Virus record (IMG/VR): IMGVR_UViG_3300042691_010606
Span: 1 to 31,662 of that record
Strand: one strand, 5' to 3'
Source: a virus
DNA length: 31,662 bases
Shown: positions 1-31,662 of the stretch, piece after piece
Layout: every line of letters starts with the position of its first letter
How positions within the stretch are numbered: position 1 is the first letter of the stretch
Notes under the pieces: model-generated
Database searches by the model: none
What the model was told of the DNA's origin: nothing
What the model saw: only the letters and a program-made list of their open reading frames with translations
Program-made: the position numbers and the translations under genes

Positions 1-241
1 GGTCAAGGTCAGCGGTGTCCGTAGCAGAAAACGTGACACGCATCTCGCCTGCTGCCCCGTCCACAATCGTACAAGTACCCGTAATGGCGATAGCAGCAAT
101 GTCGGGGGTGGTACGCATCTGCGAGGCATAGGTGCGGCCCGTAATGTTGATGGGGGTAGAGCCATCGGTGGTGAGGGTCACATCGACAATCTCGGTGTCA
201 CCACGAACGATAGTCAAGTCTTGTTTAGCGGGAGCAGCCAT
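1..241 (-). CDS. BppU-like baseplate/tail protein, N-terminal part (cut by window edge)
   Basis: The frame is open from an ATG at 241 to the window start, giving 80 residues that begin MAAPAKQDLTIVRGDT. The alternating beta pattern (D-L-T-I-V-R-G-D-T, then V-T-L-T, then I-T-G-R-T-Y, then M-R-V-T-F-S-A) resembles the N-terminal Ig-like domain of BppU-type baseplate or tail-attachment proteins. That resemblance is from memory, not from a search. The gene lies 12 bp after the preceding small gene and is the last one visible in the virion operon, a fitting place for tail or baseplate functions. The C-terminus is missing. Another beta-sandwich virion protein is possible. Confidence 0.6.
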   Translation of the reverse strand, partial: MAAPAKQDLTIVRGDTEIVDVTLTTDGSTPINITGRTYASQMRTTPDIAAIAITGTCTIVDGAAGEMRVTFSATDTADLD

Positions 242-253
242 ATCTCTAGTACC

Positions 254-505
254 TTACCACTTTACTTTGTCAGCCCAGTAAGCCGCTGACATCTTGCCCT
301 TGGCGATGTTCTTGGCATGGCGAGCCTTAAACGCACGGTTGCGGGCAGACCCGTCAGGAGAACCTGACACCCCCTGCTGACCGAACCGAATCAACTTCAC
401 CTTGCTGCCCTCCTTGGCTAAGACAGCATGGGATTTGTTAGCGTTCGGTGTCCGTTTCGGTTTGTTGTAACCGGCAAACTTTTCGCCACGATACTCGATA
501 GTCAT
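254..505 (-). CDS. Small basic conserved phage protein, unknown function
   Basis: This 83-aa protein begins MTIEYRGEKFAGYNKPKRTP. The ATG at 505 is chosen because it overlaps the glycosyltransferase stop (ATGA), the coupling used throughout this operon. The frame is open further upstream, but only by running antiphase inside the glycosyltransferase. It is rich in Lys and Arg, with a middle block KEGSKVKLIRFGQQG and a C-terminal SFKARH-type stretch (FKARHAKNIAKGKMSAAYW). I recall similar short proteins in cyanophages and other environmental phages, where they are listed as hypothetical. The charge suggests nucleic-acid binding, but no catalytic motif is visible. Confidence 0.8.
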   Translation of the reverse strand: MTIEYRGEKFAGYNKPKRTPNANKSHAVLAKEGSKVKLIRFGQQGVSGSPDGSARNRAFKARHAKNIAKGKMSAAYWADKVKW

Positions 506-1596
506 AACGCCAATGTTACAACACCGGCATCGAACAGGACTTGGTAAGCCCCATCCGTGACCTCGAAAATGTCGCCTTTTTTCTGGCGGTATCTGTGGTT
601 CCCGATGTCTGCTGTCACGGGCTTGATGGCCTGGACCATGATCCCGACAGACAACTCCCGCCATTTGTCGGTCTTAAGTAAGGTCCCGACAGGCAGGGCA
701 TCAACCAGTTGCTGAGCGGCGATATCCCAAGTAAATCGTTTGCACTCTGCAACATTCTTGGTTGCCTGCTTCTTCTTCTTCGACCAGTTCTCGTAGTGGT
801 CAAGCATCTGCTCAGCCAAAGCGTTCACGTTTGGTTCGTCCCACCTGCCACCGTAGGGGCTTTCAGAGGTGCCACAGGGGACGGTGCCGGTAGCCAGATC
901 ACAGAACTCTAGGTGGCCGCTCGTCAGAGACATGATCGTGGGGATGCCCATAGCAATCGTTTGCATTGGCATCAGGCCCCAGCCCTCGCCCCTGGATGCT
1001 GCTACAAAACAATCGGCTTCAGCGAACCATTTGATTTGTTGCGGGTCGGTCATCCATTGCCGATCAAAGTAGACGTTTGGTCCAAAATCTTTTTTGGGTA
1101 CGTCACGGGCAGGTGGCGGGATTTTGATACGGAGGTCAGCGTCAGGCAACCCAAGTTTGTTGAACGCCGCTACCGTGATGTCTACACCTTTGCGGGTCCA
1201 TGACGAACCGCCTGTCCTGAACTGGAAACGGTCAAGGCGAGGAACATCGGTAGGTTTGAACAAGTCAAGGTCAATGCCTTCTTGGACCTTGGAAACATTC
1301 TTGTGGTATCTAGAAAAAAGTTCTACATTGTGGTCGCAGGGGACAATGATCTGGTCATACAGGGGTAGGTACATTTCTATTTCTGATGGCAGTTTGTCTG
1401 TCTCAAACATGGTGAAACAAACCCTGTGTTGCCCCTCGAAGTACCCTTTGTTGTATTGGGGTTGGCCCATGTAAACATTGACAGATGCTTTCTTGTCAAG
1501 TTTCACGCCCTTGGGCAGATGGTTCAAGAACCCTGTGACTTGCCGACCGTAGCCGTACTTCGGATCGTCGAACCCGTGCCAATACTGGTAGTTCAT
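502..1596 (-). CDS. GT4-type glycosyltransferase with an extra C-terminal SH3-like domain
   Basis: This 364-aa protein has a GT-B retaining glycosyltransferase C-lobe. The segment SSWTRKGVDITVAAF (about 131-145) opens the nucleotide-sugar half. Residues 201-221 hold the signature SRGEGWGLMPMQTIAMGIPT, whose Glu and Gly contact the donor phosphate in GT4 enzymes. The N-terminal lobe is short. Residues about 312-364 (VGIMVQAIKPVTADIG through FDAGVVTLAL) form a separate small beta-barrel-like module of the kind seen in phage head or tail proteins, which could tether the enzyme to the virion. It starts with a TAATG overlap and sits between capsid and tail genes, so glycosylation of virion proteins is the likely job (inference). 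Donor and acceptor are not predictable. Confidence 0.87.
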   Translation of the reverse strand: MNYQYWHGFDDPKYGYGRQVTGFLNHLPKGVKLDKKASVNVYMGQPQYNKGYFEGQHRVCFTMFETDKLPSEIEMYLPLYDQIIVPCDHNVELFSRYHKNVSKVQEGIDLDLFKPTDVPRLDRFQFRTGGSSWTRKGVDITVAAFNKLGLPDADLRIKIPPPARDVPKKDFGPNVYFDRQWMTDPQQIKWFAEADCFVAASRGEGWGLMPMQTIAMGIPTIMSLTSGHLEFCDLATGTVPCGTSESPYGGRWDEPNVNALAEQMLDHYENWSKKKKQATKNVAECKRFTWDIAAQQLVDALPVGTLLKTDKWRELSVGIMVQAIKPVTADIGNHRYRQKKGDIFEVTDGAYQVLFDAGVVTLAL

Positions 1597-1877
1597 TAGC
1601 CTTCGGTAGCGAGTGCCGCAGCGCCCTCAACCTGCCATTTGTGTTCGGCGTGTTTCTCAATGAACGCTGCATTGTCCACAGATCGTGGCTGTAACCCCTG
1701 TTTCCTTAACCGCTTGTAGGCGGGCATATCTTCATTCCACCGTTTCTCACGGGCGTTCGTCTCACCGACAGCCTGCCCCCGTGTGGTGGTGGTGTTCATG
1801 CCCATACGGACACCGGCAACTTTGCACCCGAAGCAGCCGTCAACGTCAAGGCTGGGATGCACTTCTGCGTGTTTCAT
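1596..1877 (-). CDS. Small protein with an N-terminal CxxC zinc-knuckle, unknown function
   Basis: This 93-aa protein begins MKHAEVHPSLDVDGCFGCK. Cys15 and Cys18, with His3 and His7 nearby, could hold a metal ion. The rest is polar and probably helical (REKRWNEDMPAYKRLRKQG). An AGGGG Shine-Dalgarno lies about 9 bases before the ATG, and the stop TAA overlaps the glycosyltransferase start by one base. I recall similar CFGCK proteins in actinophage head regions, listed as hypothetical. Its place just after the capsid group suggests a head-associated or assembly role, which is inference. Confidence 0.8.
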   Translation of the reverse strand: MKHAEVHPSLDVDGCFGCKVAGVRMGMNTTTTRGQAVGETNAREKRWNEDMPAYKRLRKQGLQPRSVDNAAFIEKHAEHKWQVEGAAALATEG

Positions 1878-1904
1878 GTTGTCAAACCCCTACGTTCCTG
1901 CGTG

Positions 1905-2159
1905 TCACTCAATGTAGTCGCCGTACCCTGCGGCGATCAGGTCTGCTTCTTCTTGCGCTGTGAGTGGATGCACATGACCACCGTGGTAGGTGTGGGCGAT
2001 TGTTTCGGGGTCGCCTGGTTCGTTCTCCTGAAATGAACCGTCAATCATTTTGAATACATTGCGTCCCCGAGGCCCAGGTTTCAGATAAGCAAAGATGCCT
2101 GTCTCGCCTGGGGCGTTCCAGTTCACATCGAAATCAACAGGTGGAATAAACACAGCCAT
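1905..2159 (-). CDS. Small acidic head-region protein, unknown function
   Basis: This 84-aa protein begins MAVFIPPVDFDVNWNAPGE and ends LIAAGYGDYIE. It has no Cys cluster, signal peptide or membrane segment. It is the first gene after the two capsid terminators, and its ATG has no Shine-Dalgarno. Instead, an extended -10 box (TGTTATCAT) lies 6 bases before the ATG, so the messenger may start at the A of the ATG (leaderless). Position suggests a head-tail completion or accessory role; no family is recognised. Confidence 0.78.
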   Translation of the reverse strand: MAVFIPPVDFDVNWNAPGETGIFAYLKPGPRGRNVFKMIDGSFQENEPGDPETIAHTYHGGHVHPLTAQEEADLIAAGYGDYIE

Positions 2160-2165
2160 ATGTGC

Positions 2166-2174
2166 ATGATAACA
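2166..2174 (-). promoter_or_regulatory. Extended -10 promoter for a probably leaderless transcript
   Basis: On the minus strand, TG-T-TATCAT matches the extended -10 (TGnTATAAT, one mismatch). Six bases separate the box from the ATG at 2159, the spacing expected if transcription starts on the start codon. No convincing -35 is seen. The box abuts the T-tract of the terminator just upstream, so termination and re-initiation would be back to back. Confidence 0.42.
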
Positions 2175-2203
2175 AAAACCCCCTACCCGTTAGAGCAGAG
2201 GGT
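2174..2203 (-). terminator. Second of two tandem terminators after the capsid gene
   Basis: The minus-strand RNA can form a stem of about 10 pairs (2178-2187 with 2194-2203), including three G-U pairs, followed by five U at 2178-2174. It lies 49 bases beyond the first terminator and just before the 84-aa gene. Confidence 0.6.
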
Positions 2204-2251
2204 CTTTGTAACCAGTTGAGCCGTAGTTCTCCAACAACGCCCGATGGCACC

Positions 2252-2290
2252 ATAAAGCAAAAGCCCCCTCCGACGCAAATCGGAGAGGGC
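2252..2290 (-). terminator. Rho-independent terminator after the capsid gene
   Basis: An 11-bp stem with one mismatch (2263-2273 with 2280-2290, GCCCTCTCCGA against TCGGAGGGGGC on the minus strand) closes a 6-base loop and is followed by TTTTGCTTT. It lies 24 bases after the capsid stop, as expected for a terminator that makes the capsid message the most abundant in the operon. Confidence 0.85.
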
Positions 2291-2313
2291 CATGCTTCCT
2301 TGTCGGTAGGAGA

Positions 2314-3297
2314 CTACGAGGCGTTCGTACCAATGCTGGACGAGGACTCGATGCGACGGAGGGCTTCCTGACGGAACACGCCGTAGCCGACGAAGTGCTT
2401 CCAACCAATCGGACGGAAACGCTGCAAGATGTCGGTCACCGCACCGTAGACGATGGTCGGCTGTGCGCCGTACTCGCCACCAAGGGAGATGCCCTTGGCG
2501 AGAGCCTGACGACCCATGATGAGGGTACCGTAGACATCGATGTTGCCGGTCGAGCCAGAGCCGTTGGAGGCGTTGGCGAACAACGGAGCACGGGGCGACG
2601 AGATGAAGCGAACTCCATCGATCTGTCCGATTTCACCGTTGATGAGCGGGGTGGCGTTGGTGTACTTGTATGCGTCACGCCAACCGGCTGCGTCAGTCAC
2701 CGACATGAGGTCGAACTGAACGTCAGGGTGGATGAAGCCGATGTAGGTTCCGTTGACGGTCGGGACGTTTGCGCCACGCAACTGTGCGACAGCCTTACGG
2801 ATGTCGGAGATGGTGAGCGTGTCTTCAACCTGGACTTCGTTACGGGCTGTCGGGTCGGTGGTACCGCCCGTTGCGTACAGCACGTTCGAGCCAGCCTGAA
2901 GGACGTTACGGCAAACCGTGTCGATGGAGATACCGGCGTTGTAACCAACGAGGTTGGCGGCAACCGGATCAACAGGGAGGAACGAGGTGGCACGAACCTT
3001 GGCGGTCGTCACCGATGCGTTGCCGTACTCTTCGAGGGTGATCGGCACCTGCGAGTCGCTCATTGCGACAGGGGTAACATCTTCACCTTCGCCAAGCGGC
3101 GTGGTAGCGGGCGACAGGTCTGCGAAGCGGGTGAAGGTCACCGTTGCGCCAGGGTTGGTGGCGTTGGTTGCCTGCACATCTGCAAACTGGTCGTAGTAGA
3201 GTTCGGGACGAAGGGCGAAGTACGCCAACTTCTCGAACGCTGTCTGGTCAACCGAAAGGCTGCTGGTCTTGGTCATTCCTGAGTAAAAATCAGCCAT
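2314..3297 (-). CDS. Major capsid protein, N4-gp56 type (HK97 fold)
   Basis: This 327-aa protein assembles the icosahedral head. The run YFALRPELYYDQFADVQ, then TVTFTRFADLSPATTPLGEG (about 54-73), then ITLEEYGNASVTTAK, then NAGISIDTVCRNVL follows the order seen in N4-gp56-family capsid proteins: N-arm, the ATTPL-G-EG beta segment, E-loop and spine helix. The later part (GTYIGFIHPDVQFDLM, GVRFISSPRAPLF) fits the A and P domains. An AAGGAG lies about 10 bases before the ATG. Scaffold is immediately upstream and two terminators lie downstream, both usual for a capsid gene. The length is normal for the family. Confidence 0.93.
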   Translation of the reverse strand: MADFYSGMTKTSSLSVDQTAFEKLAYFALRPELYYDQFADVQATNATNPGATVTFTRFADLSPATTPLGEGEDVTPVAMSDSQVPITLEEYGNASVTTAKVRATSFLPVDPVAANLVGYNAGISIDTVCRNVLQAGSNVLYATGGTTDPTARNEVQVEDTLTISDIRKAVAQLRGANVPTVNGTYIGFIHPDVQFDLMSVTDAAGWRDAYKYTNATPLINGEIGQIDGVRFISSPRAPLFANASNGSGSTGNIDVYGTLIMGRQALAKGISLGGEYGAQPTIVYGAVTDILQRFRPIGWKHFVGYGVFRQEALRRIESSSSIGTNAS

Positions 3298-3310
3298 TTT
3301 TGGCTACTCC

Positions 3311-3763
3311 TTAACTTTGAGAGAGGTCGATTCCTTGTGCTTGTGCCTCGGCAAAGATTTCAAAGAGTTCAGACTCAGAGTTAGCATCGCTGATTCGTTT
3401 CATCCACGAAGGCCCTGCCGGTGATGCTTCCGCTCCAGCAGCAATCTTGTTCGATTCCTGCCAGCCGGACTTATCGGTGTCTTGGACCTGGGGTGTGGGT
3501 GCAACCAACTGCGCTTCTTCTGCGGCCAACCGGATTGCTTCAGGAGTAAGTTCGCCGTCATAGCCTTTAACGAAATACTTTGACATTGGTGAGGTCAGGT
3601 CGATGCCTGCCTTCACAAACGCCAGTTCTTTCTGGGCTGCTTGGGCTTCCGCTACTTGCTTACGCAAGTCTCGGGTTTCCTTCTCCAACTGCTTCATCCT
3701 TGCCCTGACGGGGTTGGATTCCTGCTGGTCGTCGTCTTCGTAGAACTCGTCGTACTCTGACAT
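3311..3763 (-). CDS. Capsid assembly scaffold protein
   Basis: This 150-aa protein begins MSEYDEFYEDDDQQ. The ATG at 3763 is preferred over an in-frame ATG at 3847 because a GGAGAG Shine-Dalgarno sits 8 bases before it. An acidic N-terminus is followed by a coiled coil (about 22-50, RMKQLEKETRDLRKQVAEAQ), a low-complexity middle, and a helical C-terminus (SESELFEIFAEAQAQGIDL) that would contact the capsid. Small size, acidic head, coiled coil and a position 13 bp before the capsid gene all match phage scaffolds. No protease domain is present. Confidence 0.87.
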   Translation of the reverse strand: MSEYDEFYEDDDQQESNPVRARMKQLEKETRDLRKQVAEAQAAQKELAFVKAGIDLTSPMSKYFVKGYDGELTPEAIRLAAEEAQLVAPTPQVQDTDKSGWQESNKIAAGAEASPAGPSWMKRISDANSESELFEIFAEAQAQGIDLSQS

Positions 3764-3893
3764 ATGGCACTCTCCGTTTCTGCCCACACCCAAGCGGAGG
3801 ACTCGGGTGGCTGCGTAGGTTTGGTTACACCCCGATTTGTACGCCACGGTTACGGGGGCTACCCGTGGGTTCTGGCCATCGGCCTCGAATAAA

Positions 3894-3922
3894 AGTTTAG
3901 ACTATTAGTTCTGGCTTTGCAA
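3894..3922 (-). promoter_or_regulatory. Candidate promoter for scaffold and capsid
   Basis: The 162-bp gap 3764-3925 holds no gene. On the minus strand it carries TTGCAA (3917-3922), a 17-base spacer and TAAACT (3894-3899), four of six matches in each box. An internal promoter here would raise scaffold and capsid output over the upstream ejection proteins, in keeping with the terminators behind the capsid gene. The gap also has a short hairpin (ACGGG-TAGCC-CCCGT). No tRNA was found in it. Confidence 0.38.
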
Positions 3923-3925
3923 CGA

Positions 3926-4795
3926 TTATTGTGCTGCTGACCTAAGTCCTGATACGCCGGTCTGTCCTGCGGCGATGTTGCCTCCTGCTTCGAACTCTGC
4001 TTGGCGGCGGCGGCGGCGTGTTGCGACTCGTTGGGCTGCTGCTGCTGAGGTCCCGAAGGCGGCTGCGATTTGTTCTTCTTGGCCGATTGCTTCTTCGCCT
4101 GCCATGAGTGGCTGGAATAGTCCTTGTTGTTCTGCGAGTGCGCTGAAGCCTTGCTGTGCTGCTTGTTGAGTAACGCCTTGGTTGACCAGTTCTTCTGCTT
4201 GGCCAAGGTTGAGGCGCATACCTGCCTGGGTGCTGGCTTGTGCAGCGATCTGGGCGGCAGTCATCTGGCGGCTAAACAACTGTGCGTCTTTCTTTCTTCC
4301 AATAACATCTGTGGCTTTAGTGGGGTCTAGGAAGTAAGCAGCAAGGTCAGAATCCGTAATGTTGTACAACTCTTTAAGTTGTTGTTTTGTTGCGGCGTTA
4401 GCCTGTTGCGAGGCACGGTAACCCTGGACGATACGCCCTTCAAGTTCAATACGGGAAACATCTTCTCCGATAAACTTGGCGAGGTCAGCCTGCTGGTCAT
4501 AGAACCCAAGCGGTAGGCCGGTGGCTCGTAGGGTGTCGATGTATTCTTTTTCTGCTCTGATGTATTCAAGCGGTGTTAGGGCTTTTAGCCCATTGCGTTC
4601 CCGAACTGCGTTACCAGAAAATCTAGTGTTGTACGCTTCCATTGTTGCCGGATTATTTTTGATGAGCCGCCCAATGGTATCTGCGTCTGTCACATCAATG
4701 TTTTGGTCTGGGACGATTGTTCCTTCAAGGTAACTGTAGAGGAACCCAAGTCCAAGTTTATCCAGGGTTGCTTGAAGGTCTGCTGATGTCGCCAT
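3926..4795 (-). CDS. Ejection-type virion protein (289 aa)
   Basis: This protein begins MATSADLQATLDKLGLGFLY. It is helical and Ala/Gln-rich. The stretch GLPLGFYDQQADLAKFIGEDVS and the later DSDLAAYFLDPTKA form a pattern I recall from hypothetical virion proteins of actinophages, lying between portal and capsid. The C-terminal third (TRRRRRQAEFEAGGNIAAGQ) is basic. It is the last of three coupled genes after the giant protein, and its ATG overlaps the preceding stop. By gene order, these proteins probably sit inside the head or neck and leave with the DNA, like the ejection proteins of P22 or T7; sequence alone does not prove that. Confidence 0.75.
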   Translation of the reverse strand: MATSADLQATLDKLGLGFLYSYLEGTIVPDQNIDVTDADTIGRLIKNNPATMEAYNTRFSGNAVRERNGLKALTPLEYIRAEKEYIDTLRATGLPLGFYDQQADLAKFIGEDVSRIELEGRIVQGYRASQQANAATKQQLKELYNITDSDLAAYFLDPTKATDVIGRKKDAQLFSRQMTAAQIAAQASTQAGMRLNLGQAEELVNQGVTQQAAQQGFSALAEQQGLFQPLMAGEEAIGQEEQIAAAFGTSAAAAQRVATRRRRRQAEFEAGGNIAAGQTGVSGLRSAAQ

Positions 4796-5760
4796 TATCG
4801 GACCTTACCAAAAATGGTTTCTACGGTCTTAATCAAATTGTCATATTTGCTAGATGCTTCAGAGGTGTTCTTCCATTCAGGCAGAGTACGCAAATACTGG
4901 TTCCACTCAGTAGAGTTCATCAATCTACTTTCATTGGTTTTGGGGTCTTGGTAAGTCAACAAGCGGGCAAACTTCGGGTTGCTGTAATCAATCCGTGAAG
5001 GGTCAGTCCCTAGAACAGAAGCAGCAATCTGGGTATAACTGCTAACGGAAGACTCCAAATCTCCAGCGTCCAACTGGGCTGCAACAGATGGGTACAAAGA
5101 TTTTGCTTGGTTCCTGAACTGGTCCAAAGTCTGTTGGACACTAAGTTGGCCCGTCATCAAGCCCTGCACATATCCTTCGACCTGCTGGGGAGTGAGACTC
5201 AACCCATATTTGCGGGCGGTCGTCTTGATCGAAGCAGCATCTTTGCCCATTTGCAAACCTGTTGGCGTGGCTGGGGCTGGTGTGCCAGAGATAGGGGTGG
5301 CTTCGGCCCGCTGCTTTCCTACTACGGCTGACGAGATCGTTTGAGAAATCTTTTCTTCACCCCATGCACCCTTCAACGAATCTGCCGCAATCTGTTTTAC
5401 GGTAGGGTCATCGAGTTCAAACCCAGAATCTTTTGCCATCTGCAAAACAGCAGATTCACGATCAGCGATACGCCCAAGATACGTTTCATTCTTGGTCGAA
5501 GTACCACGGATGTACTCATACTCTCCAGCCTGCAAACCATTTGCCCACGCAGAGTTCAGAATAAGATTTGTAATATCCCCAACCGGTTGATCTTGAACAT
5601 ACCCACGCCTAATAATCTCAGCAACTTCAGGGTTCGATTCATAGATATCTACAAGCCAGCCATATTTGCGACGGATAAATGGCAACCATTTGTCTGACCC
5701 GACAAACTCTCGCCGCCCAGTTTTAGTTGTCGTATCCGGTTTTTTCTTACTTGCCGCCAT
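4795..5760 (-). CDS. Ejection-type virion protein (321 aa)
   Basis: This protein begins MAASKKKPDTTTKTGRREFV. A basic N-terminus leads to WLPFIRRKYGWLVDIYESNPEVAEIIRRGYVQDQPVG, an arrangement I recall from structural proteins encoded between portal and capsid in actinophages. The C-terminus (RLLTYQDPKTNESRLMNSTE, then EWNQYLRTLPEWKNT) also fits that group. There is no membrane segment. It overlaps both neighbours at start and stop, so the three proteins are made in fixed proportion. A role as DNA-delivery or internal head protein is inference. Confidence 0.77.
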   Translation of the reverse strand: MAASKKKPDTTTKTGRREFVGSDKWLPFIRRKYGWLVDIYESNPEVAEIIRRGYVQDQPVGDITNLILNSAWANGLQAGEYEYIRGTSTKNETYLGRIADRESAVLQMAKDSGFELDDPTVKQIAADSLKGAWGEEKISQTISSAVVGKQRAEATPISGTPAPATPTGLQMGKDAASIKTTARKYGLSLTPQQVEGYVQGLMTGQLSVQQTLDQFRNQAKSLYPSVAAQLDAGDLESSVSSYTQIAASVLGTDPSRIDYSNPKFARLLTYQDPKTNESRLMNSTEWNQYLRTLPEWKNTSEASSKYDNLIKTVETIFGKVR

Positions 5761-6629
5761 TATTGTTTCCCACCTAACGCTTGGTCAACCGCAGAAAAAA
5801 GGGTATCTAATTTTCGCACATTGACTTCTTCACCGAAATCCTTAGCAATATTAGATTCTACAAAGGTTTGTGCGGAAGGCATTTCGGTAACCACCCCGCC
5901 CTGTTGAAACTGCTTTTGGGCTGAAAGTTCTTCTGCTTGGAACAAACTAACAAGCCGGTTCACATCCGCATCATCCAGACTGCGGCCAATTGCATTTTGG
6001 GCTACGGAACGTATGACGGCTTTGATGTCCGAAGGGTTACTCAACTTGTATCTTTGGACAGAACTCCCACCAATTTTAACTCTCTGCTGCTGCAAAAGAT
6101 TCAATGCTTGTTCGTCAGTAATGCCTTCACGGTTAGCGACAGCAAGGACAGTCCCGTAGGCGTTGCGTGTAGCGTTGTCAACCACCCCAAGGGTAAAAGT
6201 ATCTCCGAGGATTCCCGCTGCGTTCAACCGGCTTTGCCATGCAGCGACACCTCCACGGGACAAACCGGACAACGCATCGAGGTCTTGCACAAAATATCGA
6301 GGTTCAATCGATGGGGCGACAGGAATGTATGCGTCACCCGAAAGTCCAGGTGGGATAAGCCCCATCTTTTGTTGGGGACTGGGTGCTTTAAACCCTTCAT
6401 AGGTGACTTTACCTGTTTGGGTATCTGTAACTTTTCTTCCTTCGACACCGATGGCTTCGCTGTAACGCACATCGCCTTCCGGCGATACGTTGGAGGGCGG
6501 GGCAAAACCACCGGATGTTGGACCCGTACCAAGACCTTCATCGAATACGTCCGAACCGGCAGGGACAGTTGTCGGTGTCGGATCAACAGGTGTTTCTGCT
6601 GTCATTGGGGGGCGTTTACGGGCGGCCAT
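5760..6629 (-). CDS. Virion protein with a peptidoglycan-binding-like segment (289 aa)
   Basis: This protein begins MAARKRPPMTAETPVDPTPT. The first 100 residues are Pro/Gly/Thr-rich and look disordered. About residues 118-165 read LSGLSRGGVAAWQSRLNAAG, then a Gly and a D-N-A-T-R-N-A-Y-G pattern. This resembles the PG_binding_1 fold (V-x2-W/L-Q-x2-L, then G-x2-D-x2-T-x2-A). The C-terminal half is helical. It overlaps the giant protein's end by 14 bp. A virion protein that binds cell wall during DNA entry is a reasonable reading, but the match is weak and unconfirmed. Confidence 0.72.
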   Translation of the reverse strand: MAARKRPPMTAETPVDPTPTTVPAGSDVFDEGLGTGPTSGGFAPPSNVSPEGDVRYSEAIGVEGRKVTDTQTGKVTYEGFKAPSPQQKMGLIPPGLSGDAYIPVAPSIEPRYFVQDLDALSGLSRGGVAAWQSRLNAAGILGDTFTLGVVDNATRNAYGTVLAVANREGITDEQALNLLQQQRVKIGGSSVQRYKLSNPSDIKAVIRSVAQNAIGRSLDDADVNRLVSLFQAEELSAQKQFQQGGVVTEMPSAQTFVESNIAKDFGEEVNVRKLDTLFSAVDQALGGKQ

Positions 6630-9600
6630 CGGTTACCTCAGTCTTAATCAAGTCATCTGTTTTGAACTCTTTCACCAAAACATTTTGCCACATCGGGGCA
6701 AACTCTGGAACAGCGTCAATCAACTGCCGTCCTTTTCGGAACAAATATTCCCGAAGTTCAATTGTGGATTCCAAAGTATTCCAGTTGCGATCTGTGACAT
6801 CGCCATTAGAAAAATCGATTTGTGCTTGGACTGCCTGACGGCGAGCGTCCATATAATCTTTCAAAGCAGCACCCTGCGGTGTCTTGGTTACAGAAGGATC
6901 AGCCACCATCTTTTCAATATCTTGGAACTGCAAACGACGTTTTACTTGAGAGTCTGCGTATGCGCCGAGCGGGTCCCAAGTAGGGAACCGTGCTTCGACC
7001 TCATTCAACACTTCGTTCCTAAAAGCCTTTTCAGCGTCGGTGCCCTGCCATTCAAAGGGGACTGTAGCCATACGGTTCTCATAGTAAGAAGCGGCAAGCA
7101 GGTTTGCAGCGTCTTCAAGCGATACATCGCCACCCTTGAGTTGGCGTTGCGCCAATAGGGTTTGCTGTCTGAAGACTTTGGCATTGTATTCGCCTTGTTG
7201 CGGGCCGAGATATCCACCGGCGTTCGGGTACTTTTCAAGAATGTTTTCGTTTTCAAACAACCAGTTTTGGTATTCCTTTGTTGGTTGCAAACCAGGAATG
7301 TTGGTTTCTGAACCAGACCCGAAGTATGCCCAGATGCCAAGCCCGTAGCGGTCAAGAAGAATGTTGATGGCTTCGGTTAGGGTCCCCCCACGTGCGAACA
7401 CTTCGTTTTCTGTCTTTCGGATATCGTCCAAAAGGACACCTTGAAGAACGTTCCCTTGTTTGGTGTCAGCAAAAAACTGGACAATGGGTGCTGCTGGTAG
7501 AAATGTTCTTGCAAACGAACGGGCTACAGCAAAGTTGCTGGACAGTTCGTCTGCGTCTTCGAGTAGTTGACGGCGACCGTCAGGGGTGAGCGGGTATTTG
7601 TCAGTATTGGATGCGAGTTGTCGCATGATCGGGATAACTGATGCCTGCTTGATTCGTTCTACGTTGGGGCCGGAGCCTGCTTCAAGAAAATTCCAAAGCA
7701 AATTTAGTTGCGGAACTTTGTTTTGTCCGACACCTGCTACACCTGTAGCAAAATACTGGGCAAACTGTGGAACGAAATAGTCTCTTGGGTCAAGAGACAC
7801 ATCGTCTTCAGCGGCGAAAGGGAACAAAGAAGACTTGACGTTTGCCCACACTCTACTGCTGGGTTTCCAAGACGATGCAGCAAGAGTCACAACAGGAGAA
7901 AACCCTGGGGCAATGGAACCAACAAGACTCAAGTTTCTGGTAGGGATAGACAACTGTGCATCGCCACCAGTCAACTTGTACAACCAGCGGCTAAACGGAA
8001 CCGTAATAACTTTGCGTTGCGTAGTGGGGTCGTCATGTAAAATCGGATCGTCACCGCTGGCAAACGGTTCACGGAACTTTCCAAGTTCACGGGTCAACAC
8101 ATCGACTTTGTGAAGATTGCGTGGCTGCTTCATCAACTTGATCCATGTTGACCATTGTTCACGGTACGCATCGAAGAACATGAACATGATCTGATGCCTG
8201 TATCCGAAGTATGACTTGTTGTTTTGTGCGTTGTAAAGCAACTTGTCGGTGGTTTCCCGAGCGTAGACCTCCGCAATACGTGAAACCTCGTCACGGGTCA
8301 GATTACCATTTGCCCGTGGTTCAACTTCTTTGAGTGTGTCAAGAATATAGTCGGGCAAGTTGTCGGCGTTAACAGTAATAATTTGCCCTGCTTCGACACG
8401 ATCCATTGCTGGCATAAGTTCTTGAACACGCCGCCAGTAGGCTCGGACCCAAAGCGGGTTTCTAGCCATAGCAGCAGAAGACTTTGTATACAAACCGAAA
8501 GAGTTGTACATAAAGTTTGCGCCTCTTGCTGCTTTACCTTCTCGCCGCACAATCGGGTAATGAGGAACAAGTTCTGGGGAGTTCGGGTCAGACAGCAAAC
8601 GTTCTTTAATAAACGGTTTGAAATCTGGCGTTACGTCATACACCCTGTCGGCTTTAGTGACAATAACTTTTTGTCCGTCGAGGTTGCCGTCCGATATAAC
8701 CTTGAGAACATCTGGGTGCATCGCTGTGCGCTGCCGGATATCTTCTGCAATGGCTTTGACACGGGCACGGGCGGCTTCAATCGTGTTCCAATCCCATTCG
8801 GACTTGACTCCCCAAACACCCATGTATTCCTCGTAGACGGGGCGCAAGTCACCGTCAAGAAGACTCTGGGCAACGTCATCAAGGGCACGTTCTGAGCCAT
8901 CAAGAAGAGCGCCAGCAACAGCGTTATAGTCTTTGTTGAGTGTCATTTCTCCAATGTCACGGGCCTGGGCTTCAACCCAGTTGCGGTTCATTTTGCGCTG
9001 CTTACGGGTAAGTTCTACGCCATCTTCGGGGATGGTACGGCGAACAACTTCTTGCACTTTGGAACGTTCCATGTAATCCTGAAGAACATTTTCTTCAAAG
9101 TTCGCTTCAAGGTGCCCCTTGACATTTGTTGAAAGTTGACGTTGCGCTGAAGGGATACTGTCGTTAATAACTTTGGCAAGTTCGTCAATCTCAAACTGGA
9201 TCATTTCGATAGTGCCGTACTTATTTTCAAACTTGTCAATCCGCTTTTGGATTTTTGCCGCTTCAGCCTCAAACCGTGCAACCTCGGCAGGGTCATTAGA
9301 TTTCGCAGCCATATTTTTTGCGTTTAACGAAAGACTCAAATCATCGTATTGGTCACGCAACGCCTGAAGTTTTGCCATCTTGTCAGCGGCCTTCTGCGAA
9401 TCCATGATGATATTGCCGAAAGTGTCATAGTTCAGGTGTCCAGAAAAGATGGCAGCAACATATTGGCCAAGGTTGTCGAACTCCCCAGAAAAAGCGATAC
9501 GCAGCATTTCTTCGGGGACGACACGCATAATGTAACGGAATGGGAGAGGCGCTCCAAGCGCTGCTGGTTTCGCCCAAGCAGACATTGCATACTCAATTTT

Positions 9601-12600
9601 TCTTTCAACACTCCGCTGAAAATCAATTGTTTTAGCAACTTCTGGGTTGTTCTGTGTTAGTTTTCTAATTCCCCTGATGAAAGGGTTGAGGTCACGGATA
9701 AGTGAATCAAGCACTTCTGGGTCAACGAGATAACCGCCGCCAGAAAGAAGTTGAGTGACACGCAGCGGTCCGTCGCCTTCATCGAACCATTCCATAGGGA
9801 TGCCATCTGCGAGGTCTTCCAATGTCCAGCGTGTTACTTGGTCACCTTTACGGCGGTACGAAGTCATTTTTCTGATTTCGTCTGGAGTCCAACCCGCTTT
9901 CAACATACGCTTAGCGACCTGCTTTTCAGCGGCTATTTCAAAAAAGGTGTCCCAAGCCTTAGGGGTTTGTTCCTCAATCGCTTTGAACAAGGCGTTCATT
10001 ACAATGTCGGCATCATCGCCACGTACACCGGTGACCTGGAGGATTCGTTCAGTTCGTTGCAACGCCATTGCTGAGTCGTCGAACGGAATGTATGTTGAGT
10101 CTGGCATCATCGCTGTCTGCTTTGAATACCTGTCAACAAAAGTTTTTACTTTGTATCCCGTGTCGGATGCCCAGTCCCCCCAACCGTTAGGGAGTTGACG
10201 GATGTTTGCGTTGGGGTCGCCGGAGTAGACAGCATCTTCGATGATTTTCCATACTTCATCTGGTGTTGTCGCTTGGGCGATTCGGATGGCTGCGTTGGGT
10301 GATTTCTTTTTGAGGAAATCACGCCAAATAACTACAGGGCTTTTCTCGTCTGCCATTGCTTGCAGTACACGGCGACCGTTGTCGCTATAACGCATATAGT
10401 TGATGCGTGTAGGCTCTACTGTCCTTGGGGCACCGTCCATTGCGCCAGCGGCCTGCTTCCAACCGTCGATGGTTTCTCTGTAGGTTTGGAGTTCTTCTGC
10501 ACGGATACGGTAGTTGTCTGCATTGTCAAGTGCTGCGACAGCACGGTTGATTGGGAACTGTTCGCCTGTGTAAAGATCGATAAACTTTAGTTTGCTTGGG
10601 ACCCAAATAACTGATGCGGTGTGTTCTCCTGCGCCACCCATACGCTTCCCGCCGTCATAAGACAGCCCGTCATACCCCGCAGCGACAAGTGCTTTCTGTG
10701 TAAAAAGCGGGTCAATGTCATTTTTGGTCCCAAAAAGTTCTGACTCGTATAGCCTGATGGCGACGGAACGACGACCTGCCGCATCGTTAGGGTCCATGTT
10801 GAGTAAGTTTGTGATTCTTGGGTCATTGGAGAATCGTGCAAAAATGTTTGCCCACATTTCTGCAAGGACAGACATCGACTTGCCCTTGATCTCGCCAAAA
10901 TCGTTGGCAAGATCAATATCATTATAAAGTTTGTAAAGATTATTTGATTGTTCTGAAGACAGGAATCTGAACTTTGCGTCTTCATCTATGACCGACAATA
11001 TGGATCTACGGAACCAACTAGGGCCTGGGCGTGTAGCAAAATCATAAATTTCCGTATCGGCACGTAGCGATTCAAAAAGATTTGCAACGGATCTGTTTGG
11101 ATTAAGCGTTGGGGGATAACTCAGTCGAGATAAAAAGTTTAGAATCACTTCTACAATTTTCGGGGTGACAGCACGAACTAGACCATCATCAAAACCATAT
11201 TGCGATTTCAACCATTCTGAAATTTGTGGGAACTCGTCAACAACTTTTTGTTGTGTTTCAAATGATCTTTGATAAAGGTCTTGAATAAATATATCGTCAA
11301 GAGTTCCATCAAAATTTTTAAGAGACGCATAAAATTGCTCTGGGCTATACGCAGGAGTTTTGAGAGTAGCCTGGTCAACAAATGTAAACAATTCAACAGA
11401 CAAGTTTGTGATTTCGTCAATTGGTAACGTACCCGCTACACCAGCAGACTGTTTGATTTTGTCTTGTGAAATCTGGTTCAGTAAATCAAACAGTTCGTCG
11501 CCTGGGCCAACAATTTGTTCACTATCAATAAGATTTAGTTCAGACCTGTCAAATTTCCATACACCAGCACCACCTTTATTCAAACCGGTGCTTCCGTAAA
11601 AAGCGCCTTCAGGCAAAATCTCCTGCAAAGACGCTGGCACTTGCGGGTCTATCTCATCCCAGTTGACCACACCATCAACATTGTATCCCTGGGTACTAGC
11701 GACAACAGCCTGGTCGGTGACATACAAGCCTTCACCAAACAAATTTCTTGGGTTACGTACATAATCTGGGTCTGTGATGTCAAGGAAACTTTCAACTGTT
11801 TTCCCTGTGTCAAACGACCTGTCCCCCGAGTAGACAGTTCCTTCAACACGATCAAAGATACTCCGAGCAACAGAGTTTTGTCGTTCAACATTCGTAAGAA
11901 GATCCGCTACTTCTGTATCAATATTGTTTTCAACGGCAATACGCATTGCGTCTTCAAGACGGCCAGCCTTTTTCGCCTCAACGTAATCAAGTGCTACTTG
12001 CTTCCCAACATTGAATCGTTTCGCAACTGATCCTACGAGGATGTCGGTGGGGTCGAGGCCATAGAAGCCTGCGTCAAGACCAATACGGATTCCTGTATCA
12101 ACAAGATCAGAAACAAAATCGTATACTTCACTATCACGGCTAACAATTCGTGCGTCTACAAGTGATTCGCCAGCAAGGAAACCTGGGTTAAATGTTTTAT
12201 TAAGGTATTGTTCTTGTTCGTTACCATAGATGAGACGGGGGTCAACGCCTTTTGCTTCTGCAACAGTCCCAACTTGTTCTGCTTGACGTTCCTGAACCCT
12301 GCGGCCTGTTTCGCCCTGGACAAAGAAACCACCACCTGTGTCGAGGTCACCTGATGCAATGTCCATTCCTGCTTGGACAACAGTTGTGTTCATCAACGAC
12401 CATGCGAGGTTGTTAACAATCTTCTTTGGATTCAACGCCATCTGGAATCGGTCCCAAGCATTGCCGTCCATTTGACCTGCTGCGTATGCGTCACGCAAAG
12501 TAAACTGTGCAAAGTTGTATGGGATTTCACCGAGGGCTAGAGCAGGAGCGGTTACCGTTTTAGTGAATCCTCTTACCGCTTTGCCGACACCTTTCAACTC

Positions 12601-13266
12601 GTCGGGGGCAAGCATTGAGATGGCTGCGCCAGTAAAGTGAAAAGGCAAACCAATTACATTGAATGGGACAGCAACAATGTCTGTGGCGCTGACATCTTTG
12701 AACCCGCCTGGTCCTTGCATCCCACGCAATCCGTATCGTGCCGAAGCAGAAGCCATGTCCACAACAGGTACACGCTGTTCAAGTTCTTTGCGGCGTTGCT
12801 CACCCGCTTTTTTTTCTTCTTCCGTGCGAGGAATAAGACCCATAGGTTGCTGTCCAGGCTGGACAAAAGCAGCAGACGGCTTGGGTTGTTGCACGGTGAC
12901 CGTGATTGGTTTGCCGGTTTTGGGATCTTTGATAGTAACTGTGTCGCCAGGGCGAGCGTTCAAAAAATCGCTGTAGGCTGAAGCATCACGGTCCGTCTTG
13001 GTATTTGAGCGCCCAGGGATATTTCCTTGCTTAACCATCTGGTTCGCAGCATTGATATGCAGGTCTTCGATAGATGAGATTCCTGCAACAGCAGCAGATG
13101 CAGTTAGTTCAGGGTTTGTGTATACCCCAAGGATGTATGCACGACCAAGATTGTGTGCAAGTTCTGGGGTGATTTCAGCATCAATGGTTTGTTTGCGAGA
13201 TGCTCTGATGTCTTGCCGTGCTTGTACCTGTTCAAGTTTTGTCAGGTCCCTGATAGTTTTGCTCAT
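6616..13266 (-). CDS. Giant virion protein (2216 aa) with two ADP-ribosyltransferase-like domains
   Basis: This is the largest gene in the window, placed between portal and ejection proteins like the large internal virion proteins of podophages. Residues about 475-582 contain VYSGDRSF, then NLFGEGLYVTDQAVVASTQGY (split here as NLFGEGLYVTD and AVVAST), then WKFDRSELNLID. Residues about 780-897 end with ALVAAGYDGLSYDGG, then GEHTASVIWVPSKLKFID. Both sets resemble the ART-like domains found in phage large polyvalent proteins. Residues about 1290-1370 form a coiled coil, and the C-terminal third is helical with aromatic-rich stretches (HQIMFMFFDAYREQWSTW). It is probably packaged and injected; any ADP-ribosylation activity is inference. 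No T7- or N4-type RNA polymerase motif was seen. Confidence 0.85.
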   Translation of the reverse strand: MSKTIRDLTKLEQVQARQDIRASRKQTIDAEITPELAHNLGRAYILGVYTNPELTASAAVAGISSIEDLHINAANQMVKQGNIPGRSNTKTDRDASAYSDFLNARPGDTVTIKDPKTGKPITVTVQQPKPSAAFVQPGQQPMGLIPRTEEEKKAGEQRRKELEQRVPVVDMASASARYGLRGMQGPGGFKDVSATDIVAVPFNVIGLPFHFTGAAISMLAPDELKGVGKAVRGFTKTVTAPALALGEIPYNFAQFTLRDAYAAGQMDGNAWDRFQMALNPKKIVNNLAWSLMNTTVVQAGMDIASGDLDTGGGFFVQGETGRRVQERQAEQVGTVAEAKGVDPRLIYGNEQEQYLNKTFNPGFLAGESLVDARIVSRDSEVYDFVSDLVDTGIRIGLDAGFYGLDPTDILVGSVAKRFNVGKQVALDYVEAKKAGRLEDAMRIAVENNIDTEVADLLTNVERQNSVARSIFDRVEGTVYSGDRSFDTGKTVESFLDITDPDYVRNPRNLFGEGLYVTDQAVVASTQGYNVDGVVNWDEIDPQVPASLQEILPEGAFYGSTGLNKGGAGVWKFDRSELNLIDSEQIVGPGDELFDLLNQISQDKIKQSAGVAGTLPIDEITNLSVELFTFVDQATLKTPAYSPEQFYASLKNFDGTLDDIFIQDLYQRSFETQQKVVDEFPQISEWLKSQYGFDDGLVRAVTPKIVEVILNFLSRLSYPPTLNPNRSVANLFESLRADTEIYDFATRPGPSWFRRSILSVIDEDAKFRFLSSEQSNNLYKLYNDIDLANDFGEIKGKSMSVLAEMWANIFARFSNDPRITNLLNMDPNDAAGRRSVAIRLYESELFGTKNDIDPLFTQKALVAAGYDGLSYDGGKRMGGAGEHTASVIWVPSKLKFIDLYTGEQFPINRAVAALDNADNYRIRAEELQTYRETIDGWKQAAGAMDGAPRTVEPTRINYMRYSDNGRRVLQAMADEKSPVVIWRDFLKKKSPNAAIRIAQATTPDEVWKIIEDAVYSGDPNANIRQLPNGWGDWASDTGYKVKTFVDRYSKQTAMMPDSTYIPFDDSAMALQRTERILQVTGVRGDDADIVMNALFKAIEEQTPKAWDTFFEIAAEKQVAKRMLKAGWTPDEIRKMTSYRRKGDQVTRWTLEDLADGIPMEWFDEGDGPLRVTQLLSGGGYLVDPEVLDSLIRDLNPFIRGIRKLTQNNPEVAKTIDFQRSVERKIEYAMSAWAKPAALGAPLPFRYIMRVVPEEMLRIAFSGEFDNLGQYVAAIFSGHLNYDTFGNIIMDSQKAADKMAKLQALRDQYDDLSLSLNAKNMAAKSNDPAEVARFEAEAAKIQKRIDKFENKYGTIEMIQFEIDELAKVINDSIPSAQRQLSTNVKGHLEANFEENVLQDYMERSKVQEVVRRTIPEDGVELTRKQRKMNRNWVEAQARDIGEMTLNKDYNAVAGALLDGSERALDDVAQSLLDGDLRPVYEEYMGVWGVKSEWDWNTIEAARARVKAIAEDIRQRTAMHPDVLKVISDGNLDGQKVIVTKADRVYDVTPDFKPFIKERLLSDPNSPELVPHYPIVRREGKAARGANFMYNSFGLYTKSSAAMARNPLWVRAYWRRVQELMPAMDRVEAGQIITVNADNLPDYILDTLKEVEPRANGNLTRDEVSRIAEVYARETTDKLLYNAQNNKSYFGYRHQIMFMFFDAYREQWSTWIKLMKQPRNLHKVDVLTRELGKFREPFASGDDPILHDDPTTQRKVITVPFSRWLYKLTGGDAQLSIPTRNLSLVGSIAPGFSPVVTLAASSWKPSSRVWANVKSSLFPFAAEDDVSLDPRDYFVPQFAQYFATGVAGVGQNKVPQLNLLWNFLEAGSGPNVERIKQASVIPIMRQLASNTDKYPLTPDGRRQLLEDADELSSNFAVARSFARTFLPAAPIVQFFADTKQGNVLQGVLLDDIRKTENEVFARGGTLTEAINILLDRYGLGIWAYFGSGSETNIPGLQPTKEYQNWLFENENILEKYPNAGGYLGPQQGEYNAKVFRQQTLLAQRQLKGGDVSLEDAANLLAASYYENRMATVPFEWQGTDAEKAFRNEVLNEVEARFPTWDPLGAYADSQVKRRLQFQDIEKMVADPSVTKTPQGAALKDYMDARRQAVQAQIDFSNGDVTDRNWNTLESTIELREYLFRKGRQLIDAVPEFAPMWQNVLVKEFKTDDLIKTEVTDGRP

Positions 13267-13661
13267 TGACTTTCCAGCATAACAAGAAGTTGAATAAGGT
13301 TAGGGTTGGGATATTTGGCGGCGGCGGCACGGAGTTGCATAATCAAATCGTCTTTAGAACCTGGTGCCATATTGGGTGTGGCGGCAAGCATTTCTGGTCC
13401 TGGTCCTTCACCAAATGACATCCCTGCGGTGATCGGTTCTCCTGGACGTTCGCTTGGCCGGTCAAGTGGTCCGAACTGCCCAGGGATCGGGGCTGGTTCA
13501 GGAAGTTCTGCGTTTGGTCCTGAACCCATTGGGACGGCTTGTTGGGCACGTATCTGTTCGGTGGCTTTGCCGTAAGTCTGACCTGTTGCAGCCATCTTCG
13601 CCACCTTGTTAGCAGGGTTACGCAGGTCTGAACGGTTTGGATAGTTCTCTGTGTTCGACAT
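13263..13661 (-). CDS. Small Pro/Gly-rich portal-adjacent protein
   Basis: This 132-aa protein begins MSNTENYPNRSDLRNPANKV. Its middle is disordered and rich in Pro and Gly (PEPAPIPGQFGPLDRPSERP), and its end is a predicted amphipathic helix (DDLIMQLRAAAAKYPNPNLI). Its ATG follows the portal stop directly (TAA-ATG), and its own stop overlaps the giant protein's ATG (ATGA). It may be a linker or chaperone for the giant protein. No family is recognised. Confidence 0.78.
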   Translation of the reverse strand: MSNTENYPNRSDLRNPANKVAKMAATGQTYGKATEQIRAQQAVPMGSGPNAELPEPAPIPGQFGPLDRPSERPGEPITAGMSFGEGPGPEMLAATPNMAPGSKDDLIMQLRAAAAKYPNPNLIQLLVMLESQ

Positions 13662-15464
13662 TTACGCCATTGCCCCCATCGGTGCTGGTGCCGGAGCGGG
13701 TGCGCCTGCGCCTCCGAGTTGACCAAGTAAAGATTCCAAAGATGGTGGGCCTGCTGGTCCCGCTGTTGGTTGTTCCATACCCATCCCTGGTGCGGAAAGA
13801 CCAGGCATTGTTTCTGGTGCGCCCTGTGGGGCCATCGCCGCTTGCCTTTCTTGTGCCCGTTTCTGGGCTGATTGGATTGCTTCTGCCAATGACATTCTAT
13901 TTGATTGGACTTGCTCTGCGATATACGCCAAGTCATCTGGCTGATAGGGGCCGTTCGGGTCTGCGGCCTGCGCCTGGATCGATGACAACAAAGCAGTTTC
14001 GATACCTTCTGCAACAAGACGGTCTTTTTCCAACTCGGGGTCAGCAATCAGCGGGTCTGCTTCACGGGCAGATTCCTTCGACATCAAGCCGGTTCCGAGA
14101 CGTTGGCCGAGTCCAACAATCAAACTGTTCACATCTGAACCAGATGCCGAGTATGCGACATAGTGGAAGTCGGTTTCCCACATCTTGTTCGGGGTGTAAT
14201 CCTTGATACCGCCGCCCATACCAGGGATAAAGAACGACTTTGAGGCGTTACCCCAATAGGATTTCTCAATCTGGATGGCGATTTTGTCTTCTTCGTAGAT
14301 GGCGTTCGCCAAGATTTCCTGATATTCCTGCACACGGAAGTCAACTGTGGCCGACAGGACTGCTTCGCCTCTGCGTCCGGTACGGATGTTGGTGCCGGAT
14401 TCGCCACCAAACTCTGCCGGAATAGCACCCTCTAGACGTTCCTGACGTTCCAAACGATCCAACGCAACATCTGTCTTATACCCTGGGTTCTGTTGCAACT
14501 GCTGAATGTCGCCGCCCTTGACCACACCCAACTGTCCGGTCTTGCCGTCAGCGATCTGGATAACCTCAGGGTTCTCTCCAGGGCGGGCAATCAGGTACTC
14601 ATCGGGGAAGATGCCTCGTTCGATAGCGATTTCGGTGAGTGCCTGCAACCTTGCACGGGTGTAATACATTCCAAGCAGGCCGTCGAACTGGCCACGCTGC
14701 TTATCCAAGGTGTACCGCTGAGGAATGACAACAAGTGGCATACCTGTACGGTTGATGATGCGGGAAAGTTCCACAAATGGGGAACCCATGAACACTTCTC
14801 CGGTGTACGGGTTGCGGTCACGGGGGTTACCCATGACGATTGTGACCACTTCGTTCTCGCAAACGTATTCGAGGATGGTGTACAGGTCGTCGGGGCTGGG
14901 GTCACCGACACGCAACACGCCATTGAGGGCATCGCCGTAGTTTCTCATCAGCCACTTGTATGAACGAGAGTACGTGAAGATGCAGTCGTCCGGTACAGGG
15001 TTTGTTGGGTCGGATGTGGGGGAGGCGAAGGTGTCAAGCGGGTTGCGGAGATGCCATTCGGGGAGACGCTTATCAAAGTTTGGCTTGATAAACACGGGTG
15101 ATTCGGCGTAGCCGATCAAGTATCTGGCCCGCATACGCATCTTTTGTGAAAAACGGTTCTGATCCCAAATCGACATCATGGCTCGTTTGCGGTCACGGGC
15201 CATTTTCATGCTCCGGTCGTTACCTTCCTTCAATGCAGGGAAGTAAACAGACGGCATGGTGGATGCGACACGCATCGAGTTCTGGTCCAATCCCTGTACA
15301 AGCAGGTTTGCTACCGATGAACGGGTGTTGCGGTCTAGTTCATTGAGGGGCACAATAACTTCGCCGTTGGCGAGGGTACGTACTTCTCGCATCTGGCCAA
15401 GGATCGGGCCTTTTGCTTCGTACCGTTCTTTGTATAGAGCAACTATTTCCTCAACGGACTTCAT
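13662..15464 (-). CDS. Portal protein
   Basis: This 600-aa protein forms the ring at the packaging vertex. Its size suits a podovirus-type portal. Its features include the N-terminal helices (TRSSVANLLVQGLDQNSMRV), a Trp/Arg-rich region SIWDQNRFSQKMRMRARYLI, HLRNPLDTFASPTSDP (about 136-151), a central ALTEIAIERG helix, and a long C-terminal helix that ends in a Pro/Ala/Gly-rich tail (from about residue 540). A GAGG lies just before the ATG. It follows the terminase by 49 bp, the usual order of terminase, portal, scaffold and capsid. Confidence 0.88.
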   Translation of the reverse strand: MKSVEEIVALYKERYEAKGPILGQMREVRTLANGEVIVPLNELDRNTRSSVANLLVQGLDQNSMRVASTMPSVYFPALKEGNDRSMKMARDRKRAMMSIWDQNRFSQKMRMRARYLIGYAESPVFIKPNFDKRLPEWHLRNPLDTFASPTSDPTNPVPDDCIFTYSRSYKWLMRNYGDALNGVLRVGDPSPDDLYTILEYVCENEVVTIVMGNPRDRNPYTGEVFMGSPFVELSRIINRTGMPLVVIPQRYTLDKQRGQFDGLLGMYYTRARLQALTEIAIERGIFPDEYLIARPGENPEVIQIADGKTGQLGVVKGGDIQQLQQNPGYKTDVALDRLERQERLEGAIPAEFGGESGTNIRTGRRGEAVLSATVDFRVQEYQEILANAIYEEDKIAIQIEKSYWGNASKSFFIPGMGGGIKDYTPNKMWETDFHYVAYSASGSDVNSLIVGLGQRLGTGLMSKESAREADPLIADPELEKDRLVAEGIETALLSSIQAQAADPNGPYQPDDLAYIAEQVQSNRMSLAEAIQSAQKRAQERQAAMAPQGAPETMPGLSAPGMGMEQPTAGPAGPPSLESLLGQLGGAGAPAPAPAPMGAMA

Positions 15465-15513
15465 TCACGACCTCACGTTTGACGTAGACGCAAGTAAACA
15501 TAACACATTACGT

Positions 15514-17514
15514 TCATCGAAGCCAAGAAGGTCGCCATTGGCGGGGTGGTGCCTTGATCGTGGTCAGGTTCGGTAGGTTGAGGACAGCCATCCACAACGC
15601 CATCACGATGTCGGTGCCGTTTTTCTTCTCCCGATGCCATGAAGTGAGTTCGTCTACAGCGGCGAGGGTTTTCCAGTTGCCTCGCATCGTCGGGAACCGC
15701 AACGCTCCGGTACGCAGAAGGGGTGGGAGTAGGGCTTCGACACCCAGGTTCTCGTCGATCTTGTTGCGGTGGGTGGTGTGGTTGATGATATTGACCCGTT
15801 CCTTGGATTGCCATTTGCGAACGAAATCGTGGGCGAGCAGGAACCGTTGGGCGGCGTTGATTTCTACAACCCAATGGGAAATCGGGTAGCCGAGGTCATG
15901 GGAACGGTCTTGCCAGTCCTGCATGATCCCCGAATATGTGCCGGTTGTGGTGTTGTAGCCCAATAGTTCTTCGGCGGTTAGTTTGCACCGTTCGATATCT
16001 ACGATGTAGTACAGGTTGGTGTTCGGCTGGTAGATGATCCAGACCAAAGCCCAGAACATTGTGGGGGATGGGTCTACTGCTACGACCGATATCCACGGGT
16101 TTGACAGCACGCCAGGGATGTATCCGTGTTGGCGTTCGTTGTCGATGCACCCTGGGTAGAGAACCCCGTCTAATCCTTTGCCTCCGGTCAGCCATGTACG
16201 GTCTACAAGTCTAGAATCTAAGTCCAAATCTTCTTGTTGGTAGACGACACGGAACACATCGGGTTTGCTGTACCGGATGAACGAGAGGTCTTTCCACGGT
16301 AGGCGTTTAGGGTCTAGGAGCGGGCCGTTGGGGTAGGCGGGGGCGTTGAATCGTTTGGATTCTTTACCAGTATCTAGTTCTTCGTAATACGCTTTGTAGA
16401 TGATGTGGCGGTATTTTTGCCGTTTAGCAGGTTCAACACTTGCCAAATCTTCGGGGTTGGTGATGTCGGAACCGTCGTATATGTCGTCGATGTCGTCGTC
16501 GTAGGTGACTTTGGCGAGACAATGTGCGTAGAGGTCGCCGGAGCCGAGGCGCTGGCCGACAACAGCCAGTAGCCCACCTGGGTCGCAACGTGCTTCTGCC
16601 ACATTGTCCCAGCGTTCCAAGAGTTTGTCTCGGGCGACGGACTCACGGGAGTTGTCTGGGGACGATACGTCATCGAAGAGGCAGAGGTCGGCTCGGTGTC
16701 CGATGAACTCGGATTCGATTCCGTAGGCTCGGACGGTTGGTTCTTTGTTGTCCAACCCATTACCATCCAACTGTTCAACGACAAACTCTTCAGCCTTCCA
16801 CAGAGAACCTTTATCTGTCGGTTTGAAACGGCCATAGTCAATCGAAAGGCATCCTTCAGCATTTAGTGCTAATCCTTTTTCTACTTGTACAGGGTCAGGT
16901 TCGATAGGCATGACCCGCTCTAAGGTTTCACGGATACGGCGACTGTACTGTTTCGCCATCGGCAGGGTGACTGAACCGATAAGGATTCGGACCCTTCGGT
17001 TGCGGCAGATCGCCCACACAGCAACATCGTGGAACAGGGTTGACTTGCCTGCACCTGGCGGCACGTTCAATACAACAAACTCTTTCTCTGGGGATTCCAA
17101 CAGTTCGACAAGGGTGACTGCTGCTTCTACCTGCCACGGGGAAGGGACACGCCCCAGATATCTGCGACGGAAGTAATCGAAATCGCTTAGTCCACGTTTC
17201 GCTTCTTCAGACAGTTGGTCTTCTGCGATAGCGCCAGGGAGATCGATGGCTTCCATCAACGATGCGTAGTCCCGTGATTGGACACCGCCTGTCCAGGCGT
17301 TTGTGCGGTCTGCTTTAGATTTCGCTGCTCGGGCTTCTGCTTCTGCGGCTTTGGCTTTCGTTAACCATTTAGAGCCGGTGTTGACATGGATGCCTGCTAC
17401 CCGTGAGGCTTCGGTGATTGTTTTGCCTGCGGCTATGGATGCAAAGAACTTTGCTTTGTCTGCTGGGGAGACTGCCCTTTTTGTTCCCATGATGGTTGAA
17501 AGTGTAACAGACAT
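15514..17514 (-). CDS. Terminase large subunit with an N-terminal helix-turn-helix
   Basis: This 666-aa packaging motor has a Walker A VPPGAGKST (about 151-159), a Walker B ADLCLFDD (275-282), and RNase H-like nuclease residues in VVAVDPSP (Asp481), VVEINAAQ (Glu551) and GTDIVMA (Asp635). Residues about 20-55 (FFASIAAGKTITEASRVAGI then HVNTGSKW) form a helix-turn-helix of the kind found in small terminase subunits, and no separate small-subunit gene is seen nearby. The start at 17514 is used; a second ATG lies at 17490 and neither has a clear Shine-Dalgarno. A CATAGT hexamer 5 bases before the ATG could be a -10 for a leaderless message. Confidence 0.93.
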   Translation of the reverse strand: MSVTLSTIMGTKRAVSPADKAKFFASIAAGKTITEASRVAGIHVNTGSKWLTKAKAAEAEARAAKSKADRTNAWTGGVQSRDYASLMEAIDLPGAIAEDQLSEEAKRGLSDFDYFRRRYLGRVPSPWQVEAAVTLVELLESPEKEFVVLNVPPGAGKSTLFHDVAVWAICRNRRVRILIGSVTLPMAKQYSRRIRETLERVMPIEPDPVQVEKGLALNAEGCLSIDYGRFKPTDKGSLWKAEEFVVEQLDGNGLDNKEPTVRAYGIESEFIGHRADLCLFDDVSSPDNSRESVARDKLLERWDNVAEARCDPGGLLAVVGQRLGSGDLYAHCLAKVTYDDDIDDIYDGSDITNPEDLASVEPAKRQKYRHIIYKAYYEELDTGKESKRFNAPAYPNGPLLDPKRLPWKDLSFIRYSKPDVFRVVYQQEDLDLDSRLVDRTWLTGGKGLDGVLYPGCIDNERQHGYIPGVLSNPWISVVAVDPSPTMFWALVWIIYQPNTNLYYIVDIERCKLTAEELLGYNTTTGTYSGIMQDWQDRSHDLGYPISHWVVEINAAQRFLLAHDFVRKWQSKERVNIINHTTHRNKIDENLGVEALLPPLLRTGALRFPTMRGNWKTLAAVDELTSWHREKKNGTDIVMALWMAVLNLPNLTTIKAPPRQWRPSWLR

Positions 17515-17587
17515 CTGCTACTATGTATGTCGGTACGACCGGCACCTCTGTGACAGCCGTCTGGCTTACGTCTCAAGTGTCGGTCAT

Positions 17588-17722
17588 CTAATCGAGTAAG
17601 TCCCCCTCGCTGGGAAGCGACAGGGCAAGCATGACCCAGACCTCGCAGTAGAAGCACAGGTAGCGAGACGGGTGAACGTGGCCGGTAACGGGGACTGACC
17701 CCCTGTGCAAAAACGCCGCCAT
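17588..17722 (-). CDS. Possible 44-aa protein with HxCxxC motif
   Basis: The frame is open from an ATG at 17722 (and from 17797) and reads MAAFLHRGSVPVTGHVHPSR, then YLCFYCEVWVM, ending SEGDLLD. The H-P-S-R-Y-L-C-F-Y-C pattern resembles short Zn proteins elsewhere in this phage. There is no Shine-Dalgarno and no coupling to a neighbour, so it may be chance. It lies upstream of the terminase in the same direction. Confidence 0.3.
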   Translation of the reverse strand: MAAFLHRGSVPVTGHVHPSRYLCFYCEVWVMLALSLPSEGDLLD

Positions 17723-17970
17723 GCCAATGGCGATACGTGGGGTGAGAAAAAGAGATCGAACGGTGTCGGCTAGAAATGCCACGGCCACCGCAAACATTTT
17801 GTTGTTTGGAAGCGTGGGGGGGAGTAAACCTGGTTTCTCGCCATCTTGGTTGGTTGCTGCCGCCTCGCTTCGCTCGTTGCCCTAACGCCCTCCCTACGGT
17901 CGGTTGTTGCTAAGGAAGTGAGAACAAGCAGGCACGTTATTCTCAGTTCTGCGACATCTGATAACAAGCA

Positions 17971-17984
17971 TTAGGTTAACCTAA
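17971..17984. repeat. Perfect 14-bp palindrome TTAGGTTAACCTAA
   Basis: TTAGGTTAACCTAA reads the same on both strands over all 14 bases. It lies about 460 bp upstream of the terminase start in the non-coding hub, so it may be an operator for the leftward operon. No copy was noticed elsewhere in the window. Confidence 0.55.
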
Positions 17985-18050
17985 CAGTTCTGGTCTGTCA
18001 CCTACCTGCCTCTAGAGCAAAGAAGGCAAAACAGTTCGAGGCCAGGTTGA

Positions 18051-18084
18051 CTTCTTTTTCTTTTTACTGTTTTTCTTTTTCTTC
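18051..18084. repeat. Homopyrimidine mirror repeat (H-DNA type)
   Basis: The left arm CTTCTTTTTCTTTTT (18051-18065) is exactly mirrored by TTTTTCTTTTTCTTC (18070-18084) around a 4-base centre ACTG. A pure pyrimidine mirror repeat of 15-base arms is the classical requirement for an intramolecular triplex. Inverted GGTTGA (18045-18050) and TCAACC (18083-18088) frame it. Confidence 0.8.
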
Positions 18085-18098
18085 AACCAGGATGTTAA

Positions 18099-18111
18099 AC
18101 ACTTGAAGTGT
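18099..18111. repeat. 13-bp palindrome ACACTTGAAGTGT
   Basis: Six-base arms ACACTT and AAGTGT are perfectly inverted around one G. It lies 14 bp after the mirror repeat, at the edge of the C/A-rich stretch, and is a possible protein-binding site. Confidence 0.45.
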
Positions 18112-18350
18112 CGGCCACCCACCAACCGTAAAACACCACCCACAGTAGTCAACCCACCACACCCAGCCCCCAACCAACCAGCCACCCACCAAAAGAGTGA
18201 ATATAGCCAGTCACGTAATACATATATAACCACCCCCCCTCAGCCTCGGCAGACCCCCAGTCTAGACTTTTTCCCCACACGCACGGGCTTGGACTTTCCT
18301 TCTAATCTTCCCGTCTAGCCTGTCGCCCCAGACTTCAAGTCTAGAACACA

Positions 18351-18395
18351 CCCCCATACTTGCACCATGCAAACAACACCCCCCCCATACTTGCA
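18351..18395. repeat. Direct repeat CCCCCATACTTGCA, two copies
   Basis: The 14-base unit occurs at 18351-18364 and again at 18382-18395, a period of 31 bp (about three helical turns), so a bound protein would sit on the same face. About 60 bp further on, TGTTTGCG and TGTTTGCA form another loose repeat. Two copies are few for an iteron array, but the context is suggestive. Confidence 0.5.
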
Positions 18396-18419
18396 GAGAG
18401 AAACTAACTAGCGGATTAG

Positions 18420-18431
18420 TTGCGTACGCAA
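18420..18431. repeat. Perfect 12-bp palindrome TTGCGTACGCAA
   Basis: TTGCGTACGCAA is fully self-complementary. It lies about 90 bp upstream of the first CRP-type site and could be a further operator of the early promoters. Confidence 0.5.
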
Positions 18432-18522
18432 GCATCAGAGATGCCTTGCTTATTTCTGTTTGCGTTGTGCTTACTTTTGTTTGCACTTGGGTTGTGGTGC
18501 GAACGTGTGTTTGTGTTTGGGG

Positions 18523-18538
18523 TGTGACGGATGTCACA
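18523..18538. promoter_or_regulatory. CRP/GlxR-type operator, site 1
   Basis: TGTGACGGATGTCACA fits TGTGA-N6-TCACA, the consensus for CRP-family proteins (E. coli CRP, corynebacterial GlxR, mycobacterial Crp). It ends exactly 10 bases before the -35 of the first early promoter. The core TGTGAC-N4-GTCA is shared with sites 2 and 3. Confidence 0.7.
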
Positions 18539-18548
18539 TAGGAAAGGC

Positions 18549-18577
18549 TTGACATTCTCCCTGTACCGTGATACACT
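18549..18577 (+). promoter_or_regulatory. Early promoter 1
   Basis: TTGACA (18549-18554), a 17-base spacer and TACACT (18572-18577) form a near-ideal vegetative promoter with a perfect -35 and an actinobacterial-style TAnnnT -10. The start should fall near 18584. Just after it, GTCGG-GTGA-CCGAC (18590-18603) makes a tight hairpin with a GNRA-type loop in the leader RNA. Confidence 0.8.
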
Positions 18578-18620
18578 TGTTTTCACAAGGTCGGGTGACC
18601 GACTGAGTAAGTCTAGAGAG

Positions 18621-18636
18621 TGTGACGAAAGTCACA
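18621..18636. promoter_or_regulatory. CRP/GlxR-type operator, site 2
   Basis: TGTGACGAAAGTCACA fits TGTGA-N6-TCACA perfectly and, like site 1, ends exactly 10 bases before a -35 box. The stretch from the site through GGAAAGnCTTGACA is nearly identical in both modules, so the promoter unit appears duplicated. Confidence 0.7.
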
Positions 18637-18646
18637 AGGGAAAGAC

Positions 18647-18675
18647 TTGACAAAGTGTGGAACACTTGGTAGAGT
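18647..18675 (+). promoter_or_regulatory. Early promoter 2
   Basis: TTGACA (18647-18652), a 17-base spacer and TAGAGT (18670-18675) mirror early promoter 1, 98 bp further on. The expected start is near 18682. This rules out translation of the first gene from the in-frame ATG at 18676 for this transcript and supports the ATG at 18730. Confidence 0.8.
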
Positions 18676-18695
18676 GTGAAACACAAGGTACGGAA

Positions 18696-18711
18696 TGTTC
18701 CACGTGGAACA
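18696..18711. promoter_or_regulatory. parS-like 16-bp palindrome
   Basis: TGTTCCACGTGGAACA is a perfect palindrome and differs from the widespread ParB-binding parS consensus TGTTTCACGTGAAACA only at two symmetric positions. The TTCCACGTGGAA form is the one known from Pseudomonas parS. It lies in the leader of the first early gene, just after the start of early promoter 2. No other full copy was seen and no ParB gene is in the window. Confidence 0.6.
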
Positions 18712-18729
18712 CAACAGAAAGGGGAAAAC

Positions 18730-18936
18730 ATGGTGACTGTTTACATGAAACACAGATACAACCCTAGTCGGGGGATGTTCTACCTAGACAGGGAAGGGAA
18801 CCCAACAAAAGAGAAAGGCTACGTAGTCTTCACTGGCGACATGGAAGAATCCCTAGCCTACATTAGTGGCATGGAAGAAAGGGAAGAACCCTACGACGTA
18901 GATTGGGGATCAGGGGGTTGGGTAGTCAAGTGGTAA
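18730..18936 (+). CDS. First early-operon protein (68 aa), unknown function
   Basis: This protein begins MVTVYMKHRYNPSRGMFYLD and ends GSGGWVVKW. The ATG at 18730 follows AAAGGGGAAAAC, a strong Shine-Dalgarno. It is polar with an acidic C-terminal half and many aromatic residues, and has no membrane segment or Cys cluster. As the first gene behind two strong promoters it should be among the first proteins made. No family is recognised; position suggests host takeover (inference). Confidence 0.82.
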   Translation: MVTVYMKHRYNPSRGMFYLDREGNPTKEKGYVVFTGDMEESLAYISGMEEREEPYDVDWGSGGWVVKW

Positions 18937-18942
18937 TCCCCC

Positions 18943-19003
18943 CCCTGTCGCCTTGGGCGTGCCGATTCGATTCGGGACAGGGACTACCTACCAACACGGT
19001 AGG
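18943..19003 (+). ncRNA. tRNA-like folded leader A
   Basis: CCCTGTC (18943-18949) pairs with GACAGGG (18976-18982) in a 7-bp acceptor-like stem followed by ACTACC. Inside are GCC-TTG-GGC (18950-18958) and a T-arm-like hairpin CCGA-TTCGAT-TCGG (18962-18975) stacked directly on the outer stem. Then comes CCTACC-AACAC-GGTAGG (18987-19003). It lies between the first two early genes and shares its layout with leaders B and C. It is too short for a tRNA and lacks an anticodon arm. Confidence 0.55.
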
Positions 19004-19022
19004 GACACAAGAAAGGGAACCT

Positions 19023-19292
19023 ATGCAATACTTTATTAGCGCACGCCGATATTTTGACAAGAGATATGGCAATAGTTACTACAGTCTTCGGATCATGGGC
19101 AATGGGCGTGACGTTATCGTACCGTTCACCTACGGGCACGGGGAAGGCACTTATGTCGCACGTGCCATGTCCGCTCTTGGTATCGGCATAGACAATATCT
19201 ACCTGATGTCGCACGACGAACGGCGTAGCCTTTTCGTGGTCGATGAAACTACGGTGACACGCCGTAAAGACTTGCACAATGGGGGTAAGTGA
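19023..19292 (+). CDS. Early-operon protein (89 aa), unknown function
   Basis: This protein begins MQYFISARRYFDKRYGNSYY. The ATG at 19023 follows GAAAGGGAACCT, the leader typical of this operon. An open frame reaching back to 18903 is ignored because it crosses the folded leader. The pattern of beta strands (YYSLRIMGNGRDVIVPFTYG) and a basic-hydrophobic mix suggest a small alpha/beta protein. No motif is recognised. Confidence 0.82.
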   Translation: MQYFISARRYFDKRYGNSYYSLRIMGNGRDVIVPFTYGHGEGTYVARAMSALGIGIDNIYLMSHDERRSLFVVDETTVTRRKDLHNGGK

Positions 19293-19293
19293 C

Positions 19294-19500
19294 ATGACGT
19301 ACTACCAAGCGAACACCGATTCTGAAGACATTATTTGCGATAGGTGCGGGGAAGACCGATGGGAGGTGAGTCCCCGCTATGGTTCTAACGTTGATGCACG
19401 TTTAGAAGAGTCAAAGAGAACGGGGATTAGGTGGGCATGGGATGTTATCTACAGTACCGTTCCTTCCCCGTGTTCGATCTGTAGCACGCCCACCAAGTGA
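19294..19500 (+). CDS. Early-operon zinc-ribbon protein (68 aa)
   Basis: This protein begins MTYYQANTDSEDIICDRCGE. Two CxxC pairs, CDRC (about 15-18) and CSIC near the C-terminus, form a likely four-Cys zinc ribbon. The ATG at 19294 is preferred over one at 19279 because it follows GGGGGTAAGTGAC and starts one base after the preceding stop. Small zinc ribbons in phage early operons often bind host transcription or DNA-repair proteins, but nothing here shows the partner. Confidence 0.8.
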   Translation: MTYYQANTDSEDIICDRCGEDRWEVSPRYGSNVDARLEESKRTGIRWAWDVIYSTVPSPCSICSTPTK

Positions 19501-19506
19501 CAGACC

Positions 19507-19568
19507 CCCCTAGCGCATACTGGCGTAGTGTTCGATCACACTAGGGGACTACCTACCGCAAGGGTAGG
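19507..19568 (+). ncRNA. tRNA-like folded leader B
   Basis: CCCCTAG (19507-19513) pairs with CTAGGGG (19541-19547), again followed by ACTACC. Inside are CGC-ATACTG-GCG (19514-19525) and GTG-TTCGAT-CAC (19528-19539), whose loop TTCGAT is identical to that of leader A. The hairpin CCTACC-GCAAG-GGTAGG (19552-19568) has the same stem as leader A but a different loop. Stem sequences differ while pairing is kept, which points to a conserved RNA shape. Confidence 0.55.
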
Positions 19569-19589
19569 AACAACGAAAGGGAACCAAGA

Positions 19590-19823
19590 ATGGATATTTA
19601 TAAGCAAGCGTATGCACGTGGCAAAGATCACGCCAAATACGACAAGATCGAAGGTGGGCGCAACGATGCGCCGTTGTCGGGAGAGTGGGCAGGGGAGAGT
19701 ATCCCTGAACTATTGGGGGATCTTATTCGTGAGATTGCCGACGATGCCGACGATGAAACATTGTTGTTTCTTTGTGACGAATACGAACAGGGATACGCCG
19801 ACGAATGGGAGAACGTGGCATGA
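19590..19823 (+). CDS. Very acidic early-operon protein (77 aa)
   Basis: This protein begins MDIYKQAYARGKDHAKYDKI. The C-terminal half is strongly acidic (REIADDADDETLLFLCDEYE then QGYADEWENVA). The ATG follows GAAAGGGAACCAAGA. The start of the next gene overlaps its stop (ATGA). Small, highly acidic early proteins can act as DNA mimics against restriction or nucleoid proteins; that is only an analogy here. Confidence 0.82.
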   Translation: MDIYKQAYARGKDHAKYDKIEGGRNDAPLSGEWAGESIPELLGDLIREIADDADDETLLFLCDEYEQGYADEWENVA

Positions 19824-19987
19824 GAACGCTTGAGATTATTTATGAGGCAAAGTGTCTTGAGTGTGGGTCATGGATTCTCACCGACGAATATATGGGGTCA
19901 CCGTATTTCGGATCATGTGAGTGCGGTGGGCAGGCTAGTGGCTCTTGGCAAGTGTCAGACGAACCACACCCAAGCGTGTGGGGATAG
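19820..19987 (+). CDS. Early-operon CxxC protein (55 aa)
   Basis: This protein begins MRTLEIIYEAKCLECGSWIL. CLEC and CEC pairs (about 12-15 and 33-35) suggest a zinc knuckle. The ATG at 19820 overlaps the preceding stop (ATGA), which decides it over the in-frame ATG at 19805. No family is recognised. Confidence 0.78.
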   Translation: MRTLEIIYEAKCLECGSWILTDEYMGSPYFGSCECGGQASGSWQVSDEPHPSVWG

Positions 19988-20000
19988 GAAGGGAACAACA

Positions 20001-20174
20001 ATGAACAAGACTTTGGATATTACAGTCGAACGTATCCCCCATAGCGGTGCTCTTATGTGCACGGCGCTTATCGTGGATAGGTACGGTGACGAATACTATG
20101 TGACACGCACGTTTTATGGTTACGGTAAGCAAGAGTCTGTACGTCTGATGCGTGAGTATTTGGTGACGTTGTGA
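20001..20174 (+). CDS. Early-operon protein (57 aa), unknown function
   Basis: This protein begins MNKTLDITVERIPHSGALMC. It follows a GGAAGGGAACAACA leader, which fixes the ATG at 20001. Beta-strand alternation (CTALIVDRYGDEYYVTRTFY) suggests a small all-beta or alpha/beta protein. Its stop codon lies inside the third CRP-type site, so the next promoter starts where this gene ends. Confidence 0.78.
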   Translation: MNKTLDITVERIPHSGALMCTALIVDRYGDEYYVTRTFYGYGKQESVRLMREYLVTL

Positions 20175-20185
20175 CAAGTGTCATT
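20170..20185. promoter_or_regulatory. CRP/GlxR-type operator, site 3 (degenerate)
   Basis: TGTGACAAGTGTCATT keeps TGTGA and the core TGTGAC-N4-GTCA but loses the last two bases of the right arm. It ends exactly 10 bases before a -35, the same spacing as sites 1 and 2. Confidence 0.5.
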
Positions 20186-20195
20186 AGATAACCAC

Positions 20196-20224
20196 TTGAC
20201 AAGCGTTTTACAATAGGGAATAAT
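20196..20224 (+). promoter_or_regulatory. Internal early promoter 3
   Basis: TTGACA (20196-20201), a 17-base spacer and AATAAT (20219-20224, one mismatch) form a strong promoter inside the early operon. The message would start near 20231 and begin with a run of CAA triplets (six copies, 20228-20245) before GAAAGGGAACAACA and the ATG at 20261. CAA runs are unstructured and can favour translation. Confidence 0.75.
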
Positions 20225-20260
20225 AAACAACAACAACAACAACAACGAAAGGGAACAACA

Positions 20261-20560
20261 ATGGAAACAACAACTAACAACCTTTGGGAGATGCTAGAGA
20301 ATCCCCCTAAGTACGCCGGACATACAGCACACCTATTTTCATGGTCACTCAACTACGACTATAGTCACCGACCGTTCTACCTTTTCCTAGATATGGTTGG
20401 GTGGTCAGAAGAAAACGGCATCGGCAAAATGTACGCCTACGACTTTAGTCACTTGGGGTACATGGAGATGGGCTATCTTGCCGACGCTCTCAAAGAGTAC
20501 GCCGACAGACCTAACGAAGTGACGGCATGGATCGACGCTCTCATGGCATCGGAAGATTAG
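20261..20560 (+). CDS. Early-operon protein (99 aa), unknown function
   Basis: This protein begins METTTNNLWEMLENPPKYAG. It is rich in Tyr, Phe and Trp (HLFSWSLNYDYSHRPFYLFL) and ends with an acidic helix (YLADALKEYADRPNEVTAWI). It is the first gene behind internal promoter 3 and has a strong leader, so it should be highly expressed. There is no Cys cluster and no true membrane helix. Not recognised. Confidence 0.83.
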   Translation: METTTNNLWEMLENPPKYAGHTAHLFSWSLNYDYSHRPFYLFLDMVGWSEENGIGKMYAYDFSHLGYMEMGYLADALKEYADRPNEVTAWIDALMASED

Positions 20561-20573
20561 AAAGGGAACAACA

Positions 20574-21074
20574 ATGCACATTACAAGAGAGCAAGCGCAA
20601 GAACTAGCACGGCACGGCACGTTAGACCTACCTAACGGTATGACGTTGCGATACCGACAAGAACAAGACGACACCACTACGGTGAACGACTTCGATTATC
20701 TAGGGAAGGTTGCCGTAATCGGTAGATGGGGGAGCCAGAACCAAAGACCGGAAGGGTTCGACGGTATGGCAGAGAAGATTAGCACCCAATGCGATACGTT
20801 TTGGTGGCAACCACCCGACGACTTGCGGAAAGGGTGGGTAACCTACGAACATAAGACTCACCTACGCAATGCTGTTCGTGATGTCTTGTCTTATGGGTTC
20901 CAAGTGTTGTTCGTGGAACTATGCGACGGGGATGACGCTTACGGTAATCCTGTTGTGGTGGATTATGCTTGTCTTGGTGGGGTGGAACCTTTCACCGACG
21001 ATGATGACGTTGCGGAGTACGTGCGTGATCTTGTGCATGAAGTGAATGTGCCGACGATGGTGGGGGTTGCGTGA
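20574..21074 (+). CDS. Largest early-operon protein (166 aa), unknown function
   Basis: This protein begins MHITREQAQELARHGTLDLP and ends with a Val-rich tail. It follows TTAGAAAGGGAACAACA, 13 bp after the preceding stop. A short N-terminal helix leads to alternating strands (GKVAVIGRWGS) and a middle GYFQ-like stretch (DVLSYGFQVLFVELCDGDDA). The C-terminal part is acidic (EPFTDDDDVAEYVRDLVHEV). No catalytic motif is obvious. Its stop overlaps the next start. Confidence 0.83.
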   Translation: MHITREQAQELARHGTLDLPNGMTLRYRQEQDDTTTVNDFDYLGKVAVIGRWGSQNQRPEGFDGMAEKISTQCDTFWWQPPDDLRKGWVTYEHKTHLRNAVRDVLSYGFQVLFVELCDGDDAYGNPVVVDYACLGGVEPFTDDDDVAEYVRDLVHEVNVPTMVGVA

Positions 21075-21364
21075 TGGTACGTAAACACTATTCACCTAAT
21101 CACCCCGCTGTCATTGCATGGCGTGAGGTGGGACATAAGACAGTAGCGGAGCGTCGTGCCGAGGTGGTGGCACGTGCTAGGGCAGGCAAGAAACAACGTA
21201 CCTACAAGGGACAAGCGTTTGTCGGGGTGGTCATGTCTGTCGGTGCGTTCGTTGCCTACTCACGTGCAGAATGGCACGATACAGGGGAGTGGTGGACTCT
21301 CACGGGGATACTGGCAGGGGGTGGGGTTGCGTTGTTGGTGAACGCTATCTACCATTCCAACTAG
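21074..21364 (+). CDS. Early-operon membrane protein with two helices (96 aa)
   Basis: This protein begins MVRKHYSPNHPAVIAWREVG. A basic N-terminal domain (RRAEVVARARAGKKQ) precedes two membrane segments, about 48-66 (AFVGVVMSVGAFVAYS) and 76-93 (LTGILAGGGVALLVNAIY). The ATG overlaps the preceding stop (TGATG); a GTG codon just before it is an alternative. It could modify the host membrane early in infection, for example in exclusion of other phages; this is inference. Confidence 0.8.
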   Translation: MVRKHYSPNHPAVIAWREVGHKTVAERRAEVVARARAGKKQRTYKGQAFVGVVMSVGAFVAYSRAEWHDTGEWWTLTGILAGGGVALLVNAIYHSN

Positions 21365-21371
21365 AGATATC

Positions 21372-21431
21372 GGGTGACTAGCAGACAGGCAGGTGCGAGT
21401 CCTTCCCACCCACTACCGACACAAGTCGGTA
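21372..21431 (+). ncRNA. tRNA-like folded leader C
   Basis: GGGTG (21372-21376) pairs with CACCC (21407-21411), followed by ACTACC as in leaders A and B. The inner hairpin has stem AGG/CCT extended by GG/CC (21388-21406) and a 7-base loop TGCGAGT, close to a tRNA T-loop. TACCGAC-ACAA-GTCGGTA (21414-21431) replaces the CCTACC/GGTAGG hairpin. The outer stem is shorter (5 bp) than in A and B. Confidence 0.48.
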
Positions 21432-21470
21432 AACACAAGCCTAGAGTGGAACATACAAGAAAGGGAAAAC

Positions 21471-21716
21471 ATGAACTTCACGCCAGAACAACTGGCTTAC
21501 GCCAAGGGGTACTACTTGTGCTTCGTGACGGAGGGAATGGCCGACAACGCCGACACCGACTACGAAACGTGGTTCGAGTACGAAGACGCTGACTTCAACC
21601 TTCACTTCGTGAACGGGCTGGTGGTTGTCGATGCCTACAAGGTGGAAGACGGGTTCACCAAGACACGCCAGTGCCTACGCATTCTGATGGAAGACGACCG
21701 GAAAGTCGAGGCTTAA
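21471..21716 (+). CDS. Acidic early-operon protein (81 aa), unknown function
   Basis: This protein begins MNFTPEQLAYAKGYYLCFVT. The ATG at 21471 follows AAGAAAGGGAAAAC; an upstream open stretch crosses folded leader C and is ignored. A middle stretch TDYETWFEYEDADFNLHFVN is acidic and aromatic, and the end (RKVEA) is basic. Not recognised. Confidence 0.82.
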   Translation: MNFTPEQLAYAKGYYLCFVTEGMADNADTDYETWFEYEDADFNLHFVNGLVVVDAYKVEDGFTKTRQCLRILMEDDRKVEA

Positions 21717-21719
21717 GTC

Positions 21720-21872
21720 ATGAAATATCAAGTGACGTTCCATTACCAAACGGTGTTGGATGCAGAGTGTGAAAGCGATGCAGAGGACATGGCGTGGGAG
21801 ACATTCTTTCGGGAGATAACTAGCCTGAACGCTAAGGATTTTGTTTCGACTGTCGATGAGATGGAGGCGTAA
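21720..21872 (+). CDS. Early-operon protein (50 aa), unknown function
   Basis: This protein begins MKYQVTFHYQTVLDAECESD and ends VSTVDEMEA. The ATG is 3 bases after the preceding stop and the frame is clean to TAA at 21872. The layout is a beta strand, an acidic turn and an amphipathic helix (EDMAWETFFREITSL). The next gene has a similar beta-then-acidic-helix plan, so the two may be related folds. Not recognised. Confidence 0.75.
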   Translation: MKYQVTFHYQTVLDAECESDAEDMAWETFFREITSLNAKDFVSTVDEMEA

Positions 21873-21875
21873 GAC

Positions 21876-22094
21876 ATGAGTACAAATACGGACTTTGTGT
21901 ACGACTACAAGGTAAGTTTTGTAGGCGACGACACAACTGTCACGGTGACAGTCACAGATGAACACAGCGAGATGCCCATTGACGAGGCAGAAACGAAAGC
22001 AACTGCGCTTTTGATGTCAATGTGGGGCGTAGATGATATTCCACAGGCTTATTATTTAGTGACAGTATCGGAACCAGAGAGAATAGAACTTTAG
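21876..22094 (+). CDS. Early-operon protein (72 aa), unknown function
   Basis: This protein begins MSTNTDFVYDYKVSFVGDDT. Strand-rich Thr/Val repeats (TTVTVTVTDEH) are followed by a helix (IDEAETKATALLMSMWGV) and a final strand (AYYLVTVSEPE). The leader GGAGGCGTAAGAC matches those of the next genes. A beta-beta-alpha-beta fold is likely. Function unknown. Confidence 0.8.
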   Translation: MSTNTDFVYDYKVSFVGDDTTVTVTVTDEHSEMPIDEAETKATALLMSMWGVDDIPQAYYLVTVSEPERIEL

Positions 22095-22108
22095 AAAGGG
22101 CGTAAGAC

Positions 22109-22363
22109 ATGACCGAGCAGGATGCAATAAACAAGGTGTACGAAATGGCGAACACCTACGGGTGGAAGATCATTCTTGCAACCGACTACGACATTCGGTG
22201 GACTGCCGACCAGTTGGGGTATAGGGAACTGACCGACGAAGACATTGCCAGTATCAAGTGCCACTACGGGTGGCGCAAGATCGAGGACTATGCAGGGTCG
22301 GAACTGATGGAGGGTATTTCGGATGCTATTACAGATCATTTTGAGCGAGAGGAAGGGGAGTAA
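22109..22363 (+). CDS. Early-operon protein (84 aa), unknown function
   Basis: This protein begins MTEQDAINKVYEMANTYGWK. Predicted helices (AINKVYEMANTYGWKIIL, then LTDEDIASIKCHYGWRKIED) and an acidic end (TDHFEREEGE). It follows AGAAAGGGCGTAAGAC. Not recognised. Confidence 0.8.
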   Translation: MTEQDAINKVYEMANTYGWKIILATDYDIRWTADQLGYRELTDEDIASIKCHYGWRKIEDYAGSELMEGISDAITDHFEREEGE

Positions 22364-22366
22364 GAC

Positions 22367-22561
22367 ATGAGTTACAACAATCCGCAACAGGTTTACTTCG
22401 ATGCCGATGGGTGTTGGGGTACGGCAGATGAGGGTTACTTCGTGGTGCTGGACACGACACGCTGGGTGCAGGAGGACTGGGATGTTATTGACTCTTGCCG
22501 TGACGGTGAGCGTATGGCGTTGGCTGTGGACATCAGCCGTAAGTACGAGGTGGCACAATGA
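22367..22561 (+). CDS. Early-operon protein (64 aa), unknown function
   Basis: This protein begins MSYNNPQQVYFDADGCWGTA and ends RKYEVAQ. It follows GGAAGGGGAGTAAGAC. Two Trp-Asp rich turns (TRWVQEDWDVIDSC) and a basic helix. Its stop overlaps the next ATG (ATGA). Not recognised. Confidence 0.78.
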   Translation: MSYNNPQQVYFDADGCWGTADEGYFVVLDTTRWVQEDWDVIDSCRDGERMALAVDISRKYEVAQ

Positions 22562-22812
22562 ACTACGAAGAATGGCAGTCAGCCTTCTGCCCTGTCCGTA
22601 CTGATACGCATACAGTTCACGGGTCGTATATCTTTCAGCCGTATGGCGACGACCTAGATTTTGTGCGTGATCTTTGCGACAGGCAACGGGTCTGGACTCT
22701 TCTCGAAACAGACGAGGGTGAGCGGATCGTCGAAGGGATGCGGTTCGTGAACCGTATCGGATATTTCGTGACGGTTCGACCGTGGTCTGAGCCTACGGAG
22801 GTGACGCTGTGA
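22558..22812 (+). CDS. Early-operon protein (84 aa), unknown function
   Basis: This protein begins MNYEEWQSAFCPVRTDTHTV. It is a mix of strands (HGSYIFQPYGDDLDFVRDLC) and a C-terminal strand pair (RFVNRIGYFVTVRPWSEP). It is coupled at both ends by ATGA and GTGA overlaps. Not recognised. Confidence 0.8.
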   Translation: MNYEEWQSAFCPVRTDTHTVHGSYIFQPYGDDLDFVRDLCDRQRVWTLLETDEGERIVEGMRFVNRIGYFVTVRPWSEPTEVTL

Positions 22813-23060
22813 CTTGGCGTATCTTCCACCCATTCGACGGGTACGACCTGCCTGACCACAGCGACGGTATGCCACCGTGGTCTAAGGAAGAACTACACGG
22901 TGCGACGTTTATTGCCGATGTTGGCGAAGACGACAACCAGTTCATTGCTTTCTTGTTGCGTGACGGCAGGACAGCAAGACTGCTTTCGTTTGACTTGTGC
23001 CAAGACAGCAACCCTGATAACACGTTGTTGTTGTGGGAAGGTGCGGAGGTGACGCAATGA
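22809..23060 (+). CDS. Early-operon protein (83 aa), unknown function
   Basis: This protein starts with GTG at 22809, overlapping the preceding stop, and begins MTWRIFHPFDGYDLPDHSDG. It is acidic, with the strand pair DDNQFIAFLLRDGRTARLLS. Its stop overlaps the next ATG. Not recognised. Confidence 0.78.
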   Translation: MTWRIFHPFDGYDLPDHSDGMPPWSKEELHGATFIADVGEDDNQFIAFLLRDGRTARLLSFDLCQDSNPDNTLLLWEGAEVTQ

Positions 23061-23215
23061 GTACCTGTATCCATTGTCATCGTGATGTCACCTTGACCGA
23101 CGAGGGATGGGCTGACCCTGAGGCTACGGGCGACGACGCTATCTGGCGGTTCGTGTGCGACGAGAACGGTTCGTTCCCTGCGACACATGAGGGGCAAGAT
23201 GAAACTGTTTCGTAA
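23057..23215 (+). CDS. Early-operon zinc-binding protein (52 aa)
   Basis: This protein begins MSTCIHCHRDVTLTDEGWAD. CIHCH near the start and a later Cys and His (RFVCDENGSFPATHEG) form a likely CxxC-C-H zinc site. The ATG at 23057 overlaps the preceding stop (ATGA), so the longer in-frame start at 23033 is not used. The pattern resembles small actinophage Zn proteins of unknown role. Confidence 0.8.
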   Translation: MSTCIHCHRDVTLTDEGWADPEATGDDAIWRFVCDENGSFPATHEGQDETVS

Positions 23216-23444
23216 GACAGCACCGACCAGAGTCACCCGACCCAACAACAGGTATCTGGTAGTCAGACTGATCCACCCTGCCCTGTCAGCACACGGAGGG
23301 TACATGAAGGCAGGGTTCGACAACTACAAGTGGACTCACAACTGGTTGTCTGCCACCCACTTCAGGTCTTACGACACCGCCCATGCCTGCCTGCGAGGGT
23401 TCGGTATCCACAATAAATATCGTTACAAGATCGAGCGACTGTAG
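23199..23444 (+). CDS. Last early-operon protein (81 aa), basic, unknown function
   Basis: This protein begins MKLFRKTAPTRVTRPNNRYL. The ATG at 23199 follows GAGGGG and overlaps the previous gene by 17 bp; an ATG at 23187 is possible. It is basic and aromatic (FDNYKWTHNWLSATHFRSYD), which may suit nucleic-acid binding. The bidirectional terminator follows 30 bp later. Not recognised. Confidence 0.78.
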   Translation: MKLFRKTAPTRVTRPNNRYLVVRLIHPALSAHGGYMKAGFDNYKWTHNWLSATHFRSYDTAHACLRGFGIHNKYRYKIERL

Positions 23445-23473
23445 TCTTTCCCTGCTATAGTCTGCTCTGAAAG

Positions 23474-23517
23474 CCCCGCTCCTGAGGTTCCCCTTTCCCT
23501 CAGTTGAGCGGGGTTTT
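23474..23517. terminator. Bidirectional terminator between converging operons
   Basis: CCCCGCTC (23474-23481) pairs with GAGCGGGG (23506-23513), and an inner CTGAGG (23482-23487) pairs with CCTCAG (23498-23503). TTTT follows on the plus strand, and CTTTC follows on the minus strand. It lies between the stop of the last plus-strand gene and the WhiB stop, so it serves both units. Confidence 0.9.
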
Positions 23518-23519
23518 CG

Positions 23520-23816
23520 TTATCTCCTGAGACGTTCGTTCCATTCACGATTCGACAGGATTTCCCTGCGTTGTTCGGGTGTCGTGCCACCCCACACCCC
23601 ATGAAACTGGAGTGTCTCCTTCTCATGCACTAACTGTGTCTCAAGACAGGGTTTCTTTACGGTGCAACCGTCACAGAACGCTAGTGCCTGCGAGTACAGG
23701 AGTTTTAGTTTGTTGCCACCGTCTCCTTTGCCGATGTCGGGGAAGAACACGGTGTAGTTATCAGTCGATACCCCTTTGCAGTTGGCTTTCTCATGCCACT
23801 CTTTACGACTTTGCAC
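23520..23816 (-). CDS. WhiB-like transcription factor
   Basis: This 98-aa protein is of a family restricted to actinobacteria and their phages. The four iron-sulfur Cys are present: Cys13, then Cys48-x2-Cys51-x5-Cys57. The GVWGG turn (FHGVWGGTTPEQ) and a basic C-terminal tail (REILSNREWNERLRR) follow, as needed for sigma-factor and DNA contact. It starts with GTG at 23816 after GGAG. It is the last gene of its operon and overlaps the preceding small gene by 14 bp. Phage WhiB proteins (for example WhiBTM4) can repress host WhiB2; a similar role is inferred. Confidence 0.93.
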   Translation of the reverse strand: MQSRKEWHEKANCKGVSTDNYTVFFPDIGKGDGGNKLKLLYSQALAFCDGCTVKKPCLETQLVHEKETLQFHGVWGGTTPEQRREILSNREWNERLRR

Positions 23817-23976
23817 TCTTTCTCCGCTTCGATAGGGACTGTATGTCGTAAGACCTTGCGATGTGACAGAGACAGGGGCAGTCTTTGATGTCAGAGTACG
23901 ACCATTGCGAGAGAGCCTTTGGGACTGTCCCGCAATGGTCGCACGCTGTTACAGCCCTTGGTTTGTCCGTCGCCAT
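23803..23976 (-). CDS. Small zinc-binding protein (57 aa)
   Basis: The frame from ATG 23976 to TAA 23803 reads MATDKPRAVTACDHCGTVPK, then ALSQWSYSDIKDCPCLCHIA, and ends RRKSAKS. CDHC (12-15) and CPCLCH (33-38) make a good zinc site. It overlaps the end of the gene before it and the start of WhiB by 14 bp, so it is coupled to WhiB. The DNA codes an 11-bp inverted repeat (CGACCATTGCG and CGCAATGGTCG) within the gene. I recall similar proteins in actinophages, with no known function. Confidence 0.72.
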   Translation of the reverse strand: MATDKPRAVTACDHCGTVPKALSQWSYSDIKDCPCLCHIARSYDIQSLSKRRKSAKS

Positions 23977-24194
23977 ACCGATGGGCTGTGGTTTGCTTCG
24001 ACTGCCTGTCTTACGTCAGCATTGTCGTACAATCTGATGATGTGGATGCAGGGGTCATCGCCTTCCACCCAGTTGTCGTCTTCTTCTGCGGTGGTGGGTA
24101 GCCCGTCATGGGTGTAGCAGATAGGTGCGCCAGCCCAGCCGTTGCGTATTCCCACCTCCATCCACAGGTCGAAGGAGACGTTATGCCAGTCCAT
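23949..24194 (-). CDS. Conserved phage protein (81 aa), unknown function
   Basis: This protein begins MDWHNVSFDLWMEVGIRNGW. The stretch GAPICYTHDGLPTTAEEDDN and the later GDDPCIHIIRLYDNADVRQA follow a pattern I recall from actinophage hypotheticals (CYTH-G-P then GDDPC-H). It starts where SSB ends. The acidic middle and paired Cys might bind a metal. The function is unknown; its place beside SSB suggests a link with DNA replication. Confidence 0.82.
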   Translation of the reverse strand: MDWHNVSFDLWMEVGIRNGWAGAPICYTHDGLPTTAEEDDNWVEGDDPCIHIIRLYDNADVRQAVEANHSPSVWRRTNQGL

Positions 24195-24592
24195 TAGAAG
24201 GCTTCTTCGTCAAGGAGGTTCGCTGAAGGGAACTTCGATTTCACGGAGGCGATCACGTTGTCGGTTTGGTCTGCGACGACTGGTGTCCAACGCATTGAGA
24301 ACGCAACCTCATCACAGATGATCTTGGTGGACTTGCCTGTCGATCCGTCTTTCTTGGTGAACTCTTCAGTTTCCATGCGACCGGAGACGAGTACGGAGTC
24401 ACGTGCCTTGATCGAGGATGCGACGTTTTCTGCCAACTGTCCGAACACGACACAGTTGTGGAACGTGGTCTTTTGCTTTTCGTCTTTGCCGTACTTGTCC
24501 ATGACGGAGAAGGACAGGATGTTCATGCCGGAGTTGGTGACCCTGAGTTCGGGTTCGCCAACGACCGAGCCGTGGATGGTGATGTGATTCAT
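24194..24592 (-). CDS. ssb: Single-stranded DNA-binding protein
   Basis: This 132-aa OB-fold protein begins MNHITIHGSVVGEPELRVTN. GSVVGEPELR and then FSFVMDK-like (ILSFSVMDKYG), NCVVFGQLAENVASS, KARDSVLVSGRME and the W near the end follow bacterial SSB order. The C-terminal tip LLDEEAF is an acidic tip with a final Phe, equivalent to the DDDIPF tail that recruits repair and replication proteins. It starts with AAAGGGGA in front and overlaps the preceding Zn protein's stop (ATGA). It probably acts with ERF and YqaJ. Confidence 0.93.
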   Translation of the reverse strand: MNHITIHGSVVGEPELRVTNSGMNILSFSVMDKYGKDEKQKTTFHNCVVFGQLAENVASSIKARDSVLVSGRMETEEFTKKDGSTGKSTKIICDEVAFSMRWTPVVADQTDNVIASVKSKFPSANLLDEEAF

Positions 24593-24849
24593 GATTCCCC
24601 TTTCGGGATTAGTGGTAGGTATTGGTTTCTCTGCGGTTTGCAGATATGTTGCGGGGCCGTGTAGACCCTGACGAGTGTGGTTACGTTAGTTCCGCAGGCG
24701 TTACAAGTCCATGCCGTTTTCTTGGCGTAGATCGTATCGCCTCTTGTTTTCTTTGCGACAGATACAGCACTCTCTTGATCCGTTGGTACGGAGGTAGGTA
24801 TTTTCTGGTGTGTATTCGTGTCCGTTTTTGCAATGGGTTTTCGAGGCAT
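24589..24849 (-). CDS. Small zinc-ribbon-like protein (86 aa), coupled to SSB
   Basis: The C-terminal part TAWTCNACGTNVTTLVRVYT then APQHICKPQ has a CxxC and a later HxC, typical of small actinophage Zn proteins of the CxxC-T-V-V-P-x-C kind. The stop overlaps the SSB start (ATGA), which supports it as real. Only one ATG (24849) exists and it gives a 149-bp overlap with the HNH gene in another frame. A non-ATG start nearer the zinc motif is possible, so the N-terminus is uncertain. Confidence 0.62.
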   Translation of the reverse strand: MPRKPIAKTDTNTHQKIPTSVPTDQESAVSVAKKTRGDTIYAKKTAWTCNACGTNVTTLVRVYTAPQHICKPQRNQYLPLIPKGES

Positions 24850-25135
24850 TGGTGTGTCGCCCCCTTTCTACGGTGTCTTGGCAGTTCTGTTTCTGTGTTC
24901 CTGCTTCGAGGTGCAGGGGGTTGACGCATACGGGGTTGTCGCATTTGTGTCTTACGACTGGTGGCTGTTGGTTGTACGTTATGTAGAACGAGAGCCGGTG
25001 CGCCGCCCATGTTTTGTATTGATATGAGAAGTGTCCGTATCCGTCGCCCCGTTTTCCTGCTGTCCATTCCCAGCAGAGGTGGGGGTAGGTGATGTTTACT
25101 TTCTGCCAGAACCGTTCTCGCTGTTTGTTCTCCAT
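24701..25135 (-). CDS. HNH endonuclease (144 aa)
   Basis: This protein begins MENKQRERFWQKVNITYPHL. The HNH core is AHRLSFYITY (His46), VRHKCDNPVCVNPLHLEAGT (His63, Cys65, Cys70, Asn72, His75) and KQNCQD (Asn84). A second zinc knuckle, HCKNGHEY (about 101-108) with CCIC near the end, is common in actinophage HNH proteins. It overlaps the transglycosylase end by 40 bp. It may be a packaging or homing-type nuclease; the position away from the terminase favours a mobile or host-DNA role, which is unproven. Confidence 0.9.
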   Translation of the reverse strand: MENKQRERFWQKVNITYPHLCWEWTAGKRGDGYGHFSYQYKTWAAHRLSFYITYNQQPPVVRHKCDNPVCVNPLHLEAGTQKQNCQDTVERGRHTNASKTHCKNGHEYTPENTYLRTNGSRECCICRKENKRRYDLRQENGMDL

Positions 25136-25551
25136 TGGTAGAACCTCGGAAGTCCTTTGGATTCGGAGTATTCCGCTAAGGCTAGTCCTGCCTTAAGGTT
25201 GGTTCGTGGATTTAGTAGGTCTTCCTTTTTAGAAATAATGTTTAGACCTTTGAGGTAGGTGACCCATGAGACATCGTTGACTTGGAGGAGTCCCCAGTCT
25301 TGTGATGTGACCATGCCTGTTGTGTCACGGTTCCTGCCAATACTTGTTGGTTGGCATCGGGATTCTCGGTACATCAGTACCCTCAAAGTCCAGCGGTCTT
25401 GCTTCGACCAGCCCACTTCTCTGGCGAGGTTGACGTACTTGGTGCAGACTGGTGATTTGCGCCCGTCTGCGGGGCTTGCAGAGGCTTCTGCGGGGATTAC
25501 TGCTAGTAGGGATAGGGCGAGGATTGCGGGGGTCAAGATGCGCTTTCGCAT
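25096..25551 (-). CDS. Secreted lytic transglycosylase-like protein (151 aa)
   Basis: This protein begins MRKRILTPAILALSLLAVIP, a clear Sec signal peptide with likely cleavage after AEASA. The lysozyme-fold part has the catalytic-type Glu in VLMYRESRC (about 58-66) and SQDWGLLQVND (about 83-93), the E-S-R then G-L-L-Q-V-N order of SLT family proteins. Two Cys in the exported part could pair. It cleaves peptidoglycan by family. It lies far from the endolysin and has its own promoter, with a four-codon reading frame in the leader. It may loosen the wall or help release. Confidence 0.82.
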   Translation of the reverse strand: MRKRILTPAILALSLLAVIPAEASASPADGRKSPVCTKYVNLAREVGWSKQDRWTLRVLMYRESRCQPTSIGRNRDTTGMVTSQDWGLLQVNDVSWVTYLKGLNIISKKEDLLNPRTNLKAGLALAEYSESKGLPRFYQWRTNSENGSGRK

Positions 25552-25578
25552 GGTGGCTCCTTTGGTTGACGAACGGGG

Positions 25579-25593
25579 TTAGTTACTTGTCAT
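25579..25593 (-). CDS. Four-codon leader mini-ORF
   Basis: AGGAGG (25597-25602) is the strongest Shine-Dalgarno in the neighbourhood and lies 3 bases before ATG ACA AGT AAC TAA. It ends 28 bases before the transglycosylase ATG, which has its own AAAGGAG. It may be a translational control minigene. Confidence 0.35.
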   Translation of the reverse strand: MTSN

Positions 25594-25614
25594 AAACCTC
25601 CTAATGTGCAACAG

Positions 25615-25623
25615 ATCATACCA
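25615..25623 (-). promoter_or_regulatory. Extended -10 promoter for the transglycosylase
   Basis: TG-G-TATGAT on the minus strand is an extended -10 with one mismatch. The start would fall near 25608, giving a leader of about 57 bases that includes the four-codon frame. No good -35 is seen. It lies at the end of the preceding nuclease gene. Confidence 0.45.
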
Positions 25624-25625
25624 GT

Positions 25626-26042
25626 CTATACCAACCGGATACGCATGAACCGACGCAACGGGACAGCAACGAACTGCTCACCCGATGTGTACTTCGTATC
25701 CTTACTTACAACCGGAGAATCCAATAACGCATCGGCATCGGTCATCAACATCCGTGTCCTCTGATGGTTCAGCATCGTGAAGAAAGCGTTGCCGGTGGCG
25801 AACTTCAGTTTCCTTGCAGAGAAATGAACCGGATCAAATGGGAACGTATCTTTGTCCCAGTTGTGTTTCACTTCCACCTCGAAGGCGTAGTCCACATCGG
25901 CGTACTTTCCTAAGACATCGATCCCGTACTGGTCAGGGTTCACCCAAGCAGTAAAGCCTTTGCGTTCCAGCCATTCGATGACTTGGTGTTTAGCATCGTC
26001 GTCGTCGGCGTAAAGGTCAGGGTCAAAAGGCTTACTCACCAC
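25626..26042 (-). CDS. PD-(D/E)XK nuclease-like protein (138 aa)
   Basis: This protein begins MVSKPFDPDLYADDDDAKHQ, from GTG 26042. YGIDVLGKY (Asp42) followed by AFEVEVKHNW (Glu57-x-Lys59), with Glu23 in the first helix, gives the E/D/ExK active site of PD-(D/E)XK nucleases. The size fits a single-domain nuclease, such as a resolvase or restriction-like fold. A second such gene lies 440 bp upstream. It may process recombination or replication intermediates or degrade host DNA. Confidence 0.75.
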   Translation of the reverse strand: MVSKPFDPDLYADDDDAKHQVIEWLERKGFTAWVNPDQYGIDVLGKYADVDYAFEVEVKHNWDKDTFPFDPVHFSARKLKFATGNAFFTMLNHQRTRMLMTDADALLDSPVVSKDTKYTSGEQFVAVPLRRFMRIRLV

Positions 26043-26199
26043 GCACCGCTTCCAAATACTTGGTCACCAAGTCTTTTAGATAGCAGTCGCAAGTCCTAAG
26101 TTCATCGTCTCTAGTAGGGCAGAAAGAAGAATGGGCGAGGTGTTCGGCCATCTCGTCTGCCAGCCCGTTCCATGTAGATCGATCAAGACTAGTCACCAC
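26032..26199 (-). CDS. Small Cys-containing protein (55 aa), unknown function
   Basis: This protein starts with GTG at 26199 (a second GTG follows directly) and begins MVTSLDRSTWNGLADEMAEH-like. It includes SSFCPTRDDELRTCDCYLKD with three Cys and ends EAVRGE. The start is inferred from overlap with the preceding stop. Both this gene and the one before it end in the same 14 bases (GCGGTGCGTGGTGA) that also give the next GTG-GTG start. No family is recognised. Confidence 0.68.
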   Translation of the reverse strand: MVTSLDRSTWNGLADEMAEHLAHSSFCPTRDDELRTCDCYLKDLVTKYLEAVRGE

Positions 26200-26482
26200 G
26201 CACCGCCTCGTCATACTTACGGCGAGCCTCAATAGCACCAGCAGACGTACCCCAAGGCAAATGGTTGTACAAAGCATCAGCGATCTCACGCCACCGTTTC
26301 GCATCCCACACAGCCTCAGTCCACCGCTCACCCATTTCGTTGTACAACTCGGCACTTACGTCAGGGCGTTTCACCTCAGACACCAGCACCTCCAAAGCCT
26401 GCACGGTACGACGCAAACCCACCACCTCAGGGCAGGTGTCGCATTGGGTGGAGCCACCCGACTGAATAGGTTTCCACTTCAT
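26189..26482 (-). CDS. CxxC and coiled-coil protein (97 aa), unknown function
   Basis: This protein begins MKWKPIQSGGSTQCDTCPEV. CDTC (14-17) may bind zinc; the next part is helical (GLRRTVQALEVLVSEVKRPD) and the C-terminal half (ERWTEAVWDAKRWREIADAL) is Trp-rich and helical. It ends EAVRGD. It follows the Hjc-like gene with an overlap. Function unknown. Confidence 0.8.
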   Translation of the reverse strand: MKWKPIQSGGSTQCDTCPEVVGLRRTVQALEVLVSEVKRPDVSAELYNEMGERWTEAVWDAKRWREIADALYNHLPWGTSAGAIEARRKYDEAVRGD

Positions 26483-26817
26483 CAGTAACCTGCTTCCTTA
26501 AGTAAGTCAACAAGCCAACCAGCAGGCATCACGGCATACCAGTCCGACACTTTCAAAGTGCCCCGACGCTTAATAATACAAGCCCCAGTTTGTGCAACTG
26601 CATTTTGTACTTCTTCCTGCAACTCGGAAACAAACTGCGCCAACGTAATCTTCGCATGATCCTTAACCTCGAAGACAATAGGGCCACAGCCCGTGATGTC
26701 CCCCTTATCCAAAGTCCCGTGCAACGCACGACGCTCGGCGTAAGGGAACCCGTTGTCTCTCAGGAACTTCACGACCGCTGTCTCAGCAGCCGTGCCTTTT
26801 TGTTTTGCTTTACTCAC
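26482..26817 (-). CDS. Holliday junction resolvase-like nuclease (Hjc type, 111 aa)
   Basis: This protein starts with GTG at 26817 and begins MSKAKQKGTAAETAVVKFLR. Glu12, Asp40 in GTLDKGDITG, and Glu50-x-Lys52 in IVFEVKDH match the E-D-ExK order and spacing of archaeal Hjc and its phage relatives. A longer frame from 26880 is rejected because GTG 26817 overlaps the previous stop. Its length is normal. It would cut four-way junctions made by ERF-dependent recombination and clear branches before packaging. Confidence 0.82.
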   Translation of the reverse strand: MSKAKQKGTAAETAVVKFLRDNGFPYAERRALHGTLDKGDITGCGPIVFEVKDHAKITLAQFVSELQEEVQNAVAQTGACIIKRRGTLKVSDWYAVMPAGWLVDLLKEAGY

Positions 26818-27127
26818 TAGGGTTACTCCATTCGTTCTCGAACCAGAGGTCGCCGTACACAGTCCACGGATGATGCCCAAGTTTGATGCACCACCTGTCT
26901 GCCAGATACAACCTCACTCCAGTTTCTTTGCTTGCGTTGTAGAACTTCATATGGTTCTTCTTCATGTCTGCGGGCATCAGGTTCCAGATCGGTTCGATAG
27001 GGAAATACGGTTCACGTTCTTTCCGTGCCTCCCTACGCTGTTGGTTGTAGATCCTGACTGCTTCGGTACATAAAGCACACCGACATTTGTCGATGTCGTA
27101 CTTGTTTTTTGTGCCACACTTCCGCAT
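26810..27127 (-). CDS. Small protein with CRCxxC motif (105 aa)
   Basis: This protein begins MRKCGTKNKYDIDKCRCALC. The C-G-T then KCRCALC-TEAVRIYNQQRRE plan matches a group of actinophage proteins that read HGT-Y-GCRC-C, thought to bind zinc and perhaps DNA. The end (ADRWCIKLGHHPWTVYGDLW) resembles a short helix-turn motif (A-x-LG-HP-x-V-x-W) also recurrent in actinophage proteins. Both are recalled, not searched. Possibly a small regulator. Confidence 0.75.
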   Translation of the reverse strand: MRKCGTKNKYDIDKCRCALCTEAVRIYNQQRREARKEREPYFPIEPIWNLMPADMKKNHMKFYNASKETGVRLYLADRWCIKLGHHPWTVYGDLWFENEWSNPSE

Positions 27128-27318
27128 CAGAACGGCTCGGGTCGCATCACCAGATCATGCTCGAAGTTCAGTAGGCGACGGAACAGTTCAGACCGTGAGC
27201 ATTGCTTGAGGTCACACAGTTCAGCGATCATTCCCAACTGCTTTTCTGTTACACGGATGCCGATGATCTTGACCGAAGGGGCCAACGCATCAGGGTCAAC
27301 AGTTCGCTTGTTAGCCAT
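27127..27318 (-). CDS. Ribbon-helix-helix DNA-binding protein (63 aa)
   Basis: This protein begins MANKRTVDPDALAPSVKIIG. The strand KIIGIRVTEKQ followed by LGMIAELCDLKQCSRSELFR has the Arc/CopG ribbon-helix-helix plan, with the S-R-S-E-L-F-R second helix. The ATG at 27318 overlaps the stop of ERF (TGATG); a GTG just before is possible. Such proteins bind palindromic operators as dimers of dimers. It is one of only two clear transcription regulators in the window (with WhiB), so it is a candidate for the palindromes in the hub. Confidence 0.82.
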   Translation of the reverse strand: MANKRTVDPDALAPSVKIIGIRVTEKQLGMIAELCDLKQCSRSELFRRLLNFEHDLVMRPEPF

Positions 27319-28001
27319 CACGCACCTTCCTTCTCTGTCTTAAGTTCCTTGAACGCCATACGCAACGCAGGGATGTCGGACTCTTTGACATCCCCGTCCC
27401 AATCAACACCGGCCTTTGCTGCCATTGCCTGCACAGCGATACCGGCGTTAGCGCAAGCAGCCATGAGTTGCTGACGCTGTTCGTTGGACAGCAGACCGTC
27501 CAGTTCCTCGGCACGGGGAGCAGGCTTAGCCTTCGACCCGATAGCACTACGGGCAGGTGCGGGGGCACGTTCGTAGACATCGTGGTCGGGGTCTTGTTCG
27601 TCGGTTGGCAGGGCCAACGTCTGCAACAAGCAGGTACGGAACGCTACTGACATAGCCTTGGCGGTGGCCTTGTCACCGGAGTCCATCGACTCGGCGCACA
27701 CGGTCGCTGGCAAGTACGAGCCGTCAGGCGCATAGAACTTGTAGGTGACGGTGACACGGGCATGGCCCATCATCGTGCGGTTCTTCCCCACTTCGACGGT
27801 GTTGTATTCGATTGACTGCACCTCAGGGGTGACAACCACGCCATGCTTACGGAGGGCAGGCGACACAGCGTTCACGACCGCATCAATGCCTCGGAAGTTG
27901 AAGTTCTGCTGTTGGTTCTTTTCAGACTTGCGTACTGCACCGACATCCTCCATAACCTTGGCGAGTAGTTCGATGATTTGGACATTGGGTTTTGTTTCCA
28001 T
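27318..28001 (-). CDS. erf: ERF-family single-strand annealing protein (227 aa)
   Basis: This protein begins METKPNVQIIELLAKVMEDV. GAVRKSEKNQQQNFNFRGID and AVVNAVSPALRKHGVVVTPE are typical of ERF proteins (P22 Erf type), as is the later FRTCLLQTLALPTDEQDPD. The C-terminal part (from about residue 150) is variable and probably recruits partners. It pairs complementary strands after the exonuclease resects the ends. The ATG at 28001 overlaps the YqaJ stop (TAATG), so both are co-made; longer in-frame starts inside YqaJ are ignored. Confidence 0.92.
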   Translation of the reverse strand: METKPNVQIIELLAKVMEDVGAVRKSEKNQQQNFNFRGIDAVVNAVSPALRKHGVVVTPEVQSIEYNTVEVGKNRTMMGHARVTVTYKFYAPDGSYLPATVCAESMDSGDKATAKAMSVAFRTCLLQTLALPTDEQDPDHDVYERAPAPARSAIGSKAKPAPRAEELDGLLSNEQRQQLMAACANAGIAVQAMAAKAGVDWDGDVKESDIPALRMAFKELKTEKEGA

Positions 28002-28957
28002 TACTTGATCCCTTTCAAGAGAAGTGTTCGTGTGGTTGTTTGCTTGGAGAAGTTGCGGGCGATGTCTGGGCAAGCAGCCTTGAACGCTTTGATGTCAAGC
28101 GATTCACGACTCTGACCCTTCCACGTTGCAACTGTCGCACCGTTGATGATAGCGGTATCTGCATCACCGATCAACTCGCAGAGTTCTGCTTTCAAAGAAT
28201 CTTCCAACTCTTTGTACGAAGCAAGTTCAGATTTCACGTGCTTCAACCGTGCGATCAACTCCAAGGTTTCCTCGGGCAGTTCTACTGTCTTAGGTTCCGA
28301 CTTGGCGTAACGGGTGGACACAGTTTCGTATGACCATTTGACACCCGCAGGGGTCATGCCCAAGTCGATAGCATTCAGCCACTTCTCCACAGCGGAGATG
28401 TGTTCAGCCTGTTCAGCAGGGGTGATGTCCTGCACGTAGATGTGGAGTTTCATTGACGGGTCGAAGACCGCCCATGTGATCTGATCTACGTCAGCACAGA
28501 TAGCCTGCTGTGTACCCTGCACCCGCCAGTAGTCGGGCAGTTCACCTTCCCAATGACGGGAGGTTGTCTTGATTTCCAGCACCTTGCGAACGTCGCCGTC
28601 TTCGTAGAAGCCATCAAGGGTGGAGATCATTCGTGCCCCGCCCTTGGATTCGGCAACAAACATTTCGTCGGGGGTGATGAAGTTCACACCCAAACGATCA
28701 GATGCCCATTGCATGATCGGGTCTTCCAAACGGTTGCCACGTTCCATCGCCTCGTTCGGTTCGGATGGTTGAGGTGGCAGGTTCGACATCAACTCTGCGG
28801 CGTATTGATCCATCGGAACAAACGGGTGAAGACCGTAGATTGCGGCGGCGGTTGATGCCGAGACTCGCTTGTTTCCTTGCTCGTCCCAGAACCTAGCGTT
28901 TAGCCAGTCTCCTGAACCGTGAGTGGGTTTGCTGATGCGGTAACGATTGAGCGCCAT
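28001..28957 (-). CDS. YqaJ/lambda-exonuclease-type recombination nuclease (318 aa)
   Basis: This protein begins MALNRYRISKPTHGSGDWLN. The active site is RVSASTAAAIYG (31-42), MERGNRLEDPI (Glu78), STLDGF (Asp115), LEIKTT (Glu128, Lys130) and YWRVQGTQQ (Gln149 region), as in YqaJ-type viral exonucleases. The C-terminal 120 residues are helical with a coiled coil (EETLELIARLKHVKSELASY). It resects dsDNA ends so that ERF can anneal the strands. It has its own promoter and an AAAGGGG Shine-Dalgarno. Confidence 0.92.
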   Translation of the reverse strand: MALNRYRISKPTHGSGDWLNARFWDEQGNKRVSASTAAAIYGLHPFVPMDQYAAELMSNLPPQPSEPNEAMERGNRLEDPIMQWASDRLGVNFITPDEMFVAESKGGARMISTLDGFYEDGDVRKVLEIKTTSRHWEGELPDYWRVQGTQQAICADVDQITWAVFDPSMKLHIYVQDITPAEQAEHISAVEKWLNAIDLGMTPAGVKWSYETVSTRYAKSEPKTVELPEETLELIARLKHVKSELASYKELEDSLKAELCELIGDADTAIINGATVATWKGQSRESLDIKAFKAACPDIARNFSKQTTTRTLLLKGIK

Positions 28958-28994
28958 GTGTGGCCCCTTTCTGTTGTGTAAGTGATTGACGCTT

Positions 28995-29023
28995 ACGATA
29001 CAGAAGGGGTGTCACATTGTCAA
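28995..29023 (-). promoter_or_regulatory. Promoter for the recombination operon
   Basis: TTGACA (29018-29023), a 17-base spacer and TATCGT (28995-29000, four of six) lie on the minus strand. The -35 overlaps the stop of the upstream 94-aa gene. Unlike the early promoters, it has no CRP-type site in front, so it should be controlled differently. Confidence 0.65.
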
Positions 29024-29304
29024 GAGGAAATAGTTAAACCTTTAGTCCAAGGTTTGAGGAACTTCATCTCACGCATCATCTGAGTCGGAATGTAAATCAC
29101 GTGATCGTAGAATCCGTCTGGGCTTTTTGATTGGGCGAGCGTAAGGTGCTTCGGTTTGCCGCCATCTTCCTCGGGTATGAGCATACCGATGCTGTGAACG
29201 AGGTGTTCCCCCGTGTCCTCTTCCTCTAGTTCTGCCCAATGTCCTTGACCTGCGTGTGCGTCAGCCCAAATGACAAGGACAAGTTCGTGTTCATTCTGTT
29301 CCAT
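29020..29304 (-). CDS. Hypothetical protein (94 aa)
   Basis: This protein begins MEQNEHELVLVIWADAHAGQ. Strands (ELVLVIWADAHA then YDHVIYIPTQMM) and an acidic centre (AELEEEDTGEHLVH) suggest a small alpha/beta protein. It overlaps the 41-aa gene by 14 bp. The ATG at 29304 is used; a GTG at 29307 is possible. Not recognised. Confidence 0.8.
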   Translation of the reverse strand: MEQNEHELVLVIWADAHAGQGHWAELEEEDTGEHLVHSIGMLIPEEDGGKPKHLTLAQSKSPDGFYDHVIYIPTQMMREMKFLKPWTKGLTISS

Positions 29305-29416
29305 CACCAGCCACCAGTTCGGGTTCGCCTTCGGACTTGCACAACCAACAGTAACGGCCTTCGGTCAGGGGCCATGCAGTCCCGCAATCAGGGCACAAGA
29401 GGATCGGTCCACTCAT
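29291..29416 (-). CDS. Small zinc-ribbon protein (41 aa)
   Basis: The frame from ATG 29416 to TGA 29291 reads MSGPILLCPDCGTAWPLTEG, then RYCWLCKSEGEPEL. Two CxxC pairs (CPDC at 8-11 and CWLC at 23-26) give a complete minimal zinc ribbon. It overlaps the next gene. Not assigned to a family, but the spacing is that of a rubredoxin-like knuckle. Confidence 0.72.
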   Translation of the reverse strand: MSGPILLCPDCGTAWPLTEGRYCWLCKSEGEPELVAGDGTE

Positions 29417-29429
29417 AAGACAGACCTTA

Positions 29430-29564
29430 CTACGCTGCTACCAAACCCTTATTTTGCAGGGCAAGCAGACGTTCGAACGCACGGATGAAAGCCTCATGGT
29501 CGGCGGCGGGGACTACGGCTTTTTGCAGGTACTTGATGATGATGTCGAGGTCTTGGCTTGTCAT
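29430..29564 (-). CDS. Small helical protein (44 aa)
   Basis: The frame from ATG 29564 to TAG 29430 reads MTSQDLDIIIKYLQKAVVPA, then ADHEAFIRAFERLLALQNKG. It is a two-helix amphipathic peptide and follows the holin-like gene by 20 bp. No family is recognised, and a chance frame cannot be excluded, but it fills a 135-bp gap in a compact operon exactly. Confidence 0.65.
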   Translation of the reverse strand: MTSQDLDIIIKYLQKAVVPAADHEAFIRAFERLLALQNKGLVAA

Positions 29565-29584
29565 AGGACTTGCAAGATTACCAG

Positions 29585-29761
29585 TCAGATATCGCCACGC
29601 AAATGTTCATCGATATGGTTATCCAACTTATTTTCGATACGGTTTAACGAATCAGAAACTACGTTGTGATCGTTCTTATTTTCTTTCCGCATCCCTTGAA
29701 ACATCGCCGCCAAGATGCCGCCCACCGCAGCGATAGTGGCCACAACCACCGCTTCGCTCAC
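29585..29761 (-). CDS. Holin-like membrane protein (58 aa)
   Basis: It starts with GTG at 29761 and begins MSEAVVVATIAAVGGILAAM. One N-terminal membrane helix (about 4-22) is followed by a basic turn (QGMRKENKNDHNVV) and a coiled-coil tail (LNRIENKLDNHIDEHLRGD). This one-helix plus coiled-coil layout resembles DUF2746-type holins of mycobacteriophages. The GTG overlaps the previous stop (GTGA). It would form the membrane lesion that releases the endolysin. Confidence 0.75.
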   Translation of the reverse strand: MSEAVVVATIAAVGGILAAMFQGMRKENKNDHNVVSDSLNRIENKLDNHIDEHLRGDI

Positions 29762-29874
29762 TCGTACCACATCCCTCGGATGGCTCGCTCCGATGGGTAA
29801 CAAAGAGAGTAAACAACAGCAGCAACGGTGCCAACACAAACCCCGACGAGAAGACGGCCAAAGCGAGTACCCAT
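29758..29874 (-). CDS. Short one-helix membrane protein (38 aa)
   Basis: The frame from ATG 29874 to TGA 29758 begins MGTRFGRLLVGVCVGTVAAV and ends IRGMWYE. The N-terminal membrane helix (about 7-24) is preceded by Arg residues. It starts one base after the endolysin stop and overlaps the holin-like gene. It may be a second holin or antiholin of the same cassette. Confidence 0.66.
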   Translation of the reverse strand: MGTRFGRLLVGVCVGTVAAVVYSLCYPSERAIRGMWYE

Positions 29875-29875
29875 T

Positions 29876-30514
29876 TCAACCGGCCCCACCCATCTTGTTC
29901 TTGCGTCCCTTCTTCTCCTTGCGGGTAGGCTTCGCAACTTTCGCTGCTTGGGACACGGAACGGTTCAAGATTTCCTGCGGGAGACTGTCGGCATCGAAAC
30001 AGATCAGGTGCCAAATCTCGAAGTTGGGGTTCTTCGGGTCGGCTACTTCCCATGACCAGCCGAAACGGTGGGCGTTCTTGACCAGCCAGTCAACGTGCTT
30101 TTGGCTGGAGCCGACGCTCACAACCTTCTTGTTAATGACAGCCGCTATGTCAGAAGCACATCCGTTGCCGTGCTTGCTGGTGCCAGGGGTCCCAGCCGGA
30201 GCCATACCTTCCTTAAGAAAGAATGTTTTACCCTTGTAGATGCGGGTCACCTGAGGCACACGCTTCGTTGGCTTCGTCGTATAACGGGACTCAAACAGGG
30301 AGATCTGCTCCTTCAGCGAGCGGAACATCCCGACATGGGAATACTCCAACCCGTCAGCCTTCGCCGCTTCGAGCATCGCCTCCCATGCACAACCGGCCTT
30401 CCAATACAACTGGCCGTAAGGTTTCATGTTGGACAGGAGATGCGCTGGGATATCCCCGTTCGGGAACTTTTCTAGTTCCTGAGGGATAAGAAACTTTTGG
30501 ACGGGGTACATCAT
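29876..30514 (-). CDS. Endolysin, M15 (VanY-type) peptidase
   Basis: This 212-aa protein begins MMYPVQKFLIPQELEKFPNG. The zinc site is SKHGNGCASD (Ser113, His115, Asp122) and FEIWH (Glu166, His169), the SxHxxGxAxD and ExxH plan of M15 D-Ala-D-Ala or L-Ala-D-Glu peptidases. There is no signal peptide, so export needs a holin. The tail is basic (KPTRKEKKGRKNKMGGAG) and may bind the cell surface. It overlaps the membrane protein in front (ATGA) and is followed by two small membrane proteins. Confidence 0.92.
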   Translation of the reverse strand: MMYPVQKFLIPQELEKFPNGDIPAHLLSNMKPYGQLYWKAGCAWEAMLEAAKADGLEYSHVGMFRSLKEQISLFESRYTTKPTKRVPQVTRIYKGKTFFLKEGMAPAGTPGTSKHGNGCASDIAAVINKKVVSVGSSQKHVDWLVKNAHRFGWSWEVADPKNPNFEIWHLICFDADSLPQEILNRSVSQAAKVAKPTRKEKKGRKNKMGGAG

Positions 30515-30687
30515 TCCTCGTCATCTCCTTTGATTTCGAAGTAGGCGGTCAACACTACCGCTGCAAGCATGACACCCGTAACCCAGAGTGCCTGCCTGCG
30601 GGTAGCCCCCGACAGGGTAATAAGAATGTACGCCGAACCGCACATAGCGACGACGATGGCTGCTAGTTGGCTCAGGTACTTTTTCAT
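30511..30687 (-). CDS. Two-helix membrane protein (58 aa)
   Basis: The frame from ATG 30687 to TGA 30511 begins MKKYLSQLAAIVVAMCGSAY. Helices at about 8-25 and 34-51 (ALWVTGVMLAAVVLTAYF) with a short Arg turn (TRRQ) between and an acidic end (KGDDEE) suit a class II-type holin. It is the first gene of the lysis cassette and is coupled to the endolysin. The main holin may be this one or the 58-aa gene after the endolysin. Confidence 0.75.
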   Translation of the reverse strand: MKKYLSQLAAIVVAMCGSAYILITLSGATRRQALWVTGVMLAAVVLTAYFEIKGDDEE

Positions 30688-30700
30688 CTTAACGAGAATA

Positions 30701-31662
30701 TCATCTGCGGCGCATCACCGTAGGGGCTGCGACCATGACAGCCCCGACAGCGACAAGGACACGGCGCTGGCCTACCGTCACATTGGAATCCAACGGTACG
30801 TAGGTGTCTAGCCCGCCGCTGAAGATGTTGACCTGATCTTCGAACTCTCGTTTCACTTCGGGTGGGGCTTCGGACAGGGTTTTAGAAATAAGTTCTAGTT
30901 CCTCAACCGTTAAACTGTCTAGGTTTTCTGCGATCACAGCCACAGCCTCAGCCACCTGCTCAGGGCTAGCGCCTTCAGACAGGACGCTCGCCGCTTCAGT
31001 CGGAGTCTGGGGAACCAGAGTCGAACCGCTCACCTGACCAACCGTAGAAGTGGTTGAAGGGCTTGTAGTAACCGATGATGGGGCTGTCGGAACCACGGTA
31101 GAGGCGGTGGATGGTGGGTTCGTGGTGGCAATAACTGTCGTAGTTGATGGCCTCGTAGAAGTTGTCACCAGAGTCGTAGTCGTCGATTGCGTCACAGACG
31201 GCGATGATGATTCCAACGGCGGGGTTAGCGGCAATGTAGTCGGCAAGGTCGATGGGGATAACGGGGTTTCCGTTGTCGTCGTACTCGGTTCCATCGTGGT
31301 CGATGTCGTCGAAGTCGATGTCGTCGTGGTTTCCTCGGGCTGTGTCGTCGTAGTTGTGGACGATGTTTGCGAACTCTGCGTAGTCTCTGGCTCGCTCGTA
31401 GGCGGCACTATGCTCGTCGTCGTCGTACTGTCCCATGCAGGCATGGTAGTAGATGGGGGGAGTGTCGGCACAACCTGAGTGGCTGATGCGTACAGGTCAT
31501 ACAGCACCCCGTTGTACCAAGCCTCAGGGTTCCCGCAACACACACCGGCCCTCAGCCGGTACCATCCTGGCTGGACTTCGATAACAATGTTTGATTGCAA
31601 CCCGAACCAGTCGTCGTTCTGTACCAGTAGTTGACCGTCAGAGTTGTAGAACCACAACATCG
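30701..31662 (-). CDS. Thr/Ser/Pro-rich surface protein with C-terminal membrane anchor (N-terminus outside window)
   Basis: The frame is open to the window edge. About the first 60 visible residues (MLWFYNSDGQLLVQNDDWFG, then VQPGWYRLRAGVC) look like a PPC-type calcium-binding beta domain (L-x-x-N-D-D then PG-Y). Then about 170 residues are mostly Thr, Ser and Pro, a mucin-like stalk. A helical acidic part follows (EQVAEAVAVIAENLDSLTVE). The end VGQRRVLVAVGAVMVAAPTV then MRRR is a membrane helix with a basic stop, as in actinobacterial surface proteins. It may be displayed on the host cell or on virions. Confidence 0.8.
   Translation of the reverse strand, partial: MLWFYNSDGQLLVQNDDWFGLQSNIVIEVQPGWYRLRAGVCCGNPEAWYNGVLYDLYASATQVVPTLPPSTTMPAWDSTTTTSIVPPTSEPETTQSSQTSSTTTTTQPEETTTTSTSTTSTTMEPSTTTTETPLSPSTLPTTLPLTPPLESSSPSVTQSTTTTLVTTSTRPSTTTVIATTNPPSTASTVVPTAPSSVTTSPSTTSTVGQVSGSTLVPQTPTEAASVLSEGASPEQVAEAVAVIAENLDSLTVEELELISKTLSEAPPEVKREFEDQVNIFSGGLDTYVPLDSNVTVGQRRVLVAVGAVMVAAPTVMRRR
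31090..31440 (-). repeat. Low-complexity Thr/Ser/Pro-coding tract
   Basis: Repeated ACN, TCN and CCN codons give a run such as TTTTTQPEETTTTSTSTTST. The plus strand is therefore GTCGT/GTAGT-rich, which also makes a long false open frame there. Such tracts expand and shrink readily. Confidence 0.8.

Follow-up and report, generated by a model that had tools for sequence, protein, structure and literature searches.

Introduction

Palindromes of the TGTGA type stand upstream of sigma-70 promoters such as lac and gal in E. coli, where the class I arrangement, as at lac, leaves about N17 between the site and the -35 and centres the site near -61.5 or a helical multiple of it, and the class II arrangement centres it near -41.5, over the -35. 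Two relatives of this system have closely similar sites: GlxR of C. glutamicum, whose binding is cAMP-dependent and which can activate, as at ldhA, recognizes TGTGA-N6-TCACA (PMC7999487), and for Crp of S. coelicolor Gao et al. (2012), cited in PMC10033298, gave GTG(N)6GNCAC, which is reported at hundreds of host genes. Phage promoters can also answer host cAMP-CRP, since the pir, dam and recE promoters of coliphage T1 are repressed by it (PMC6737242); the initial annotation of the DNA studied here, which held that a phage reading host CRP would be unusual, should be softened in light of that precedent.

Here we analyze a 31,662-base viral record (IMG/VR IMGVR_UViG_3300042691_010606, positions 1 to 31,662; the window) in which CRP-type palindromes precede putative early promoters. 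These candidate operators resemble the GlxR operators in consensus (PMC7999487) and differ in being viral, in carrying C6/G11 and in their fixed distance of 10 bases to a consensus -35. They match each letter of the S. coelicolor Crp motif (PMC10033298), including a G that GlxR does not require, whereas among the actinobacterial genomes sampled the full viral module hardly occurs. In T1 the host is E. coli and CRP represses, and the available text on that phage describes no recurrent fixed-spacing module common to many phages. The E. coli class I and class II promoters share the palindrome type and differ in where it is centred. Freshwater actinophages that carry WhiB, among them phages E7 and F5, have WhiB and a freshwater origin in common with our virus, and the available portions of the papers on them describe no CRP-type operators (PMC6802176, PMC10202952). 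Full-text searches of open papers turned up no description of modules of the CRP type in actinophages. Control of phage promoters by host CRP is known from T1, and what is new is a distinct fixed geometry that recurs in actinophage early promoters. We propose, with a probability of roughly 0.6, that the palindromes are operators for a host CRP/GlxR-family regulator that drives the early operon, with cAMP-CRP acting as an activator.

Three palindrome–promoter modules in the window

The features of the early region are as follows.

18523–18538, plus strand: candidate operator 1, TGTGACGGATGTCACA, a perfect 6-4-6 palindrome TGTGAC-N4-GTCACA, read directly
18539–18548, plus strand: N10 segment from operator 1 to the -35, TAGGAAAGGC, read directly (family logo below)
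18549–18577, plus strand: putative early promoter 1, TTGACA (18549–18554), 17 bases, TACACT (18572–18577)
18621–18636, plus strand: candidate operator 2, TGTGACGAAAGTCACA, a perfect palindrome 98 bases after operator 1
18637–18646, plus strand: N10 segment from operator 2 to the -35, AGGGAAAGAC, read directly (family logo below)
18647–18675, plus strand: putative early promoter 2, TTGACA (18647–18652), 17 bases, TAGAGT (18670–18675)
18730–18936, plus strand: first small ORF past the tandem promoters, 68 aa, with AAAGGGG just upstream
20170–20185, plus strand: candidate operator 3, TGTGACAAGTGTCATT, with two changes, both in the downstream half
20196–20224, plus strand: putative early promoter 3, following an N10 segment, TTGACA (20196–20201), 17 bases, AATAAT (a weak -10)

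Reading the letters directly bore out most of what the initial annotation had reported: TGTGA-N6-TCACA is perfect at 18523 and 18621 and has two changes at 20170, all three sites stop exactly 10 bases short of a TTGACA, and the shared core TGTGAC-N4-GTCA is found within the record at these three places only. The 17-base spacer to a -10 that had been claimed for all three promoters is present in promoters 1 and 2; in promoter 3 the -10 is less clear than claimed because only AATAAT lies at that distance. Operators 1 and 2 are perfect examples of the CRP/GlxR palindrome and read GTG-ACNNNN-GTCAC, in agreement with the actinobacterial Crp form, so that the proposed identity as CRP/GlxR-type operators is consistent with both published motifs (PMC7999487, PMC10033298). 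Operator 3 overlaps the stop codon of the small ORF before it. The promoters face a series of small plus-strand ORFs at about 18.7–24.1 kb, mostly without relatives in the libraries, to which we give the label early operon from position and promoter type; the terminase, portal and capsid genes of the record are on the minus strand.

Conservation in relatives and fixed spacing across IMG/VR

The window contains two perfect palindromes compared to a shuffle mean of 0.1, and 13 loose matches (up to two mismatches) compared to 19.75 expected. Because the loose matches are not enriched, the case rests on the perfect sites and above all on relatives, of which a portal search gathered 80 related loci. 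A motif scan of the record and these relatives that recorded the distance to the -35, as the initial annotation had suggested, found the module conserved at a spacing of about 10. It recurs several times per genome in the closest loci that reach the early region (L016, L018, L019, L023, L026, L044, L058 and L059), its palindrome varying at the centre while the distance to TTGACA stays almost constant at 10. Close relatives hold one to four palindromes per record (0–0.15 in shuffles), and a tandem operator pair 97–99 bases apart is kept in L018, L023, L026 and L058. Retention of a promoter with loss of its palindrome, the pattern named beforehand as speaking against the idea, was seen once only, at an orthologous promoter in L026. 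The palindrome is absent from all 10 more distant relatives checked, which are full-length or nearly so, and BLAST against INPHARED phages returned no nucleotide relatives of the region or the window.

We then scanned IMG/VR for TGTGA-N6-TCACA followed by TTGACA 0–30 bases on, with no spacing favoured. Among the 90 matches listed, 24 had a spacing of 10, with 7 at 11, 7 at 21 and one to five at each other spacing, and among the 83 matches listed for the C/G form the corresponding counts were 32, 5 and 8, compared to a flat distribution for the reversed motif (2 of the 97 matches listed at spacing 10). Imperfect sites with one or two mismatches, which had been used in no search, showed the same preference (26 at spacing 10, 6 at 11 and no more than 6 at any other spacing); outer positions account for most of their mismatches, and C6/G11 is retained in 17 of the 26 at spacing 10 without having been required. 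Kinship among viruses inflates such counts, and near-identical sequences were merged for the logo, the imperfect-site tally and the tally of positions 6 and 11; many IMG/VR records are fragments. Positions 6 and 11 vary between viruses, with C/G in 47 of 115, T/A in 14 and C/A in 14, in a sample partly selected for C/G. This phage is not alone in having the arrangement, which recurs in many other viruses, including viruses with different gene content, and the relatives together with these collection-wide scans confirm that the arrangement is real.

The lac-like spacing of 17 occurs in 31 stretches in the whole of IMG/VR, compared to at least 119 at spacing 10. Among 25 non-redundant viral sites with spacing 17, nine have TAnnnT 17 bases past TTGACA, so that genuine class I CRP promoters may exist in a few phages.

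Carriers of the module

Two proteins of the window bear on the identity of its host and of the regulator.

23523–23816, minus strand: WhiB-family protein, 98 aa (Pfam PF02467, E = 2.3e-12), which marks actinophages and may co-regulate at the -35
27127–27321, minus strand: ribbon-helix-helix (RHH) protein, 64 aa (Pfam PF01402, 20.8 bits, cut-off 20.5), a rival candidate binder

WhiB is taken as a marker of actinophages (PMC6802176, PMC10202952), and among 99 loci whose module-like site lies at spacing 9–12 only one protein family is shared more widely. In whole records WhiB is encoded by 17 of 20 carriers compared to 3 of 19 viruses in which the motif has another spacing, and because they encode WhiB we regard the carriers and the window virus as actinophages. 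The module is mostly confined to actinophages. WhiB alone was rejected as an explanation for it, as the protein is present in all 10 module-free relatives.

By its capsid the window is related to Streptomyces phages and to the isolated Ca. Planktophila phages E7 and F5, to whose major capsid protein that of the window is about 40% identical. E7 (L320, at 1435 and 2477) and F5 (L321, at 22684 and 22761) each hold exactly two perfect TGTGA-N6-TCACA sites, compared to 0.05–0.2 expected; one E7 site lies at spacing 11 from a TTTACA, and the other E7 and F5 sites lack a clear N10 TTGACA. These phages provide a cultivated system in which the idea is testable. A 16S probe for Nanopelagicales matched none of 396 genomes.

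Candidate binder

Host CRP is our best candidate for the binding protein because the site fits both the Streptomyces Crp motif and the GlxR motif. Between the two binders that the initial annotation had weighed, a host CRP and a phage-encoded regulator of the same specificity, the comparison would favour the former: no Crp gene (PF00325) was found in 20 carriers or in Planktophila phages E7 and F5, which led us to reject a phage-encoded Crp, and no DNA-binding gene was found that tracks the presence of the module among relatives.

Phages commonly supply their own early regulator, and a phage protein with CRP-like specificity, either the RHH protein at 27127–27321 or an unrecognized small early protein, could place these promoters under an internal cascade or immunity-type control. 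We consider this the foremost alternative and nonetheless an unlikely one. The RHH protein is encoded in the window and was found in 14 module-bearing loci; however, it occurs in 5 of 9 module-positive records, several of them fragments, compared to 3 of 10 module-negative records, and we rejected it as the binder given that it does not track the module. Beside WhiB and RHH no other recognizable regulator appeared among the ORFs scanned; the RHH protein was the only Pfam or PHROG repressor among them, and most of the early ORFs are so small or so diverged that they stay candidates. A phage-internal circuit also predicts that host genomes should nearly lack the module, as they do. Against it, the spacing is identical in viruses of clearly different gene content, and the variation at positions 6 and 11 resembles the tolerant centre of a CRP site more than the target of one dedicated protein.

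Two actinobacterial MAGs share the N10 module TGTGACATATGTCACA (L307, 6206–6237, minus strand; L316, 4388–4419, plus strand), which has the same geometry as the viral one and lies ahead of a gene that encodes a secreted 3D-domain protein and may be a target of host CRP. The full module is absent from 395 other Actinomycetota genomes, and a search of 85,000 species gave 12 matches, near chance. Because it is nearly absent from bacterial genomes, the module was not copied from a common host promoter design, and we rejected a copied host regulon as its origin. The two MAGs probably belong to Acidimicrobiia. In that host class the palindrome itself was found 28 times compared to 5 for the reversed control (119 genomes), and the N10 promoter was present, among the 25 host-class loci read, solely at the site before the 3D-domain gene. 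Both MAGs were negative for PF00325 and one, G001, was positive for PF13545. Crp-type HTH proteins are present in the class, and the closest solved structures to one such Crp, which has an ASRE-VNKA helix, are M. tuberculosis CRP and C. glutamicum GlxR.

Promoter geometry and proposed regulatory outcome

If the spacer has 17 bases and transcription starts 7 bases past the -10, the centre of the palindrome falls near -54. This is neither E. coli arrangement: the distance is N10 here, with N17 rare in viruses, and the palindrome stops 10 bases short of TTGACA instead of overlapping the -35 as in class II. The family logo shows A/T at positions 5–6 and C at position 10 of the N10 segment, a consensus -35 and a TAnnGT -10, often with an extended TG. 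Since the spacing peaks at 10, 11 and 21 lie one helical turn apart, they suggest that the bound protein reaches polymerase along a single face of the helix, and fixed helical phasing upstream of the -35 would be more typical of a polymerase-touching activator than of a simple blocking repressor.

We therefore favour activation on the strength of this phasing, the A/T-rich middle of the N10 segment and the TAnnGT -10. Host CRP is probably the binder and probably acts as an activator: a host CRP/GlxR-family regulator would occupy the palindromes ahead of the small-gene early operon (18.7–24.1 kb), and cAMP-CRP, sitting upstream of the -35 by roughly one turn of the helix, would touch RNA polymerase and raise early transcription, which would tie early expression to the cAMP/CRP state of the host. 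CRP as the binder, activation as the effect and the role of cAMP are all three things that we infer from sequence.

The A/T-rich N10 element could also suit a contact by alpha-CTD or by WhiB and sigma. A/T at N10 positions 5–6, just upstream of the -35, and a phage WhiB would fit a WhiB7-type promoter, but WhiB is encoded equally in module-free relatives, and a part for it here is no more than possible. That host cAMP-CRP at about -54 and phage WhiB on sigma-A at the -35 jointly drive the early promoters is a speculative extension that we regard as doubtful. If it were true, early transcription would integrate host nutrient state with a phage redox-type factor, and the modules would represent a widespread actinophage promoter class with an activation arrangement undescribed for E. 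coli CRP.

It is rather improbable that host CRP acts here as a repressor, with the early promoters held down at high cAMP and freed in well-fed cells. T1 offers a parallel in its pir, dam and recE promoters (PMC6737242), and a consensus -35 with an often extended -10 is already present, such that help may be unneeded. However, 10 bases separate the site from the -35, leaving the core promoter uncovered, phased spacings of 10, 11 and 21 are unexpected for simple blocking, and a weak TAnnGT -10 with an A/T-rich N10 centre suits an activated promoter.

Another host protein that reads the TGTGA half-site, such as Rex or a member of a different family, is a poor candidate. The Rex site, TTGTGAA-N4-TTCACAA, has equal half-site spacing; operators 1 and 2 and the sites of close relatives have C6/G11 where Rex has an A/T pair at positions 6 and 11, and no A/T pair is dominant in the wider set. 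Chance palindromes, or an artefact of assembly or composition, we consider negligible, as the loose matches in the window that would fit such an origin are outweighed by the excess of perfect sites, their conservation in relatives and a spacing peak set against a flat reversed control.

If activation by host CRP is right, a large group of uncultured actinophages senses host cAMP/CRP through a stereotyped promoter module, and one could test directly how host nutrition affects the early expression of such phages. It would add a CRP-promoter geometry (N10, phased at 10, 11 and 21) beyond the E. coli classes and provide a sequence tag with which to spot actinophage early promoters in metagenomes. 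Even with another binder, a fixed operator–promoter module in many viruses deserves a name.

Other elements near the promoters and elsewhere

Three further features of the window are recorded here.

18653–18667, plus strand: dyad AAGTGT-GGA-ACACTT with a three-base loop, within the -35/-10 spacer of promoter 2
18696–18711, plus strand: parS-like (ParB) perfect palindrome TGTTCCACGTGGAACA, at about +15 of the promoter 2 transcript, in the presumed leader
30701–31660, minus strand: ORF truncated by the contig end or lying near it, weakly matching RskA_N

Spacer dyads elsewhere include ACCGT/ACGGT, ACTGT/ACAGT and GCGT/ACGC. Dyads with arms of at least 4 bases occur in 9 of 42 module promoters compared to 0.9 expected in shuffles, which raises the question of whether the spacer dyad is a second operator with the core GT-N3-AC. 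We rejected a covarying spacer hairpin as a family-wide feature, finding no systematic covariation over the 42 promoters and perfect arms in a subset only, and for that reason the dyad stands outside the main claim. The dyad and an ORF of 2216 aa, which has no PHROG match, also prompted us to consider N4-type hairpin promoters, which were rejected given that the promoters are of sigma-70 type. In L089 (36–67) and L209 (13188–13219), together with the bases just downstream, the stretch from the TTGACA of an N10 module to the -10 region contains a long perfect inverted repeat, TGCGCCGG-AAAA-CCGGCGCA.

The parS-like site at 18696–18711 is a lead separate from the CRP module. A site of this kind (TGTTYCACGTGRAACA or one base off) lies 75–77 bases past the operator, close to the distance in the window, in L168, L223, L247, L287 and L296, and one is found nearby in the module phages L217, L236 and L264; the reversed control gave none in 5 Mb. 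Unrelated viruses also have parS-like sites after promoters.

The long intergenic stretch at 18100–18400, between the divergent late and early operons, contains C-rich tracts and repeated TCTAGAC / CCCCCATACTTGCA elements. The ORF at 30701–31660 encodes a long linker rich in Thr, Ser and Pro and, at the C-terminus, a hydrophobic stretch plus RRR, and its predicted product looks like an actinobacterial surface protein.
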